From contig JAJYSJ010000001.1 in the NCBI GenBank assembly GCA_021793645.1, positions 186,001 through 250,000 of the forward strand: a stretch of 64,000 nt of DNA. Direction: 5' to 3'. This stretch comes from Bacillota bacterium (GTDB lineage Bacteria; Bacillota; Sulfobacillia; JAJZYS01; JAJYTV01). The position numbers and the translations under genes were made by a program. The notes beneath the pieces were generated by a model. The model was not told the DNA's origin. It was given only the letters and a program-made list of their open reading frames with translations, and did not search any database. Numbering within the stretch: position 1 is the stretch's first letter; each line of letters opens with the position of its first letter. This document shows, piece by piece, positions 1 through 64,000 of this stretch.

Positions 1-514
1 AGGCGTCGTCGCCGTAGTTCGCGTCCTGGCCCGGTCCGTCGTCGCCGAAGCTCGTTTCGATCCAGTAGACCTTGTCGGTTGCGTTGAAGGTCTTCTGCAG
101 CCCCGGCCCCCCTGCCACCGCACTCTGGATGTCCAGGGACTTTTGGCCGCCAGCTGCGGACTTGATCGTGATGGTGAACCCGGACTCGGCCTGGAGTGTC
201 TGTGAGGCGGTCGTGGGATAGAGCTCATAGGTGAAGGGCGCGATCTGGGTGCTCGAGAGCAGGGTGCCTTTGGTCGAGGCAGGCTGCGTGGTGGTCGACG
301 CCTGGCTGCTGCCCTTCGAGGACGAGCCGGACGCATTTGGGGACGTTGTCGAGCCGGACGAGGATGTGGCGGTGGCAGCGGGCCCGCTCCCCTGCCCCCC
401 GCTCAACGCAACTCCGGGCGCGTTCGGCGCATGGATGCCGTGTACGGCCAGGGCGGCGCCCACAGCGAGCACAAGCCCGAGGGTAATGAGGCGGGGCGCG
501 ATCGGTGACGACAC
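1..514 (-). CDS. Membrane-anchored Ser/Thr-rich exported protein, partial (runs off left edge)
   Basis: The first ~171 residues are visible and the 3' end is outside the window. A GTG start at 514 follows AAGGAGGT with a 6-nt spacer. Residues 8-25 form a hydrophobic segment that acts as signal anchor or uncleaved signal peptide. Residues ~45-85 are a low-complexity Ser/Thr/Gly/Ala linker, followed by a more ordered part with KTFNATDKVYWIETSFGDD. The layout (anchor, flexible linker, outer domain) suggests a surface protein tethered outside the membrane. I do not recognise the family. It is transcribed divergently from the small ORF and ABC exporter at 596-2423. Confidence 0.72.
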   Translation of the reverse strand, partial: MSSPIAPRLITLGLVLAVGAALAVHGIHAPNAPGVALSGGQGSGPAATATSSSGSTTSPNASGSSSKGSSQASTTTQPASTKGTLLSSTQIAPFTYELYPTTASQTLQAESGFTITIKSAAGGQKSLDIQSAVAGGPGLQKTFNATDKVYWIETSFGDDGPGQDANYGDDA

Positions 515-595
515 CCGGATACCTCCTTGCCGCGATTCCTTCGCAGTGGCGTCAGTATGGGGAACGCGTCTGAAATTGCTCTGAAGAGGTGGTAC

Positions 596-624
596 TTGGC
601 AACTGTAAGGGGAGATGGTATGAT
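596..624 (+). promoter_or_regulatory. SigA-type promoter for small ORF / ABC exporter
   Basis: TTGGCA (596-601), a 17-bp spacer and TATGAT (619-624) give 5/6 matches in each box. The predicted start near 631 lies just upstream of the ribosome binding site of the 27-codon ORF at 656. Confidence 0.7.
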
Positions 625-655
625 GCCTATCACGTTCTGGGAAGGAGGCCCTGCC

Positions 656-739
656 ATGAGAAGGACCCGCACAATGGGTGCCGCGGTCGCCGCGAGCATC
701 GGTGCGCCCTTTGCATGGTCTGGCCCAATGCTGAGTTAG
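656..739 (+). CDS. 27-residue small ORF, candidate leader peptide or exported peptide
   Basis: The ATG at 656 has an excellent ribosome binding site (AAGGAGG at 642-648, 7-nt spacing) and lies under a near-consensus promoter. The product starts MRRTRT, continues with an Ala/Gly/Ile hydrophobic stretch and ends ...SGPMLS. The stop at 739 is 14 nt before a strong hairpin, and the ABC ATPase starts 80 nt further on. Two readings fit: a leader peptide whose translation controls read-through of the hairpin into the exporter genes, or a secreted peptide handled by that exporter. No known stalling motif is evident. The initiation signals are strong; the function is inferred. Confidence 0.55.
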   Translation: MRRTRTMGAAVAASIGAPFAWSGPMLS

Positions 740-753
740 CCGATTGTGTCGGC

Positions 754-787
754 GGCCCGGCCGGTCAGACAACTGACCGACCGGGCC
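754..787 (+). terminator. Hairpin terminator/attenuator between small ORF and ABC ATPase
   Basis: A 15-bp stem (754-768 with 773-787, one G-T pair) closes an ACAA loop and is followed by TCTTTGCG. It sits inside the transcript between the 27-codon ORF and the exporter genes, so it is more likely a transcription attenuator than an end-of-operon terminator. The U-tract is short. Confidence 0.6.
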
Positions 788-819
788 TCTTTGCGTCTGC
801 CCACAAGGAGGGAAGTCCC

Positions 820-1617
820 ATGTACGCGATCGAGTGCATCGATGTGCACAAGCAGTTTCGGCCGGAAGGCGAGTCTCCCTGGAAACGGCGCGGGCCCAAA
901 GTACCTGCGCTGGAGGGCATCAGCTTCTCCATGCCCCAAGGAGAGTGCTTCGGCATCCTCGGCCCCAATGGCTCCGGCAAGAGCACTTTGATCCGGCTCA
1001 TCTCAACTCTGCTCGTTGCAGACCAGGGCGAGGTGCGCGTGTTCGGACACGACGTGCGTACGGCCCCGATGGAAGTGCGGCGACTGATCCACCGCGTCTC
1101 GGTGGAAGCCTCGTTCTTCAAGAAGCTTTCGGCCCAGGAGAACCTGGACTACGCTTCCGGGCTCTACGGACTCGAACGCACGCAGGCGCGCCGAAGAGCA
1201 GAGGAGATCCTGCTGCGCCTGGGCCTGCCAAAGGCCAAGATCAAGGCTCCTCTCGAGGAGATGTCGCGCGGCCAGCAGCAGAAGGTCGCCATCGCCCGCG
1301 CGCTGCTCACCTCCCCCACCCTGCTCCTGCTGGATGAGCCCACGACAGGGCTAGACCCCAGGTCGCGCCGCGACGTGCAGGAGTTCATCGAGGAGATCCG
1401 GTCGAGCTACAGCGCCTCGATCGTCCTTTCGACCCACGACATGCAGGAGGCACAGCGTCTGTGCGACCGCGTCGCGATCATCCGCGGCGGCAAGTTCATC
1501 GCGCTTGACACGCCGACGGCCCTTGCCGAACGCTACGGCGGCGGCCAGGGGCTCGAGACCGCCTTCCTCAACCTGACGGGCGAGGATCTGAGCCAAGAGG
1601 AGGGAATGGAAGCTTGA
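820..1617 (+). CDS. ABC transporter ATP-binding protein (ABC-2 exporter type)
   Basis: A 265-residue ATPase that powers the membrane partner encoded next. Visible motifs are Walker A GPNGSGKST (residues 48-56), the ABC signature MSRGQQQKVAIARA, Walker B LLLLDEPTTGLD (from residue 168) and the H-loop STHD. The CcmA/DrrA-like organisation without a second domain fits the ABC-2 exporter subfamily used for drugs, lipids or polysaccharides. The ATG at 820 is preceded by GGAGGGAAG; longer in-frame extensions would read through the upstream hairpin and are rejected. The 3' end overlaps the permease start (TTGA), so the two are translationally coupled. The substrate cannot be told from sequence. Confidence 0.93.
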   Translation: MYAIECIDVHKQFRPEGESPWKRRGPKVPALEGISFSMPQGECFGILGPNGSGKSTLIRLISTLLVADQGEVRVFGHDVRTAPMEVRRLIHRVSVEASFFKKLSAQENLDYASGLYGLERTQARRRAEEILLRLGLPKAKIKAPLEEMSRGQQQKVAIARALLTSPTLLLLDEPTTGLDPRSRRDVQEFIEEIRSSYSASIVLSTHDMQEAQRLCDRVAIIRGGKFIALDTPTALAERYGGGQGLETAFLNLTGEDLSQEEGMEA

Positions 1618-2423
1618 TCTCGCTACGCACGGAAACCCGGGCAGCCGGTGCCGTCGTCTCCCGGAACTTCAGCCTGATTCGACGCTACCTGGGGTGGGAG
1701 CTCGTGTTCGCGTTCTACAACGCCGTGAACGCGCTCACCATCGGACTGATCGGGCTCGCGGAACCCGGCCCAGGACAGGCCATGCGCGTACTCTACCTCT
1801 CGATCGGAGCGCTCCTATGGAACTTCCTCTCCGTGCTCTTCTTCGAAGTCTCGAACTCGGTGATGTGGGAGCGCTGGGAAGGCACGATCGAGTACAGCTT
1901 CATGGCGCCGATCCGACGCGTGACTTATCTCTTCGGCGTCTGTTCCTACGCGGTGATCTACGGCCTCGTACGCACGCTCCTGGTGCTCCTCGCGATCGCG
2001 CTCTTCTTCCACCTACCGCTCGGGCAGGCGGATCTCGGGGGCGCAGCCCTCGTGCTCGCCGCCTCGAGCATCCCCTTCATCGGCCTCGGCCTGTTCGGCG
2101 CAATCATGCCAATGCTGTCCGCAGAGCGCGGCGCACAGGCGACCCAGGTGATCCAGGGCGTGATCCTGCTTGTCTCGGGCATCTACTACCCGGTGACCGT
2201 CCTGCCGCACTGGCTGCAGTCCGTGTCCTGGTTGTCGCCCGCAACCTACACCTTGACAGCTGTACGCGGTGCCGTGCTGCAGGGAGCGGGTGTTGGAGCG
2301 CTCCTGCCGACGGTGCTCGGCCTGGTTGCGGCCGGCGCCGTGCTGGTGCCGCTCGGACTCTACGCCTTCTCGATCGCGGAGCGCTACGCCCTGCGGACGG
2401 GAAAGCTCAAGCGCAACGGCTAA
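1614..2423 (+). CDS. ABC-2 type permease
   Basis: A 269-residue integral membrane protein with about six hydrophobic segments, matching the ABC-2 permease fold, and partner of the upstream ATPase. The TTG start at 1614 overlaps the ATPase stop and uses AGAGGAGGG inside the end of that gene. A VSGIYYPVTVLPHWLQ-type segment near residue 190 is typical of ABC-2 permeases, where a short re-entrant region precedes the last two helices. Its stop overlaps by 4 bases the stop of the convergent membrane protein gene. Export direction follows from family; the cargo is unknown. Confidence 0.9.
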   Translation: MISLRTETRAAGAVVSRNFSLIRRYLGWELVFAFYNAVNALTIGLIGLAEPGPGQAMRVLYLSIGALLWNFLSVLFFEVSNSVMWERWEGTIEYSFMAPIRRVTYLFGVCSYAVIYGLVRTLLVLLAIALFFHLPLGQADLGGAALVLAASSIPFIGLGLFGAIMPMLSAERGAQATQVIQGVILLVSGIYYPVTVLPHWLQSVSWLSPATYTLTAVRGAVLQGAGVGALLPTVLGLVAAGAVLVPLGLYAFSIAERYALRTGKLKRNG

Positions 2424-3082
2424 TGCTCCGCTCCCGTTGCAGGGTCATCCTGCGTCGCGGCGGCCTCTTCCGGAGCCTTCGGCTCCGTTGGGGCCGCCTC
2501 TGCGTTCGGCGCGGCCGGATCAATCTCCAATCCAGCGGCAGGGGACGGCTTCGCAGCGGCGACGCCATCGTGTGCAGGAATCGCCGCAGGCAAGCGGGGC
2601 AGATCGGCATCCCGCTGCGCCGTCACCAGGATGGCGCCGAGCGAGATGGCGAGCAGCAGTGCGGCGGGAATGATCTCCGCCGCCAGCTGTCCCGCAATAC
2701 TCGAGGCATTGAGCAGTCCGGCGGCGTTCGGACCAGTGGGCAGGAGAAGCTCAACGCGCAGGAAGGAAAAGAGCGCGAGGGCGAGTTCGAGGACAGCCAC
2801 CGCGCCACCGAGGGAAACAGCGAGGCGCACGCGCCGCAAGAGTCCCTCCACGAGCAGCCATAGTCCTGCAAAGAGCCCTCCGAGCGCGAGGCTCAAGTAT
2901 GCGCCAACGAGCGTCTCGAGGACGCCCGACAGGTGGTAGGCCAAGAGCACCGCCTGGGACACGGAGAGACCGATGGCGTGCGAGGCGCTGGGCGGGGGTA
3001 CAAGCTGCAGCCCACCGGCCCAGAGGACGACGCTGGCGATCAGCCATACGGCCGCGATCACGCCGCCGAGCAGCTTGCGCAT
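2420..3082 (-). CDS. Multi-pass membrane protein of unknown function
   Basis: 220 residues with about five hydrophobic segments (roughly residues 5-25, 37-55, 58-80, 90-110, 130-152), then a ~65-residue Ala/Pro/Glu-rich acidic tail likely to be flexible and cytoplasmic. The ATG at 3082 is chosen because GGGAGGA lies 6 nt upstream; an extension of 19 residues has no such signal. The gene is convergent with the ABC exporter and overlaps it by 4 nt. I do not recognise the family. Confidence 0.7.
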   Translation of the reverse strand: MRKLLGGVIAAVWLIASVVLWAGGLQLVPPPSASHAIGLSVSQAVLLAYHLSGVLETLVGAYLSLALGGLFAGLWLLVEGLLRRVRLAVSLGGAVAVLELALALFSFLRVELLLPTGPNAAGLLNASSIAGQLAAEIIPAALLLAISLGAILVTAQRDADLPRLPAAIPAHDGVAAAKPSPAAGLEIDPAAPNAEAAPTEPKAPEEAAATQDDPATGAEH

Positions 3083-3210
3083 GCCGAATCCTCCCTCGAT
3101 AGAACTTATGTCACCCATTCTCCTGGTCTGCGCTGGCACCTGCTGTGCTCTGTCAGGCTCCGCGATTGCTACAATGAAGCGGTAAGTGCAGAGGGAGGTC
3201 CTGTGTCAAC

Positions 3211-4389
3211 TTGTCGAGCCTGCGATTCCCACGCGCTGTACTGGCTACCGCGTTCGCCACGATGATCGCGTTCATGGGGATCGGCGTCGTCGATCCGATC
3301 CTGCCGGTCATCGGACGTCAGATGGGTGCGACCCCCGCCCAGGTGGAGATGCTCTTTACTACCTACATCGGCGTGATGTCACTTGCCATGCTGGTCTCCG
3401 GTGTCCTCTCGACCCGACTCGGCGGACGCCGCACGATGCTGCTCGGACTCCTATTGGTCATCGTCTTCGCGACTGTCTCCGGCTTCTCCGACACCGTCTG
3501 GCACCTCGCCGAGGCGAGGGGCGGCTGGGGCCTCGGAAACGCCTTTTTCACCTCGACCGCCCTCGCGATCATCGTGGGGCTATCGAGCGGCGGAACGGCC
3601 CGGGCCATCACGCTATACGAGATGGCGCTCGGACTCGGGATTTCGACGGGTCCCTTGATCGGCGGCTTTCTCGGCAGCATCAGCTGGCGGCTGCCTTTTT
3701 TTGGCACTGCCGCCCTGATGGCGATCGCGTTCCTTGCCACCTACTTCACCGTGCACGAGCCTGAGCGGCGCGAAGAGCCGCGGCGCGCACGCGACATCTT
3801 CCGTGCACTCGGCCACGCGAATGTCCTGACGAACGCGCTGGCGGGCCTCGGCTACTCGTTCGGGTTCTTTACGATCCTCGCCTACTCCCCAATCTATCTG
3901 CATCTGCCCGCGCTGCCGCTCGGACTCACCTACTTCGCCTGGGGCATCCTGGTCGCGATCAGCTCCGTGCTGATCGTCAACTGGCTGCGTCCGCGGATGG
4001 GTTCACTGCCGCTGCTGCAGTGGAACCTCCTGCTCTTCGCCATCTTGATGGTGGGGCTTTGGGCCGTGCGCGGCACGGTCCCCGCACTCCTCCTGATCGT
4101 ACTGTCCGGGCTGCTCTGCGGCATCGCAAATGCCCTGTTCACCACGATCGCAATCGAAATCTCGCCCTTCACCCGCTCGATCTCCTCGGGCGCCTACAAC
4201 TTCCTGCGCTGGGCCGGAGCCGCAGTTGCGCCGGTGCTTTCCGGCTACCTCGACAAGGCCTTCACGCCGCAGCTCCCGTTCCTCGTCGCTGCTGGAGTGA
4301 TCCTCGCGGCGAATGTCCTCCTGATCGTGCGGCAGCGGCCGCTCGATCAGGCACTGCGCGCTGCGATGGCCACCTTCGAGGGCGAGTGA
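3211..4389 (+). CDS. MFS transporter, drug-efflux (DHA1-like)
   Basis: 392 residues with 12 predicted helices. The N-terminal half contains VDPILPVIGRQMGAT, typical of drug:H+ antiporters, and a conserved LSTRLGGRRTMLLG loop between helices 2 and 3. It probably exports small hydrophobic compounds by proton antiport at the cytoplasmic membrane. The TTG start at 3211 has GGGAGG 12 nt upstream, a rather long spacing, but no better in-frame start exists. A bidirectional terminator separates it from the convergent UPF0182 gene. The substrate is not predictable. Confidence 0.88.
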   Translation: MSSLRFPRAVLATAFATMIAFMGIGVVDPILPVIGRQMGATPAQVEMLFTTYIGVMSLAMLVSGVLSTRLGGRRTMLLGLLLVIVFATVSGFSDTVWHLAEARGGWGLGNAFFTSTALAIIVGLSSGGTARAITLYEMALGLGISTGPLIGGFLGSISWRLPFFGTAALMAIAFLATYFTVHEPERREEPRRARDIFRALGHANVLTNALAGLGYSFGFFTILAYSPIYLHLPALPLGLTYFAWGILVAISSVLIVNWLRPRMGSLPLLQWNLLLFAILMVGLWAVRGTVPALLLIVLSGLLCGIANALFTTIAIEISPFTRSISSGAYNFLRWAGAAVAPVLSGYLDKAFTPQLPFLVAAGVILAANVLLIVRQRPLDQALRAAMATFEGE

Positions 4390-4407
4390 TTCCGGTTGCC
4401 TTGAAGT

Positions 4408-4465
4408 GACACAGAACGTACGACCGCCGGGGCATAGCAGCCCCGGCGGTCGTACGTTCTGTGTC
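4408..4465. terminator. Bidirectional terminator, perfect 26-bp stem
   Basis: Positions 4408-4433 are perfectly complementary to 4440-4465 around an ATAGCA loop. The hairpin sits 18 nt after the MFS stop and 7 nt beyond the stop of the convergent UPF0182 gene, so it can serve both. The stem is unusually long for a terminator. Confidence 0.85.
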
Positions 4466-4472
4466 GGTCGTT

Positions 4473-7220
4473 CTACTTTGCGTAGCCCTGCAGCTGCGAG
4501 AGGTACTGCTGCAGCTTCTGCTCGTCCTGTCCAAGCTGCGCCCAGTTGCCTGCCTGCATGTCCTTCTGCACAAGGGCGTTCTGCTGCTCGATCTGGCTGA
4601 TCAGGGCAGACAGCGCGGCACTACTCGTGCCCGTTCCGCCCTTCGTCGTGCCCTTGCCAGGGCTGCTCGCGCCCGCGGTAGAGCCCGTGTCCGCCCCGCT
4701 GCCGAACAGCTGATTGATGGCCCCCTTCAGGGTCGGCTGCATGACCACCTGGTTATTGTAGGCGACGACGACCTCGCGCAGTTCCGGCACCGCGTTCGTC
4801 GACGATTCGAGATAGATCGGCTCCACAGCCAGCATGCCGCCGCCGATCGGGATCTCCAGCAGATCGCCGCGGATCACCTGGGAGCCGTGCTGGTCCCAAA
4901 GCGTGAGGTTCGCAGAGATCTGCGGGTTCTGGCTGATCTCCGATTCGACCTGCATCGGACCCGGGATCAGGGACCCGCTGGAGAGGTTGTAGAGCACGAG
5001 TTTGCCGTAGCTGCTCCCGTCCTCAAGGGCCGCGAGCCAGCCGACCATGTTCGGCCGTCCCGGGGGGACGAACGGGAGGACGCGCATGTACTGCACGGAT
5101 GATGCTCCCGGCAGCTTGGCGATGATCTGCTCCGAGGGCATCGGCACGGGAGAACCGCCGTTCTGGTACAGCTCCTGCGGCAAAGCCCAGTTGTCGTTGC
5201 CCGCGTAGAACGTGTCGAGGTTCGAGACGTGGTAGCGCGCGATCACCTGGGCCTGCGTCCGGAAGAGGCCGTCAGGGTACTGCAGGTGCGCACGGATGTC
5301 GGCAGGCATCTGGGAGAGCGGCTGCACGAGGTTCGGGAAGATGCGGGCCCAGGCGTTGCGGATCGGATCCTTGCCGATCGCGTAGATGTGCACGGCGCCG
5401 GTCGAAGCCGACACGGTGATCTTCACGGAGTTGCGCAGGTAGTTCACGGTCCCGGCCACGGTCGACTCGAGCTGCGAGTACGGGAAGTCCTGCGAGGAGG
5501 TGTATCCGTCCATCAGCCAGACAAGCGTGCCCTGATTCGTGATCACGAGGTTCGCCTTGGGGTCCAGGGTGATCCAGGGTGCGATGCGCTTCACCCGATC
5601 GAAGATCTGGCGGTGCATCAGGAACTTGGAAGCGGCCACGGTCTGTCCCTGCCAGAGGTAGCCGATGCCCTGCGAGAGGGCGATCAAGAGGCGGTTCTGG
5701 TTGAAGGCGATGCCGGGGCCCTTGTAGTTCGAGAGGGCGCTCGACTGGCCGGTCGGGTAGTCGAACTCGCCGAGCGCGTTCGGCGCGATCACGCTATCGG
5801 TCGTCTGTTCTCCGTAGTAGATCCGCGGCGCGCTGATGTGCGTACCGGCGAGGTGGTCTTCCACCGGCATGTTCTTGATCAGGAGCTTTGGCAGTCCGGC
5901 GCTGTCAAACTGCGTAACCCCGGCGGCGATCACGCCGTAGCCGTGGGTGTACTGCAAAAGGCTCTGCTGCGTGCCAGCTCCCGAGTACGCGGCGTCCACT
6001 TCGCGCGCGCCGAGCATCACCTCGTGCGGTGATCCGCCGGAATAGTACCGGTCGACCGTCACGTCGGAGAACGGGAACGAAAAGTACTGCCGAAAGGTCT
6101 GCAGCTGTGAGAAGACCAGCTGGAACGCATGCGGATCCGCGAGCCGCACGTTGCTGATCGTGGCGGAGTCTGCGCTCACCTCTGCCGCAGTGATCTGCGC
6201 ATTTCCGGGATATGGCGTCGAATTGACGCCCGAGATGCCGAACCCGTAGCGCGTCCCGGCGATGGTCGATGCCATGTAGGGCCGCTCCCAGGTCTGCTGC
6301 GCACGGCTGAGTTGGTTGCCGATCACCAGGGCTCCAAACGCCCCGCCGACAATCCAGATCGCCAGCGAGCCGAGCGTGCCGAAGACCGCCGCACGCAGGT
6401 GGAAGGTCTGGTTACGGATCCATGGCAGGACCGTGAGGATGCCGGACACCACCAGAATCACAGCGACGAGGGCCTGCAGCGGCAGTGTCCAGTGCACCGC
6501 GAGATAGTCGGCGCCTGCGACGATCGTCTGATTGGTGGACTGGTTCACGACGCTGTTCTGCGAGACGGCAAGATAGCGCGAGAACCAGACAAGGATGCCC
6601 AAGAGCGTAATGAAGAGTCCGGCAGGACGCCTCAGCGCCTCGATGTAGATCGATGTGTCATAGCGGCGGCCGAGCAGGATGAGCCCGCGCGCCAGCGCGA
6701 TGAAGACGACGATCGCAAGGATCGTGTCGACCGCTGCAAAGAGTGCCGGCAGCCTGAAGACGTAGAAGCCGGCGTCGAGGTGAAAGAGTGGATCGAGCCG
6801 ACCGAAGGCCCCGCCCGAGAAGGCGAGCAGATAGGTCTGCCAGTCGGAGGCGACGGCGTTTCCGGCGTTGGCCCCGATCAGCAAGGCCAGGATCCATGCG
6901 ACGGGACGTCCGAGCAGCCACGGAGTGCGCAGGATCTCCGGCACGACGCCGCCTTCCTGCCCGCCGAAGGACACCCAGGGCCTGCCGCGGTCGACGAGAG
7001 CGCGCTGCAGTGGACGGAGCGCGAAGAATGCCGTCAGCGTCGCCAGGACGAAGGCGGCAGCGAACAGGAGCACTGGCACGCCGTGGATCACCCAGAAGAC
7101 GGAGCCGTGGGCGATGCTGTCGTACCAAACCAGCGACAGACCCAGCTTGGCAAAGAAGATGACGGCGCTGTAGGCGATGATGATGACGGCAACAATCCAT
7201 AGACGCGTCCGAACGGACAC
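4473..7220 (-). CDS. UPF0182 family large membrane protein
   Basis: 915 residues, the usual length for UPF0182/COG1615 proteins of Bacillota and Actinomycetota, whose function is not established. The N-terminal ~300 residues carry about seven membrane helices. A large extracytoplasmic domain follows, with family-typical stretches such as YTHGYGV and NQNRLL. The C-terminal ~60 residues form a Gly/Ser/Thr linker and a Gln-rich helix (QKLQQYLSQLQGYAK), a possible coiled coil. The GTG at 7220 has GGAGG 8 nt upstream; longer reading adds a low-complexity shadow. It is the last gene of a minus-strand run with the cyclophilin. Confidence 0.9.
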   Translation of the reverse strand: MSVRTRLWIVAVIIIAYSAVIFFAKLGLSLVWYDSIAHGSVFWVIHGVPVLLFAAAFVLATLTAFFALRPLQRALVDRGRPWVSFGGQEGGVVPEILRTPWLLGRPVAWILALLIGANAGNAVASDWQTYLLAFSGGAFGRLDPLFHLDAGFYVFRLPALFAAVDTILAIVVFIALARGLILLGRRYDTSIYIEALRRPAGLFITLLGILVWFSRYLAVSQNSVVNQSTNQTIVAGADYLAVHWTLPLQALVAVILVVSGILTVLPWIRNQTFHLRAAVFGTLGSLAIWIVGGAFGALVIGNQLSRAQQTWERPYMASTIAGTRYGFGISGVNSTPYPGNAQITAAEVSADSATISNVRLADPHAFQLVFSQLQTFRQYFSFPFSDVTVDRYYSGGSPHEVMLGAREVDAAYSGAGTQQSLLQYTHGYGVIAAGVTQFDSAGLPKLLIKNMPVEDHLAGTHISAPRIYYGEQTTDSVIAPNALGEFDYPTGQSSALSNYKGPGIAFNQNRLLIALSQGIGYLWQGQTVAASKFLMHRQIFDRVKRIAPWITLDPKANLVITNQGTLVWLMDGYTSSQDFPYSQLESTVAGTVNYLRNSVKITVSASTGAVHIYAIGKDPIRNAWARIFPNLVQPLSQMPADIRAHLQYPDGLFRTQAQVIARYHVSNLDTFYAGNDNWALPQELYQNGGSPVPMPSEQIIAKLPGASSVQYMRVLPFVPPGRPNMVGWLAALEDGSSYGKLVLYNLSSGSLIPGPMQVESEISQNPQISANLTLWDQHGSQVIRGDLLEIPIGGGMLAVEPIYLESSTNAVPELREVVVAYNNQVVMQPTLKGAINQLFGSGADTGSTAGASSPGKGTTKGGTGTSSAALSALISQIEQQNALVQKDMQAGNWAQLGQDEQKLQQYLSQLQGYAK

Positions 7221-7242
7221 GAAGCGGTCCTCCCTCCGCGCC

Positions 7243-7533
7243 CTACTCCGGGCGCTGCTGCGGCAGGTGTTCGCGAAGCCAGGCTTCCGTCTCCTCCGGG
7301 TTGTCCGAGACGACGAAGACCTCCTGGGTCGAGCCCGTGTGGAGGAGGAGCTTGAAGCCAGAATCCGTGCGGTATTGCAGCGTGCAGTAGAGGCCACGCG
7401 ACGCGCGCCCGGCCTTGATGCGCCCTGGGATCACGCGCGTGACCCCGGGCGCCTTGGCGATCTCCTCCAGGAGGGCCTTGCCCCTTCCAAGGATGGAGTG
7501 CTCCTTCTTGACCTTCTGCTGCCTGTACCCCAC
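7243..7533 (-). CDS. Small conserved protein, DUF2103-like
   Basis: 96 residues, cytoplasmic, no signal or membrane segment. The HSILGRGKALLEEIAKAPGV and IPGRIK stretches recall the DUF2103 family of small uncharacterised proteins; this assignment is from memory of the motif. The GTG start at 7533 lies 10 nt after the cyclophilin stop, with only a weak GGAG upstream, so translation is probably coupled. UPF0182 follows 22 nt downstream, making a three-gene unit. Confidence 0.65.
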   Translation of the reverse strand: MGYRQQKVKKEHSILGRGKALLEEIAKAPGVTRVIPGRIKAGRASRGLYCTLQYRTDSGFKLLLHTGSTQEVFVVSDNPEETEAWLREHLPQQRPE

Positions 7534-7543
7534 GGTGCTCCGC

Positions 7544-8137
7544 CTACGAGCCGGAGGCCGCCGGAGACTCTTCGATGCTGACGGACTCGATCGCCACAGG
7601 ATCGACCGGGCGGCTCATCTCCTGCATCTGGGGGTTGAACTCGACATCTCCAGCAGCGATCTGTTCAACGACGGACATGCCTTCGACAACCCTGCCGAAC
7701 TCGGTGTAGTTCGGGTAGCGGTTGAGGCCGGCGCTGTCGAGGCCGGTGCAGACAAAGAACTGGCTGCCGTTCGTGTTCGGGCCGGCGTTGGCCATCGCGA
7801 CGATGCCGGGCCCATAGGGGACGGCAATCGGCAGTTCGTCGTTCCACTGGTAGCCCGGACCGCCCGTGCCGTTGTTCAGGGGGTCGCCAGTCTGGATGAC
7901 GAACGTCTTCAGCACGCGGAAGAATAGGTCTCCTTCAAAGAAGCCGTTCTTCGCGAGGAAGACGAAGTTGTTCGCCGCTGCCGGGGCCTCCTTCGCAAAC
8001 AGTTCGATAGTAAAAGATCCAGCCGTCGTCTTCACGACCGCCCTATAGGTGGTGTTCTGATCGATCATCATCGCCGGAGGTGTACTCCAGCGCAGGTCGC
8101 GGCCGCTCACCGGGCCGCGCCTGGGCGTGTGCTGCAA
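7544..8137 (-). CDS. Peptidyl-prolyl cis-trans isomerase, cyclophilin type
   Basis: 197 residues catalysing cis/trans isomerisation of Xaa-Pro bonds. Active-site landmarks are FFRVLKTFVIQTGDP (catalytic Arg and Gln region), MANAGPNTNGSQFFV and FGRVVEGMSVVEQI. The TTG at 8137 is taken because AAAGGAGG lies 11 nt upstream and the translated RWSTPPAMMID segment fits the conserved N-terminal arm seen in related clostridial and bacillar cyclophilins. No signal peptide is present, so a cytoplasmic enzyme is inferred. It heads the unit with the DUF2103-like and UPF0182 genes. Confidence 0.93.
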   Translation of the reverse strand: MQHTPRRGPVSGRDLRWSTPPAMMIDQNTTYRAVVKTTAGSFTIELFAKEAPAAANNFVFLAKNGFFEGDLFFRVLKTFVIQTGDPLNNGTGGPGYQWNDELPIAVPYGPGIVAMANAGPNTNGSQFFVCTGLDSAGLNRYPNYTEFGRVVEGMSVVEQIAAGDVEFNPQMQEMSRPVDPVAIESVSIEESPAASGS

Positions 8138-8222
8138 ACCGTCGCGTTTCCTCCTTTGCCAATCCTTGCGTGCGTTCCCGCCAACCGGGTACAGCCCCTA
8201 GGGTACATCGCCGGGCGCGCAA

Positions 8223-8259
8223 GCGAAAGGGCGGCGCCATCTGGACGCCGCCCTTTCGC
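8223..8259 (-). terminator. Terminator hairpin downstream of MFS transporter
   Basis: A 14-bp perfect stem (8223-8236 with 8246-8259) lies 10 nt beyond the stop of the MFS gene. The following minus-strand sequence starts TTGCGCG, so the U-tract is poor. Confidence 0.6.
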
Positions 8260-8268
8260 GCATCGCCG

Positions 8269-9579
8269 CTAGTCCGTACCGCCGGACGCTGCCTCGATGC
8301 TCAGCCCCTGTCCTGTCTCCCGGCCCCAGACGAGCCAGGCTGTGGCGGCCAGCAGGCCAACCAGCCAGACTGCTGCGTTGAAGAGGAAATAGGTATTCAC
8401 AGGCATGTTCGAAGTCAGGTAGATCGCGGGGATGTAGAGTCCGATCGAGATGAAGCGCGTGATCGCCGTCCAGGTGCCGCGCACCTCGGTCGGCCAGACT
8501 TCGGCCTTCATCGTGTCCTCGGTCAGGTAGCACAGCGAGTTCACGATCGCGAGCGCGACCAGCAGGACCCAGAACAGCCACATCTGGTGCTGCCAGACGG
8601 GCGTCGTCAGGCCGATCAAGACGGTGATGATGAATGTGCCGAGGAAGCTCCAGAAGAGGAAACGGCGCCTTGATACACGGTCTGCAACGAGGCCGACAAA
8701 GCCGCCGATGAAGCCTACGCCTTCAAAGACCGCCAAGATCACGGGCTGCAGGTGCGGGAAGTAGTAGTAGGCCAGCGTGTATGCCACGAGGCCGAAGCCG
8801 ACCGTGTTCGCCGCAGCCGTGAGGGTCACGACGATGACGCGGAACAGGATGGAGGTCTTTCGGTCGGCGCCCTGGATCTTGGACGTCAGCTTGATCTCCG
8901 GCTCCGGCTCAAGCGCGGCCTCCCAGTCGTCTCCCCAGTACGCCTTGATCTGGCGGACAGCCTCGTCGTGGCGTCCCCGCTTTTCCAGCCAGAGCACTGA
9001 CTCCGGCATCGCGGTACGGGTGGCGAGCAGGGCGATGACGACGAGCAGCACAGCGACTGCAACGACGTCACGCTGGAAGACCACGCTACTGGCGGCGCTG
9101 GTGAAGGCGAGCACCGCGAGGATGAAGCCACCGAGGTTGATCGCGTTGATCTCCATCATCATGGCCTTGCCGCGATGCTTGCGCGGCATCAGCTCATGGG
9201 TGGCGACCATGATCGAGTTCATCTCGCCGCCACCGGCCATCAGCATGAACGCGAGCGCGATCAGCAGCACGACATAGTTCGAACTGAAGAACAGCAGGAG
9301 GCCGCCGACCGCGTAGAACCCGAGGGTGATGTAGAGGGTGATCTTGCGGCCCAATTTGTCGGCCACGGGCCCTGCGATGATGATTCCGATGATCAGCCAG
9401 ATCGGAGCCCAGGCAAGCAGTAGCTGACCGAGGGATTTGGGCATCTGAACCCAGTAGATCGCGATCGAGGCCAGCGAGAAGACGTATGACTCCAGAAGTA
9501 GCCCAACGAAGAACGAGACGAACATCAGCGTTGTCTTGCCTGTCCACTTGGCTTCGCCAAGCCTGGACACGTTGACCAT
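8269..9579 (-). CDS. MFS transporter, metabolite:H+ symporter-like
   Basis: 436 residues with 12 predicted helices. The loop PVADKLGRKITLYITLG and the second-half repeat LVADRVSRRRFLFWS are the MFS signature pair. WPTEVRGTWTAITRF near helix 10 resembles metabolite-uptake families (sugar porter or aromatic acid type) rather than drug pumps. The ATG at 9579 follows AAAGGGGGAAG. Nearby are an NCS1 permease and the niacin regulator NiaR, so a role in vitamin or nucleobase-related uptake is possible but unproven. Confidence 0.85.
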   Translation of the reverse strand: MVNVSRLGEAKWTGKTTLMFVSFFVGLLLESYVFSLASIAIYWVQMPKSLGQLLLAWAPIWLIIGIIIAGPVADKLGRKITLYITLGFYAVGGLLLFFSSNYVVLLIALAFMLMAGGGEMNSIMVATHELMPRKHRGKAMMMEINAINLGGFILAVLAFTSAASSVVFQRDVVAVAVLLVVIALLATRTAMPESVLWLEKRGRHDEAVRQIKAYWGDDWEAALEPEPEIKLTSKIQGADRKTSILFRVIVVTLTAAANTVGFGLVAYTLAYYYFPHLQPVILAVFEGVGFIGGFVGLVADRVSRRRFLFWSFLGTFIITVLIGLTTPVWQHQMWLFWVLLVALAIVNSLCYLTEDTMKAEVWPTEVRGTWTAITRFISIGLYIPAIYLTSNMPVNTYFLFNAAVWLVGLLAATAWLVWGRETGQGLSIEAASGGTD

Positions 9580-9899
9580 GCATCTTCCCCCTTTAGACTC
9601 AGCCTGACGGGACGAGATTCCGGTCCCTACTGGCCAGCGGCCCTACCTCCCCGGGAGTCCGTGCCAAACGGCAGACTTAACTGGACTGGAATTCGAGGGA
9701 AGTTATTCGCCGCATGGCCCCGCGAACCTTCCGCCGTTCGCAAGCGCAAGTGCGGCCCCGGGGCATGCCCGGGGGTAAATACTGTTCTCTTAGGTTTTTC
9801 AGAGCGGCTGCACTCTAGTCGACGCAAGGGCCTCACATCGCGCACCGCGCTGCAGACAATGGCGCTGTCGTAGTGCCAAAAGGAGCAGCGTTGATTGAA
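9580..9899. other. Intergenic region between divergent transporters
   Basis: No convincing gene. The only structure I see is the palindromic sequence GCGGCCCCGGGGCATGCCC near 9753-9774, which is repeated almost exactly in the hairpin after sodA (12148-12170). Otherwise it should hold the promoter of the minus-strand MFS gene, which I could not place with confidence. Confidence 0.4.
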
Positions 9900-9929
9900 T
9901 TGACAAGACACATGCATAGACACTAGGCT
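9900..9929 (+). promoter_or_regulatory. Promoter with direct repeat for NCS1 permease
   Basis: A perfect TTGACA (9900-9905) is followed 18 bp later by the weak -10 box TAGGCT (9924-9929). AGACAC occurs twice, at 9906-9911 and 9918-9923, exactly 12 bp apart and inside the spacer, a good place for a repressor. NiaR is encoded by the convergent neighbour, but I cannot show that this is its site. Confidence 0.45.
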
Positions 9930-9949
9930 TGCGCCGAGGTGGTCCCTTC

Positions 9950-11239
9950 GTGAAGCCAGAGGTCTACGGAATCGATCCCATACCTACGGATGCGCGCCAC
10001 GGCAAGGCGAGTTCTCTCTTTACTCTTTGGTTCGCCGCGAACCTAGGCATCCCCGCCTGGTTTCTCGGTGTGCTTGGCCTGAGTCTTGGCCTCGGGACGA
10101 GCGCTGCGCTGACCGCAGTCGTCATCGGGAGCGCCATCGGCGCCGCCCTCCTCGCGTTTGCCTCGCGCCTCGGGCCGCGCTCGGGACTCGCGCAGTTGCC
10201 GCAGTCGCGCAGTTCCTTCGGCCGTCGCGGCGCGTACCTTCCTGCCGTCCTGAACTGGGTCTCGTGCCTCGGCTGGTTCGCCGTCAACTCAGTGCTGGGC
10301 GGCGAGCTGACGGCGGAGCTCCTCCATCTTCCCTTCGCCCTTGGGTTGGCGCTCCTCTCGCTTGTGCAGGTGGTTATCGCCTTCGTCGGCCACGACACGG
10401 TGCACCGCGTTGAACGGTACGTCTCGCTGCTGCTCTTCGCCACCTTCGCCTTCTTCAGCTGGAAGGCAGTGACGGGCGGGGTGCCCGTCCTCGTCCACGG
10501 AGGCTTCAACTTCGGCAGCTTCGCGCTCGAGGTGGCAGTCACGGCATCGTACCTCTTCTCATGGGCTCCCTACGCGTCGGACTACTCGCGCTACCTGCCG
10601 GCGACCGAGTCCGGGACGCGCATTTTCGCAATGACGTTCCTCGGCGCGTTCCTGTCGAGCGCCTGGGTGGAGGTGCTGGGAGTGCTGCTCGCGGCGCGTT
10701 TCCATATCGCCAGCGCGATCCCGCTGCTGCGGGCTGCGTCGGGCGGGTTGATGCTCTTCGTCTTCGCCGCAGGCATGCTCGGAACCGTGACGGCGAATGT
10801 GCTCAACATCTATACGGGAGCGACGTCGCTCCTGACACTCGATGTCCGCATGAGCCGCGGGGTTGCCACAATTGTGGTCGGCGTGCTGGGTGCGGTGTTC
10901 GCCTACCTGGGGGAGCGGGGCTTCTCCGGTTACTACGAGAACTTCCTCCTCCTCCTGTCGTACTGGGTCGCGCCATGGCTCGGCGTCGTCCTCGTCGACA
11001 CGATGAGGCAGAGCGGGAGCCAGGAAAGAGGTGTCGCTCCCGGCGTCTACGCGTTCCTCGTCGGAGTTGTGGCCTCCATCCCCTTCATGTCTCAGACGCT
11101 CTACGAAGGCCCTGTGGCGCGAGCACTCGGCGGTGCCGACCTTGCGTACTACATCGGGTTTGCCGTTGCCGCGCTCGTCTACGCCGTCAGCCTTCGTCCA
11201 GCATCCCGAGTTCGCGCAATGCGGACCGTCCAGCGCTAA
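9950..11239 (+). CDS. NCS1 family nucleobase:cation symporter
   Basis: 429 residues with 12 predicted helices. The N-terminal motif YGIDPIPTDARHGKASSLFT and LWFAANLGIPAW are the classic entry of NCS1 permeases (cytosine, purine, hydantoin or thiamine transport driven by a cation gradient). The GTG at 9950 is preceded by GAGGTG at 8-nt spacing; an in-frame TTG at 9929 would fall in the -10 box. The 3' end overlaps the convergent niaR gene by 53 nt. Substrate could be cytosine, a purine or a pyridine-like base. Confidence 0.87.
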   Translation: MKPEVYGIDPIPTDARHGKASSLFTLWFAANLGIPAWFLGVLGLSLGLGTSAALTAVVIGSAIGAALLAFASRLGPRSGLAQLPQSRSSFGRRGAYLPAVLNWVSCLGWFAVNSVLGGELTAELLHLPFALGLALLSLVQVVIAFVGHDTVHRVERYVSLLLFATFAFFSWKAVTGGVPVLVHGGFNFGSFALEVAVTASYLFSWAPYASDYSRYLPATESGTRIFAMTFLGAFLSSAWVEVLGVLLAARFHIASAIPLLRAASGGLMLFVFAAGMLGTVTANVLNIYTGATSLLTLDVRMSRGVATIVVGVLGAVFAYLGERGFSGYYENFLLLLSYWVAPWLGVVLVDTMRQSGSQERGVAPGVYAFLVGVVASIPFMSQTLYEGPVARALGGADLAYYIGFAVAALVYAVSLRPASRVRAMRTVQR

Positions 11240-11687
11240 GTGTCTCGCGGTCCCTCGCTTCCACGGTGTGGACGTGCGCTCCGTGCGTCAGCGCGCTGAG
11301 CAGCATCGTGCGCTCCTCGCGCAGCCGCTCCATGAACTGCGCGACGTCGCGCCGTGACCGCAGGTCCAGCCCACCGTGGAGCTCGCCGTAGATCGGGTGG
11401 TAGACGACAACGTCGATCACGGCGATTCCGAGGTCGACGAGCGTGCCAAGCTCGAGCTCCGTGGCCTCAGGCCCATGGCGGACGCCGAAGGCATCGCGCA
11501 CGCCGAGCGACGGGCGCGCGATACGGTAACCCCGCATCGTCGACTCGATCGAATGGCCCTCTGCACGCAACAGCGCGACATCCTGGACGATGACCTGTCG
11601 GGAGACTCCGAACAGATCGGCGAGGTATGTACCCGACAGGGGTTCCTTCGCAGTTTCAAGCGCGTGGAGTAACTGTTGCCTGCGCAA
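11187..11687 (-). CDS. niaR: NiaR niacin-responsive transcriptional repressor
   Basis: 166 residues: an N-terminal HTH_11 domain (GTYLADLFGVSRQVIVQDVA, residues ~18-37) and a C-terminal 3H domain with the conserved histidines in VYHPIYGELH and LTHGAHVHTV. This pair defines NiaR (YrxA), which senses nicotinate and represses NAD synthesis or niacin uptake genes. The TTG start at 11687 has AGGAGG 8 nt upstream. It is convergent with the NCS1 permease and overlaps its last 53 nt, so antisense effects are possible. The binding site is not identified. Confidence 0.9.
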   Translation of the reverse strand: MRRQQLLHALETAKEPLSGTYLADLFGVSRQVIVQDVALLRAEGHSIESTMRGYRIARPSLGVRDAFGVRHGPEATELELGTLVDLGIAVIDVVVYHPIYGELHGGLDLRSRRDVAQFMERLREERTMLLSALTHGAHVHTVEARDRETLSAGRSALRELGMLDEG

Positions 11688-11709
11688 ACCGCCCTTCCTC
11701 CTGTGTCAA

Positions 11710-11737
11710 ATTCTAGCCTCAGCCGTGGTCTGGTCCA
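11710..11737 (-). promoter_or_regulatory. Candidate niaR promoter
   Basis: Reading the minus strand, TGGACC (11737-11732), a 16-bp spacer and TAGAAT (11715-11710) form a moderate SigA promoter just upstream of the niaR ribosome binding site. Confidence 0.4.
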
Positions 11738-12144
11738 TCGATCGGGCCCTGGTCCATGCGGGCTGAGGATCGGGAAAACCTTGCATCCACGACGTCTGCT
11801 GCGACGCGTCAGTAGCGCACGTGAACTTTCTTGGCAGGCTACCGCGGCACCTCCCTTCGGCGCCCCTGGGGACCCAGCGCGCGCAGGCGTTTGGGCCGGC
11901 ACTGGCAAGGGATCGCTGCGGCGCTTCTCATGGTCTGCTGATCCCGCCCAATCGCGCCGTGCGGCAGCCGTTAGCACAGCCGAAGGCGGCGGCCGCATCC
12001 GCGTGGTCTCCGCGAGCGGCCTCCCACCGCGTCAATGACGTGAGCACTGGCGCAGAGCTGGAGCAGGCAGATGCAGCAACAGCAGTAGATCAACTGACAC
12101 AAGACGTCAACCCGGCGAGAGTCTTGCCACTGCCGCTAGATGAA
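11738..12144. other. Non-coding stretch between niaR and sodA
   Basis: About 400 bases in which I see no gene with a credible start and codon pattern and no clear repeat. Long open frames on the plus strand here are antisense shadows continuing into sodA. Confidence 0.5.
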
Positions 12145-12176
12145 GCGCGGCCCCGGGGCATGCCCCGGGGCCGCGC
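12145..12176 (-). terminator. Perfect 32-bp palindrome after sodA
   Basis: 16+16 bp with no spacer (centre 12160/12161). It begins 11 nt beyond the sodA stop, and the minus strand continues TTCATCTAG, so it probably terminates sodA. Its core is shared with the palindrome at 9753-9774. Confidence 0.6.
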
Positions 12177-12186
12177 GCAGGTGCAC

Positions 12187-12783
12187 TCAGGCCTTGGCCT
12201 TGGCGAGGCGTGCGGTGACGTCGTCCCAGTTGACGACGTTCCAAAAGGCTTCGACGTAGGCAGGGCGCTTGTTCTGGTACTTGAGGTAGTAGGCGTGCTC
12301 CCAGACGTCCAACACCAGCAATGGGCGGACGCCCCACTGCGTGAGGTTCTGGTGCTTCTCGGCCGTCAGCACTTCGAGCTGGCCAGCGTTGGGCTCCCAG
12401 ACAAGCATCGCCCAGCCGGAGCCTTCCACCGCGCCTGCGGCTGCGGAGAACTGCTTTCTGAACGCTTCGAAGGAACCGAAGTCCTTCTCAATCTGGCTGC
12501 GCAGTTCGCCGGTTGGCTCGCCGCCCATGCCCGGGCCCATGTTCTGCCAGAAGATGCTGTGCAGGAAGTGGCCGGAACCGTGGAACGCGGCCTCGCGCTC
12601 CCAGTGCTTGACCAGACCGAAGTCTCCGCTTTGGCGGGCGGCCTCCAGCTGGTCGAGTGCCTTGTTCAGCCCATCGACGTAGCTCTTGTGGTGCAGGTCA
12701 TGGTGCAGATGCATCGTCTGCTCGTCGATGTGTGGCTCCAGTGCGCTGTAGGCGTACGGAAGCGGCGGCAGTTCGTAGCGCAA
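12187..12783 (-). CDS. sodA: Superoxide dismutase, Fe/Mn type
   Basis: 198 residues, the normal SodA length, converting superoxide to peroxide and oxygen in the cytoplasm. ELPPLPYAYSALEPHID opens the protein; the metal ligands are expected in MHLHHDLHH, GHFLHSIFWQNM and DVWEHAYY, all present. The TTG at 12783 is chosen because GGAGGAGGAGA lies 7 nt upstream and gives the canonical N-terminus; 24 further in-frame residues are non-coding leader. GGMGGEP- and QFSAAAGAVEGSGWAML-type stretches fit the Mn/cambialistic group, but the metal cannot be fixed. Confidence 0.96.
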   Translation of the reverse strand: MRYELPPLPYAYSALEPHIDEQTMHLHHDLHHKSYVDGLNKALDQLEAARQSGDFGLVKHWEREAAFHGSGHFLHSIFWQNMGPGMGGEPTGELRSQIEKDFGSFEAFRKQFSAAAGAVEGSGWAMLVWEPNAGQLEVLTAEKHQNLTQWGVRPLLVLDVWEHAYYLKYQNKRPAYVEAFWNVVNWDDVTARLAKAKA

Positions 12784-12968
12784 GAAGCGATCTCCTCCTC
12801 CGAAATCCTTGCTCGCAATTGGATCCGAAGCCCACGTACATTGTAGACCAGCCAACTCAGGAAAGGGAAGGTCTGATGCGCAGTCTCATCCCCCAGTGTT
12901 GAAGAGCGGGCAGATCGCGAAGACTAGCGTTCGTCGCGGGACCCTCTTTCATGAAAGGTGGCTGTCAC

Positions 12969-14114
12969 ATGCGGATCGCAATGCTGCACTGGGCGTTTCC
13001 GCCGGTCGTCGGGGGCGTTGAAACGCACCTCGAGGAACTTGGCGCGTCGCTCGTGCGGCGCGGGCACGCGGTGCACGCCCTCGTCGGCGGGGAAAGCGAC
13101 GAGGACCCCCTGCAACATCGCGGCATTGACGTGCAGCGCTCAACGCTGTTTCGACCGGTTCCAGGCGTTGCGCGTGCGGAACTGCGCACGGTTCTGCGCC
13201 GCTTCCTGGATCGGACGAGACCCGACGTCGTGCATGTCCACAACATGCACTACTTCTCGGAGCGGCACGCGGAGGTGCTGCGCGAGGTGAAGCGCGAACG
13301 CGGCCTGCCCATCGTTCTGACGGCGCACAATGTTTGGCGCGACCAGTTGGGGTACGCCTTCCTGCGTCACGCCGACATTTGGGACCGCATCATCGCCGTA
13401 AGCCACTACCTTGCGGATGCGCTCGTCGACATTGGCTACCCGCGTTCACGTGTGCAGGTCATGCACCACGGCGTCGACCCGGAGCGCTGGTCCCCCGAAC
13501 CGCCGCTTCCAGATACGCCCCTGCGCATCTTCCACCCGGCGCGCCTCAGCCTCGACAAGGGCAGTCTGCTCGTTGTCAGGGCGCTGCACCGCGTCCGCGC
13601 ATTGATCCCGGGGGCTCGTCTTCTGCTCGCAGGCACCGGCACGATCGTGGACTTCGAGTCCCGGCAGGCCAAAGAAGTCGAGACGGTGCGCGAGGAGATC
13701 GCACGCCTCGGACTCGAGGGAGCCGTCGAGCTGCGGGCGATCCCCTGGGACGAGATCCCTGAGGTGTTCGCACGTTCTCGCGTGGTCGTGTATCCCTCGC
13801 GCTTCGACGAGCCGTTCGGCATCGCGGCCCTCGAAGGCATGGCATCAGCGCGCCCGGTCGTCGTCAGCTCCGTCGGCGGCATGCCGGAGTTCGTGCGTGA
13901 CGGGGTGGACGGGTTCGTGGTCCCGCCGGACGACGATGAAGCCCTAGCGGAGCGCATCGCGCTCCTTTTGGGCAATCCCGTGCTCGCACGCCGACTCGGT
14001 GCGGCTGCGCGCCAGCGCGCTGTGCGCCGGTTCCACATTCGCCAGATGGTCGAATCCGTGCTCACCCTTTACCAGTCCGTCCTGCAGCGCGGACTCGTAC
14101 CGGCGCGGGTCTAG
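12969..14114 (+). CDS. Glycosyltransferase family 4 (GT-B fold)
   Basis: 381 residues. The N-terminal glycine motif FPPVVGGVETHLEELG and the C-terminal nucleotide-sugar site PSRFDEPFGIAALEGMASA (E-x7-E) are diagnostic of GT4. It probably transfers a sugar from an NDP donor onto a glycan or lipid at the inner membrane face. The ATG at 12969 has AAAGGTGG 7 nt upstream. No polysaccharide cluster surrounds it; a debranching-type enzyme lies convergent, so a link to storage glucan is possible but not shown. Confidence 0.88.
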   Translation: MRIAMLHWAFPPVVGGVETHLEELGASLVRRGHAVHALVGGESDEDPLQHRGIDVQRSTLFRPVPGVARAELRTVLRRFLDRTRPDVVHVHNMHYFSERHAEVLREVKRERGLPIVLTAHNVWRDQLGYAFLRHADIWDRIIAVSHYLADALVDIGYPRSRVQVMHHGVDPERWSPEPPLPDTPLRIFHPARLSLDKGSLLVVRALHRVRALIPGARLLLAGTGTIVDFESRQAKEVETVREEIARLGLEGAVELRAIPWDEIPEVFARSRVVVYPSRFDEPFGIAALEGMASARPVVVSSVGGMPEFVRDGVDGFVVPPDDDEALAERIALLLGNPVLARRLGAAARQRAVRRFHIRQMVESVLTLYQSVLQRGLVPARV

Positions 14115-14116
14115 GA

Positions 14117-14175
14117 AGCGCGGCTTGGCGTGGGCGGTGCGGTGACCGGCTGTGCCGTCCACGCCAAGCCGCGCT
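14117..14175. terminator. Terminator hairpin between convergent genes
   Basis: A 17-bp perfect stem (14117-14133 with 14159-14175) closes a 25-nt apical region that can itself partly pair. It starts 3 nt after the glycosyltransferase stop. Confidence 0.75.
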
Positions 14176-14486
14176 GCTGCGTAGAAGGTCACGCATCCAC
14201 TGTCAAAAGGGCGGCTACTCTCCAACTCGCGTGCACTTTGCCGGCGAACTCAGCGGAACGATGCGAGATGCGTGCTTCGCATCCCGATGTGGGGCTCTTG
14301 CAGTCGACATCGCACCGCAGCTCGCGGCAGGAGAAGGCAGGAAGATGCTGCAATGGCGATCGGGCCAGGGCGCAGATCTTCTCCCTCCTGCACCCAATGT
14401 CGCGACGCGGTCGCCGACTCCCAACGCACCGCGATCGCGAACACCTGATGTGCAGTGGAGGGCGACCTGGTCTCCCATGCGCTCCG
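14176..14486. other. Intergenic stretch without recognised gene
   Basis: About 310 bases downstream of both convergent genes. I found no ORF with a ribosome binding site, no tRNA and no strong repeat. Confidence 0.5.
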
Positions 14487-16595
14487 CTACCTTGTACGCC
14501 GCACCACTACCTGCATCCCGTCTGGGGCGTCGACGCGCGCACGCACTCGCCCTGCGCGGTCGCGTTCCAGCGTCGCATCGACCGACTCCCCCAGCACCTG
14601 CAAGCCGCTGATGGAGAGCTGGTCGAGACCTGGGGGCAGCGCCGGGGAAAGCCGGACGACACCGTTGACCACGGTGATGCCCAGCATTAGGGCCACGGCG
14701 TGGGGCATCACCGCCGCAGCCCAAGCCTGGACAGGGCAGGCCGACGGGTAGGCGACGGGCTCGCTCGTCTCGTCCCGTGAGAATCCGGCAAACAGCTCCG
14801 GCAGCCGGCGGTCGATGCGCACGGCTGTGGCGGCGATCAGCGATTGCAGGATGTGCATTGCGGCATCCGGGTAGCCGTAACGGAGCAGTCCTTCCGCGAT
14901 CAGCGCATTGTCGTGCGGCCAGACGGAGCCATTGTGGTATGAGATCGGGTTGTAGCGCCCTTCGCCCTCTGCGAGCGTGCGGACGCCGAATCCGCTGTAG
15001 AGCGGCGCCGAGAGCACTGCCTTCGCGATGTGTTCGGCCGCCTTTGCGGGTGCGATGCCTGTCCATAGGACCTGGGCTCCGTTCGACGTAAGCGCATCGA
15101 TGCGGCGCTTCTCGCCGTCGAGCCCCATCGCGTAGAATTCGCGCTCAGGCATCCAGAAGTCTCGGTGGAACTGCTGGCGCAGGCTGCGAGCGCGGCTGCG
15201 CTGCACGCGCGCAGCCTCCAGGTCGCCGGCGAGGGTAAGGATGTTCGCTGCTGCAAGGCGGGCGCGGTACAGGTAGCCCTGCACCTCGACGAGAGCGATC
15301 GGGCCCTCCGCGAGCGTTCCGTCACGGAAGTGCACAGCATCCCACGAGTCCTTCCAGCCCTGGTTCGCAAGTCCGTGCCGCCCCTGCCGCAGATACTCGA
15401 GGTAGCCGTCCTTATTCGGGTCTCCGTCGCCATCCAGCCAGCTCACCGCGCCGTGCACCGCGTCCAGCAGCTCGTGCAGAAGAGCGTTCGCCCCGGCGCA
15501 TCGCACCTGCTCCTCTAGTGCAATCAGGAAGAGCGGAGTGGCGTCCACGGCGCCGTAGTACGGAAAGTCCGGGATCGCATCGGTTTCCGTCGGGTCAAGT
15601 TGCGGCCGGAACTCGTGCAGGATCTTTCCTGGCGCCTCCTCGGTCTGCGGGTTGACCCGCCGGCCGCGCATCTTGCCAAGCGCCTGCAGCGACCCCGCGC
15701 CGTACTGCGGCGTCGCGAAGAGGGTCATGCGGCTCGTGATCAGTGCGTCTCGCCCGAAGAGCGCGATGTACCAGGGGATCCCAGCGGCGAACGCGGCCGC
15801 TGTGTCTTTGTCGGCTAGTCCGATCGAGCGCCCGCGGATGGCAAGCGCATGCAGGTCGCGCAGAGCCCGGCTGAAGGCGCGCTCGAACATTGGACCGAGC
15901 GGCCCGCGCGCCTCGATCTGCGGTCCCAAGAGCCTCGCTCCCTGGTGCGGGCGGCGCACATCCACAGCGATGCGAGGCAGCGTCGCACAGTCGACGACCA
16001 GGGAGCCTTCGCCGCCGGCGGGGGCGAGGATCCGAAAGCTGAGCTTCCCTGGATCGGCCGCCGCAGCTTCAGGAGTTGACGAAAAACGCAGGCTGACGCC
16101 GAGGGGGTGTAGATCGGCCGGTGCCGAGAAGACGATGCTGTCCGTGCCGTCGCTTCTCGGCTTTTCACCGGTGCGCAGCTGCGGCGAGCTCTCGCCGAGC
16201 ACGCGCCGCTTGACGCTGAAGATGTGGGCGAAGTCGGCGCCGGCCCGCAGTTCGAGCGGGACGTCAACGTCTTTTGCGCCGTAGTTTCGCAAGCGCACGG
16301 TGTCGCGCAGCCCGCCCTCCTGCAAGAGGATCTCCCTCTCCAGGACGATGCCCCCTTCGCCGGAGCGGCGATAGGCGGGAACAGCGGCGAAATACTGCGC
16401 GCGGTTGGCTTCGACCGCACGCCCCCCGAGCGGCAACGGCCGGTGGCCAGCTACCCGCCATTCGTAGCGAAACAGCAATCGATGATCCCCGGAGTAGAAT
16501 CCCTGATCCCCGTCACTGATGTCACCGCGTCCGTTCGTGATCAGAAAGGTCGTACCGCGGCTCAGAACCACTGCGCGTGCGACGAGGTCGGCCAT
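14487..16595 (-). CDS. Glycogen debranching / amylo-alpha-1,6-glucosidase-like enzyme
   Basis: 702 residues. The N-terminal ~270 form a beta-sandwich glycogen-debranching N domain starting with RGTTFLITNGRGDISDG. The C-terminal ~400 form an (alpha/alpha)6 glycosidase domain with FGRDALITSRM, DATPLFLIALEE, NQGWKDSWDAVHF and YHNGSVWPHDNALIA, stretches typical of the bacterial amylo-1,6-glucosidase-like group. It likely hydrolyses branch points or short glucosyl/mannosyl units. The ATG at 16595 is preceded by GGGGAGGG at 5 nt; an N-terminal extension is unsupported. It is divergent from pckA. Confidence 0.87.
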   Translation of the reverse strand: MADLVARAVVLSRGTTFLITNGRGDISDGDQGFYSGDHRLLFRYEWRVAGHRPLPLGGRAVEANRAQYFAAVPAYRRSGEGGIVLEREILLQEGGLRDTVRLRNYGAKDVDVPLELRAGADFAHIFSVKRRVLGESSPQLRTGEKPRSDGTDSIVFSAPADLHPLGVSLRFSSTPEAAAADPGKLSFRILAPAGGEGSLVVDCATLPRIAVDVRRPHQGARLLGPQIEARGPLGPMFERAFSRALRDLHALAIRGRSIGLADKDTAAAFAAGIPWYIALFGRDALITSRMTLFATPQYGAGSLQALGKMRGRRVNPQTEEAPGKILHEFRPQLDPTETDAIPDFPYYGAVDATPLFLIALEEQVRCAGANALLHELLDAVHGAVSWLDGDGDPNKDGYLEYLRQGRHGLANQGWKDSWDAVHFRDGTLAEGPIALVEVQGYLYRARLAAANILTLAGDLEAARVQRSRARSLRQQFHRDFWMPEREFYAMGLDGEKRRIDALTSNGAQVLWTGIAPAKAAEHIAKAVLSAPLYSGFGVRTLAEGEGRYNPISYHNGSVWPHDNALIAEGLLRYGYPDAAMHILQSLIAATAVRIDRRLPELFAGFSRDETSEPVAYPSACPVQAWAAAVMPHAVALMLGITVVNGVVRLSPALPPGLDQLSISGLQVLGESVDATLERDRAGRVRARVDAPDGMQVVVRRTR

Positions 16596-16682
16596 GCTGT
16601 CCCTCCCCGGCTTACGTTGCGCCGCCGCGCACTGCTCATGCGCTGCGCCGTCGTTTGCCTTGGCTCGCCAGAATCTGGTCCA

Positions 16683-16732
16683 ATCGGCAATGTGCCAATG
16701 GAATATCAACTGATCGGCAATTCGTGTAAAAT
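16683..16732 (+). promoter_or_regulatory. pckA promoter region with direct repeats
   Basis: TAAAAT (16727-16732, preceded by TG) is the best -10 box; no good -35 is present. ATCGGCAA occurs at 16683-16690 and again at 16713-16720, one repeat upstream of the core promoter and one in the spacer, as expected for regulator binding. This would fit carbon-source control of gluconeogenesis, but the regulator is unknown. Confidence 0.4.
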
Positions 16733-16811
16733 AGGCTCGTGCTTGGCAGCCGAACGGCCGATGTCCCGCCGATCGGCGCTCGCGCGATAACCTATGGAAG
16801 AGGGGCGCAGA

Positions 16812-18392
16812 TTGCTCGACACACGCGAATTGGAAGCCTTGGGGATCGGGAGCGGCGAACACGCCTTCGTCGACCTCTCCCCCGCCGAACTGGTGGAGCA
16901 CGCAATCCGCCGCGGCGAAGCCGTCTTGACGAGCGACGGCGCCCTGACCGCTACGACGGGCCAGTACACCGGACGTTCGCCGAAGGACAAGTTCGTGGTG
17001 CAGCATCCCGGCAGCAGGTTCGAGATCCACTGGGGCAAGATCAACCAGCCGATCTCACCAGAGAACTACCAGCGCCTCAAGCGGAAGGTTCTGACCTACC
17101 TGTCGGAGCATGACCACTACGTGTTCCACGGCTTCGCTGGCGCAGACCCGGAGTATCGCATGCCTTTGCGGGTCGTGTCCGAGTACGCCTGGCACAGCCT
17201 GTTCGTGCACCAGTTGTTCCTCCGCCCCACGATCGCGGAACTGGCTGCGCACCATCCCGAGTTCACCATTCTTTCGGCGCCGAGCATCCAGGCCGACCCC
17301 GCGGTGGACGGCACGAACTCGGAGGCCTTCGTCGTCCTCGACTTCGAGGAGGGCGTCATCCTGATCGGCGGCACGGAGTATGCCGGCGAGATGAAGAAGA
17401 GCATCTTCACTGTTCTCAGCACGCGCCTGCCGTACACGGACGTCCTGCCGATGCACTGCTCGGCGAACGTCGGCGCACAGGGCGACGTGGCGCTGTTCTT
17501 CGGTCTCTCGGGCACCGGCAAGACCACGCTGTCCGCCGACCCCGCCCGCAAGCTGATCGGCGATGACGAGCACGGCTGGTCGGACCGCGGCATCTTCAAC
17601 TTCGAGGGCGGCTGCTACGCGAAGTGCATCAACCTCTCGCAGGCAGCCGAGCCGCAGATCTGGGACGCCATCCGCTTCGGCACCGTCCTCGAGAACGTCG
17701 TTATTGACGAGGTGACCCGTGCGCCCAACTACGCGTCGCAGAAGTACACGGAGAACACCCGTGCGGCGTACCCGGTCGAGTTCATCCCCAACGCCGTGAT
17801 TCCCGGCGTCGGCGGGCAGCCGACGACGATCGTCTTCCTCACCGCGGACGCAAGCGGTGTGCTGCCGCCGATCAGCCGCCTGAACCAGGCGCAGGCCATG
17901 TACCACTTCCTCGCAGGCTACACGTCGAAGCTCGCGGGTACCGAACGCGGCGTGACGGAGCCCAGCCCAACGTTCTCGACCTGCTTTGGCGAGCCGTTCT
18001 GGACGCTTGCCCCGATGGTCTATGCGCGCATGCTTGGTGAGCGCATCGAGCGGCACAACGTGCAGGTCTTCCTCGTGAACACCGGCTGGACCGGCGGGCC
18101 GTACGGTCAAGGCAAGCGCATGAACCTCGCCTACACGCGCACCATGGTCCAGGCCGCAATCGCGGGCCAGCTGAAGGACGTTTCCTACGAGACCCACCCT
18201 GTCTTCGGCCTGCAGATGCCCACCAGTTGTCCGGGCGTGCCGTCGGAAGTCCTGAACCCGCGCTCCACATGGGCGGACAAGGCGCGGTACGACGAGCAGG
18301 CCAAGACGCTGGCCCTGAAGTTCCAGGAGAACGCGAAACGGTTCGACCTCGATCCCGAGGTCCTGGCTGCGGGACCGAAGGTCAGCGGCTAA
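16812..18392 (+). CDS. pckA: Phosphoenolpyruvate carboxykinase (ATP)
   Basis: 526 residues, the size of bacillar PckA, converting oxaloacetate and ATP to PEP, CO2 and ADP in gluconeogenesis. Visible are [11 protein letters not shown], the P-loop [11 protein letters not shown] (from residue 231), the metal site [20 protein letters not shown] and [17 protein letters not shown]. The TTG at 16812 is preferred over the ATG at 16794, because GAAGAGGGG sits 6 nt before the TTG while nothing precedes the ATG. A strong terminator follows. It is divergent from the debranching-type enzyme gene. Confidence 0.97.
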
Positions 18393-18406
18393 CTTCTCTG
18401 CGGCAG

Positions 18407-18443
18407 GCCCCCCGCTTCCGCCTGATCAGCGGAAGCGGGGGGC
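18407..18443 (+). terminator. pckA intrinsic terminator
   Basis: A 15-bp perfect stem (18407-18421 with 18429-18443) with a 7-nt loop, followed by TTCGCCTTTCTGCTTTG, begins 14 nt after the pckA stop. Confidence 0.9.
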
Positions 18444-18590
18444 TTCGCCTTTCTGCTTTGCGTCACATGCATCCTGTGCGCAACGTCACGGCGGCGAGGC
18501 GCCCCATCGGCGACGTTTGTTCTGCAGTCTTGTTGAGTGGGCCGTTTCGCAGCCTGCCTCGACGACGCAGGGGCCAGAGGAGAGATCAAT

Positions 18591-19391
18591 ATGCACGTAC
18601 TACCTCCTGATTGGGCGCAGCGCTACTCTGCCTTTCTCGCTGACCCCGCGACGGTGGCCGCGGTCGCGGCCGACGACGACGAAGCGTTCTTTGGCAGTTA
18701 CCCCCGCGTCCTAAATCCGACCACTTCCTCCAGCACACTCCCGAAGCCGCTTTCTACCTGCCGCGTCGGACTCCTTAGCTCCGCCGGCATCTACGGCGTT
18801 GGGCAGCCCCCATTCCGCTGGCAGGGCATGTTCGGCGACACCAGCGCGCGCGCTTTGCCGGCAGAAGGACTGGACGCGTTCTCGATTGCACAGGGGCATT
18901 ACGATGAGAACGCCGTGCGCGACGACCTCAACGTGCTCGTCCCTGTGCGTCCGCTGCAGGCATTGGCGAAGGAAGGGTTCATCGCCGAACTTGCGGGGCC
19001 CATCTACTCGATCGACGGATACTGCACCGACGCTGCGGGTCTGGTGCGCGATGCAGGCGGCGAGATCCTGGCAGGCTTCCGTGCAGCCGCTGTCGATGCC
19101 GCGCTGCTGGTACCGGTCTGACCGCTGTGCCATCAGTCCGTGGGACTGATCGCGCGCCTCTTGGAGTCCGAGGGGATCCCGACCGTGACGATTGGGAACA
19201 TGCCAAAGCGCATCTCCCTCGTGCGTCCGCCGCGCACACTGCTCGTCCACCTGCCCCCAGGGCAGATGACGGGTGCGCCGCATGATGCGGCCGGACAACT
19301 GGCCGTCGTGCGCGCGGCGCTGCGCCTTTTGGAGCAGCCTGCGTCCGAAAAGGGCCTCACCGAGTGGCTGAGGGCCAGCACAGAACGATGA
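18591..19391 (+). CDS. GrdB-like reductase-family protein, candidate selenoprotein (UGA = Sec at residue 177)
   Basis: Read through the in-frame TGA at 19119-19121, the frame gives one continuous 266-residue protein. The sequence around it is AALLVPV-U-PLCHQSVGLIA, and downstream come GIPTV and RPPRTLLVHLP-GQMTGAP. From memory this is the pattern of the glycine/sarcosine/betaine/D-proline reductase component-B-like family, where the position is Sec or Cys within a (U/C)xxC redox motif. Upstream the protein has GDTSARALP and DDLNVLVPVRPLQALAKEGFI, also family-like. The ATG at 18591 has AGAGGAGAG at ~6 nt. A SECIS-like hairpin follows the TGA. If UGA were a stop, the 176-residue product would lose its active site and the next 90 codons would remain open for no reason. 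The electron donor and substrate are unknown. A recent TGC-to-TGA null mutation is the main alternative. Confidence 0.82.
19126..19156 (+). promoter_or_regulatory. Candidate bacterial SECIS element (GrdB-like gene)
   Basis: ATCAGTCC (19132-19139) pairs perfectly with GGACTGAT (19143-19150) around the loop GTG (19140-19142). Below it lies a C-C mismatch and then five more pairs including wobbles (19126-19130 with 19152-19156). The loop starts 19 nt after the UGA and begins with GU. A hairpin immediately 3' of UGA with G/U in a small apical loop is what SelB recognises in known bacterial SECIS elements. Confidence 0.68.
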
Positions 19392-19470
19392 GTCCTGGCG
19401 CTCCGGCCGGACGGAGCCCTGGCGCCAGCACCTGTGCAGCAAATTCAGTCAGCCGATCGTTTCGGCACAA

Positions 19471-19524
19471 ACGTCCGCCTCTCCCGATCGCCGAGCCGCA
19501 GCTCGGCGGAGGAGAGGCGGACGT
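19471..19524. terminator. Branched terminator between convergent genes
   Basis: A 14-bp outer stem (19471-19484 with 19511-19524) encloses an inner 6-bp hairpin (19491-19496 with 19501-19506). It starts 80 nt after the selenoprotein stop and 8 nt beyond the stop of the convergent DUF488 gene, then TTCTTGG on the plus strand. Confidence 0.7.
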
Positions 19525-19531
19525 TCTTGGC

Positions 19532-19900
19532 TCAGGATTTGTCTTCGCGCTCGCCGAGCACCTCGCTTCGCAATACGGGCAGCTGACTCTCTTCGACGCT
19601 GCGGCTAAAGGTGAGCAGGGTGACGCTGCCGGCCATGGCCAAGGCGCGCAGCCGCTCGAGGTCGGCCCGGTGCGCATCGTCCGCGAGCTCTGCCCGGTAG
19701 CGGGCACGGAACTCTGCGCGCCGTGCGGAGTCATGGGCGTACCACATCCGCAGTTCCTTGGAGGGAGCGATGTCTTTCAGCCAGTCGTTCCAGTCTGCGT
19801 CCTCTTTGCGGATGCCGCGGGGCCAAAGGCGGTCGGCAAGCACGCGGCGCGAGGCGGCCAGCGGAGGTTCGCCGACGCGCTGGAGGTAGATCTGGTGCAT
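19532..19900 (-). CDS. DUF488 family protein
   Basis: 122 residues. RLWPRGIRKEDADWNDWLKD and the following WYAHD are the DUF488 signature; the biochemical role of the family is not established. The ATG at 19900 has AAAGGGGG upstream, whereas longer readings have no such signal. No membrane or signal segment. It lies upstream of a shared terminator and 132 nt beyond the ferredoxin stop, so co-transcription with ferredoxin is possible. Confidence 0.85.
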   Translation of the reverse strand: MHQIYLQRVGEPPLAASRRVLADRLWPRGIRKEDADWNDWLKDIAPSKELRMWYAHDSARRAEFRARYRAELADDAHRADLERLRALAMAGSVTLLTFSRSVEESQLPVLRSEVLGEREDKS

Positions 19901-20032
19901 GGGGCACCCCCTTTGAAGGGAGGTTGGCATACCCCTTCGCACACTCGCGGCGACGAAGGGGCGCGGACGATGCGGCAGAAACTGCGATGGGCTCATTCCC
20001 ACGGAGGCTTCGAACCCGCGGCTGGCTGCAGC

Positions 20033-20278
20033 TCAGCCCTTGTCGTAGTAGGCCCGGTTCTTCTCCTTGTACCCAAGCCACGCATCGGGCAGCATGGCTT
20101 CCTCGAAGATCGCATTCACCGGACAGACGGCCTCACACGCACCGCAGTTGATGCAATCGTCCGGGTTGATGTAGAGCTGCTCGTCGTCGTCTGTGCCATG
20201 GATGCAGTCCACCGGGCACACGTCGACGCACGACTTGTCTTTGACGCCGATGCACGGTTCTGCGATGACGTAGGCCAA
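20033..20278 (-). CDS. Ferredoxin, 7Fe/8Fe type
   Basis: 81 residues, electron carrier. The N-terminal cluster motif CIGVKDKSCVDVCPVDCI (C-x7-C-x3-C-x3-CP) is the arrangement of the [3Fe-4S]/[4Fe-4S] ferredoxins, and the second motif CINCGACEAVCP binds a [4Fe-4S] cluster. The TTG start at 20278 is preceded by AAGGAGG. Sequence YINPDDCINCGACE is typical of bacillar and actinobacterial FdxA. It may supply electrons to neighbouring reductases, including the GrdB-like protein, but nothing proves this. Confidence 0.94.
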   Translation of the reverse strand: MAYVIAEPCIGVKDKSCVDVCPVDCIHGTDDDEQLYINPDDCINCGACEAVCPVNAIFEEAMLPDAWLGYKEKNRAYYDKG

Positions 20279-20479
20279 CGCGCATGCCTCCTTGCGAGCG
20301 GTCGCTCACAAGAAGAGCGTAGGCCATCTGGGTCCTCCCGCAAGGGCGCATGGGCCATGCTGTTGTGATAGGGCGCACCGGAGAGCCGCTGCCCACAACT
20401 CACGACGTGCCAAGGGCGGCGTGCAGACGGCCGCGAGGCCTTTCGGCACGTAGTCCTCCAAAACGGTCCGGGCCGAGCG

Positions 20480-20806
20480 CTACGCCTCGGACGCCGTCTT
20501 GAGAACGTCGTCCAGTGGGCCTTCCTGTTGCACGACGCGGATCTTCATCGACCCGAGCATCCGAACCATTCCGTCTCCCATATGCCCCGTGACGACCGTG
20601 TCTACGCCCTGCTCTTGCAGGAACTTTGCGATCATCGCGTGATGCAGGCCGTCGGCGTGGTGGTCGTGCTTCTCGCCCCAGCCCACCTCGATCTCCTCTA
20701 CCTGGAACCCGCCTGCCTGCTGCAAACGGGCGACGGCCACGCGATCGGCGCGCCCGAAGCCGCCGCCTACGGTGTCCTTGCCGGCGAGCGTCGCTAGAAT
20801 AACCAT
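20480..20806 (-). CDS. NifX / dinitrogenase iron-molybdenum cofactor biosynthesis-like protein
   Basis: 108 residues with the NifX/NifB-C-type fold: HHAMIAKFLQEQGVDTVVTG and GHMGDGMVRML. Members bind iron-sulfur or FeMo-cofactor precursors; many occur, as here, without nitrogenase genes and have unknown roles. The His-rich GEKHDHHADGLHH segment could bind metal. The ATG at 20806 (second of two close ATGs) is 8 nt from AGGAGG and is chosen for that reason. It is co-directional with the ferredoxin gene ~200 nt downstream. Confidence 0.82.
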   Translation of the reverse strand: MVILATLAGKDTVGGGFGRADRVAVARLQQAGGFQVEEIEVGWGEKHDHHADGLHHAMIAKFLQEQGVDTVVTGHMGDGMVRMLGSMKIRVVQQEGPLDDVLKTASEA

Positions 20807-20932
20807 GCGCATCTCCTCCTGTTTCGTGCGGCAGGAGCCGCGAACAGATGATAGCACACCGCTTTCCGGTCATGCCTTGCGCGGGTCGCGCCATCACGCC
20901 TACGATCAAGGCGTCAGAAGGGGGAGACGCTC

Positions 20933-21699
<767 letters not shown>

Positions 21700-21703
<4 letters not shown>

Positions 21704-22581
21704 TCGAGCGGCTCCACACGTGCGCCGCGTTCCGCGAAGGAGAGCGACAGGACGCGCGCCGGCGGATAGCGTCTCGCAACCCCCTCGAGCGCCGCGGAGA
21801 CTGCCGGTTCATCTTCCGGCCTCGCCAGCGCGATGAGGCTTGGCCCGGATCCGGAAATCGGCATGGCCAAGGCACCGGCGGAGAGCGCCGCCTCGCGTGC
21901 CTCTTTAGCGAACGGCAGTGCCGCAAGGCGCAAGGGTTCATGCAGCCGATCCTCGCAGCTAGAGCTGAGGAGGCTGTATTCGCCGGTGGTGAGCGCGTAG
22001 ACCAGAAGACTCGCTCGGCCGATGTTGAACACCGCGTCTTTTCGGTCGATCTGCGGCGCAAGGTTGCGCCGCGCTGCTTCCGTTCCCTGTTCGGTACCCG
22101 GATAGAAGATGATTGCCTGAAGGTCTGGAGCTGGCATGCGGCGCACCAGGCCGTCTTCTGTCGCGATCGTCACGCCGCCGTGCAGGCAGGCGGCAACGTT
22201 GTCCGGATGCCCGTCGAGCACAGAGGCGATGCGCAGCACCTCATCGTCGGGCAAATCGCGCCCGATCAGGGCCTGCGCTGCCAAAATCCCTGCACAGATC
22301 GCGCTTGCGGAACTGCCGAGACCAGAGCGCAGGGGTACCGCCGCCTCGGCCATCACGGCGACGGACGGCGCGCGATGCCCGAGGCGTGCGGCTGCGGCCT
22401 CGAGTCCCGCGAGGAAGAGGTTTTGCCCGAGTCCGGAAATGTCGCCGCCCCCCGACAGCGAGAACCCCCCGCGGCCCGTCTCCACGGTGAAGCGGTTGTC
22501 CAACGCAAGCGCCGCGCCGAAGACGTCGAATCCTGCACCGAGATTTGCCGTTGTCGCAGGGGCGGTGACGCTGAGCCTCAC
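21700..22581 (-). CDS. thrB: Homoserine kinase
   Basis: 293 residues, GHMP kinase family, phosphorylating L-homoserine with ATP for threonine synthesis. Motif 1 is APATTANLGAGFDVFG, the ATP-binding motif 2 is PLRSGLGSSASA and motif 3 is ALAMPISGSGPSL. The GTG start at 22581 overlaps the thrC stop (GTGA), so the two are coupled. The homoserine dehydrogenase gene, often first in such operons, is not present here. The end overlaps the VOC-PCD gene by 4 nt. Confidence 0.97.
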
Positions 22582-23621
22582 CCGGAGATCGCCCTGCGCA
22601 CGGCATCGGCGTCTGCGGGCACCGGGACGATGGCTCCTTCGGCACTGCGACTTGCCACATCGGGATCCTTGAGGCCATTGCCCGTCAGGACCGCGACGAC
22701 GACCGCGCCGCGGGGCAGTCCGCCTTCGCGGTGAAGCCGTACGAGGCCGGCCACCGGCGCCGCGGATGCGGGCTCCGGGAAGAGTCCTACCTCCCGCGCG
22801 ATGCGGCGCTGGGCTTGAAGGATCTCTTCGTCGGGTACGGCGAAGAAGCCGCCGCCGAACTCGGCAACCGCGCGATGCGCGAGCTGCCAGTTGGCTGGGT
22901 TGCCGATGCGGATCGCCGTGGCGACGGTCTCGGGGTTGTCGATGGGCCCCCCCTGTACGAAGGGCGCCGAGCCCGCAGCCTGGAAGCCGAACAGGAGCGG
23001 CGACTTCGAGCTCCGTCCAAGCGCGCGGTATTCGCGAAAGCCTTTGGCATAGGCCGTGATGTTCCCGGCGTTGCCGACGGGGATCGCAAGGATGTCCGGC
23101 GCGTCGCCCAGTACATCAACCACTTCGAAGGCAGCAGTCTTCTGCCCCTCGATGCGCCAGGGGTTGATCGAGTTCACCAGGGTGTACTCCCCACCCGCGG
23201 CCAGCCCGCGGACGATCGTCAAGGCCGCGTCGAAATTTCCTTCGATTGCGACAATGTCTGCACCGTACATGATGGCCTGCGCCAATTTGCCCAGGGCGAT
23301 GCGCCCGGCCGGAATGACGACGACGGCCCGCAGGCCGGTGGCCGCCGCGTAGGCTGCGGCTGCTGCGGAGGTGTTGCCGGTGGAGGCGCAGATGATGGTC
23401 TGGCTTCTCTGCTCAATCGCCTTCGCGACGGCCATGACCATGCCGCGGTCCTTGAACGAACCCGTCGGATTCTGCCCTTCAAACTTCAGGTAGAGTTCGA
23501 TGCCCAGCGGGCTGCCGATGCGCGGTGCCGGCACAAGCGGAGTCGCACCCTCTCCAAGGGTGATGCGCGGCGTATTGTCGCCGAGTGCGAGGTGCTGCGC
23601 GTACTGCGCCAGAACGCCCAT
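22578..23621 (-). CDS. thrC: Threonine synthase
   Basis: 347 residues, PLP enzyme converting O-phosphohomoserine to threonine. The PLP lysine lies in NPTGSFKDRGM; the phosphate-binding loop is GNAGNITAY. The length and ASTGNTSAAAAAYAAA match the short bacillar ThrC. The ATG at 23621 has AAAGGGGA at a 6-7 nt spacing, so a 70-residue upstream extension is excluded. It is the first gene of thrC-thrB, divergent from the PucR regulator. Confidence 0.97.
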   Translation of the reverse strand: MGVLAQYAQHLALGDNTPRITLGEGATPLVPAPRIGSPLGIELYLKFEGQNPTGSFKDRGMVMAVAKAIEQRSQTIICASTGNTSAAAAAYAAATGLRAVVVIPAGRIALGKLAQAIMYGADIVAIEGNFDAALTIVRGLAAGGEYTLVNSINPWRIEGQKTAAFEVVDVLGDAPDILAIPVGNAGNITAYAKGFREYRALGRSSKSPLLFGFQAAGSAPFVQGGPIDNPETVATAIRIGNPANWQLAHRAVAEFGGGFFAVPDEEILQAQRRIAREVGLFPEPASAAPVAGLVRLHREGGLPRGAVVVAVLTGNGLKDPDVASRSAEGAIVPVPADADAVRRAISG

Positions 23622-23923
23622 GATCGGTCCCCTTTCGGTACTGTCCCTGTGGCATCGTTCGACGGCTTGGCACACTTCCCTTCGGCCAGGATGACTCTGC
23701 GATGGCGTGCAGGGATGGCGCCCCGCAGGCGAGCCCCGCGGTTGGCCGTCTGGAACGAGCGGTGGGCGATCCGAGGTGAGCCCCGGCAATGCACAAAGCG
23801 GTGCGGACTGCCCGCTGCCGGCGCTGCGCAAGCCCTTGGGGCATATCTCACATGCGGTCTAAAGGAGCCAGAATGTGACGGGCGAATTGGAATGATGCAC
23901 TCGGGAAGAAGGAGCGGGAACGT
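23622..23923. promoter_or_regulatory. Divergent thrC / pucR intergenic region
   Basis: About 300 bases with no gene. TCACAT (23848-23853) and ATGTGA (23873-23878) form an inverted repeat upstream of the PucR-family gene, a possible operator. The long thrC leader (more than 200 nt) invites an attenuator, but I could not find a T-box signature (AGGGTGG) or a clear terminator in it. Confidence 0.35.
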
Positions 23924-25585
23924 GTGGATATCGCCTTGAAGGACATCCTCGAGTTCCCCCTGCTGCGCTCCGCGGTCCTGCGGACCGCACGACGCGGCAA
24001 TCATCGGCGCGTGCGTTGGGTCTCGGTCATCGAGATGCCTGTCGGTAATTTTGTGCGCGAGAATGAATTCGTGCTCACCACTGCGATGGGGTGCAACGAA
24101 CACCCGGACATCCTGCAGCAGCTGGTTTGCGATGTTGCCGCGTCGAAGGCCGCAGCGCTGGGCATTGCCACGGGATACTACATCGCGCAAATACCGCAAT
24201 CCGTCCTCGCCCTCGCGGAGGAGCGGCACCTGCCGATCGTGGAGATTCCGTGGGAAGTGCGTTTCGCAGAGATTACCCAGGCCGTCTCCGACGCGCTGCG
24301 CAAGGAAGAGTTCGGCACGTTGGAGGCGGCGCAGCAGATTCAGACCGACGTCCTTGACCTCATTCTGCGCGGCGCCAGTCCTTCGGACCTGGCCGCTGCG
24401 GTGGCCAAACGGCTTTTGATGCCAACCCTGATCGTCGACACGCGCGGCGAAGTCCTCGGCGGCGGCGGTGGTGCGCAGCAGCTGGAGGAACTATTCAAGG
24501 AGACCCTGGGCTCCGCACGTGGCGCACTGCACTCTGCGCAACCTATCCTTTCGGAACTTCCGTTGCAAGGGTACCGGCTGCTGCAGTATCCAATCGGCTC
24601 CACCCAAGGAGTCGACGGATACCTCGTGCTGCTCGGGTCCCTGCAGACGCCCGCGTTGGCATTCGGCAAACGCGAACTGCAAATGATTGAGCATGCATCG
24701 ACCGCCTGTGCGTTCTGGTTCCTGCACGAGAACGCAGCGCGCAACGCAGAGACGCGCATGCGAGCGGACTTCATCTGGAGTCTCGCAAAGGGCCAGGTCG
24801 CTGAAGAAGAGGCACTCGCCATGGGATCGCGGCTGGGCTACCGCCTCGATCGCCACCACATCTGCATCGTTGGCCACCCCGACAACCTCGAGGAAGCAGG
24901 GGCAGGCCTTCGGGCGGTCCTCGACCCGGAGGAGCGCATCCGCCAGATCGTCGAGGAGGAGCTGGTACGGGCAGCCGAGGCGCTGGTCCTTCGCACGATG
25001 ATGTCGTATCAGCGGGAGACCTTCCTCGTTTACGTCGAGGTCAGGCCCGAGGAGGCGCTGCAACCCGCACACCGCCTCTTGGACCGCGTCGACCGGCGCC
25101 TCCTCGACGCGATGCCGCGCCTCGTCATCTCCTGGGGCATCGCCAGCCAACCGGACGGGCCGGCCGCCTTCGCCGCCGGGTACAAGTCCGCGCTGGAAGC
25201 GCTCGACATCGGCTACCGTCAGAGCGGAGTGGGCCACCGCACGGCCGCTCGGGAGGTGCGCCTCTACCGCACCCTCCTGCGGATCGCGGAGGACGCAGAG
25301 GTGCAAGACCTCGTCAGCGATGTGCTGGGGAGTCTGACGGAATACGACCGCAAGAAGGGGGGTGAACTCCTCGCCACCCTCAGTACCTTCATCCGAACCC
25401 GGGGTCAGATCAGCGAAACAGCGCGGCTGTTGAACCTGCACCGTCAGTCGCTCGTGTACCGCCTGAACAAGATCGAGACCCTGACCGGCCGCAGCCTCGC
25501 CGATCCGGAGAACTGGTTCCTCTTCGGCTTCGCGCTGCGCGTCTCTACACTGCGCGCCCCGTCGCCGACAGCGCGCCGAGCGTAG
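23924..25585 (+). CDS. PucR family transcriptional regulator
   Basis: 553 residues. The N-terminal PucR domain (residues ~5-125) includes LKDILEFPLLRSA and NEFVLTTAMG. A variable middle part follows, and the C-terminal HTH_30 domain includes RGQISETARLLNLHRQSLVY and RLNKIETLTGRSL. Relatives activate purine, allantoin or other nitrogen-source catabolism genes on binding a metabolite. The GTG start at 23924 has AAGGAG about 10 nt upstream. It stands alone and divergent from thrC, and an NCS1 permease lies 13 kb away. Its target is unknown. Confidence 0.88.
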   Translation: MDIALKDILEFPLLRSAVLRTARRGNHRRVRWVSVIEMPVGNFVRENEFVLTTAMGCNEHPDILQQLVCDVAASKAAALGIATGYYIAQIPQSVLALAEERHLPIVEIPWEVRFAEITQAVSDALRKEEFGTLEAAQQIQTDVLDLILRGASPSDLAAAVAKRLLMPTLIVDTRGEVLGGGGGAQQLEELFKETLGSARGALHSAQPILSELPLQGYRLLQYPIGSTQGVDGYLVLLGSLQTPALAFGKRELQMIEHASTACAFWFLHENAARNAETRMRADFIWSLAKGQVAEEEALAMGSRLGYRLDRHHICIVGHPDNLEEAGAGLRAVLDPEERIRQIVEEELVRAAEALVLRTMMSYQRETFLVYVEVRPEEALQPAHRLLDRVDRRLLDAMPRLVISWGIASQPDGPAAFAAGYKSALEALDIGYRQSGVGHRTAAREVRLYRTLLRIAEDAEVQDLVSDVLGSLTEYDRKKGGELLATLSTFIRTRGQISETARLLNLHRQSLVYRLNKIETLTGRSLADPENWFLFGFALRVSTLRAPSPTARRA

Positions 25586-25699
25586 CGAACGGCGTAAGCG
25601 GGGTCGCGGCGGTCAAGGCGCGGGCGAAGGGGCGTTAACAGCGGCGCCGTAAGACCTCGTCGTTGAGGGCGAGGATATAAGGCGCGGCCGGGACGCGTT

Positions 25700-25969
25700 C
25701 AATGCGGGGTCTCCTGGTGTTCGAGGAGCGAAGCGTACAGTTCGCAGACCTGCCCGCACTGTGGCCACCTTAGCAGGGTGGCGGGAAGAACCTACCGCTG
25801 TCGGTCGTGCGGATACAAAGCACACCGCGATGCGGTAGGGTCCGTGAACATCCTCAGTAAGGGCGTCCACGGCGGTGAGATCCGGCCAGGCGTCTTCCTG
25901 GTGCCGAAACGGATCAAGTATCGCCGTCCGGTTCCCCTCAAGGGAACCTCAAGGCGTAGTTGCGGCTGA
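25700..25969 (+). pseudogene. tnpB: TnpB (IS200/IS605-family) 3' remnant with zinc finger
   Basis: Only the C-terminal ~80-90 codons of an OrfB/TnpB remain. The zinc ribbon is intact: YSSQTCPHCGH and YRCRSCGYKAHRDAVGSVNI, followed by the basic tail KRIKYRRPVPLKG. Just upstream GLLVFEERS, a typical preceding strand, is in a different frame, pointing to a frameshift as well as loss of the RuvC part. TnpB is an RNA-guided nuclease encoded by IS200/IS605 transposons; this copy cannot be active. Confidence 0.82.
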
Positions 25970-26097
25970 ACCCCGCCAAAGTTGCCGCTGGGATAACCGG
26001 GACCAGTCAGGAGATCTACTCCCAGGGTCTTTGCACCCGTGACACATTCCCCGGGCTTCCCTTCGGAATCTCCGCCCTTCAGGGCGGGGAGGTTCAA
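25970..26097 (+). mobile_element. IS200/IS605-type right end / omega-RNA scaffold relic
   Basis: Non-coding tail after the TnpB remnant, ending in the hairpin CCGCCC-TTCA-GGGCGG (26072-26077 with 26082-26087) and GGAGGTTCAA, the usual form of an IS605-type right end. In intact elements this stretch plus the end of tnpB makes the guide (omega) RNA, and the bases after the end act as guide. Here that would be the sequence from 26098 on, inside the end of the next gene region. I see no left end nearby. Confidence 0.65.
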
Positions 26098-26116
26098 TGC
26101 CCGCGCCGGATCCCCG

Positions 26117-27352
26117 CTAGTCGGCCGCGCCTTGTACCGCGGCTACCTGCATTCCCCAATGCCGTGCGCCGCGGAGCGCGAGCATCGCAGCGATCAGCAG
26201 ACAGCCGCCCGTCAGCCAGAAGACGGTATGGATGCCAAAGGCTCCGGCAGCGAGTCCGCCTACCAAGGGACCGAGCATCGTGCCCATCTGCCCGGCGCTC
26301 TGGTTGAGACCGAAGGCGCGGCCGCGGAAATCCTGCGGCGTCGTCTGGACGACGAGACCGTTGAGCGCCGGGAAGACTGCGCAGAAGAACGCGCCATAGG
26401 CGAAGCGCACGACGGCGAACGGCACGAGCGTGTGGAAAGGGATCTGCAGCAGATTGCCGAGCCCACCGCCCAAAAGGCCGATGGTGAGGATCGGCAGGAA
26501 GCCGCGCCGGTCCGCAAGGCGCCCCCACCGCGGCGCGAAGAAGACGCTCGCGATGCCGACGAGCGAGAAGACGATGCCGGCGATGAGGGACGCGTCCTGC
26601 AAGGAGCCACCGAGCTGCACGATGTAGAGCGGCAGGATCGGTTCGATGGTCATGATGGAGAAGTTGACGATCAGCGTCAGGGCGATCACGCCGAGGAACG
26701 GGCGGTTGCCGAATGCCACTCGCAGGTCGTTGCCGACCCCCGTGCGTTCGCGCGCAGGCGCAAAATTGTCCTCGCGGACGAACAGCAGTGCGAGCACCGC
26801 TGCGAGCAGCACAAGAACAGACGCGCTGGCAAAGGCTATCCGTGTGCCGAACAGGTGAGAAAGCCCCCCGCCGAGCAGCGGGCCCACGATCGACCCGGTT
26901 GCAGAGCCGGTCGCCATGATGGAGAGGGCCCAGCCGACGCGCTTTTGAGGAGCGCTCGTCCCAACAAGCGTGATGGCGTTGGGGACATAACCTGACAAGA
27001 GGCCCTGGGCCGTGCGCAGGATGAGCAGCTGCATCGGGGTCTGCACGATTGCCGTCAGCGCGTAGGCCACAAAGAGGGCGAAGCCCGAGCGGAGGATCAT
27101 CGGGCGACGTCCGTAGCGGTCTGCCAAGGAGCCCCAGTACGGCGAGATCAGTGCGCTGGCGAGGAAGGTACAGCTGAAGAGCACCCCGGACCAGATGTCG
27201 ATGTCCCGATGCACGCCAATCTTCAGGAGGAAGAGCGGCAGGAAGGGAACCACCATGGAGTAGCTGGCCGAGGTGACGAATACGCCGACCCAAAGGACGA
27301 GAAGATTGCGCTGCCAGGTTTCGAGTTCCATGCCTTGAAAGCGACCGATCAT
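26117..27352 (-). CDS. MFS multidrug efflux transporter (DHA1, MdtG/NorA-like)
   Basis: 411 residues, 12 predicted helices. WGSLADRYGRRPMILRSG (motif A), a helix-5 region with GSIVGPLLGGGLSH (motif C of antiporters) and RGRAFGLNQSAGQMGTMLGP in the second half place it with drug:H+ antiporters. The ATG at 27352 is used; the ribosome binding site is weak and the ATG at residue 8 is an alternative. It lies 20 nt from the TnpB relic right end and is divergent from the PDO-like selenoprotein candidate. Confidence 0.85.
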   Translation of the reverse strand: MIGRFQGMELETWQRNLLVLWVGVFVTSASYSMVVPFLPLFLLKIGVHRDIDIWSGVLFSCTFLASALISPYWGSLADRYGRRPMILRSGFALFVAYALTAIVQTPMQLLILRTAQGLLSGYVPNAITLVGTSAPQKRVGWALSIMATGSATGSIVGPLLGGGLSHLFGTRIAFASASVLVLLAAVLALLFVREDNFAPARERTGVGNDLRVAFGNRPFLGVIALTLIVNFSIMTIEPILPLYIVQLGGSLQDASLIAGIVFSLVGIASVFFAPRWGRLADRRGFLPILTIGLLGGGLGNLLQIPFHTLVPFAVVRFAYGAFFCAVFPALNGLVVQTTPQDFRGRAFGLNQSAGQMGTMLGPLVGGLAAGAFGIHTVFWLTGGCLLIAAMLALRGARHWGMQVAAVQGAAD

Positions 27353-27468
27353 GGCGGCATTCTACGCCTGTCCGCAGCCAGTGACAATGATGGCGCGTCT
27401 TGCGGTCCGAAGGCAGGACCGTGAGGCCAGGCAGTGGAATGCGGTCTGCAAAGGAAGGGATCGCTCCG

Positions 27469-28101
27469 TTGCTCAATGCCCGAAGGGATATATTGCAAGC
27501 TGCGCTTGACGAGCTTTCTGAACCGGTGGCCATCTGGGTCCTCGGTGCACCGCAGGCAGCGGCGCAAGAGGATCTTTCGACGCTGCTCTCCTTGCAGCCG
27601 TTGCTTTCGCTGCGCCATCGCGAACCCGCAGTGGCTGATTCGCTTCTGCCCCAGGTCCACTACCCTGTCTACGGCATGTCGCTCCCTACCGACGACGTCC
27701 CGCGCGGGAACCGCTTCATCGGATTTCCAACGGGGTTCTCGCTGGACGCGTTCGTCGACGAGCTCCTTGCGCTCTCGCGCGGCATCCCCCAGTCTTCTCC
27801 TCTGGCACGAGAGACCCTCTCGCGACTCAGGGAGCCCGTCACCGTGCGCGTCTTCACCTCCCCCGGCTGAACGCGCTGCGCGCAGGCGGTCCGCCTGCTG
27901 CACGGCTGGGCGCTCGATCAGCCCCTTCTGACCGCCGACGCGGTCGAGCTGTCGACCTATCCCGAACTTGCCGAACGCCTGCACGTGAAGGCAGTGCCCC
28001 ACTTCGTCCTCCGTAAAAGCCGGGGAGAAGAGGTCTTCGCGGGTGCGGTGCCGGAGCCGGCGCTGCTCGCACGGCTCGCCGTGGCGGGTGCGGCCCTGTG
28101 A
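27469..28101 (+). CDS. PDO/glutaredoxin-like protein, candidate selenoprotein (UGA = Sec at residue 134)
   Basis: Read through the in-frame TGA at 27868-27870, the frame makes a 210-residue protein with the two-module layout of protein disulfide oxidoreductases. Its second module has VTVRVFTSPG-U-TRCAQAVR where known PDOs have a CxxC (for example TPTCPYC), then VELSTYPELAERLHV and the cis-Pro loop KAVPHFVL, then FAGAVPEPALLARL. The first module keeps the fold (EPVAIWVLGAP) but has no CxxC. FIGFPTGFSLDAFVDELLALS matches the PDO linker. The TTG at 27469 follows AAGGAAGG at 10 nt; an ATG at 27439 is possible. A SECIS-like hairpin follows the UGA. It would act as a cytoplasmic thiol/selenol oxidoreductase. 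The alternative is a pseudogene by TGC-to-TGA change. Confidence 0.83.
27871..27898 (+). promoter_or_regulatory. Candidate bacterial SECIS element (PDO-like gene)
   Basis: GCAGGCG (27882-27888) pairs perfectly with CGCCTGC (27892-27898) around the loop GTC. The loop begins 19 nt after the UGA and starts with GU, the same distance and bases as in the GrdB-like gene, although the stem sequences differ. Confidence 0.65.
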
Positions 28102-28342
28102 GCCGAAAGCGCAGCGCAGGAGGAATCTGCGCGCTGCGCACCTGCGGCCCAGTCGCCCTGCCATGCGTGGGTGCCCCGTCCCAGGGGTGAGCGGTCCCTC
28201 GCCCCTAAGCTAAAGGTCCTGCGGAGCCGGACGATCGACTCAAGCTGTCACTTCCGCACCAGCGGTACCTAAGGACCCCACGCCCTGAACACTCTGCGCT
28301 CTCGATGGGCGCTCCCTCGCTGTGCCGCAGGCCGGCTGGTGC

Positions 28343-29032
28343 CTAGAGGGTCTCCGCGCGCATGCGGCGCTCTTGGACCTCGCCCTGGGAGATCTCCAGT
28401 CGGTAGGCTGTCGGTCCTTCGCTCGAGCGCACGACGCGGTGGAGCTGACGTTCGACGTAGTGCAGTGCGACGCCGTCGTCTAGTGCAACGCCGGGTCCAA
28501 GGGCTCCCTGGAAGAGCAGGCGATGGAAGGTGGGCCGACGCTCCGGCTCGCTGTCGTAGTGCGGCGAGAAGCTGCCCTGGAGGAACCCGAGGCACCGCAG
28601 GGCACTTAGAGTCCCTGGCACCGAGTCCGTCACGCCTGCCTCATACCAGCACAGCGCGCCCGCGCTGATTCCGGCGAGCACGATGCCCCGTTCCCATGCG
28701 GTGCGCAGGACCTCGTCGAGCCCCCATGCGCGCCAGATCGCGAGCATGTTCTTCGTGTTGCCGCCGCCGACGTAGATAACATCCTGGCTCAAGAGGAACG
28801 CTGGGATATCGCGCGGCGGGCTTTGGAACAGCGGCTGGTGCGATGGAGCGCAGGGAAGCGTGTTGAACGCGGCGTAAAATCGTTCGATGTAGTCTGCGGA
28901 GTCGCCACTGGCTGTCGGCAAGAAGCAGACCCTTGGCTTGTCCTTACCGGTCTGCGCTAGTACGTAGTGGTCCAGTGCCAGGTTCTCCGGCTCCGTTGAG
29001 AACCCGCCGCCGAGTGCGATGATCTGCCGCAT
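28343..29032 (-). CDS. Peptidase E-like protein (family S51)
   Basis: 229 residues, the usual size of the peptidase E / YgaJ group, serine hydrolases acting on small peptides. YVGGGNTKNMLA and the nucleophile elbow AGISAGALCWYEAG (Ser nucleophile) are clear, and SFSPHYDSEPERRP fits the family His region. The ATG at 29032 is preceded by AAGGCGGG; longer readings extend over the divergent DUF4269 promoter. No signal peptide. It is convergent to the PDO-like gene with a 240-nt gap in which I see nothing else. Confidence 0.88.
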   Translation of the reverse strand: MRQIIALGGGFSTEPENLALDHYVLAQTGKDKPRVCFLPTASGDSADYIERFYAAFNTLPCAPSHQPLFQSPPRDIPAFLLSQDVIYVGGGNTKNMLAIWRAWGLDEVLRTAWERGIVLAGISAGALCWYEAGVTDSVPGTLSALRCLGFLQGSFSPHYDSEPERRPTFHRLLFQGALGPGVALDDGVALHYVERQLHRVVRSSEGPTAYRLEISQGEVQERRMRAETL

Positions 29033-29116
29033 CGGATCCCGCCTTTCCACATTCTTCATAGATGAGAATACGACAGCCGCGCGCCCGCTCCCTGGCGGCG
29101 CAGCAAGGAGGACTGC

Positions 29117-29674
29117 ATGGATCGTTTCCTGCCGTTTCGAACCGCGCCTGCAGAGCGACTTGGCGCCGCAGTGCAACAGCTGCGCAACGCGGGCGTTCTG
29201 CGCGTCCTCTCGCCATTCGAGCCAGTGCTGGCAGGCACCCTGCCGCTCGGCGTCGACGTTCCGGGGAGCGACGCGGACATTCTTTGCGTGCTACGGCCGG
29301 AACACCTGTTCCTCTCTGCCGTCCACTCCTTCTCCCGCTTCCCGCACTTCTCCCTGCGCCGCTCCGTGCGCTGCGGTCGGCCAACGGCGGTCTGCCGCTT
29401 TCGCGCAGGGGATCTCTCGATCGAAGTCTTTGCCCAAGCCGGGCCGCTTGCGTCCCAGCGCGGGTATCGTCACCTCGAGGTGGAGCATCGTCTCCTGTCG
29501 ATGGGCGGCGAAGGCCTGCGAGAGCGGGTCATGGAATTGCGGCGCAGCGGAATGAAGACGGAGCCGGCGTTCGCACACCTTCTGGGTCTCCCGGGCGACC
29601 CCTACGAGGCGATGCATGAGATCTCCCGGTCGCCGGACGCGGCACTCCAGAGACTGCTGCGCACTCCCAACTAA
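29117..29674 (+). CDS. DUF4269 family protein, nucleotidyltransferase-like
   Basis: 185 residues. AGTLPLGVDVPGSDADILC looks like a nucleotidyltransferase G-S-x-D-x-D site; RHLEVEHRLLSMGGEGLR and KTEPAFAHLLGLPGDPYEA match the DUF4269 pattern as I remember it. The activity is not established. The ATG at 29117 has AAGGAGG at 5-6 nt. It is divergent from the S51 peptidase gene and its stop overlaps the convergent S41-like gene by 4 nt. Confidence 0.83.
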   Translation: MDRFLPFRTAPAERLGAAVQQLRNAGVLRVLSPFEPVLAGTLPLGVDVPGSDADILCVLRPEHLFLSAVHSFSRFPHFSLRRSVRCGRPTAVCRFRAGDLSIEVFAQAGPLASQRGYRHLEVEHRLLSMGGEGLRERVMELRRSGMKTEPAFAHLLGLPGDPYEAMHEISRSPDAALQRLLRTPN

Positions 29675-30984
29675 TGGATGCTCGCACCGGAGAGGCTTCG
29701 CAGCCAGCGGTCAATCGGATTTGTTCCTGTGCGTACGTCCTGGAGCGTCAGTGCCAACGGGATCTGCGGGCGCAGCGTGCTGGGCAGTCGGCCGTAGGTT
29801 GCCGGGAAGTTCTGCGTTGCAACCTGGAACGGGATCTTCAGCAATGGGGTCTTGTAGTTCGTGACAGCCGCCCAGCCGCCAGTGGACCAGCCAGTCGGCT
29901 GGCCAACGCGCACAGCGTGACCGGTGCTCGTGAGCAGGTCGTCGATGACCACGGCCGCGCTGAACGTGCTCCAAGACTGGAGCACGAAGAGCTGACCGCG
30001 GAAGATGGGCGGCTGCTGGGGGTGCGGCGAGGTGTCGCCAAGCACCTGGTCGAGAGAGCGTGTCTTCGGCAGGTGGTGCAGCCAGGCGAAGACCACGGAG
30101 GAGTAGCCCCCGCCGTTGCCCTGCAGGTCGAGGAGCACGACGGGCGCCTGTTCCCTTGCCACCTTGTCGAAGAATTGGTTGACTGCCGCGTTGTAGGCGG
30201 CGCTATTGACGCAGGCCGTGAGCCAGAAGATGCCGTAGCGCGGCGTCACCTCCCACGACCAGTTGCTGGCCAAAGGGAACGAAAGACCGAGCGGCGCGCG
30301 GTAGCGGTCCATGAATTGCACCGAGGCGAGATCAGCTCCGATGCCGCTCTGGTAGGTGACGGCCTGCAGCGGCAGATCGAGACGCAGCAGGGTCCCATCC
30401 GGCTGGCGAAGCACGACCGCGACCCGTCCATCCGCCGGGACCAGCCCGAGCCAGTGCAGGAGGTAGCCGTAGGCCAGCTGCTGGCCCGCGAAGTAGCGCA
30501 GCCAGTAGGCGTTTCCCGAGAAGAAGCGGGTCAAGCGGTGCTCCAGCGTCCGCGGTGCGAGGCCGCCCAGGCTGACGACGCTGTCTCCTGTCTGGACGCC
30601 GGGGGGCGAATCGGCGAGAGGATACGCCGCGATGCCTCCTTGCACCCAGTGGAAGCCGAGCGGGATCATGGTGAGGCCTGTGGCGTACGGAAAGACCACT
30701 GTGTGTGGGTCGTGAAAGTAGTTTGTCAGTTCGTCTGCCAACTGCAGAAGCCGCCATGGCGGCAGCGGATTCCCAGCCTTCGCGACGGTGCGCGCCGCGA
30801 ACCGTCGAAACGCCGCCACCTCGTGCGACCCGGAGACCAGGAGGTGCGGCTGAAGCTTCTTGACGATGAAGCGCAGATCATGCTGCTGCATTTGCCCACG
30901 CAGAACGGGCGGCGTTCGGAACGCGGCGCCAGCCGCCGCCAGAGCGGCAAGCAGTACACCGCCGACGATGCTGCGAGCGTTCAG
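29671..30984 (-). CDS. Secreted S41-like (C-terminal processing peptidase fold) protein
   Basis: About 437 residues: an N-terminal signal/anchor (SIVGGVLLAALAAAGAAF), a middle part with a PDZ-like stretch (GVQTGDSVVSLGGL) and an S41 catalytic-core-like part with VVLLDLQGNGGGYSS and SWSTFSAAVVIDDL, where the Ser should be the nucleophile. WSTGGWAAVTNYKTPL supports the fold. Probably a cell-envelope hydrolase; substrate unknown. The start is difficult: AGGAG overlaps the only nearby GTG (30993), while CTG at 30984 is 8 nt from it, so I place the start at CTG. Divergent from the serine operon. Confidence 0.72.
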   Translation of the reverse strand: MNARSIVGGVLLAALAAAGAAFRTPPVLRGQMQQHDLRFIVKKLQPHLLVSGSHEVAAFRRFAARTVAKAGNPLPPWRLLQLADELTNYFHDPHTVVFPYATGLTMIPLGFHWVQGGIAAYPLADSPPGVQTGDSVVSLGGLAPRTLEHRLTRFFSGNAYWLRYFAGQQLAYGYLLHWLGLVPADGRVAVVLRQPDGTLLRLDLPLQAVTYQSGIGADLASVQFMDRYRAPLGLSFPLASNWSWEVTPRYGIFWLTACVNSAAYNAAVNQFFDKVAREQAPVVLLDLQGNGGGYSSVVFAWLHHLPKTRSLDQVLGDTSPHPQQPPIFRGQLFVLQSWSTFSAAVVIDDLLTSTGHAVRVGQPTGWSTGGWAAVTNYKTPLLKIPFQVATQNFPATYGRLPSTLRPQIPLALTLQDVRTGTNPIDRWLRSLSGASIH

Positions 30985-31217
30985 GGGAACCACTCCTAAT
31001 GATTGCCGAGAAACCACGCGGCTGCTCGTCTTTCGCTTCAGACGCAGCCCATGCCTGCAAAGGGTAGCCCACGCGGCGTACCCAGGAGCGATCAGAGGGT
31101 TCTTTGGCCGCCTGCTGCGCATGCGCACGGGAGCGCTTGCCGCAGGGGATCGGAAACGTTCGGTCATCGGTGCGCTTTTCCACTTCGGGATCCTGACGGC
31201 CCGGTGGAACATTCCAC

Positions 31218-31246
31218 TTGACGGATGGCTTCGCTCCTCGTATTCT
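31218..31246 (+). promoter_or_regulatory. SigA-type promoter of the serine operon
   Basis: TTGACG (31218-31223), a 17-bp spacer and TATTCT (31241-31246). The predicted transcript start near 31253 falls at the 5' edge of the T-box leader. Confidence 0.65.
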
Positions 31247-31252
31247 GGCGCA

Positions 31253-31474
31253 AAAGTGCACAACGTCGATGAACGGGAAGAGGTCGCATCGCGCGACAAA
31301 GCGAGCCGGGACAGTGGGAGCCGGCCGAGCGAGCAGCCCCGATTCCACCCGGAAGATGCCGGAAAAAGCCGGACGCGCGCCGCGTGACAGCGCAGAGTGG
31401 GCTCCTCGGAGCCAACCAGGGTGGTACCGCGACATGCCGTCGTCCCTGCATAGGGACGGACGGTGTGTTCTTTT
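31253..31474 (+). promoter_or_regulatory. T-box riboswitch, probably tRNA-Ser responsive
   Basis: The antiterminator bulge AGGGTGGTACCGCG is at 31418-31431. An intrinsic terminator follows: CCGTCGTCCCT pairs with AGGGACGGACGG around GCAT, then TGTGTTCTTTT. Stem I shows GATGAACGGGAAGAG near its base and the distal GAGCCGG...GGGAGCCGG pairing. The specifier read from GATTCCACCCGG is UCC (31344-31346), a Ser codon, matching the serine biosynthesis genes downstream. Uncharged tRNA-Ser should stabilise the antiterminator and switch the operon on. Confidence 0.9.
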
Positions 31475-31493
31475 GCTGGGAGGAGGGATCGGC

Positions 31494-32636
31494 ATGTGGG
31501 AAGAGAGATTGTTCATTCCGGGACCGACGACCGTGCCCGCCGAGATTCTGGCCGCAGGCGCGCGCCAAACCACTGACCATCGCGGGGCCGGCTTCAGTGC
31601 ACTGTACGCATCGGTGCGCAGCGCCTCCGCGCAGCTCGCCGGCGCCGCCGATGCCGCGATCCTGCCCGCAAGTGGAACCGGCGGATTGGAGGCAGTCGCC
31701 CACTCCCTGCTGCGTCCAGGCATGCGCGTGCTCGCTCCGGTTGCTGGCGCGTTCGGAGAGCGCTTCGCGCGCCTTGCGGAACTGCGCGGTGCGCAGGTGG
31801 AGCAGATGGCGTTTCCCTGGGGTGCACCGATCGCCCCCGATGCCGTCGTGGCCCGGGCCAAGGCCGGCAAGTTCGACGCAGTGCTGCTGACGCAGAACGA
31901 GACCTCCACCGGCGTCCTGCACCCCGTCGACCAGGTGGCAGATCAGCTCGCCGGCGGTCCGCTGCTGCTGCTCGATGCCATCAGCGGCTTCCCCTCGGTG
32001 CCCCTGCACGTGGAAGGGCGCTACGACGCAGCCGTCGCCTGCTCCCAGAAGGGATTCATGGCACCTCCGGGACTTGCCCTCGTGCTGTTCTCCCGCCGCG
32101 GCAAAGCGGCTCTCGAGTCGGCGTCGCCGCACAGCCTCTACTTCGACCTGCGGCCCTACCTGCGCGGAGATCTCCCCTACACGCCGGCCGTCACCCTGAT
32201 CGCAGCGCTCGGGGAATCGCTGCGGCTTCTGGACGAGGAAGGCGAAGCGCGCCGCACCGCGCGGCACCATCTGCTCGGCCGGATGGCACGAGCCGCAGGC
32301 AGCGCCCTTGGCCTCACGCCCCTTGCCGATCCGGCACACGCATCCCCCACCGTGACGGCACTCTCCCCGCCGGAAGGCATCTCTGTTGTCGCTCTTCGCG
32401 CGAAGGCGCGTGAGGAGGGCGCCGTGCTCGCCGGCGGACAGGGCGAGTGGAAGGCCAAGGTGCTTAGGATCGGCCACGTCGGGTCGATCCAGCCGCTCGA
32501 TCTGCTCGGTGCGATCGGTGCACTGGAGGTGGCGCTATGGAGCCTGGGCCACCATGCGGCCGACGGCAGGGGCGCGCTCGCCGCGCTCTCGACATGGCGC
32601 GAGGAACGGCAAATCGCCGCAGGGGGGCAAGCATGA
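31494..32636 (+). CDS. Class V aminotransferase, probable phosphoserine/serine-glyoxylate type
   Basis: 380 residues, PLP-dependent. FIPGPTTVPAEIL at the N-terminus, ILPASGTGGLEAVAHSLL (cofactor phosphate binding) and the PLP lysine in ACSQKGFMAPPGLA are those of the serine-pyruvate/alanine-glyoxylate subgroup. Next to serA and under a Ser T-box, it probably converts 3-phosphohydroxypyruvate to phosphoserine, replacing classical SerC, as has been proposed for several thermophiles. The ATG at 31494 has GGGAGGAGGG upstream. The end overlaps serA. Confidence 0.88.
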   Translation: MWEERLFIPGPTTVPAEILAAGARQTTDHRGAGFSALYASVRSASAQLAGAADAAILPASGTGGLEAVAHSLLRPGMRVLAPVAGAFGERFARLAELRGAQVEQMAFPWGAPIAPDAVVARAKAGKFDAVLLTQNETSTGVLHPVDQVADQLAGGPLLLLDAISGFPSVPLHVEGRYDAAVACSQKGFMAPPGLALVLFSRRGKAALESASPHSLYFDLRPYLRGDLPYTPAVTLIAALGESLRLLDEEGEARRTARHHLLGRMARAAGSALGLTPLADPAHASPTVTALSPPEGISVVALRAKAREEGAVLAGGQGEWKAKVLRIGHVGSIQPLDLLGAIGALEVALWSLGHHAADGRGALAALSTWREERQIAAGGQA

Positions 32637-34219
32637 TGACAAAGCGTCCTCGGGTACTGGTGACGGAGCATCTCGGCGATGAAGGACTAAAGGCGCTGCG
32701 AGCAGAGGTCGATGTGGAGGCCTACGACCTTTTGCCTGTGGATGAACTGCCGAAGCTGCTCCCTGCGTTCGATGCCGTGATCATCCGCAGTGCGCACCGC
32801 ATGACGAAAGACCTCCTGGACTTGGCGCCCCAACTGCGGGTTGTGGCTCGCGCGGGAGCCGGCGTTGACAACATCGACCTCGAGGCGGCCACCGCGCGCG
32901 GCGTGCTTGCGCTGAATACGCCTGGCGCGAACGCCGAGGCGGCGGCGGAGCACACCTTCGCGCTGCTGCTGGCGCTCGTGCGCCATGTGCGCATTTCGGA
33001 CCAGCACGTGCGCGCCGGCGGATGGAACCGCCAGGCGTTCATCGGTACCGAACTGCGCGGCAAGAGTCTAGGGATCATCGGCATCGGCCGTGTGGGCCGG
33101 GAGGTCGCGAGGATCGCCAAAGGATTCGGCATGCAGACCTACGCCTTCGATCCCTACGTGGCAGAGGAGACGGTGCGCGCGCGCGGCGCGACGAAGGTGG
33201 AAACGCTGGAGCAGCTATTGCACCTTTCCGAAGTACTGACGATCCATACCCCCAAAACCGGCCCGCACCTAAGCCGTGCGGAACTGGAGAAGCTTCCCCG
33301 CGGCGCCTTCGTCCTCAATGTCGCGCGCGGCGGACTGATCGACGAGGACGCACTGCAGGCGCTCTGCGAAGAGGGGCACCTCGCGGGGTCCGCCCTCGAC
33401 GTCTTCGCGCACGAACCGCCGAGCGACGCGAGACTGCTCGCTCGCGACGACATGGTCTTCACCTGCCACCTCGGCGGGTCCACCACGGAGGCGATGAGCA
33501 GCATCGGCACCCGGATCGCCGGGGCAGTCGTGCGCGCTCTGCGCGGAGAGATCCCCGAGGAGGCGGTCAACCTCCCCTTCCCCAACGTCGACGGCGTCGT
33601 GCCTGCCCAACTGCTGCAGATCGGGCGCACGCTGGGCCGCATCGTCGCCGCAACCGGTGGAGAGGGCCCGCTCCTCTGCGTCGCTTGTCGCGGCGGCCTT
33701 CCGGACGAGGTGGCGCCGATTACCGCCAGGGCCGTCCTGACCGGCATCCTGGAGCGGGTCGTCGACGGGCCCGTCAACCCGGTGAACGCAGTCTTGCGGG
33801 CGCAGGAAGCGGGCCTGCAGGTCAGCATCAACATCGAAGCCGGCGGTCCCCCCCGCCTCGCCGCATGGTTCGCCGGCGAAGAGGAGCGCCAGGTGGAAGT
33901 TACCGTCGAGCATTCGCCGCGCATCCGGCGCCTGGCTGGCGGGAGATTCGACCTTCGCCTGCCGCGCCAGCTGCTCGTGACGCAGCACAAGGACCTCCCA
34001 GGCGTCGTCGGCCGCGTCGGTACGCTGCTCGGCAGCGCCGGCATCAACATCGCGACACTGGAACTCGACCGCGAGATCGCGGGCGGGCACGCACTGATGG
34101 CACTGGGGCTCGACGATCCAGTGGACGAGACGCTGCTGTACTCGCTGCGGCAGCTGCCCGAGATGCAGCACATCTACACCGTCGGGATCGCGGTGGTAGA
34201 GGAGGGAGCGCGGCAGTGA
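32633..34219 (+). CDS. serA: D-3-phosphoglycerate dehydrogenase
   Basis: 528 residues, first step of serine synthesis, NAD dependent. The long form has a catalytic/NAD domain (GIIGIGRVGREVARIAKGFG, residues ~145-164), the catalytic Arg-Glu-His set with the His in the CHLGGSTTEA region, an intervening domain (~320-450) and a C-terminal ACT domain (TQHKDLPGVVGRVGTLLG), which usually binds serine for feedback inhibition. The ATG at 32633 overlaps the aminotransferase stop (ATGA); the next codon is also ATG. AGGGGGG precedes both. Confidence 0.96.
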   Translation: MMTKRPRVLVTEHLGDEGLKALRAEVDVEAYDLLPVDELPKLLPAFDAVIIRSAHRMTKDLLDLAPQLRVVARAGAGVDNIDLEAATARGVLALNTPGANAEAAAEHTFALLLALVRHVRISDQHVRAGGWNRQAFIGTELRGKSLGIIGIGRVGREVARIAKGFGMQTYAFDPYVAEETVRARGATKVETLEQLLHLSEVLTIHTPKTGPHLSRAELEKLPRGAFVLNVARGGLIDEDALQALCEEGHLAGSALDVFAHEPPSDARLLARDDMVFTCHLGGSTTEAMSSIGTRIAGAVVRALRGEIPEEAVNLPFPNVDGVVPAQLLQIGRTLGRIVAATGGEGPLLCVACRGGLPDEVAPITARAVLTGILERVVDGPVNPVNAVLRAQEAGLQVSINIEAGGPPRLAAWFAGEEERQVEVTVEHSPRIRRLAGGRFDLRLPRQLLVTQHKDLPGVVGRVGTLLGSAGINIATLELDREIAGGHALMALGLDDPVDETLLYSLRQLPEMQHIYTVGIAVVEEGARQ

Positions 34220-35037
34220 TCGCCGATCAGCACCTGCACCTGGAGCGCGGCCCGTACACGCCTGAGAACTACCCGGACGCCTGGCTCGACCGCTTCCTGG
34301 AGACGGCGGCGAACGCGGCTGTGCACCGTCTCGGCGTCGTGGAGCACGCATACCGCTTCCACGAGGCCCGCGGCCTGCTGCCGGGCCCCTGGGCAGACGC
34401 TCGCTGCCTCTACCGGCTCGACGACTACGTCACCTTCGTCGAACGTTCGAAGGCCCGTGGCCTTCCTGTGTCGTTCGGCTTGGAAATGGACTACGTGCCG
34501 GGCGCGGAGGAAGGAATCGAGCGCTTCCTCTCCCTCTATCCCTGGGACTTCGTGCATGGATCTGTCCATTTCGTCGGCGATGTCGGCATCGATCTCGCGG
34601 AACATCGCGCCGCAGCCGCTCAGATCGGGCCGAAGAGAATTTGGGAGAGGTACTTTGCACTTAGCCGCAATGCGGCGGAGTCGGGTCTCTTTGACGTGCT
34701 GACGCATCCCGATCTCCCGAAGATCTTCGGCGAGCGCGCGGACCACCCGCTCGATGAAGAGTTTCACATGACCGTAACGACGCTTCGCCGACAGGGCATG
34801 GCGATCGAGTGCAACACGGCCGGACTGCGCAAGCCGGTCGGCGAGATCTATCCTGTGCCAGCCTACCTGGCCGCGGCCTTCAAGGCGGGAGTGCCGGTGA
34901 GCATCGGATCCGATGCCCACGAGCCCGAGAATGTCGGAGCGGGATTCCCTGAGGGGATTGCCCTGCTTCGCTCCGTAGGCTATGGGGAGACAGTACACTT
35001 CATTGGACGCGAACGCTTCGCAAGCCCGCTCTCCTGA
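34216..35037 (+). CDS. PHP-family phosphatase (histidinol-phosphatase-like)
   Basis: 273 residues. The metal-binding PHP residues are visible in DQHLHLERG, VEHAYRFHE, HGSVHFVG, DVLTHPDLPK and GSDAHEPENVG, matching HisJ/HisK histidinol-phosphate phosphatases. The GTG at 34216 overlaps the serA stop by 4 nt with GAGGAGGG upstream, so it is co-translated with serine biosynthesis genes. The operon lacks a recognisable SerB, and this enzyme may dephosphorylate phosphoserine, but true histidinol phosphatase activity cannot be excluded. Confidence 0.85.
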   Translation: MIADQHLHLERGPYTPENYPDAWLDRFLETAANAAVHRLGVVEHAYRFHEARGLLPGPWADARCLYRLDDYVTFVERSKARGLPVSFGLEMDYVPGAEEGIERFLSLYPWDFVHGSVHFVGDVGIDLAEHRAAAAQIGPKRIWERYFALSRNAAESGLFDVLTHPDLPKIFGERADHPLDEEFHMTVTTLRRQGMAIECNTAGLRKPVGEIYPVPAYLAAAFKAGVPVSIGSDAHEPENVGAGFPEGIALLRSVGYGETVHFIGRERFASPLS

Positions 35038-35155
35038 AGCGTCTGCCCCAGGCCAGCCGCGGCGCATGAACTCTCAGTCTGCCGCGCCGGGACCAGGTCT
35101 CGCTCGCCCAAGCCCCGGCCCTTCAGGAGCAGGAATGGCAGCTTTGCGTGATGCC

Positions 35156-35194
35156 GCAAAACAGCGCATCCGCCCTGCGGATGCGCTGTTTTGC
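35156..35194. terminator. Bidirectional terminator, 18-bp perfect stem
   Basis: 35156-35173 pairs perfectly with 35177-35194 around CCT. The ends are GCAAAA/TTTTGC, so both directions get a U-rich tail. It serves the serine operon and the two tRNA-Leu genes. Confidence 0.85.
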
Positions 35195-35198
35195 AAAA

Positions 35199-35283
35199 TG
35201 GTGTCGGGAGGGGGACTTGAACCCCCACGGATTTCTCCATACGCCCCTCAAACGTACGCGTCTGCCTGTTCCGCCATCCCGAC
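35199..35283 (-). tRNA. tRNA-Leu, anticodon GAG
   Basis: 85-nt class II tRNA with encoded CCA (35201-35199). The acceptor stem is GTCGGGA/TCCCGAC, the anticodon loop TTGAGGG gives GAG at positions 34-36, and it has a long variable arm and T arm GTTCAAGTCC. Only 5 nt separate it from the next tRNA. Confidence 0.93.
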
Positions 35284-35288
35284 AAGCC

Positions 35289-35375
35289 TGGTGCCGAAGG
35301 CGGGATTTGAACCCGCACGAGCATAAGCTCACGGCGCCCTGAACACCGCGTGTCTGCCAGTTCCACCACTTCGGC
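35289..35375 (-). tRNA. tRNA-Leu, anticodon CAG
   Basis: 87-nt class II tRNA with encoded CCA. Acceptor stem GCCGAAG/CTTCGGC, anticodon loop TTCAGGG (CAG), long variable arm, T arm GTTCAAATCC. Transcribed ahead of the GAG isoacceptor in one transcript. Confidence 0.93.
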
Positions 35376-35448
35376 GGCAACGGCTATGTTAGCACATGCC
35401 GCACAACGCGACAAGCGTCAACTGCGGGATGCTTTGGCCGCATCGGCC

Positions 35449-35997
35449 TCAGTGTGCACCAGGTGCCGCGCGGCCCGGATAAAGGAATTCATACCAGCGC
35501 GCGTAGCGCCGCACGCGCTCGACGAACGCTGCCGTTTCGGGATACGGGATCTTGCGGGTCGACTCGCCGGGACGCCAGATGCCTTGAGATATCCACTCGC
35601 GCACGGTCGCGTCGCCGCCGTTGTACGCGGCAACGGCCGCAGAATCGCTGTGGAACTCGCGTCGCAAGAGCGACAGATACTCCGCACCGACTGCGATGCT
35701 GTAGGACGGCCGAAGGAGCGCCTGTGCCTGGTCTGCCAGCGGCTGCTTCGTGAGGTACGCGGCGGTCTGGGGCAGGATCTGCAGCATGCCGATGGCGCCG
35801 CGCTGCGAGTGTGCCGTCGGATCGAAGCGGCTTTCGGCGCGCGCAACGGCAGCGAGCAGATACGGCGATACGCCGTACGTTCGGCCGGCCGACAGAAACG
35901 ACGTTTGATAGGGCCAGGGATAGAAGACGTTTCCGAGCCAGGGGACAAGCAAAGCGCAGATGGCCATGCCCGCGAGCCAGAGCTGACGCCGGCGCAC
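35449..35997 (-). CDS. Lytic transglycosylase, SLT domain, membrane anchored
   Basis: 182 residues. Residues 6-24 form a signal anchor. The SLT/lysozyme-like domain has the catalytic Glu in AVARAESRFDP, the GAIGMLQILP motif and AVAAYNGGDATV. It cleaves peptidoglycan glycan strands in the envelope, forming 1,6-anhydro ends. The GTG at 35997 has GGGGAGG upstream. It is 5 nt from the coaE stop, last gene of the polA-mutM-coaE run; this coaE neighbourhood is frequent in Bacillota. Confidence 0.93.
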   Translation of the reverse strand: MRRRQLWLAGMAICALLVPWLGNVFYPWPYQTSFLSAGRTYGVSPYLLAAVARAESRFDPTAHSQRGAIGMLQILPQTAAYLTKQPLADQAQALLRPSYSIAVGAEYLSLLRREFHSDSAAVAAYNGGDATVREWISQGIWRPGESTRKIPYPETAAFVERVRRYARWYEFLYPGRAAPGAH

Positions 35998-36002
35998 GGC
36001 GC

Positions 36003-36599
36003 TTACCTCCCCTGCACGTTTCGAAACAGCCGCACGACCTGTGCGCGCAGCTGCGCGATGTCTCCGGTGTTGTCGATCACGACGTCTGCGCGCCGCCGCT
36101 TTTCCTCGATCGGCATCTGGGCGCGGATGCGTGCCAGGGCTTCCGCCTCCGACAAGCTGTTTCTTTGCATCAGGCGCCGCATCTGCAGCTCCTCGGGCGC
36201 GTAGACGAGCCAGACTTGATCGACGGAATAGCGATCGCGCGCTTCCAGAAGCAGCGGCACGTCAAGGATCGCCACCGGCGCGCCTTCGCGCTCAAGCCTC
36301 GCGCAGGCCTCCTCCATCGCAGCCCGCACACGCGGGTGCACGATGCCGTTCAAGGTCTTGCGCATCGCCGCGTCGTGGAAGACGACGCGCGCGAGCTGCG
36401 GCCGGTCGAGGGAGCCGTCCGCCTGCACGAACTGCGGGCCGAGCAGCGCGGCAATCTCGGCAACGGCGGGCATGCCAGCCGACGTCACCTCGTGCGCCAC
36501 CTGATCCGCGTCGACAACGGAGGCGCCAAGCTCACGCAGAATGGACGCGACAGTGCTCTTGCCTGTCGCGATGCCGCCTGTCAGCCCGATCAGCCGCAT
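36003..36599 (-). CDS. coaE: Dephospho-CoA kinase
   Basis: 198 residues, last step of CoA synthesis. P-loop GGIATGKST (residues 8-16), the CoA-binding DADQVAHEV, VHPRVRAAMEEA and LLLEARDRYSVDQVWLVY are CoaE landmarks. The ATG at 36599 gives the normal N-terminus MRLIGLTGG; the only purine-rich stretch upstream (AAAGGGG) is about 13 nt away, so initiation may be weak or coupled to the small gene upstream. Confidence 0.95.
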   Translation of the reverse strand: MRLIGLTGGIATGKSTVASILRELGASVVDADQVAHEVTSAGMPAVAEIAALLGPQFVQADGSLDRPQLARVVFHDAAMRKTLNGIVHPRVRAAMEEACARLEREGAPVAILDVPLLLEARDRYSVDQVWLVYAPEELQMRRLMQRNSLSEAEALARIRAQMPIEEKRRRADVVIDNTGDIAQLRAQVVRLFRNVQGR

Positions 36600-36622
36600 G
36601 AAGACAGGACGCCCCTTTCCGG

Positions 36623-36811
36623 CTAGAGCCGCTCTCCCGTCAATTTGCTGAGAAACGCGTCCGGCAGGTCCTTTTCCGCACCGATCTCTAGAAACCAGCG
36701 GCCTTCGTGACGACGCAGCGCAAATTCCCCCGTCACCTTGCGGGCTTCGAGGCGTTCGAAGTCTTCGCGGGCCTGCTTCTCGTCTTCGTAGACGTAGGTG
36801 CAGTATTGGAT
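36623..36811 (-). CDS. Small uncharacterised protein between mutM and coaE
   Basis: About 62 residues after the likely start: YCTYVYEDEKQAREDFERLE, then TGEFALRRHEGRWFLEIGAE, a charged soluble protein with coherent codon use. The family is not recognised. The start is unresolved: AAGGGAG lies about 10 nt before an ATC (36811), while the only canonical start, GTG at 36904, would add 30 residues read out of frame across the MutM zinc finger. It overlaps the 3' tail of mutM by ~80 nt and ends 23 nt before coaE. Confidence 0.5.
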   Translation of the reverse strand: MQYCTYVYEDEKQAREDFERLEARKVTGEFALRRHEGRWFLEIGAEKDLPDAFLSKLTGERL

Positions 36812-37647
36812 AGGAACCCGTCTCCCTTCTGGCAGTTCGGACAGTAATGGGTGCCGCGACCGGCAACACGGGTCTTGGCGATCGGCTCGCCGCAGGTACG
36901 GCACGGGAGCCCCTCGCGTCGGTACACCCGCAGGAACTCCTGGAAGGCTCCGGGTTCACCTGAGCCGTCGCGGAAATCAAGGAACGTCGTACCGCGGTTC
37001 GCCAGCGCCTCCTGAAGAACCTCCCGCAGCGCAACTGCAATGCGGGCCCGGTCTTTGGAGGACAGGCTACCACATGTTGTCCTGGGGTGCACACGTGCAC
37101 GGTGCAGCGCCTCGTCTACGTAGATGTTGCCGAGGCCCGCTACCACTCGCTGGTCGAGCAGCAGCCCCTTCACGGCGAGCCGCTCGTGGCGTGCGCAGGC
37201 CGCCGCCAGCTGCTTCAGCGTCACGGCATCCGGCTCCGGTCCCAATTCCCGCAGACCCTGCGGCGCAGCGGGATCGTCCGGGCCTTCGAGCAGATGGAAG
37301 CCGCCAAAACGGCGCACGTCGCGAAAGCGGAGCTGCCGGCCGTCGTCGAGGTCCAGGACGAGGTGCGTGTGCGACAGCTTCTCCGCGTCAGGAGCGCTCA
37401 GCCAGAGGCGGCCGGTCATGCGCAGGTGCGCAACCAGAACCCTGTCTTCGACCTCGAGGAGAAGGTACTTGCCTCGCCGCCCGATGTCGGTAAGGCGCTT
37501 TCCTTGGAGGCCCGCGACGAACGCACCGATCGAAGGGTGTCGCACCACATCGCCGTGCAGCACGGCGATGTGCACGATGCGCCGCCCAACGAGGCCGCCT
37601 TCGATCAGCGTGCGCCGGACGGTCTCCACCTCTGGGAGCTCAGGCAT
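36733..37647 (-). CDS. mutM: Formamidopyrimidine-DNA glycosylase
   Basis: 304 residues, bifunctional glycosylase/AP lyase removing 8-oxoguanine. PELPEVETVRRTL carries the catalytic N-terminal Pro and Glu. The helix-two-turn-helix segment has AGLGNIYVDEAL and the C-terminal zinc finger is C-x2-C (CRTCGEP) and CPNCQKG. About 29 Ser/Thr/Lys-rich residues extend beyond the finger, longer than usual, and overlap the next small gene. The ATG at 37647 overlaps the polA end by 8 nt, so expression is coupled to polA. Confidence 0.96.
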   Translation of the reverse strand: MPELPEVETVRRTLIEGGLVGRRIVHIAVLHGDVVRHPSIGAFVAGLQGKRLTDIGRRGKYLLLEVEDRVLVAHLRMTGRLWLSAPDAEKLSHTHLVLDLDDGRQLRFRDVRRFGGFHLLEGPDDPAAPQGLRELGPEPDAVTLKQLAAACARHERLAVKGLLLDQRVVAGLGNIYVDEALHRARVHPRTTCGSLSSKDRARIAVALREVLQEALANRGTTFLDFRDGSGEPGAFQEFLRVYRREGLPCRTCGEPIAKTRVAGRGTHYCPNCQKGDGFLSNTAPTSTKTRSRPAKTSNASKPAR

Positions 37648-40165
37648 CGGATAGCGCCTCGACGTCATACCAGTTCGCACCGGACTTCAGGTCCACTTGC
37701 AGCGGCACCCTCATCTGCGCCGCCCCCTCCATGCCCGAGCGCACGATCGGCGCGAGATCGCGCACGAGGGTCCGCGGCACTTCGAAGATCAATTCGTCGT
37801 GCACCTGCAAAAGCAGGTGCGTCCCCGCAGGCAGCGTGGCGTCCTCCCCTGCGATGCGCACCATTGCGCGCTTGATGAGGTCCGCTGCCGTGCCTTGGAT
37901 CGGCGTGTTCATCGCCGTTCGCTCGGCAAAGCTGCGCTGCTGGTGGTTGCGGCTGCGAATGTCCGGCAGGTAGCGTCGGCGACCGAACATCGTCGTGACG
38001 TAGCCGAGTTCCTTCGCCTGCTCGACCGCCTTGTCCAGGTACTCCTTTACTCGGGCGTAGCGCGCGAAGTAACGCCGGATGAACTCGGCCGCCTCCGGGC
38101 GGCTCACTCCCGTGTCACGGGCCAGTCCGAAATCCGAGATACCGTAGACAATGCCGAAGTTGACTGCCTTCGCCTGGCGGCGCTGGTCGGACGTCACCTC
38201 GGCCAGCGGCACGGAGAATACCTCCGCTGCCGTACGGCGGTGGACGTCTTCTCCCTGCACGAATGCATCGATCAGCGTTTCGTCGCCGGAGAGGTGTGCG
38301 AGAATGCGCAGCTCGATCTGCGAGTAGTCGGCCGCAAGGAAAACCATCTCCGGACTGGAGGGGGTGAATGCCCGTCGCACCTGGCGGCCGAGTTCGAAGC
38401 GCACCGGGATGTTCTGCAGGTTCGGATCGGCGCTCGAGAGTCTGCCGGTGGCCGTGAGTGTCTGCTGGAAGGTCGTGTGGATGCGTGAGGTCTCCTCGTC
38501 CACGAGCGGCAGGAGGCCGTCGACATACGTCCCGATCAGTTTCACCATCTGCCGGTGGTCGAGGATCATCTGCACGACGGGATGCTTGGCGGCGAGCTGC
38601 TCGAGCACCTCGGCGTCGGTTGAGGGACCGGTCTTCGTCTTCTTGAGCACGGGAAGCTGCAGTTTGCCGAACAGGAGATCCCTCAGCTGCGGCGTCGAGT
38701 TCAGGTTGAATTCGTAGCCTGCGAGCGCATGCACCTCGGCCTGGATGCGCTCGATCGCAAAACGCAGGTCGTTTCCGTAGTTCGTCAGCGCCTGCCGGTC
38801 GACGCGCACGCCCTGACGCTCCATTGCGTAGAGCACAGGGACGAGCGGCGCCTCGATCTCTTCGTAGAGCGCCGCAAGTCCATGGCGCGCAAGCTCCTCC
38901 GGCAGGAGCTGGGCGAGCCGGAAGGTTGCTGCAGCGCGCGCTGGTGCGGCCTCTGCTTCCCCGGCAGCTTCCTGGAAGAGCGCCGCCAGGAGTTCGGTGG
39001 CCTCGTGCATGCCGAACTGCGGATTGACGAGGTAGCCCGCTATCTGGGTGTCGAAGGCCGAGCCGGGCCTGGGCAGCCCATGGCGCTCGAGCGCGTGCAA
39101 AAGGCGCTTCAGTCCGTGGACCAGGACCGTTCCGCCTTGCAGGGCCTCCAGCACCCTGGCATCGTCCCACGGCACCGAGATCGCTCGGCCCGGCCCGTCG
39201 CTCAAGGCGACTCCGTCGTCAACGAAGGCTATCGCGACGCGATCGCCCCCGTCGTAGACCTCTTCGAGCGCCGGTGCCTGGGGAATCGCCACCGCCGCCA
39301 CTTCTTCCTGCGGCAGGCGAGCCAGGAGCCCACGGAAGCCGAGTTCCTGCATGCGGGCGCGTGCGGCTGGCGAGACGGTCGAAGGAGACCAGGCGAGTCC
39401 GTCGAGTTCGACGCCGAAATCCACGTCGCAGGCGATGGTCGCCAGCTGCTTCGAAAAGGCCGCTTGCTCGCGGTGCGTCAGCAGCAGGTCGCGGATGCGG
39501 GGCGGTGTGACGCGGTCTAGATCTTCGAAGAGCTGCTCGAGCGTCGGAGCGATCTGCAGCAGGCGCACAGCCGTCTTCTCCCCGATCCCAGGCACGCCGG
39601 GAATGCCGTCCGAAGCGTCTCCCATGAGGCCTTTCCAGTCCGGCACCTGCGCGGGGGAGATGCCGAAGTCTGCCTGCACCTCCGCCGGGTCGTAGCGCTT
39701 GGTGCGATCGAGCGCGCGCATCAGCACGATTTCACAGTCGCCGCCGACGAGCTGCAGCAGGTCGCGATCCCCGGAAATGACAGTCACCGGAATGTCCTTC
39801 TGAAAGCGCGCGGCGAGGGTCCCGAGGACATCGTCGGCTTCAAACCCCGGCACCCCGATCACCTTCAGGCCCATCGCCGAAAACACTTCCTCGGCCAGAG
39901 GAAACTGGCGCACGAGGTCGGGATCGGGCTCCTTGCGGTGCGCCTTGTAGCGCTCGAACTGCGCGTGGCGAAACGTTCCGCCCGGTCGGTCGAACGCGAT
40001 CGCCACATGCGTCGGGCGGTAAGCCTCGTACCACTTGAAAAATGTCAAAAGAAAGCCGTAAACAGCTCCGGTCGGGGTGCCGTCCGCCGCCGTCAGCGGC
40101 GGCAGTGCGTGGTACGCCCGGTTGAGCAGGCTCATGCCGTCGATCGCAAGCAGCCGATCCGCCAA
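37640..40165 (-). CDS. polA: DNA polymerase I
   Basis: 841 residues. Residues ~1-290 are the 5'-nuclease domain (AFDRPGGTFRHA, GDRDLLQLV, GVPGIGEKTA). Residues ~300-460 correspond to the 3'-5' exonuclease fold, but the DxE catalytic motif is not present (IAFVDDGVALSD), so proofreading is probably lost as in Taq and Bst polymerases. The polymerase domain has motif A DYSQIELRILAHLSGDE, motif B RRQAKAVNFGIVYG and motif C QVHDELIFEVP. The TTG at 40165 gives the standard LADRLLAIDGMSLL N-terminus with AAAGGGG upstream. Confidence 0.97.
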   Translation of the reverse strand: MADRLLAIDGMSLLNRAYHALPPLTAADGTPTGAVYGFLLTFFKWYEAYRPTHVAIAFDRPGGTFRHAQFERYKAHRKEPDPDLVRQFPLAEEVFSAMGLKVIGVPGFEADDVLGTLAARFQKDIPVTVISGDRDLLQLVGGDCEIVLMRALDRTKRYDPAEVQADFGISPAQVPDWKGLMGDASDGIPGVPGIGEKTAVRLLQIAPTLEQLFEDLDRVTPPRIRDLLLTHREQAAFSKQLATIACDVDFGVELDGLAWSPSTVSPAARARMQELGFRGLLARLPQEEVAAVAIPQAPALEEVYDGGDRVAIAFVDDGVALSDGPGRAISVPWDDARVLEALQGGTVLVHGLKRLLHALERHGLPRPGSAFDTQIAGYLVNPQFGMHEATELLAALFQEAAGEAEAAPARAAATFRLAQLLPEELARHGLAALYEEIEAPLVPVLYAMERQGVRVDRQALTNYGNDLRFAIERIQAEVHALAGYEFNLNSTPQLRDLLFGKLQLPVLKKTKTGPSTDAEVLEQLAAKHPVVQMILDHRQMVKLIGTYVDGLLPLVDEETSRIHTTFQQTLTATGRLSSADPNLQNIPVRFELGRQVRRAFTPSSPEMVFLAADYSQIELRILAHLSGDETLIDAFVQGEDVHRRTAAEVFSVPLAEVTSDQRRQAKAVNFGIVYGISDFGLARDTGVSRPEAAEFIRRYFARYARVKEYLDKAVEQAKELGYVTTMFGRRRYLPDIRSRNHQQRSFAERTAMNTPIQGTAADLIKRAMVRIAGEDATLPAGTHLLLQVHDELIFEVPRTLVRDLAPIVRSGMEGAAQMRVPLQVDLKSGANWYDVEALSDA

Positions 40166-40262
40166 GTGGCGCAGCCCCTTTCCCAGCCCGCATTCATGTC
40201 GTGCGTCCAGTGGCGCAATACGGCGGAGGGGGCTCGTCCCCTCCGCCGCCAAAGTGAAAAAC

Positions 40263-40347
<85 letters not shown>

Positions 40348-40399
40348 GCGTCTGTTGTCACTATAGCATGCGCTGACGCATCGCGCACAGCAACGCTGT

Positions 40400-40429
40400 T
40401 TGGCAGAGACTGCCGCGTTTCGCTATGCT
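40400..40429 (+). promoter_or_regulatory. SigA-type promoter
   Basis: TTGGCA (40400-40405), an 18-bp spacer and TATGCT (40424-40429), placed 32 nt before the TTG start of the gene at 40461. Confidence 0.5.
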
Positions 40430-40460
40430 ATCAGCATGTCCTGCGAAGGTGCGTGATTCA

Positions 40461-41159
40461 TTGACGCCCCAGTTCACCGTTGGCCACGCCCACGGTTTTG
40501 CGCCGTGGGGCTTCCTGCTTCCACCGTCGGGAGTTGCCTCGGGCGTTCCCGTGTTCGCGCAGGCGGATGTCCATGTTCGCGTTCAGCCATCGGGCGGCCC
40601 GCCAGGCGCCTGGTCGGCCCAGGGTTCGCGCGAGGCCGCGCAGGGCGCAGCCTACTACCTCCAGCGCCGCAACTGGTCGGCGTCCTTGCGCGCAACACTG
40701 CACTGTCCTGTGCCGCGCAAACTCTACGCCGCACGCGCTGCACTGCTACTGGGAGCGGTCGCCGCAGCCCGCGCCGGAGGCTACGACCCCTCGCGCGACG
40801 ACCTCGCGGACTGGGCGGTCGACCTGCGACTGGGCTGGGACCCTGCGTCGCCCCCCGGCGCCTTGCTCGGCGCCTGGCTCCTGTCGACAACCCCGCAGCC
40901 TGACGCCGTCTGGCAAAGCGACGATGATCCGCGGCTCGACGTGCGGGCCGGGCGGACCTGCGCTGCGCTCCTGGAGGCGGTTCCAGCCCTGCACTCGACG
41001 TGGGAGATCGCACAGGCGCATGGCGCGCGGGGCCTGGCCTTCGATCCGCTGTATGGCCACCTGGCCGTCGTCTTCGAAGGCGGGAACGCGCCGCCCGCGC
41101 CGTTGGAACTGAAGGATGCACAGCGCGGTCGGGTCGGCCTCGGCTTCGCCTGGTCCTAA
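40461..41159 (+). CDS. Uncharacterised protein
   Basis: 232 residues if TTG at 40461 (AAGGTG 9-11 nt upstream) is used. No signal or membrane segment. The N-terminal FTVGHAHGFAPWGFLLPPSG is faintly like the start of GHMP-kinase-type proteins, but the ATP motif is not visible and I do not assign it. The remainder is Ala/Leu/Arg-rich with WAVDLRLGWDPASPPGALLG and AFDPLYGHLAVVFEGGN. Codon pattern and promoter support a real gene. The frameshifted nucleotidyltransferase begins 3 nt after its stop. Confidence 0.55.
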   Translation: MTPQFTVGHAHGFAPWGFLLPPSGVASGVPVFAQADVHVRVQPSGGPPGAWSAQGSREAAQGAAYYLQRRNWSASLRATLHCPVPRKLYAARAALLLGAVAAARAGGYDPSRDDLADWAVDLRLGWDPASPPGALLGAWLLSTTPQPDAVWQSDDDPRLDVRAGRTCAALLEAVPALHSTWEIAQAHGARGLAFDPLYGHLAVVFEGGNAPPAPLELKDAQRGRVGLGFAWS

Positions 41160-41162
41160 GCC

Positions 41163-41745
41163 ATGTTCGCCGACAACTTCGCGCAGCTTGCGCCCGTGCT
41201 CGGCTGGATGTCCGGGTACGAGCCTCCGTGGTTCGTTGCTGGCGACTGGGCGCTCGACCTCGCGGCAGACCGCAGCGCGTACACGACATCGACCTCACGG
41301 TGGCGCGTGCAGATCTCGGGGCGCTGCTTTTCCACCTGCGCTCCTGGGACCCTCGGGTCGCGGTTCCGGACAAGGGTGCCCCTGTGTCCTGCAGTTCCCC
41401 GCAAGACGCGGCGCCACCGCGCCACGAGCTGCATTTCTCCAGGCAAGCGGTGCGTTTCGAAGCGCTCCTCGCCGAGCGAGAAGAGGATCACATCGTCTTC
41501 TCGCGCGACAAAAGAATCCGCCTTGCGTACCAAGACTTCGCGCGCCGCGGCCCACACGGCTTGCCATACGTCGCACCGCACTGGCAGCTTCTATACAAAG
41601 CCAAGCAAGCACGGCCCAAAGATGATGAGGACTTTCGGCGGAGTGCACCCGGGCCGTCGTCCGCCGAGCGCAGCTGGCTGATGGCGGGCTCTCGCTGCAC
41701 CTGCCCGCGAGCCATTGGCTCGGGACCCTTCGCGCCCTCACCTGA
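41163..41745 (+). pseudogene. Aminoglycoside nucleotidyltransferase-like gene broken by two frameshifts
   Basis: Three frames together spell one ANT(2'')-like protein. Frame 1 gives LGWMSGYEPPWFVAGDWALD. After about 41280, a second frame gives HDIDLTVARADLGALLFHL, ELHFSRQAVRFEALLAERE, HIVFSRDKRIRL and LLYKAKQARPKDDEDF. Near 41680, a third frame gives GGLSLHLPASHWLGTLRALT and the stop. Each junction needs one missing base. The GD in place of GG before WALD and the split DID site mean no active enzyme. It would have been an O-adenylyltransferase fold protein, possibly antibiotic resistance. Confidence 0.78.
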
Positions 41746-41772
41746 ACGCGAGCGCCGGACCATGCGGTATCG

Positions 41773-43272
41773 TCAGCCGTTGATGATCCTGCCATACAGG
41801 TCTTCTCCGAAGCTGGTGGCCAGCGGCCCGCCGGGTACGATCTTGAAGGTACGTGTCCCGTCCGGTAGCCTCTCGGCCCGAAGGAACATGCTGTCGGGCC
41901 GTGATGCCTCGTGCCAATCGCGAGCGAATTCATACAAGTGCGTAACGAAGAATACCATGACCCGCTTTTCCGCCAGAGCAGATACGATTTGCCTCGCAAT
42001 CTCCGAACCTTCCCTCTCGTTCGTCGAAGACAGCGACTCGTTAAGTAAGAGCATGGAGTTTGAATTCAACCGACTAGTAATGTCGTGCAGCCGGCTAAGT
42101 TCCTCATCCAACTTGCCGCTTTGCATAGACTGGTCTTCTTCACGCCTAAAGTGCGTGAACACTCCCTCACTTACGTTTGCAGCGAAGGATTCGGCGGCGA
42201 TGAACATGCCTGCCTGCATCATCAACTGCGCCTGACCAATGCTTCTGAGGAACGTCGATTTACCCCCGCGATTGGCACCGGTGACGACGACCACACACCG
42301 GTCACCGAAGTCGGCATCGCTTCCGACGATCTTGTCTTCCTGCTGCAGCGCCAGGGACACATCGTACAGTCCGGAGAAGGCGCGTCTCCGCTCCGTACGG
42401 GGCGAGGGGGCAGGTAGGCACGTGGGTAGGCCCTTCGCCGCAAGCCGATCCCGCAACCGCAGGCATCCGATGTAGAACGCCAATTCTGTCTGCAAAGCAT
42501 TGAGGAAACCAAGAATGTGATCGTTGGACTGTGCGAGTGCGTTGGCCACGAGGTTCACACCCCTGTCCTTCAAGAGGGACAATGCCCGGTGGCCGCTCTC
42601 GTCCCTCTCAGCAACCTTGAAGCTGTATACTCCCGCCTTCCGCGCCATGAGCCGTTGCATCCAGCCGCTGCGCTGAGGCGGGTGCGCGCGCAGTACGTAC
42701 CCAGTTCCCTTGTTCCCCACCCCCAGCGCGCCACTCAGCAACACGCCGCCGCGAAACGCCAGCTCGTTTCTGTGCCGTTGCACGTCGGAGAAGAACTCGT
42801 CGTCCAATTCCTTCTCCAGCGTCGAGAAGAGATTTCTGAAGCCCTCCGACCTGAAGATCTCGCCCTGTGCCTCGCCAATGGCACGCAGCCGCCTCAGCGT
42901 AACGCTGAGCGAGCCGACAATTGTAAGGGCGCTATATAGGATCGAATTTGGAGAGCGGTTGAAGATAGTGAAAGGTGCCAGCCGCTTGACATCTCTGAGC
43001 CCTTCGCCAGCGCATTCGAAGATCTCCATGACAACACGCGGGTTAGCGAGACAGTCTTTGAGGATGTCCTGGCGATATAAGATCGTTGCGACGTCTCCCG
43101 CGATGCTGGAAAGTACACCCTTCCGGACCACGTCTAGAAAGAGGGCATCCCCGTCCGCCATCGCACCGAACACCGCGTCCAAGCCGAGATCATCCACGAG
43201 AGCCTGCGCATGATCCGGAAGCCCCGCGTTCAGTGCAGCGTCGCGATCCGAATACAGGAGGTGTACTTTCAA
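41773..43272 (-). CDS. MutS-type ATPase paralogue B
   Basis: 499 residues. The C-terminal half is a MutS domain V ATPase: Walker A VVVTGANRGGKSTFLRSIGQ, FTHFRREED, a Walker-B-like LLLNESLSSTNEREGSEIA (Asn where MutS has Asp of DE) and FVTHLYEFARD. The N-terminal half is helical (lever/clamp-like); no mismatch-binding domain I is present. The TTG start at 43272 overlaps the stop of paralogue A. Codon use is more AT-rich than its neighbours, suggesting transfer. It probably works as a heteromer with A. Confidence 0.83.
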   Translation of the reverse strand: MKVHLLYSDRDAALNAGLPDHAQALVDDLGLDAVFGAMADGDALFLDVVRKGVLSSIAGDVATILYRQDILKDCLANPRVVMEIFECAGEGLRDVKRLAPFTIFNRSPNSILYSALTIVGSLSVTLRRLRAIGEAQGEIFRSEGFRNLFSTLEKELDDEFFSDVQRHRNELAFRGGVLLSGALGVGNKGTGYVLRAHPPQRSGWMQRLMARKAGVYSFKVAERDESGHRALSLLKDRGVNLVANALAQSNDHILGFLNALQTELAFYIGCLRLRDRLAAKGLPTCLPAPSPRTERRRAFSGLYDVSLALQQEDKIVGSDADFGDRCVVVVTGANRGGKSTFLRSIGQAQLMMQAGMFIAAESFAANVSEGVFTHFRREEDQSMQSGKLDEELSRLHDITSRLNSNSMLLLNESLSSTNEREGSEIARQIVSALAEKRVMVFFVTHLYEFARDWHEASRPDSMFLRAERLPDGTRTFKIVPGGPLATSFGEDLYGRIING

Positions 43273-44798
43273 GACCTGATCCGCTCCTTGAGCGCCTCGT
43301 AGGTAAGGCCATATCGTTCGGCCAGGGACAACGCGTGCGCGATTCCGACCGGCGGGTGACGCTCGATCTTATACGTGCGAACCGTAGGGGCGTCCTTCTC
43401 CACTGTGCTCAACAAACTCGCCACGACTTCGCTGTCCGTAGCCAGTTCCTCGATGAACGTGACCCATATGCAAACGGATCCCAACTGCCGAAGTTTCTCC
43501 ATGATTCGTCTACCTAGAAGGATCCCATCACGCAACGTGGTAGACGCAAGCATCTCATTGATTAGGATGATGCTTGTCCCTGATGCGCGCTCCAGGATCG
43601 CGCGCATGCGAAGAAGATCGTCCTCAAGCTTTCCCGTGAGGCTTGCCACGTTCTCCTGTCGTTCGAAGTGGGTAAAGAGATGATCAAACAGCAGCAGCCT
43701 GGCCGCCTCACCCGGAACAAGGCAGCCGATTGTGCCTAGGTAATGCATCTGCCCAAACGAGCGCGCAAACGTGGTTTTACCTCCCTGGTTCGGACCGGAT
43801 ACGACAAAGATCCGCTCACGGTCCGTCATCTGCCAGGTGTTGCATACGACCGCTCGTCCCTCGAGGTGGTTCGCCAGCGCGACATCGAAGGTGTCACGAC
43901 CGTAAATGGGATTGTCGGACATGGTTATTTTGGGGTAGCAGAAGGCAAGTCCTCTGCGCCTCAGCGGCGCGATGAAGTCTAGGAAGGCAAGGTAGAACTG
44001 AACCTCCCGATCGAACGTGGCAATCGTCTCATCAACGTAGTCGGTCCAGCGCGAGTAAAAGTCCTCCAGGCCTTGGAAAACATCCGGATATAGTTTGGCT
44101 ACGAACTCGAGTATATTGGCTTCAACATGATCCATCTCGATCCATTCCTGAAACTGTATCCTATAGTCCTTGGCGGCTGCCTCCTTGAATCTGGTAAAGG
44201 TCCGTTCCACTTCCACGCTATAATCGTTTTCGCCTTCGTACTTTCTTACCATAACAGTGGAGTCCTTGATCAGGACGCAATACGCAACCTTAGACAGACT
44301 TTCCATGAGCATGGAGGCTTCATCCCGTAGCTCTCTGAATTGCTCAGAAGCGCAGTAGTGCCTCACATAGCCTGAAAACGCGGCAAGGCCGCGCGATGAC
44401 ACCCGTCCGCCGCCCAGGCCTTGCGCAAGACTGGCAACCGCGTCGCAGTACACCGAGACGGCGTCCAGAAGCCATCGCTGCTTTTGCCGCTGATAGTAGA
44501 GCCCTTTTACCTGAGCCAAATTGGTTCGCATCACCCGCATGGCCTGCGCGAAGGATTGGATGCACGACAAGATGTTGGGACTCTCGATGTCCTGGAAGAC
44601 TTCGTGACGGTAGAGGATGCTGTCGACATCTGTAAGAGGCGAATAAAAGAACGGCTTGAGGTTGTACTGTTCCCGGCCTTGCGCCACGGCGTCGAACACC
44701 TGGTCAAGGTTGAGATCGGCCAAGAAGTCCGGCTCTTTGAGCGTCTCGGTCGGCGGCCTGTCTTCGCCGTTCAAGAACAGGATGCTGGTGAACTCCAT
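43269..44798 (-). CDS. MutS-type ATPase paralogue A
   Basis: 509 residues. Domain V features are Walker A VVSGPNQGGKTTFARSFGQ, FTHFERQENVASLTGKLEDD, the Walker-B-like IILINEMLASTTLRDG and VTFIEELA. The N-terminal ~300 residues are helical and lack the MutS mismatch-recognition domain. The ATG at 44798 has AGGAGG 9 nt upstream. It is translationally coupled to paralogue B (TTGA). The pair resembles short MutS-related proteins of unknown role rather than MutS1 or MutS2 (no KOW/Smr). Base composition again differs from the surroundings. Confidence 0.83.
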   Translation of the reverse strand: MEFTSILFLNGEDRPPTETLKEPDFLADLNLDQVFDAVAQGREQYNLKPFFYSPLTDVDSILYRHEVFQDIESPNILSCIQSFAQAMRVMRTNLAQVKGLYYQRQKQRWLLDAVSVYCDAVASLAQGLGGGRVSSRGLAAFSGYVRHYCASEQFRELRDEASMLMESLSKVAYCVLIKDSTVMVRKYEGENDYSVEVERTFTRFKEAAAKDYRIQFQEWIEMDHVEANILEFVAKLYPDVFQGLEDFYSRWTDYVDETIATFDREVQFYLAFLDFIAPLRRRGLAFCYPKITMSDNPIYGRDTFDVALANHLEGRAVVCNTWQMTDRERIFVVSGPNQGGKTTFARSFGQMHYLGTIGCLVPGEAARLLLFDHLFTHFERQENVASLTGKLEDDLLRMRAILERASGTSIILINEMLASTTLRDGILLGRRIMEKLRQLGSVCIWVTFIEELATDSEVVASLLSTVEKDAPTVRTYKIERHPPVGIAHALSLAERYGLTYEALKERIRS

Positions 44799-44901
44799 AT
44801 ACGGGAACCTCCTGTGTCGCGATCGCCTTCCTGCGGTCGCTGCAACGCCCTTCCACAGTTGCGAACCATGCGACCGGAAGGAGCCGGTCGCGTGGGAACG
44901 C

Positions 44902-44938
44902 AAAAACTCCTGGGAGGGCCAACGCCCACACCAGGAGT
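44902..44938 (-). terminator. Terminator/attenuator upstream of the MutS-type pair
   Basis: On the minus strand ACTCCTGG (44938-44931) pairs with CCAGGAGT (44913-44906), with an inner GGGC/GCCC helix, followed by TTTTTGCG. It lies 17 nt after the stop of the small frame ending at 44956 and about 100 nt before the MutS-type start. A possible promoter (TTGGAC, 18 bp, TATCTT, 45024-44995) upstream would place it inside the MutS transcript leader. Confidence 0.65.
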
Positions 44939-44955
44939 CATCGGACCACTGAGGG

Positions 44956-45182
44956 TCAAACAGGCCACGCGGACTCCACCGCGTCTTTTGGTCGAAGATA
45001 GCACTTGGCAGCACTGGTGTCCAATCGCATTATGCGCCAATGACAACCGGCGACCCGGAGGATGTCTACATCGAAGAAGACGCGCAACGTCTTGAGCGCG
45101 GCGACGATCGCCTCCAAGAGTTGTCCGTACGCGGGAACTCCTTGACCATCAGTGACTTGCGGGTGCTGACCTCGATCAGCAT
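44956..45182 (-). pseudogene. Possible small gene with a single-base frameshift
   Basis: From ATG at 45182 the frame gives MLIEVSTRKSLMVKEFP and then turns to Arg-rich noise; in another frame from the same point it continues AYGQLLEAIVAALKTLRVFF and DVDILRVAGCHWRIM. One missing C in TTCCCGCG would explain both. The combined ~75-residue protein is not recognised. This is a weak call based on amino-acid composition. Confidence 0.28.
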
Positions 45183-45200
45183 GCACAGGCGCTCTTCGCA

Positions 45201-45311
45201 TCAGGCAGGGTTGCGCACAGCGGGTCCAGCTTCACGCACACCTGCACCGAACAGGACGAGCGCCGTCACGAGAACCAACGCCACTATCGTGAAGGTGGCC
45301 CGGTACGACAT
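45201..45311 (-). CDS. 36-residue single-pass membrane peptide candidate
   Basis: ATG at 45311. MSYRATFT precedes the hydrophobic helix IVALVLVTALVLFGAGV, then a short polar tail ending NPA. The only ribosome binding site, AGGGG 5 nt upstream, is buried in a 9-bp hairpin. Its stop overlaps a following ATG (TGATG). Small membrane peptides are common but poorly conserved, so this needs support from homologues. Confidence 0.4.
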   Translation of the reverse strand: MSYRATFTIVALVLVTALVLFGAGVREAGPAVRNPA

Positions 45312-45314
45312 AAA

Positions 45315-45338
45315 GACCCCTGGCTATCGCCAGGGGTC
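45315..45338 (-). promoter_or_regulatory. Hairpin sequestering the ribosome binding site of the 36-codon ORF
   Basis: On the minus strand GACCCCTGG (45338-45330) pairs with CCAGGGGTC (45323-45315) around CGATAG, followed by TTT and the ATG. The AGGGG Shine-Dalgarno is in the 3' arm. It could instead be a terminator with a short U-tract. Confidence 0.4.
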
Positions 45339-45503
45339 ATCGGCGCCGCGGACGGCGCGGTTCGGACATCGTCCGAGGCGGAACTCCATCGCCGAGGATC
45401 AGCGTACCAGAATCAGGGACTAATTAAGCCGTTTTGGGTCAGTCGGAGTGCGACCCAATCTGAGACCTTTACGGTAGTGGCCAGGTCGGAGTGCAGGCTC
45501 GCC

Positions 45504-45671
45504 CTACAACCGCTGGATGACTTCCTGGGCATCGACCGCCTCGCCCTTGGGAACGACAACCTCATACGGACCTTCGCCACGGAGCTCCGCGAGGAACCCT
45601 TCGGCGGCCAGCTGGGATCGTATGCGTTCCGCTTCCAACTTGCGTCCTGTCACGTACACGGCGATCCACAC
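45504..45671 (-). CDS. Small conserved-looking protein (55 residues)
   Basis: Starting at GTG 45671 the product is WIAVYVTGRKLEAERIRSQL, AAEGFLAELR, GPYEVVVPKGEA, a short alpha/beta protein similar to small putative signal-transducing (DUF2007-like) proteins that start with W-I-x-V-Y and end with EVxVP. AGGAGG lies 12 nt upstream, a bit far; an ATC in between is not needed. It lies ~150 nt downstream of the M42 peptidase stop on the same strand. Confidence 0.6.
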   Translation of the reverse strand: MWIAVYVTGRKLEAERIRSQLAAEGFLAELRGEGPYEVVVPKGEAVDAQEVIQRL

Positions 45672-45819
45672 GGCGATCCGTATCCTCCTCGAGTGTGGGG
45701 TGTGACGTCTCTTGACGCCCTCGGCTCTCTCGGAGTGGCTACGTATGTAGGATACGCACTTTGGGCCGTGCATCGAACGCCCGATCGACCGTTTTGCAAC
45801 GGGTGCCCCACTGCCTTCG

Positions 45820-46890
45820 TCAGGCGGTGAACCCGTCGACGGTCGCACGGTCCAGCCGACGCACCAGCGCCGCAACCAGCTTCACCGCGTTGCGGTAGTC
45901 CTCCATGTGGAAAACGGACGCCGCGCTGTGGATGTAGCGGGTCGGCACGCCGATCACGACTGTCGGGACGCCGCCGCCCACAAGGTGGATCTGACCGCCG
46001 TCTGTGCCGCCGCGCACGAGCGCGTCGTGCTGCACCGGGATGCCCTCCTGGCTCGCGACCTCATGCACATAGCGGCGCAGCCCCTGGTTCGGTATCATGC
46101 TTCCGTCGTAGAGCACGACGGTGGGGCCGTTGCCGAGCTTCGTCGTGGCCTCGAAGTCCTCCACCCCCGGAACGTCGCCCGCAATGCCGACGTCGAGCGA
46201 GAAGGCGACGTCTGGCTGGATCGACTGTGCCGCTGTGCGCGCACCACGCAGCCCGACCTCCTCTTGGACCGTCGCGACGCCGTAGACGACGTTCGGGTGC
46301 GCGGCCCCCTTGAGGCCTTGCAGCACGTCGATCACCACGGCACAGCCGTAGCGGTTGTCCCATGCCTTCGCGACGACGTAGTCCGGGTCGCCCATGCGCT
46401 CGGTCGGGCAGATCGGGGTGATCGGGTCGCCAGGCTCGATGCCCAGCGTCTCGGCCTCCGCGCGGTTCTTCACTCCGACGTCGATGAACATGCGCCGGGT
46501 CTCGACAATCTTCTGGCGCTCTTCAGCGCCTAGCACGTGCGGCGGCTTCGAGCCGACGACACCCGTGACCATGCCGCGCCGTGTGCGGATCGCGACACGC
46601 TGCGCGAGCATCACCTGCTCCCACCAGCCACCGATCGTCTGGAAGAAGACGTAGCCCTTCTCATCGATCCGAGTGACCATGAGGCCGATCTCGTCAAGGT
46701 GCCCTGCGAGCATCACCTTCGGTCCCTGCGCGTCCCCGACCTTGCGAGCGATCAAGGACCCCAGCTTGTCCGTCGACAGTTCGGCAAAGCCATCGAGGTA
46801 GCCTCGGACCACGTCGCGCACCGGGCCCTCATACCCGGAAGGACCGTGCGCCTCGCACAGGTCGGTGATCATCCGGAATGTGTCTGCCAA
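45820..46890 (-). CDS. M42 family metallo-aminopeptidase (glutamyl aminopeptidase-like)
   Basis: 356 residues. The di-metal site of M42 peptidases is seen in MLAGHLDEIGLMVT, AKAWDNRYGCAVV, VATVQEEVGLRGA, FSLDVGIAGDVP and GVPTRYIHS. It trims N-terminal residues from peptides in the cytoplasm, usually as a dodecameric complex. The TTG at 46890 is used because AAGGAGG lies 9 nt upstream; the longer reading contains this ribosome binding site itself. It follows dnaE on the opposite end of a short gap of ~60 nt upstream. Confidence 0.93.
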   Translation of the reverse strand: MADTFRMITDLCEAHGPSGYEGPVRDVVRGYLDGFAELSTDKLGSLIARKVGDAQGPKVMLAGHLDEIGLMVTRIDEKGYVFFQTIGGWWEQVMLAQRVAIRTRRGMVTGVVGSKPPHVLGAEERQKIVETRRMFIDVGVKNRAEAETLGIEPGDPITPICPTERMGDPDYVVAKAWDNRYGCAVVIDVLQGLKGAAHPNVVYGVATVQEEVGLRGARTAAQSIQPDVAFSLDVGIAGDVPGVEDFEATTKLGNGPTVVLYDGSMIPNQGLRRYVHEVASQEGIPVQHDALVRGGTDGGQIHLVGGGVPTVVIGVPTRYIHSAASVFHMEDYRNAVKLVAALVRRLDRATVDGFTA

Positions 46891-46951
46891 GCAGAATGCC
46901 TCCTTACCTTGCACGCCCCTATGCTACATGCCATTCACGGTGGCGGCAATT

Positions 46952-49900
46952 CTAGTCTCCAGGGCGCACGAGGACGTTCTCCGCACCGAGCCAGACAAGC
47001 ATCTCGCGGACCGCCTCCGGATCGTCCACGCCCACTCCGGTCCGGCGCGCACGCGCTTCACCTGGCCTCGCGCGGAATACAAGACAAGAGCCCGGATGGC
47101 TTTCGAGTTCAGATCGCACCCGAAGCCAATCCTCCTCCTGCGCGATCCGCAAGAAGAGCGCCGGCGGGCGCCGCAGCGGCTCCACCTCGTCCACAACAAG
47201 GCGTCCCTCCCCCTCCTCCTGGGCTTCCATGCGTCCGCGCAGGACGAGCGGCGCGAGAGAGGCTGCCGCGTCTTCCACCGCCGAGAGGAGTTTTGGGAAG
47301 ACGACCGCCTCGCAGCCTGCGGTCCCGTCTTCCAGGCGCGCAAAGCCCATCCGCTCTCCCCTGCGCGTCGTCACGCGCCGGATCCCCTCGACGATGGCGG
47401 CCACCTGCAGCGTCTCCCCACCCATCGCGCGCGCCTCCCGGATCGAAACGCAGCCGCGCGCCTGCGCAAGGCTCCGGTACTGCTCCAGCGGGTGGCCGGA
47501 GATGTAGCACCCGAGGGTCTCGCGCTCGCGCCGCAGCCGTTCCGCGTCCGTCCAGTCCGCAACGTTCGGCAATCGGGGCGCAGGAGTCTCCGACGCGCCG
47601 AACAGATCGAGCTGGCCACGGGGACCCCGGCCCTTCTGGACGGAGCGCAGCGCCTCGTCGACGCCCGCGAAGAGGCTCGCCCGGTTCCCGCCAAGGCTAT
47701 CGAGAGCGCCGGCCTGCACGAGCGCCTCCAGCACGCGGCGGTTGACCTTGGCGCCAAGGCGCGCCGTAAGCTCGTAGAGGTCCTGAAAGGGCCCGTCGGA
47801 GCGCGCGGACACGATCTCTTCCGCCGTAGACTCACCTAGACCTTTGATCGCCAGCAGACCGAAGCGGATCGCACCCGCCTCGACGCCGAACCCGACGCCC
47901 GCACGCTGGACGTCCGGTCCCAGGACCGCGATCCCGCGCCTGCGCGCATCTTCCAGGTACTCCGCCACCTTGTCGGTGTTGTCTGCAACCGAACTGAGCA
48001 GCGCTGCCGCGTACGAGGTCGGATGGTGCGCCTTGAGGTAGGCCGTTTCGTAGGCGAGGAGTCCGTAGGCCGCTCCGTGTGCGCGGTTGAAGCCGTAGTT
48101 CGCGAAGCGGAGGATCAGTTCGAAGAGTTCGAGGCCCAGGCTGCGCGAGTACCCCTGCCGTTCGGAGCCTGCGACGAAGCGCTCGCGCTCCGCTTCCAAG
48201 AGCTCGCGCTTCTTCTTTCCGACCGCTCGGCGCAGAAGATCCGCCTCGCCGAGGCTGTAGCCCGCCATCCGCGCAGCGACCTGCATGACCTGCTCCTGGT
48301 AGACGATCACGCCGTAGGTGTCCTTCAGGATCGGCTCGAGATCCGGGTGCAGGTAATGCGGTGCGCCGCTGTGCTTGGCCTCGACGAACATCGGTATATT
48401 CTCCATCGGACCTGGCCTGTATAGGCTCACGGCGGCGATGATGTCTTCGACGTGCGTCGGGCGCAGCTCGCGCAGCATGTCCTGCATGCCTGAGGACTCC
48501 AACTGAAATACGCCCCAGGTGTCCCCCGACTGCAGCATGGCGAACGTCTTCGCGTCGTCCGGCGGCAGATCGGAGAGTGCGGGCACCTTCGCACCTTCCT
48601 CCGCCGCAAGGCGGCGGGCCTCCCCGACGATGGTCAGGGTGCGCAGACCGAGGAAGTCCATCTTCAGGAGGCCGAGTTCCTCGAGCGTCGTCATGGGGAA
48701 CTGCGTCACGACCGATCCGTCCGGCATGCGCTGCAGTGGTACGAGTTCATCCACCGGCTGCGGGGCGATCACGACCCCTGCTGCGTGCACCGAAGCATGG
48801 CGCGGCGCGCCCTCGAGCTGGCGAGCGAAGTCGAGCAGCTCCTTCGCGCGTGGGTCAGTGCGGTAGACGCCCCCGAGTTCCCCGGACTCCAGCGCGCGGT
48901 CCAGGGTGATGCCCAGTTCCGGCGGCACGAGCTTCGCGAGCCGGTCTACGTCCGCGTACGGCCAGCTCAGCGCGCGCCCGACATCGCGGATCGCAGCGCG
49001 CGCGGCCATCGTGCCGAAGGTGATGATCTGCGCCACGTGGTCCTCGCCGTAGCGCCGCTGCACATACTCGATGACCTCATGCCGACGCTGGTAGTCGAAG
49101 TCGATGTCCATGTCCGGCATGGTCACGCGTTCCGGGTTCAAAAACCGCTCGAACAGGAGATTGTAGCGCAAGGGATCGACATCTGTGATCCCGAGCGTAT
49201 AGGCGACGAGGGACCCGGCCGCGGACCCGCGCCCCGGGCCGACGGCGATGCCGGCCCCGCGCGCGAAGTCTACGAAGTCCGCGACGATCAGGAAGTAGCC
49301 GGAATAGCCCATCTTCGCGATGACGGACAGCTCGTAGTCGAGGCGGGACCGCACTTCCGCGCTGCCTTGCGGGTAGCGTCCCGGCAGCCGTTCGACGCAC
49401 AGCCGCCGCAGATGCTCGTCCACCCCGCCGCCGCCCGGAACATCGAAGTGGGGCAGAAGCGTGCGTCCGCGTTCCAGGACGACGTTGCAGGCATCGCGGA
49501 CAAAGAGCGTGTTGGAGAGCGCCTCGGGAACCTCGCCGAACCGCCTGGCCATCTCCGCCGCGGACTTCACGTAGAATTCGTCGTTCGGGTAGCGCATGCG
49601 GGCCGGGTCGTCGATCGACTTGCCCGTCTGGATGGCGAGGAGCACGTCGTGCGCCGCGGCGTCCTCGCGCCGCAGGTAATGCGCGTCTTGGGTCGCCACC
49701 AGGCGCAGCCCGAACTCCCGGGCGAGCGCGATGAGCTGACGCACCACGGGGCGCTGTTCCGGAAGGTCGTGGTCCCAGATCTCCACGAGGAAGCGGTCGC
49801 GGCCGAAGATCTCGACGTACTGCGCCATCGCCGTGCGCGCGGCCTCGATCTGACCCTGCCGCAGCAGGCTGGGCACCTCGCCCTGCAGGCAGCCGGTCGA

Positions 49901-50302
49901 GCCGAACAGTCCCGCGCTGTGGCGCGCCAGGATCTCCTTGTCGATGCGCGGGCGATGGTAGAAGCCCTCGAGCGACGCGACGCTCATCAGGCGCACAAGG
50001 TTGCGCCAGCCCTCGTCGTTCTCCGCCAAGAGCAGCATATGGAAGTTGCGGTCGTCCCGTCCCGCTTCCTTGTCGAGTCTGCCGCGCGGCGCCATGTACG
50101 CCTCGACGCCCAGGATCGGGTGCACTCCCTGCGCCCGGCAGGCCTCGTCGAAGTCGACCGCGCCGTAGAGCACGCCATGGTCCGTGAGGGCGCAGGAATC
50201 CATCCCGAGTTCTCTGATGCGCTCCGGGATCTCGGAGATCCGGCTCATCCCGTCGAGCAGGCTCATCTCGCTGTGCAGGTGCAGGTGTACGTACTCCGTC
50301 AT
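46952..50302 (-). CDS. dnaE: DNA polymerase III alpha subunit, DnaE type
   Basis: 1116 residues. The PHP domain keeps its metal motifs (HLHLHSEMSLLDGM, ALTDHGVLYGAVDF). The C-family polymerase core shows GPGRGSAAGSLVAYTLGITD and the catalytic PDMDIDFDYQRRHEV. An HhH region (LLAIKGLGESTAEEIV), an OB fold (QVAAIVEGIRRVTTRRGERM) and a C-terminal DnaE domain follow. In Bacillota it usually extends RNA primers, with PolC for bulk synthesis. The ATG at 50302 has GAGG 5 nt upstream. It is 7 nt from the stop of the methionine sulfoxide reductase gene. Confidence 0.97.
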   Translation of the reverse strand: MTEYVHLHLHSEMSLLDGMSRISEIPERIRELGMDSCALTDHGVLYGAVDFDEACRAQGVHPILGVEAYMAPRGRLDKEAGRDDRNFHMLLLAENDEGWRNLVRLMSVASLEGFYHRPRIDKEILARHSAGLFGSTGCLQGEVPSLLRQGQIEAARTAMAQYVEIFGRDRFLVEIWDHDLPEQRPVVRQLIALAREFGLRLVATQDAHYLRREDAAAHDVLLAIQTGKSIDDPARMRYPNDEFYVKSAAEMARRFGEVPEALSNTLFVRDACNVVLERGRTLLPHFDVPGGGGVDEHLRRLCVERLPGRYPQGSAEVRSRLDYELSVIAKMGYSGYFLIVADFVDFARGAGIAVGPGRGSAAGSLVAYTLGITDVDPLRYNLLFERFLNPERVTMPDMDIDFDYQRRHEVIEYVQRRYGEDHVAQIITFGTMAARAAIRDVGRALSWPYADVDRLAKLVPPELGITLDRALESGELGGVYRTDPRAKELLDFARQLEGAPRHASVHAAGVVIAPQPVDELVPLQRMPDGSVVTQFPMTTLEELGLLKMDFLGLRTLTIVGEARRLAAEEGAKVPALSDLPPDDAKTFAMLQSGDTWGVFQLESSGMQDMLRELRPTHVEDIIAAVSLYRPGPMENIPMFVEAKHSGAPHYLHPDLEPILKDTYGVIVYQEQVMQVAARMAGYSLGEADLLRRAVGKKKRELLEAERERFVAGSERQGYSRSLGLELFELILRFANYGFNRAHGAAYGLLAYETAYLKAHHPTSYAAALLSSVADNTDKVAEYLEDARRRGIAVLGPDVQRAGVGFGVEAGAIRFGLLAIKGLGESTAEEIVSARSDGPFQDLYELTARLGAKVNRRVLEALVQAGALDSLGGNRASLFAGVDEALRSVQKGRGPRGQLDLFGASETPAPRLPNVADWTDAERLRRERETLGCYISGHPLEQYRSLAQARGCVSIREARAMGGETLQVAAIVEGIRRVTTRRGERMGFARLEDGTAGCEAVVFPKLLSAVEDAAASLAPLVLRGRMEAQEEGEGRLVVDEVEPLRRPPALFLRIAQEEDWLRVRSELESHPGSCLVFRARPGEARARRTGVGVDDPEAVREMLVWLGAENVLVRPGD

Positions 50303-50309
50303 GCGGGCC

Positions 50310-50798
50310 TCAGACGCTGGCCCCGCTGGCTTCCAGCCAGGAGCCGACGATTCCGGCGGCGCGCTCGAAGAGCGCTCGCTCCTCTGCTCCGAAGCGAGCC
50401 ACAGTCGGCGCATCGCAGTCGAGCACCCCGATCGCCCTGCCGCCGACGCGCAGCGGCACGACGACCTCGGACCGCGAGGCAGCGTCGCAGGCGATGTGGC
50501 CCGGAAAGCGGTTGACGTCCTCGACCACAAGTGTCTCGCCCCGTGTGAAGGATGTGCCGCACACGCCTCGCCCCGGACCGATGCGCGTACAGGCGGGCTT
50601 ACCCTGGAAGGGACCAAGCACAAGGTCTTCACCGCGCTGCAGATAGAAGCCGACCCAGCTGATCTCCGGCACGTGCAAAAAGAGTATTGCGGCCGCATTG
50701 GCAAGGCACGCGATGCCGTCCGGATCTCCCTGCACGAGTGCCTGCAGCTGCTGCAGGATCTCGTCCGGCGTCAGGGGCTCCGTCGTCTCAACGTACAT
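50310..50798 (-). CDS. Free methionine-(R)-sulfoxide reductase, GAF domain
   Basis: 162 residues, a single GAF domain. EISWVGFYLQRGEDLVLGPF, KPACTRIGPGRGVCGTSF and GHIACDAASRSEVVVPL hold the three cysteines expected for fRMsr; GVLDCDAP completes the motif. It reduces free Met-R-O using thioredoxin. The ATG at 50798 gives the normal length; the ribosome binding site GGAAGGGA is rather distant (~12 nt). Same strand as dnaE with only 7 nt between. It is divergent from the methionine operon, a fitting partner. Confidence 0.92.
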   Translation of the reverse strand: MYVETTEPLTPDEILQQLQALVQGDPDGIACLANAAAILFLHVPEISWVGFYLQRGEDLVLGPFQGKPACTRIGPGRGVCGTSFTRGETLVVEDVNRFPGHIACDAASRSEVVVPLRVGGRAIGVLDCDAPTVARFGAEERALFERAAGIVGSWLEASGASV

Positions 50799-50964
50799 AT
50801 GGCAGTCCGTTCCCTTCCGTGGTGGTGATGCCCCGCAGGCTTCCTGCGGGAAGAGTGTGCAGCCAGCGCTTCTGCGCCGCGGCGAGGAATCCCTTCCCTG
50901 ATCCGCTGCAGCAGGCTGCGCCGCCCTTCGCCTTCTCCGCCGTCTTGCAAGGACAACCATCCTC

Positions 50965-50993
50965 TTGACGTCCGCCTTTCCCGCCGCCATAAT
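50965..50993 (+). promoter_or_regulatory. SigA-type promoter of the metY-metX operon
   Basis: TTGACG (50965-50970), a 17-bp spacer and CATAAT (50988-50993), with 5/6 matches in each box. The predicted start near 51000 is 60 nt ahead of the SAM riboswitch. Confidence 0.7.
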
Positions 50994-51060
50994 TGCGCCA
51001 ATACAATCTTGAGGGGGGAGCGCCGGAGCCGGCTGGACGATCCAAAACTGCATATGTTCC

Positions 51061-51206
51061 CGTTATCGCGAGAGGTGGAGGGACTGGCCCAATGAAACCC
51101 GGCAACCCGGCGCTTGTGCGCCAAAGGTGCCAATTCCTGCAGTCCGCAAGGGCTGAGAGATAAGAGGGTCTGCGAATTGAATGCGCCCTCGGGGCGCGTT
51201 TTTTCG
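51061..51206 (+). promoter_or_regulatory. SAM-I (S-box) riboswitch with terminator
   Basis: Conserved core: GAGAGGTGGAGGGACTGGCC, CAATGAAACCCGGCAACC, AGGTGCCAATTCCTGC and CAAGGGCTGAGAGATAAG. P1 is TTATC (51063-51067) with GATAA (51159-51163). The expression platform is the hairpin GCGCCC/GGGCGC (51183-51197) and GTTTTTTCG. SAM binding should favour the terminator and shut off metY-metX. Confidence 0.97.
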
Positions 51207-51233
51207 TTCCCAAACACGAGAGGAGAACCCCAG

Positions 51234-52508
51234 ATGCCACTACGCTTTCACACGCTCTCCGTCCATGCCGGACAGTCTCCCGATCCCACGACCGGTGCGG
51301 TCGGAGTGCCGCTGCACCGCACGACCGCCTACGCATTCCGCGACACTGCCCACGCCGCGCGCCTCTTCGCCCTCGAGGAGGTCGGCAATATCTACACCCG
51401 CATCATGAACCCTACGACCGGTGCCTTCGAGGAGCGCATCGCGGCACTCGAAGGCGGCGTCGGAGCGCTTGCCGCCTCGTCCGGTCAAGCCGCCATCACG
51501 ATGGCGCTACTCAACATCTGCCAGCAGGGACAGTCGGTTGTGGCATCCCCGAATCTCTACGGCGGCACCTACAATCTCCTCAAGGCGACCTTCGCGCGAC
51601 TCGGCATCGCGGTGCGCCTGGCGGACGACGCAACGCCTGAAGCCATCGCACGGGCAATCGACGACACGACGCGCGCCGTCTACATCGAGACGATCGGCAA
51701 TCCGCGGCTCGACGTGCCGGACATCCAGGCGATCGCCGGCGTAGCGCATCAAAGCGGCCTGCCGCTCATCGTGGACAACACCTTCGCGACGCCGTTCCTC
51801 TGCCGTCCGATCGAGCACGGCGCCGACATCGTGATCCACTCCGCGACGAAGTTCATCGGCGGCCACGGCCAAGTAATCGCGGGCGTGATCGTCGACGGCG
51901 GCCGCTTCGATTGGACGAACGGCCGCTTCCCCGAGTTTACCGAGCCGGACCCGACCTACCATGGCTTGCGCTACAGCGCGGCGTTCGGACCCGCGGCATA
52001 CATCCTCAAGGCGCGGGTGCAGCTGCTGCGCGACATGGGGATGTGCCTCAGCCCGGCAGACGCGCACCTTCTGCTGACTGGCCTCGAGACCGTTGCACTG
52101 CGCATGGAGCGGCTCTCCAGCACCGCGCTCGAACTCGCCGGGTGGCTCTCGCAGCAGCCGCAGGTCGCTTGGGTGAACTACCCTGGCCTTGCGTCGCACC
52201 CGCAGCACGCGAACGCGAAGCGCTACCTCGAGCACGGCTTCGGCGGAATCATCACGTTCGGCCTGCGCGGCGGCGCGGCGGCCGGCCCGCGCTTCATCGA
52301 TGCGCTCAAGCTCTTCACCCATGTTGCGAACGTGGGCGACGCGCGTTCTCTGGTCATCCACCCTGCGACGACGACCCATGCCCAGTTGACCCCTGAAGCC
52401 CGCGCTCTCGCCGGCGTGCCTGACGACCTCGTGCGTCTCTCGATTGGGCTCGAGGACCCGGAAGACCTGCAGGAGGACCTGCTACAGGCCCTCGCCGCCG
52501 CCCGCTGA
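51234..52508 (+). CDS. metY: O-acetylhomoserine sulfhydrylase
   Basis: 424 residues, Cys/Met-metabolism PLP family. It makes homocysteine from O-acetylhomoserine and sulfide. [20 protein letters not shown] (substrate/PLP region), [12 protein letters not shown], and the PLP lysine in [13 protein letters not shown] are clear; the length and insertion WTNGRFPEF fit MetY rather than MetB/MetC. The ATG at 51234 has AGAGGAG upstream. It is under SAM-I control and overlaps metX by 1 nt (TGATG). Confidence 0.96.
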
Positions 52509-53533
52509 TGCCGTCCGTGCGCATCGGGGACCTCCCGCTGTCGGCGGGAGGCACCCTTCGCGCGCCAAAGATCGCCTACGAGACGTGGGGCACGCCGTCG
52601 GAAGAAGCGGTGCTGATCTGCCACGCGCTGACCGGCGATGCCCACGTCGCGGCATCCGGCAATCGCCCCGGCTGGTGGGATGGCATTGTCGGTCCGGGCC
52701 GTGCGATCGATACGAGAAGACACTACGTCGTCGCGAGCAACGTGCTCGGCGGCTGCTACGGCAGCAGCGGGCCCGACAGCGCCGGGCTCAGCACCGGGGG
52801 CACACCCTTTCCGCAGGTCTCGGTTGAGGACATGGTGCTTGCCCAGCACCGTCTTCTGCAGTTGCTTGGCGTGCGCAGGCTGCGCCTGGTCGTGGGCGGG
52901 TCGCTCGGCGGACTGCAGGCGCTCTCCTGGGCGAACTGCCGCGAACTGTCGGTGCAGCAGGTCGTCGCGATCGGTGCGAGCGACCGCCTGCCCGCCCTGC
53001 AGCTTGCCCTCTGCCACGCACAGCACGTTGCGCTGGAACTCGGGATCGCCCACGGCGATCCCGAAGGCGGGCTGCGCGCCGCGCGCGCCGTGGCGATGAC
53101 CACCTACCGCACCGACGGCCACTTCGCTGAGCGCTTCGGCCGCACGCCGGCAAGCCGCGCAGACAAGGATCGCACCTTCGCCCTCGAGACGTGGCTCGAC
53201 CACCACGGAGACCGTTTGGCAGAACGCTTCTCCGCCCACAGCTACCTCGTGCTCTCGCGGGCCATGGCGCAGTTTCAGTGGGACGGCGCGGTGCGTCCCG
53301 GCACCCGCGTCGACCTGATCGGCATCACTGGAGACTGGCTGTTCCCGGCGCAGGACGTCGAAGCGCTGCACCGCCGCCTCCGCAATCAGGGAGTGCCCGG
53401 CGGCCACCTTGTGCTCGCGACGGAGATCGGGCACGATGCGTTCCTCGCGGAACAGGCCGCCACAGGGCAGCTGCTGTCAGCGCTGCTCGAGCGCGCAGAG
53501 GGCGCGCGCCCTTCGCAGGCATGCGCCCTCTGA
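52508..53533 (+). CDS. metX: Homoserine O-acyltransferase (alpha/beta-hydrolase type MetX)
   Basis: 341 residues. It acylates homoserine (acetyl-CoA, possibly succinyl-CoA) to feed MetY. KIAYETWGTPSEEAVLICHA, NVLGGCYGSSGP, the nucleophile elbow VVGGSLGGLQALSW with Ser nucleophile, ITGDWLFPAQ (Asp) and EIGHDAFL (His) form the catalytic set. NVLGGCxGSSGP points to the usual acetyltransferase group. The ATG overlaps the metY stop and has no ribosome binding site of its own, so translation is coupled. Confidence 0.96.
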   Translation: MPSVRIGDLPLSAGGTLRAPKIAYETWGTPSEEAVLICHALTGDAHVAASGNRPGWWDGIVGPGRAIDTRRHYVVASNVLGGCYGSSGPDSAGLSTGGTPFPQVSVEDMVLAQHRLLQLLGVRRLRLVVGGSLGGLQALSWANCRELSVQQVVAIGASDRLPALQLALCHAQHVALELGIAHGDPEGGLRAARAVAMTTYRTDGHFAERFGRTPASRADKDRTFALETWLDHHGDRLAERFSAHSYLVLSRAMAQFQWDGAVRPGTRVDLIGITGDWLFPAQDVEALHRRLRNQGVPGGHLVLATEIGHDAFLAEQAATGQLLSALLERAEGARPSQACAL

Positions 53534-53558
53534 CGGTCATCGGCTGGGAAGGCTACTT

Positions 53559-53777
53559 CTAGGCGCGAAACGTCTTGCAGCACGTCTCCTGACAGGTCTT
53601 GGCGGGGGTCTCCCCGACCTCTCGCAGAACTGTCGAGAGCTGCTGCACGTCCACCTGGCCAGGGTAGCGCTGGCCGACCATGTCGCTCGTCACCAGGATC
53701 TCCTTAGCGTCGCAGACATTGCCGTCGCGCCAGTAGTAACAGTTGTCGATCGTGCAACGGACCGTCACCTGCTGCAA
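53559..53777 (-). CDS. DUF1540 domain protein, cysteine rich
   Basis: 72 residues. VRCTIDNCYYWRDGNVCDAK followed by EILV is the DUF1540 pattern (C-x4-C-x(8)-C), likely metal binding; the C-terminal KTCQETCCKTF adds further cysteines. The TTG at 53777 lies 9 nt from GAGGAGG. The role of the family is not established, though some members appear in spore-forming Bacillota. It is convergent to metX with 25 nt between. Confidence 0.82.
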   Translation of the reverse strand: MQQVTVRCTIDNCYYWRDGNVCDAKEILVTSDMVGQRYPGQVDVQQLSTVLREVGETPAKTCQETCCKTFRA

Positions 53778-53885
53778 AGCCAATCCCCTCCTCACCGCTA
53801 GCGTCTCCGTTCGTCGGCGATGCATTGCGTGGAAGGGAAGCTCTGTGTCATGGGCGAAGGCATGGGCGCCGAGGAGGTCTGCTTG

Positions 53886-54779
53886 TTGGAATACGCAATC
53901 GACGTGGGCGGAACGAAGATCGCCTACGCAATCTTGGATGACTCTCGCATCGTTGCCGAAGGATCGCTCGCGACCGACGGAGGCACGCCTGAGGAGCGCC
54001 TGCCGGAGGTCGGGAAAGCGCTGTCTGCGCTTGCCAAGGAAAACGGTTGCCGCCCGACGGTCGTGGGCCTGTCCCTGCCCGGACCGATCGCACGCGGCGT
54101 CCTGCTGCAGGCGCCGAACCTGCACCGCTCGTGGGTTGGACGCCCGATCGACGAGATCCTCCACATGCTGGACCTCGGCGTGCCGGGATCCGCGCAGCGC
54201 GACGCCCTGCTTGGCGGGCTGGGAGAGTATGCCGCAGGTGCAGGACAAGGACTCGACAGCTTTGCCTATCTCACGCTCGGCACGGGCGTCGGAGGCGGAC
54301 TGATCCTGCGTGGAGAGCCCCTGCTGGGAACCGATGGCGCCGCCGGCGAAATCGGCCACCTAACCGTGGAGCCGCGCGGTCCGCTGTGCGGCTGCGGACG
54401 CCGGGGCTGCGTGGAATCCGTCGCGTCCGGCACGGCAATCGCGAAGATCTACGCAGAGGAAACCGGAGAGGAGATCCATGGAGCGGAAATTGCGCAGCGG
54501 GCGCGCGCCGGAGAGCGCGTTGCGCGCCGCGTGTTTGCAAGGGCGGGCAACGCGCTCGGCATAGCCTGCGCCGCCTGGGCACAGGTAGCGAACCCGCAGG
54601 CGGTCATCGCCGGCGGGTCGCTCGCCCAGTCGATGGATCTGCTCAGGCCGTCCCTGGAGCGCACCCTGCAGCGCCATGCCTGGAAGGCAAATCTCCCGCT
54701 GCCGATCCTCGAGGCAAGGCTCGGCGGCCCGGCGCCGCTCGTAGGTGCGGCCTATTACGCACGCAAACGCGGACGCTAG
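53886..54779 (+). CDS. ROK family sugar kinase (glucokinase-like)
   Basis: 297 residues. The N-terminal phosphate loop is AIDVGGTKIAYAIL. GLSLPGPIARGVLLQAPNL, LGTGVGGGLILRGE and the ROK zinc motif GCGRRGCVESVASGTAI are present, with EIGHLTV as substrate/zinc site. It probably phosphorylates glucose or a related hexose with ATP. TTG at 53886 (8 nt from AGGAGG) is preferred over TTG 53883 and the distant upstream ATG. Its stop overlaps the convergent membrane-anchored protein gene by 4 nt. Confidence 0.9.
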   Translation: MEYAIDVGGTKIAYAILDDSRIVAEGSLATDGGTPEERLPEVGKALSALAKENGCRPTVVGLSLPGPIARGVLLQAPNLHRSWVGRPIDEILHMLDLGVPGSAQRDALLGGLGEYAAGAGQGLDSFAYLTLGTGVGGGLILRGEPLLGTDGAAGEIGHLTVEPRGPLCGCGRRGCVESVASGTAIAKIYAEETGEEIHGAEIAQRARAGERVARRVFARAGNALGIACAAWAQVANPQAVIAGGSLAQSMDLLRPSLERTLQRHAWKANLPLPILEARLGGPAPLVGAAYYARKRGR

Positions 54780-55336
54780 CGCGCGGCAGCGATCTGGTCA
54801 AGCGCTAGGGGAAAATTGCTTCCGCCGACTGGTCCGGCCAAGAGAAAGTAGCCGGAGCCGATTTTCCCCTCGGCGAATCGGCGTTCCTGGCCACCCAGCG
54901 TGGCGACGCCCTCACGCACTGCAAGCCCCCGTACCGTCTGTTCGGTCCCTTTGTCGCCGAGCGCCAGCGGCAGCGACGACTGGGCAAGATCCAGATAATT
55001 GCCCTGTGCTTGTCCGTACAGGAGTTCGATGAAGTTCGATTGTCCGCCGACTCCGATGGGGTGGCGAAGACCCTGCGTGAGCGGGAGACCGCCAAGGCTC
55101 TTGTAGACGTGCAGGTACGGCGCGCTCTGCTGCAGTGCGGAGATCTGGGACCTTGGGACGACGTAGCCCGGTGCGCCGAAGACGGAAAAGGACTTCTGCA
55201 GCGGCGACTGCCCAGGCCGGTGCAGAAGGATGAACCCGAGAACGAGCAGGCCGAGCGTAATCCAGGCGATCTGCCGGAAGCGCGAGCGGCCGGACCAGTC
55301 CTGTTTCGCCATGGCGGGTGTATTCGCAGCGGGCAC
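54776..55336 (-). CDS. Membrane-anchored exported protein of unknown function
   Basis: 186 residues. IAWITLGLLVLGFILLH (residues ~24-40) is a single N-terminal anchor; the remainder is predicted outside, with VFGAPGYVVPRSQ, LYGQAQGNYLDLAQSSLPL and GKIGSGYFLLAGPVGG. The GTG at 55336 is chosen since GGGGAGG is 8 nt upstream, whereas the ATG at 55312 has no signal. Divergent from the two-component system, with which it might be linked as a sensed or controlled envelope protein. Family not recognised. Confidence 0.68.
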   Translation of the reverse strand: MPAANTPAMAKQDWSGRSRFRQIAWITLGLLVLGFILLHRPGQSPLQKSFSVFGAPGYVVPRSQISALQQSAPYLHVYKSLGGLPLTQGLRHPIGVGGQSNFIELLYGQAQGNYLDLAQSSLPLALGDKGTEQTVRGLAVREGVATLGGQERRFAEGKIGSGYFLLAGPVGGSNFPLALDQIAAAR

Positions 55337-55445
55337 GCCGTACGCCTCCCCGCGTCGGGCAGGGATGCGCGCAAGCGAAAGCGAAACCTCTGCACAATCC
55401 GGCTGTGCGGCTGCTGGCCGCCAGAGCGAAGCGAGGTTCGAGACC

Positions 55446-56174
55446 ATGTCTACACAGACGTCCCGTATTCTCCTGATCGAGGACGACGCTGCCGTCGCAC
55501 GCCTAGTCGACATCGAACTGCGTCACGCGGCCTTCTCCCTCGACCACCAGGGCACGGGCCACGGCGGCCTTGCCGACGCCGCAAGCGGCAGCTACGATGC
55601 TGTAATCTTGGACCTTTCCCTTCCTGACATTGACGGCATCGAAGTCTGCCGCGCCCTGCGCGCGCTTTCTGACGTCCCGATCCTGATCCTGACGGCGCGC
55701 GGCAGCCTGCCCGAGCGCGTCGAGGGGCTTGATGCGGGGGCCGACGACTACCTTGTGAAACCGTTTGCGCCTGCTGAACTGGTTGCGCGCCTGCGCGCGC
55801 TTTTGCGCCGCAGCCGCCCCGGCGGCGACGCGCCGCAGGCCGTCGTGGATGTGGCAGCCCTGCACGTCGATGCACTGCGCTGGGAGGCAGCCTACGGCGG
55901 GGAACCGCTCACCCTTACCCGACGCGAGTTCGAACTGTTGCGCTGCCTCGCGCTCAACCAGGACACGGCGCTGACGCGGGACATGCTGCTCGAGCGCGTC
56001 TGGGGCTTCCACTACGGCGGACAGAGCAACATCGTCGACGTCTACGTCGGATACCTGCGCCAGAAACTCACTGCAGCCGGTGCACCGCGAATGATCGAGA
56101 CGGTGCGCGGCGTCGGCTACCGCATGCGTGCAACCGAACCGGAGCCGAGCGGAGAGGCGGCCCACGGGGAGTGA
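55446..56174 (+). CDS. Response regulator, OmpR/PhoB family
   Basis: 242 residues. The receiver domain (residues ~7-118) has the acidic pair in LLIEDDAAV, the phospho-acceptor Asp56 in VILDLSLPDIDG, the Thr of ILTARG and the Lys of YLVKPFAP. The C-terminal winged helix includes LTRREFELLRCLAL and VYVGYLRQKLTA plus GVGYRM. It binds DNA on phosphorylation by the kinase encoded next, with which it overlaps (GTGA). The ATG at 55446 has AGCGAGG upstream. Targets unknown. Confidence 0.95.
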   Translation: MSTQTSRILLIEDDAAVARLVDIELRHAAFSLDHQGTGHGGLADAASGSYDAVILDLSLPDIDGIEVCRALRALSDVPILILTARGSLPERVEGLDAGADDYLVKPFAPAELVARLRALLRRSRPGGDAPQAVVDVAALHVDALRWEAAYGGEPLTLTRREFELLRCLALNQDTALTRDMLLERVWGFHYGGQSNIVDVYVGYLRQKLTAAGAPRMIETVRGVGYRMRATEPEPSGEAAHGE

Positions 56175-57511
56175 GTGAGCGCCGGCGGCGAGCGCGTCAG
56201 CCCGCCAGCCTCAGCCGCCGGCTGGCTCTGCAGGCCGGCCTTACGACCGCTGCGATGGTCATCGGTGCGTCCTTGCTGCTCACGGTGTACACAGCGGTGC
56301 ATCAGTTCACGGGTGCGCTCGCCACGGCTCGCAGCACGGCAGGGCTCGTCCTTGACACGCTCGGGCCCGTCGGACCCCAGTCCGCGACAGATCTTGCGCT
56401 GGCGGAGGACACCAACGCGAACGACCCGCACATCTGGATTTACCGCAACGGCGAGCAGATCTTGTCGTCGCCGAACACGGAGACGCATCCCCCGGCGGGC
56501 CCGCGCAACGTGACGCTGTTCCTCGGCAGCGACCCGCGTATCCGGGTCGAACGAACGCACCTCAATGTCGCGGTGCTGCTCGATTTGCCGCTGAACCCGT
56601 CGCTCGTGCTGCTGCGCGACCTCCTCGCGGGCGCCTTGACCATCGGTCTTGCGGCCGCCGCCGGCGGCGGCCTGTTCGGCTACCGCTCAGCCCGGCGGAT
56701 GCTCTGGCCTGTCCAGCGCCTGACGCGCGCTGCGTCGGAGCTTCGCTACGCTGCGGCCGGGGCACGCTTGCCGGAGCTCTCGGCGGCCGATGACGAGATC
56801 GGGCGGTTAGGTCACGTGCTGAACGACCTGATCGGAGACCTTGAAGCGCAGCGCCAGCGCGACCGTGCGATGCTGGCGGAGGCCGCCCACCAGCTCCGCA
56901 CGCCGCTTCAGATCGTCCAGGGCAATGCGAACCTGCTGGCGGAACAGGGACGCCTGGACACCGCCGAGGCTGGTGAATCCTTGCGGGCGATCCAGCAGGC
57001 GATCCAGGGCATGACCACCCTGACCAACGACCTACTCACCCTCGAATCCGCCAGGCGGGAACGGCCCGCCGGACGCGATCTGGCGCTGAGGCCGTGGCTC
57101 GAGCAGATGGCGGAGGACGCCCGGGCCCTCTCCCCTGGTCTGCAGATTGAACTTGCGGCGGTGGCTCCGCAGCACATCGCCACCGATCAGCAGCTCCTGG
57201 AGCGAGCGTACTGGGCCGTACTAGAGAATGCGCTGCACTACACTCCGCAAGGCGGACGGGTCGTTCTCGGCTGTCGCGCAACCACGCGTTCAGCGCATCT
57301 GTACGTTGAGGACAGCGGCCCCGGCATCGCCGCCGACGAGCTGCCGTTCGTGGCTGATCGCTTCTTTCGCGGTCGTGCCGGTCGCGGCAAGAGAGGAACG
57401 GGATTGGGCCTCGCCATTGCGAAGGCGCTCGTGGAAACGTTGGGCGGCGACCTGCAGCTGACCTCGCGCGTTGGCGAGGGCACCACGGCGACGCTCGTCC
57501 TGCCGCGTTGA
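56171..57511 (+). CDS. Sensor histidine kinase
   Basis: 446 residues. TM1 is ~residues 18-42 and TM2 ~158-178, with a ~115-residue extracytoplasmic sensor between. A HAMP domain (~178-232), HisKA with phospho-acceptor His240 in AEAAHQLRTPLQIVQG, and an HATPase domain with N box ENALHYTPQGG, G1 VEDSGPGIA and G2 GTGLGLAIAKALVE follow. It phosphorylates the response regulator encoded upstream. The GTG at 56171 overlaps the regulator stop. The last 222 nt overlap the convergent LCP gene. Confidence 0.95.
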   Translation: MSERRRRARQPASLSRRLALQAGLTTAAMVIGASLLLTVYTAVHQFTGALATARSTAGLVLDTLGPVGPQSATDLALAEDTNANDPHIWIYRNGEQILSSPNTETHPPAGPRNVTLFLGSDPRIRVERTHLNVAVLLDLPLNPSLVLLRDLLAGALTIGLAAAAGGGLFGYRSARRMLWPVQRLTRAASELRYAAAGARLPELSAADDEIGRLGHVLNDLIGDLEAQRQRDRAMLAEAAHQLRTPLQIVQGNANLLAEQGRLDTAEAGESLRAIQQAIQGMTTLTNDLLTLESARRERPAGRDLALRPWLEQMAEDARALSPGLQIELAAVAPQHIATDQQLLERAYWAVLENALHYTPQGGRVVLGCRATTRSAHLYVEDSGPGIAADELPFVADRFFRGRAGRGKRGTGLGLAIAKALVETLGGDLQLTSRVGEGTTATLVLPR

Positions 57512-58276
57512 CAAAAGCCCAAGGTATCGCTTCGCGAACACCCGTGCCGAGGGCGCTGTACGGTAGTGCGATCCTTCCGCCCTGCCAGGGATCAGGCCGC
57601 ACATCAACGGCTCGCGCGCCAGCGCGAGGGTAAGCTTTGCTGCCGCCAGCGGTGAGAGATCGGTCCGTCCGACCTCCGGCAACGTGGCCGCTGCGCGCAG
57701 AAGACCAGAGGGGCCGCTCTGGGGAAGGGCTGCCGCGAATGCCTGCACAAGCTGCATCTGCCGCCGAATGCGGCCAAGGTCTGCGATGGGGTCGCCCCGC
57801 CGCGCCCGCACATAGCGCAGGGCCGCTCGGCCGTCGATGCGATGCGGGCGGCGTGGCAGCGACACTGCGCTTGGACTCCCGGGCAACTCGACGCCGCCCA
57901 CGGAATCCACCAATGCCGCGAAGCCCGAAAAGTCCAGTAGGGCATGGTTCTGGGGCCGCACGCCTAGCGTTGCAGCGAGGGCTGCGTCCAGCGTCTGGAT
58001 TCCGCCGCGGCGCAGGGCCTTCGTCGCCACTGTCATCTGCCCGCTTGGTAGGTGCAGGAGGCTGTCGCGGGGCAGCCACAAGGCGCGCAGGGTCCCCTGG
58101 TCGCGGCGCAGCAGGATGATGCTGTCCGCAGTCCTGCGGATGCCTTCGACTGTGCTGCTGCGAAAGGGCGGTGCGCCGGAATCGTCGTCGACGCCGACCA
58201 GGACCGTCACCCCCGGGGACGGTCCTGGTGGAACCGCTGCGTTCGCGATGCCGAGCAGGACGCCGAGCGCGAGCAT
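57290..58276 (-). CDS. LytR-CpsA-Psr (LCP) family protein
   Basis: 328 residues. N-terminal hydrophobic segment MLALGVLLGIANAAV, then the LCP core: SIILLRRDQGTLRALWLPRD, QTLDAALAATLGVRPQNHAL, DFSGFAALVDSVGGVEL, GRAALRYVRARR and DLGRIRRQMQLVQA, with arginines that bind the lipid pyrophosphate. LCP enzymes attach anionic glycopolymers to peptidoglycan. Homology-like sequence ends around YLGLL near 57515; the final ~75 codons run antisense through the kinase gene with an Arg/Ala-rich shadow-like composition, so the original stop may have been lost. ATG 58276 has GGAGG upstream. Confidence 0.87.
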   Translation of the reverse strand: MLALGVLLGIANAAVPPGPSPGVTVLVGVDDDSGAPPFRSSTVEGIRRTADSIILLRRDQGTLRALWLPRDSLLHLPSGQMTVATKALRRGGIQTLDAALAATLGVRPQNHALLDFSGFAALVDSVGGVELPGSPSAVSLPRRPHRIDGRAALRYVRARRGDPIADLGRIRRQMQLVQAFAAALPQSGPSGLLRAAATLPEVGRTDLSPLAAAKLTLALAREPLMCGLIPGRAEGSHYRTAPSARVFAKRYLGLLSTRQDERRRGALANARGQLQVAAQRFHERLRNGEAQSRSSLAATGTTAKEAISHERQLVGGDAGAAVLNVQMR

Positions 58277-58313
58277 GGCATACCTCCAGGCAGAGCATGC
58301 CCAGTTCGGGCGC

Positions 58314-59129
58314 TCAGCCGGCGCGCCTCAGCCCGAGAAGTGCGCGGATGGTCGCTTCCGATGCCCCTGCCGCCCGCATCAACTGGAGAGCTGTCACGCG
58401 CAGCGCCTGCGCGGAGACTGGCCGTGCAAGCCCTGCGCGATGCGCGGCCCGCGCGCAGACATATTGCACGCCGCGCGCAGAGAGCCGGCCCCCGGTGCGG
58501 TTCCCCCAAAGCGGCGAGGCGGCAGGCAGGGTTCGCAGATAGCGGCGCAACAGGGCTGCGGCGTCGCTGGAGAGGGGTACGGTCCGCTCGGCCTGCGGCC
58601 GACCGCTGACGCGCATCACCCGACGCGCAAGGTCGATGTCGTCGCAGTTGAGGGCAGTGAGTTCCGCCAAGGTGAGTCCATTCGAGACGAGCAATAGCAG
58701 CATCAGGGCGTCGCGCAGCGGTGTCCTGCTGGCTGCCGTTGCGGCGCGCACGAGCGATTGGGCCTCTTGCACTCGCAGGGCGCGTACGCCGCGACGCGGC
58801 CCTCCAGGATACGCCACCTCTCGCGAAGGGTCGCGGGACAGGCCGGCCAAGCGCCATACGGCGCGGTAGAGCGCTCGTACAGCCGCCAATCGACGGGCGA
58901 TCGTCGCCGGCGCGTTGCGGCGCTCGGCGCGCAGGTACATGAGGTATCGTTCGACGCCCAAAGCGGCGCACGCCTCCAGTGCCAGGTCGCTGCGCGACAC
59001 CTGCGTCCTTTCGCTGCAGAAGCGGCCGTAGAGCCTGAGATCGGCGCGGTATGCCGCAACCGTCTGCCGGCACCGGCTGCGGGCGCCGAGTTCGGCCAAG
59101 GCAAGGTCGACGGCTTCGGAATAGAGCAA
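58314..59129 (-). CDS. Tyrosine-recombinase-like protein lacking catalytic residues
   Basis: 271 residues. The N-terminal SAM-like core-binding domain (residues ~1-95, with RSRCRQTVAAYRADLRLYGR) is normal. The catalytic domain follows the XerC/D pattern but Arg I is Thr (SNGLTLAELTALNCDDID), the His of box II is absent (SAQALRVTALQLM) and the protein stops at ALLGLRRAG, before the His/Trp and the Tyr nucleophile. It could bind DNA but should not recombine. TTG start at 59129 with GAGGGGGG upstream; an 8-bp inverted repeat flanks this ribosome binding site. Confidence 0.75.
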   Translation of the reverse strand: MLYSEAVDLALAELGARSRCRQTVAAYRADLRLYGRFCSERTQVSRSDLALEACAALGVERYLMYLRAERRNAPATIARRLAAVRALYRAVWRLAGLSRDPSREVAYPGGPRRGVRALRVQEAQSLVRAATAASRTPLRDALMLLLLVSNGLTLAELTALNCDDIDLARRVMRVSGRPQAERTVPLSSDAAALLRRYLRTLPAASPLWGNRTGGRLSARGVQYVCARAAHRAGLARPVSAQALRVTALQLMRAAGASEATIRALLGLRRAG

Positions 59130-59183
59130 ATCTGCTACCCCCCTCGTCGGAGAATAGCAGATCTTGTCATTTTATGGAAGGTG

Positions 59184-61091
59184 CTAGCGCGACGCATCCT
59201 CCGCCTTCGACTTCGCCTTCTGGATCTTCTTGCGCTCCTCCGCGTCAAGCACGGCCTTGCGTATGCGCAGCGTTTGCGGCGTCACCTCGAGGAGCTCGTC
59301 ATTCGAGAGGAACTCGAGCGAGTCCTCCAGGCTGAGCGTGCGCGGCGTTTGCAGGCGGATGGCTTCTTCCGCCGTGGCATTGCGCACATTCGTGACGTGC
59401 TTGCGCTTGCACACATTGAGATCCAGGTCGCGTTCACGGGTGTGCTCGCCGACGACCATGCCGTGGTACACTTCTGTGCCCGGGCTGATGAAGAAGGCCC
59501 CGCGGTCGGCCAACTGGTCGAGCGCGTAGGACGTCGCCTCGCCGGTCTCGGACGCGACCAGGCTGCCGCGGCTACGTCCCGGCGGGGGCGGTTCTACAGG
59601 GCCATAGCCCGCGAACACGTGGTGCATCGTGCCGTAGCCCTTCGTCGCGGTCAGGAATTCGCCGCGGTAACCGATCAGCCCGCGCGACGGGATGCGGAAA
59701 CGCAACCTGCGCCCCTCCCCGCCGACGTTCTCCATGTCCAGCAGTTCGCCACGCCGGCGTCCGACGCCCTCCATGACAGCCCCGATGTGGGCCTCTGGAA
59801 CGTCCACGAGAAGTTCCTCGAAGGGCTCCTGGATGGCGTCCCCTGCGCCCCGCAGAATCACCTCGGGGCGGGAGACGGCCAACTCGAAGCCCTCGCGGCG
59901 CATCGTCTCGATGAGGATCGAAAGGTGCAGCTCGCCGCGTCCGGCGACGACGAAGGCGTCCGGAGAGTCCGTATCCTCGACGCGCAGCGCGACATTGCGT
60001 TCCAGTTCGCGCGCCAGGCGATCGCGCAGGTGGCGCGACGTGACAAACTTGCCCTCGCGGCCCGAGAAAGGCGAGTCGTTGACCCGGAAGGTCATCGTGA
60101 GGGTCGGCTCGTCGACCGTGAGCACCGGCAACGCCTTGGGCTCCTCCCCTCCGGCGATCGTCTCTCCGACGAAGATGTTCGCAAGTCCCGAGACGGCAAC
60201 GATCTGACCCGCACGCACCGACTCGACCGGGACGCGCTCGAGTCCCTGGTAGACGAACAGCTTCGCCACCTTGCCCTGGGTCTTCGACCCGTCGCGGTGC
60301 ATCCCCGTCACCGACTGGCCCACCGCGATCTCTCCGCGGTGCACGCGCCCGAGCGCGATGCGTCCGAGGTAGTCGTCGTAGTCCAGCGAAGAGACCATCA
60401 TCTGCAGGTCTCCGTCGGGCGTCTCCGGCGCCGGTACGGTGCTGAGGATAGTTTCGAAGAGCGGTCGCAGGTCGCTGCCCAGCTGCTGCCAGTCCAGAGA
60501 CGACGTGCCTGAACGACCGGATCCGTAAAGGACCGGGAAGTCGAGTTGATCCTCCCCGGCGCCAAGCGCGATGAAGAGGTCGATCACGCCGTCGAGCGCC
60601 CTCGGCGAGTCCGCCTCGGGCCGGTCCACCTTGTTGATGAAGACGATCGGCCGCAGGCCGACCTCGAGGGCCTTGCGCAGCACGTAGCGCGTCTGCGGCA
60701 TCGGGCCTTCGACAGCATCCACGACGAGCAGCGCGCCATCCACCATGCTGAGGATCCGCTCCACCTCGCCGCTGAAGTCGGCGTGGCCAGGCGTGTCGAC
60801 GATATTGATCGTATGCGCGTGGTATACGATCGCTGTGTTCTTCGCCAGGATCGTGATGCCGCGCTCGCGTTCCAGCTCGTTGCGGTCCAGCACGCGTTCG
60901 GACACCTGCTGGTTCTCTCGGAACACACCGCTTTGCCGCAGCATGGCGTCCACGAGCGTCGTCTTCCCGTGGTCGACGTGCGCAATGATGGCGATGTTTC
61001 GAATGTCGTCCCTGCGGGCAGCGCCTTTGTGGGTGCCCTGCGCAGATAACTGGTCCAGGGTGCGTCCTCCCGTCTGCAATCGCGAAGTCAC
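59184..61091 (-). CDS. typA: Ribosome-associated GTPase TypA/BipA
   Basis: About 635 residues. G1 [10 protein letters not shown]2 ERERGITI, G3 DTPGHADF, G4 NKVDRPEA; then EF-G domain III/V-like parts and the BipA-specific C-terminal domain ([37 protein letters not shown]). It acts on the ribosome in assembly and stress or cold adaptation. The start is ambiguous: GTG at 61091 (GAGG 9 nt upstream) is taken; CTG at 61058 has a better spaced GGGAGG, and the conserved [16 protein letters not shown] begins after both. Confidence 0.95.
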
Positions 61092-61219
61092 TTCGCCAAA
61101 CCTCGGCAATCAGTACTGCCAGACCCTTAGTGTACCACGAGCAGTCAGCAAGCGGACCGCCGCGCGCTGTGCCCGGACGCGGATTGCGCAGGGCGGGGTC
61201 CAGACCGGCCGGCGCGAGA

Positions 61220-62545
61220 TCAGCCGCGCAGCGCCGCCAGAACGAGCTCTCGAAACCGTTCACCGCGCTCTTCAAAGCTGCGGAAGGAATCATAGGAAGC
61301 CGCCGCAGGCGACAGAAGGACGGTGTCGCCTGGCTCGGCGGCGGCAAGTGCAGCCTGCACCGCATCATCGAAGGTGTTGTAGTGCCTTGCGGGTATCGCC
61401 TCTTGGCGCAGCAGCTCGAGCAGCGTCTCCCCTACCGGGCCGAAGAGGCAGGCCAGGCGCACACTGCGCACGCGGCGTGCCAGCTCGCGGTAGTCCAGGT
61501 GTTTGTCGTATCCCCCTGCCAGCCAGACGAACGGCCCTTCCAGCGCGTCGAACGCGGCCATGGCCCGATCCGGCGCGGTGGCGATCGAATCATTCACGCA
61601 GCGCACTCCGGCGACCTCGGCCACGACCTCGAGCCGGTGCGCAACGCCGCCGAAGCTGCGCAGCTCCTCCGCAATCGCCGTGTCGTCGGCCCCTGCCGCT
61701 TCCGCCAGGAGGGCCGCCGCCAGGGCGTTCTCAACGTTGTGACGGCCCGGAAGGCGCAGTTCGGACGCCGACAGGAGCCGCCGACCGTGCAAGAAGAGTT
61801 CGCCGTCGCGAAGCCGTGCATCCGCCCGCTCCGACGTGCTGAAGGTCAGCACCCTTCCGGGCATTCCCGCCGCCTCTTTCTGCAGTTCCCACGGCAATAC
61901 AAGGCTGCCCTGCGCATCCTGAAACCGCGCGATCCGCCACTTGCTCTGGGCGTAGTCCTCGAATGACGAGTGGACGTCGAGGTGGTTGGGACGGATGTTC
62001 AAAAGCCCCGCAATCTCTGGACTGTGTTCAAGGTTCTGCAGTTGGAAGGACGAGAATTCGGCGACATACAACGTGATGGCGCCTTCGTCCGCGAGCGCGT
62101 CCGTCAGAGGCCGCCCGATGTTGCCGCACACCGCCGCGGGGATGCCCTGACGCGCCAGCATCCGCCCGACGAGGGTCGTGGTCGTGGTCTTTCCGGCGGA
62201 GCCCGTGATGCCTAGCACCGGCCGCGCACGCCGTGCAAAGAAAAACGCGGTCTCCGAGGAGAGGATGGTGCCGTCCGCGGCAAGCGATGCGAATGCGGGC
62301 AGATCCTTGCGTATGCCGGGGGTCAGGAAAGCGAAGGCGGGCCGCTGCGCTAGGAGCGCCTCAAGGTAGCCCGGGCCGAAGGCCCCGACGACGCCGTCCT
62401 CCTGCGCCTGCGCGCGCGCCTGCTCACTCCGGTCGCAGGCGAACACCTCGGCTCCCTCAGCCAAGAGACGGCGCGCCAGGGAGCGATGCGCCCGCCCGTA
62501 GCCGACCAGCGCGGCGCGCTGGCCGTCCAGGCTCTGCGGGAGCAT
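61220..62545 (-). CDS. murD: UDP-N-acetylmuramoylalanine--D-glutamate ligase
   Basis: 441 residues, cytoplasmic peptidoglycan precursor synthesis. The ATP site [19 protein letters not shown], the substrate region [17 protein letters not shown] and [32 protein letters not shown] and the C-terminal [22 protein letters not shown] and [12 protein letters not shown] are MurD hallmarks. The ATG overlaps the aminotransferase stop by 1 nt (TGATG). Standing next to an aminotransferase rather than in a dcw cluster is unusual. Confidence 0.94.
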
Positions 62546-63735
62546 CAGGCGCCGAGCACCTTGGCCACGCGGCTGAGGCCGTCGCGGATGCGCTGCTCGC
62601 TCGTAGCGTAGGAAAGCCTCAAGTACTCCGGCATGCCGAATCCGCTGCCCGGCACAAGCGCGACGCCCGTCTCCTCCAGGAGATGCGACGCAAGCGCGTC
62701 GGCGCTTTCGAACCGCATACCGCGCGGCGGGGCGCTGAGCAGTTCGCGGACGCGCGGGAAGCAGTAGAAGGCGCCGCGCGGCACATCGACTTCAAAGCCC
62801 GGCAGGCGCCGCAGCATCTCCACCATCAGATCGCGTCGCGCCGCAAATGCCCGAAGCATCTCGGGGAGGGCAGAATCGTCGCCCGTCAGGGCGGCTAGCG
62901 CCGCATACTGGGCGATCGAATTGGTATTGGATGTCGATTGGCTCTGCAGATTGGCCACTGCGGCGGCCAGCTTCACATCGGCTGTCAGGAGCCAGCCGAT
63001 CCGCCAGCCAGTCATCGCATAGGTCTTCGATACCGCGTCGACGACGATCGTCGCTTCACGCGCGGCCGGGCTCGCCGTGGCTGGCGAGCGGTGCTCTGCT
63101 CCGTCGTATACGAGCCTGCCGTACACCTCGTCGGAGATGAGCGCAATGCCGCGCGCCGCGGCCCACTCGGCGATACGCACGACTTCGCTCGGATCGAGGA
63201 CGGCGCCGGCAGGGTTCTGGGGCGAATTGAGCACGACCGCGCGGGTGCGTTCCGTCGCGGCAGCTTCGAGATCCGCGAGCGTCAAGGCGAAGCGCCGGTC
63301 GATGCCGGCCGGCACGACGACCGGCTTGCCTCCAGCCAGCACGATTTGGTCAGGGTACGTCACCCAGTAGGGAGCAGGCACGATCACCTCGTCGCCCGCA
63401 TCGAGCAGCACCTGGAAGATCTCGTAGAGAGCCTGCTTCGCCCCCGCCGTGACCACCACGCCCGCTTCGGGGTAGCTTGTTCCCTGCTCGCGCAGGAAGC
63501 GCTCAGAGATCGCCTTCCGGAGTTCCGGAATGCCCGCAACCGGCGTGTACTTCGTCCGCCCTGCCCGCAGAGCCGCGATCGCAGCCTCCTTGACAGGCTC
63601 CGGCGTATCGAAGTCCGGCTCGCCGACGCCAAATGAGATCACCGACCGCCCGGCGCGCTCCATTTCCTTCGCCTTGGCATCGAGCGCCATCGTCGGGGAG
63701 GGTCGTAGCAGAGAAGTACGCTCAGCGAGTCGCAT
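62545..63735 (-). CDS. Aspartate-type aminotransferase (class I, subgroup Ib-like)
   Basis: 396 residues, PLP enzyme, probably aspartate with 2-oxoglutarate. FGVGEPDFDTPEPVKEAA, TKYTPVAGIPELRKAI, NSPQNPAGAVL, SDEVYGRLVYDG, the PLP lysine in VSKTYAMTGWRIGWL and the C-terminal RLSYATSEQRIRDGL place it with thermophile-type AspC/AspB. The ATG at 63735 has AAGGGGA upstream and overlaps the preceding glutaredoxin-like gene by 14 nt; murD follows with 1-nt overlap. Confidence 0.94.
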   Translation of the reverse strand: MRLAERTSLLRPSPTMALDAKAKEMERAGRSVISFGVGEPDFDTPEPVKEAAIAALRAGRTKYTPVAGIPELRKAISERFLREQGTSYPEAGVVVTAGAKQALYEIFQVLLDAGDEVIVPAPYWVTYPDQIVLAGGKPVVVPAGIDRRFALTLADLEAAATERTRAVVLNSPQNPAGAVLDPSEVVRIAEWAAARGIALISDEVYGRLVYDGAEHRSPATASPAAREATIVVDAVSKTYAMTGWRIGWLLTADVKLAAAVANLQSQSTSNTNSIAQYAALAALTGDDSALPEMLRAFAARRDLMVEMLRRLPGFEVDVPRGAFYCFPRVRELLSAPPRGMRFESADALASHLLEETGVALVPGSGFGMPEYLRLSYATSEQRIRDGLSRVAKVLGA

Positions 63736-63991
63736 TGTGGAATCCCCTTTCCTTCAGCCAGTTGCGCAGACGAAATTCCGACACCTTGCCTGCCTGCACC
63801 TCGACGCCCTCGATCTCGACGATCGGCACACGCGTCGCCCGGGGATCAGCGCCATCCACCTTCACCACCCGAATATCGAGCGGCAGGTCCCGCGCGATGC
63901 GCGTGAGCGCCGCCTTTGCCTTGTCGCACAGGCTGCAGTCCTCTTTGGTCAGCAGTACTGTTCCAAGCGAGCCACTAGCTGGCGCTTCCAC
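63722..63991 (-). CDS. Glutaredoxin-like small thiol protein (DUF836-like)
   Basis: 89 residues with a thioredoxin fold: VLLTKEDCSLCDKAKAAL bears an intact CxxC (C-S-L-C), then IRVVKVDG and the cis-Pro loop TRVPIVEIEGVEV. It is probably a cytoplasmic glutaredoxin-like redox protein. The GTG at 63991 has GAGG 5 nt upstream, close to the window edge. The last 14 nt overlap the aminotransferase gene. In contrast to the PDO-like gene at 27469, its active-site codons are both Cys. Confidence 0.85.
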   Translation of the reverse strand: MEAPASGSLGTVLLTKEDCSLCDKAKAALTRIARDLPLDIRVVKVDGADPRATRVPIVEIEGVEVQAGKVSEFRLRNWLKERGFHNATR

Positions 63992-64000
63992 CCGGTCCTC

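Follow-up and report, generated by a model that had tools for sequence, protein, structure and literature searches.

A UGA-containing gene in a Bacillota genome very likely encodes a selenocysteine protein in a diverged sister subfamily of the Sec-PDO family

In 2006, selenocysteine (Sec)-containing proteins of the TIGR02187 family were predicted for Carboxydothermus hydrogenoformans and Symbiobacterium thermophilum, under the description 'homolog of AhpF N-terminal domain' and with the motif UxxC (PMC1794560). Reviews also give them as UxxC (PMC9312934, PMC13188914), and they are reported from Asgard archaea too (PMC13188914). The NCBIfam model TIGR02187.2 bears the name PDO_seleno_TRX. Given the 2006 prediction, the reviews and the name of this model, the Sec-PDO is a kind of protein already known. 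For the locus described here, a sequence-only reading had proposed a protein of the PDO type in which UGA encodes Sec within a UxxC motif, an interpretation that has stood; it had also taken the form for an undescribed family, a claim to novelty that the earlier prediction and the named NCBIfam model overturn.

The gene lies in the window, by which we mean the whole 64,000-nucleotide stretch of DNA analyzed. Positions 27469-28098 of the forward strand form a single reading frame, and the sole interruption read from the sequence is a TGA at codon 134. The features of the locus are as follows.

27453..27460, + strand: putative Shine-Dalgarno-like GGAAGGGA, read from the sequence, 8 nt upstream of TTG 27469
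27469..28101, + strand: predicted selenoprotein gene, PDO/AhpF-NTD-like UxxC oxidoreductase of 210 aa with U134; stop codon TGA 28099-28101
27469..27780, + strand: N-terminal thioredoxin-fold module (about aa 1-104) without CxxC and without Cys; AlphaFold model pLDDT 84-98
27838..28098, + strand: C-terminal thioredoxin-fold module (about aa 124-210); Pfam Thioredoxin_3 and model
27868..27870, + strand: in-frame TGA, predicted Sec134, first position of U-T-R-C; TGA 75, TGC 14, TGT 2 in 91 homologues
27877..27879, + strand: TGC, Cys137, resolving cysteine and sole Cys of the protein; invariant in 91/91 homologues
27882..27898, + strand: predicted bacterial SECIS hairpin GCAGGCG-GUC-CGCCUGC with apical G27889-U27890; from fold, pair counts and controls
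27997..27999, + strand: proline P177 of the cis-Pro loop (KAVPHF); invariant column in the homologue alignment

Around the predicted Sec, the protein reads ...VRVFTSPG-U-T-RCAQAVRLLH...KAVPHF..., the frame resuming after the TGA as TRCAQAVRLLH. TTG 27469 is a plausible start codon, since GGAAGGGA lies 8 nt upstream and a GTG is found at a nearly equal point in orthologues L025 and L026; the residues EGI, encoded just before the start, are kept ahead of the GTG in both. No Cys precedes residue 137, so the N-terminal CxxC of the archaeal two-site PDO is absent from the window protein, as it is from most of the 91 homologues.

The fold was examined by profile and structure comparison. Pfam Thioredoxin_3 matched aa 125-201 with 30.5 bits (cut-off, 24.8), and an AlphaFold model built from an alignment of 23 sequences (mean pLDDT 93.8, pTM 0.90) consisted of two tandem thioredoxin folds. 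In Foldseek, the best solved structures were the PDOs of Aquifex and Pyrococcus (2ywm, 1j08, and 1a8l; TM 0.75-0.79), together with the AhpF N-terminal domain 1zyn (TM 0.78/0.83). The fused TrxR-like flavin domain that is a trait of AhpF is absent, the window gene stopping at aa 210. What the sequence-only reading had said of the layout was borne out: a frame open on either side of the TGA over 27469-28101, PDO-type architecture, the TGA at the attacking position of the C-terminal UxxC (U134-T-R-C137), the cis-Pro loop beyond it, and an N-terminal module lacking a CxxC of its own.

We then turned to the codon at the catalytic position. Relatives of the window protein are contained in 92/154 genomes of the class, and most have exactly one internal TGA. 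Over 91 extracted homologues, the catalytic codon was TGA in 75, TGC in 14 and TGT in 2, with no other codon; because similarity to the window protein was the basis for collecting the homologues, these counts are not a census, but the search does not force TGA or TGY at this column. None of the 91 has a further in-frame TGA, and all retain the resolving Cys. Because the column holds TGA, TGC or TGT in 91/91 and no other in-frame TGA occurs, the in-frame TGA is not a matter of chance. The window's own taxonomic family contributed six orthologues (L025-L030; 50-69% identical to the window protein), all of which have TGA at the identical codon and retain the downstream frame. Past the UGA, the NG86 dN/dS ratio was below 1 in 8/8 pairs and about 0.1-0.3 in 7/8 (L001/L025, dN 0.19 and dS 0.78; L028/L030, dN 0.13 and dS 1.37); the closest pair, L027/L029, has few changes (dN 0.06, dS 0.13). 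Codon-position differences and the NG86 estimates together indicate purifying selection on the post-UGA part among the orthologues.

These results bear on three other readings of the TGA. If it were a true stop, only the 133-residue N-terminal module would be made and the rest would be a decaying remnant, as might be expected from table 11, in which TGA is a stop, and from the open reading frame that ends at 27868-27870. However, 7 genomes share this TGA and have conserved what follows it: dN/dS there is below 1, and neither the catalytic Cys nor the cis-Pro has been lost. In addition, 16 homologues have a Cys codon at the column. A true stop is accordingly highly improbable. Some bacteria use codes in which UGA is Trp, and the UGA could be decoded as such another amino acid, either through such a code or by near-cognate read-through. 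Against this, the alternatives at the column are exclusively Cys codons and never Trp, the genome has tRNA-Sec(UCA), SelA and SelB in addition to the SECIS downstream, and UGA does not act as a sense codon everywhere, since the gene itself terminates at a second, true TGA (28099-28101); we give decoding as Trp or the like hardly any weight. Finally, the genome is a 94-contig draft, in which a Cys codon corrupted during sequencing or assembly might be suspected, but the identical TGA is found in 6 separately assembled relatives, in 75 homologues overall and in a paralogue in the same genome, leaving an error with a practically negligible chance. The stop, Trp and error readings of TGA 27868-27870 were set aside on the strength of the codon column and the conservation. 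It is very likely that UGA 27868-27870 is read as Sec.

A search for the Sec genes and an inspection of homologues had been proposed along with the sequence-only reading, and both spoke for a Sec protein. All four genes, selA, selB, selC and selD, are present in the window's genome (3.4 Mb in 94 contigs; 96% complete): the protein profiles scored 535, 306 and 351 bits for selA, selB and selD, each above its curated cut-off, and a tRNA-Sec with anticodon TCA (UCA) was found. Among the homologues, the orthologues retain the UGA and conserved sequence past it, and the column has TGA or a Cys codon only. Across genomes, selA was present in 71/76 of the UGA type and in 6/12 of those with Cys forms only (Fisher p = 0.0006, kinship ignored). 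Five UGA-type genomes show no complete selA, at least two of which (G047 and G123) are clearly incomplete assemblies. The SelD of the window's genome, whose gene adjoins selA, is a selenoprotein too, with an in-frame UGA (SGUGCK).

The SECIS was analyzed by comparison, since the folding energy of the region in single sequences was not exceptional (synonymous-shuffle p 0.04-0.77 in the window clade) and was uninformative; the case rests on covariation. Numbering the U of UGA as 1, the hairpin spans 15-31, with pairs 15-31 to 20-26 around an apical loop that contains G22-U23. Across 70 distinct Sec sequences, 95% of stem cells were paired, versus 60% in the Cys homologues; with the 3' side slid, pairing was 20-47%, and none of 1000 column shuffles exceeded 89%. 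At pair 19-27, 64/75 Sec sequences have G-C and 8/75 have A-U, the A-U version occurring in a genus sister to the window's own and in one distant family; these two positions pair in only 6/16 Cys homologues. Pair 18-28 varies among G-C, T-A and C-G. The apical GU is retained in 72/75 Sec sequences. In E. coli fdhF, an apical GU lies at about an equal distance from the UGA. An Rfam search gave no SECIS match under strict or permissive settings. Together, the comparison argues for a SECIS hairpin with apical GU downstream of the UGA, with covariation that is missing in the Cys homologues.

Two groups of relatives depart from the usual stem. L047, L095 and L098 (genomes G031, G030 and G032 of one genus) are close PDO relatives whose catalytic codon is either TGC or TGA. 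Their Sec forms are missing the usual apical GU stem and have GGCC-AGGUU-GGCC a few bases downstream, which may be a SECIS that has shifted; this stretch is also retained in the Cys form, as after a recent switch. In the very divergent pair L082 and L094 (branch 3.3; motif U-T-R-C), the stem is mostly rebuilt with other bases (CCAUGU-CGUGA-ACAUGG).

We are highly confident that the locus encodes a cytosolic 210-residue selenoprotein of two thioredoxin folds, with Sec134 inserted via the SECIS and thiol-disulfide exchange carried out by the second module, in a sister subfamily of Sec-PDO. According to our model, a ribosome reaching UGA 27868 would meet the hairpin starting 12 nt downstream, which would recruit SelB and Sec-tRNA-Sec so that Sec134 is inserted, as the conserved machinery, the hairpin and the conservation suggest. 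The first module, with its fold retained and no redox centre, would serve as a scaffold. In the second, the Sec134 selenolate would attack a disulfide (or be oxidized) and Cys137 would resolve through a selenenylsulfide, a cycle that we infer because of the motif, the invariant Cys and the cis-Pro. The reductant is probably a thioredoxin-reductase-type flavoprotein. No reductase gene was seen beside the PDO gene; a TrxR gene (372 bits) lies on another contig of the genome, and pairing the two would be a guess.

The genes flanking the PDO gene in the window are as follows.

26117..27352, - strand: divergent MFS (MdtG-like DHA1) transporter, adjoining the PDO gene in 6/6 orthologue contexts
28343..29176, - strand: cyanophycinase/PepE-like (peptidase S51-type) protein; weak NCBIfam matches, synteny in orthologue contexts

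The order MFS - PDO - cyanophycinase-like is maintained in the orthologue contexts, with an extra MFS homologue in between in L054 and L055, and threonine genes are syntenic as well. Such a neighbourhood marks the gene as old and stable and does not show partnership. There is also a reading in which a Sec protein of the same fold, instead of acting in disulfide exchange at large, is dedicated to one partner, for instance as a peroxiredoxin reductant (AhpF-NTD-like) or as a factor of the adjacent MFS efflux pump. Two points favour it: one of the closest structures is the AhpF N-terminal domain, in which the second fold alone is redox-active, and the PDO gene has the divergent MFS gene beside it in all six contexts. 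On the other side, no flavin domain is fused, no peroxiredoxin gene was seen adjoining, and synteny alone is no proof, since it extends to the threonine genes and the cyanophycinase-like gene as well. We regard a dedicated partner as possible but somewhat unlikely. Elsewhere in the window, a short ORF at 25778-25969, apparently a remnant, has a zinc-finger C-terminus that we take to be typical of IS200/IS605 OrfB (TnpB)-type proteins; in L055, the flanking genes there are about 40 bp apart. A SAM riboswitch (51060-51166, + strand; 82.8 bits) and a fluoride riboswitch (45324-45402, - strand; 35.9 bits) scored above their gathering scores.

The window protein scored 94.3 bits against TIGR02187, below the curated cut-off of 185 bits, in a match starting at aa 75; the orthologues and relatives tested scored 70-87 bits, with matches beginning at about residue 65-80. 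Since the tested members of the window subfamily reach 70-94 bits where the cut-off is 185, model-based annotation would probably cut them short or overlook them. In a quick tree, made with no bootstrap and with long branches flagged, the window clade comprised 7 proteins (SH-aLRT 99) and stood, with 10 more relatives, apart from 74 canonical sequences (98). The class search (154 genomes) found close orthologues in the window's own family only. When 398 genomes sampled evenly across the phylum were searched, matches above 60% identity came only from the window's own genome and one genome of the same genus. To the extent of these searches, the clade appears restricted to a single bacterial family. 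A scan of genome contigs with the window protein alone gave no relative; the same scan with a paralogue from its own genome, L002, gave 12, the closest genomes being Bacillota metagenome bins, which implies no cultured host. Against plasmids, the search yielded a single weak match. A further proposal, which we consider doubtful, is that the 17/91 proteins made up of the window clade and its relatives, in Sec and Cys forms, would be a functionally distinct second Sec-PDO subfamily with a first module that is purely a binding domain, in one family maybe serving a dedicated redox partner, possibly the adjacent MFS transporter.

Selenoproteins that fall under family cut-offs are likely to be cut at the UGA or overlooked, and the window subfamily, with the numerous Sec-PDO copies in the class, suggests that selenium-based disulfide chemistry is commoner here than gene tables show. 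The Sec/Cys alternation, with SECIS pairing retained in Sec and largely lost in Cys forms, offers a natural experiment on Sec retention.

Compared with known systems, the window protein represents a diverged sister subfamily to the Sec-PDO family already known, and what is new is modest. Like TIGR02187 PDO_seleno_TRX, it has two thioredoxin folds, a UxxC at the site of the second CxxC, a cis-Pro and alternation of Sec with Cys among homologues; however, the window clade reaches 81-94 bits with only the C-terminal two thirds aligned, has the motif U-[TGS]-[RT]-C where that family has mostly UPYC, and forms a separate tree branch. L002 (U-P-Y-C) is likewise a Sec-PDO with UGA at the equal column and no N-terminal CxxC, but it is of the canonical subfamily (196.5 bits, above the TIGR02187 cut-off) and about 33% identical to the window protein over 124 aa. 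Archaeal and Aquifex PDOs (1a8l, 1j08, 2ywm, and 2ayt) share the overall fold and match in sequence over aa 75-204, whereas the window protein lacks the N-terminal CxxC and has Sec at the C-terminal site. The AhpF N-terminal domain (1zyn and 1hyu) has its redox pair in the second fold only and shares the two folds; unlike AhpF, the window protein is without a flavin-reductase domain, and Sec replaces Cys.
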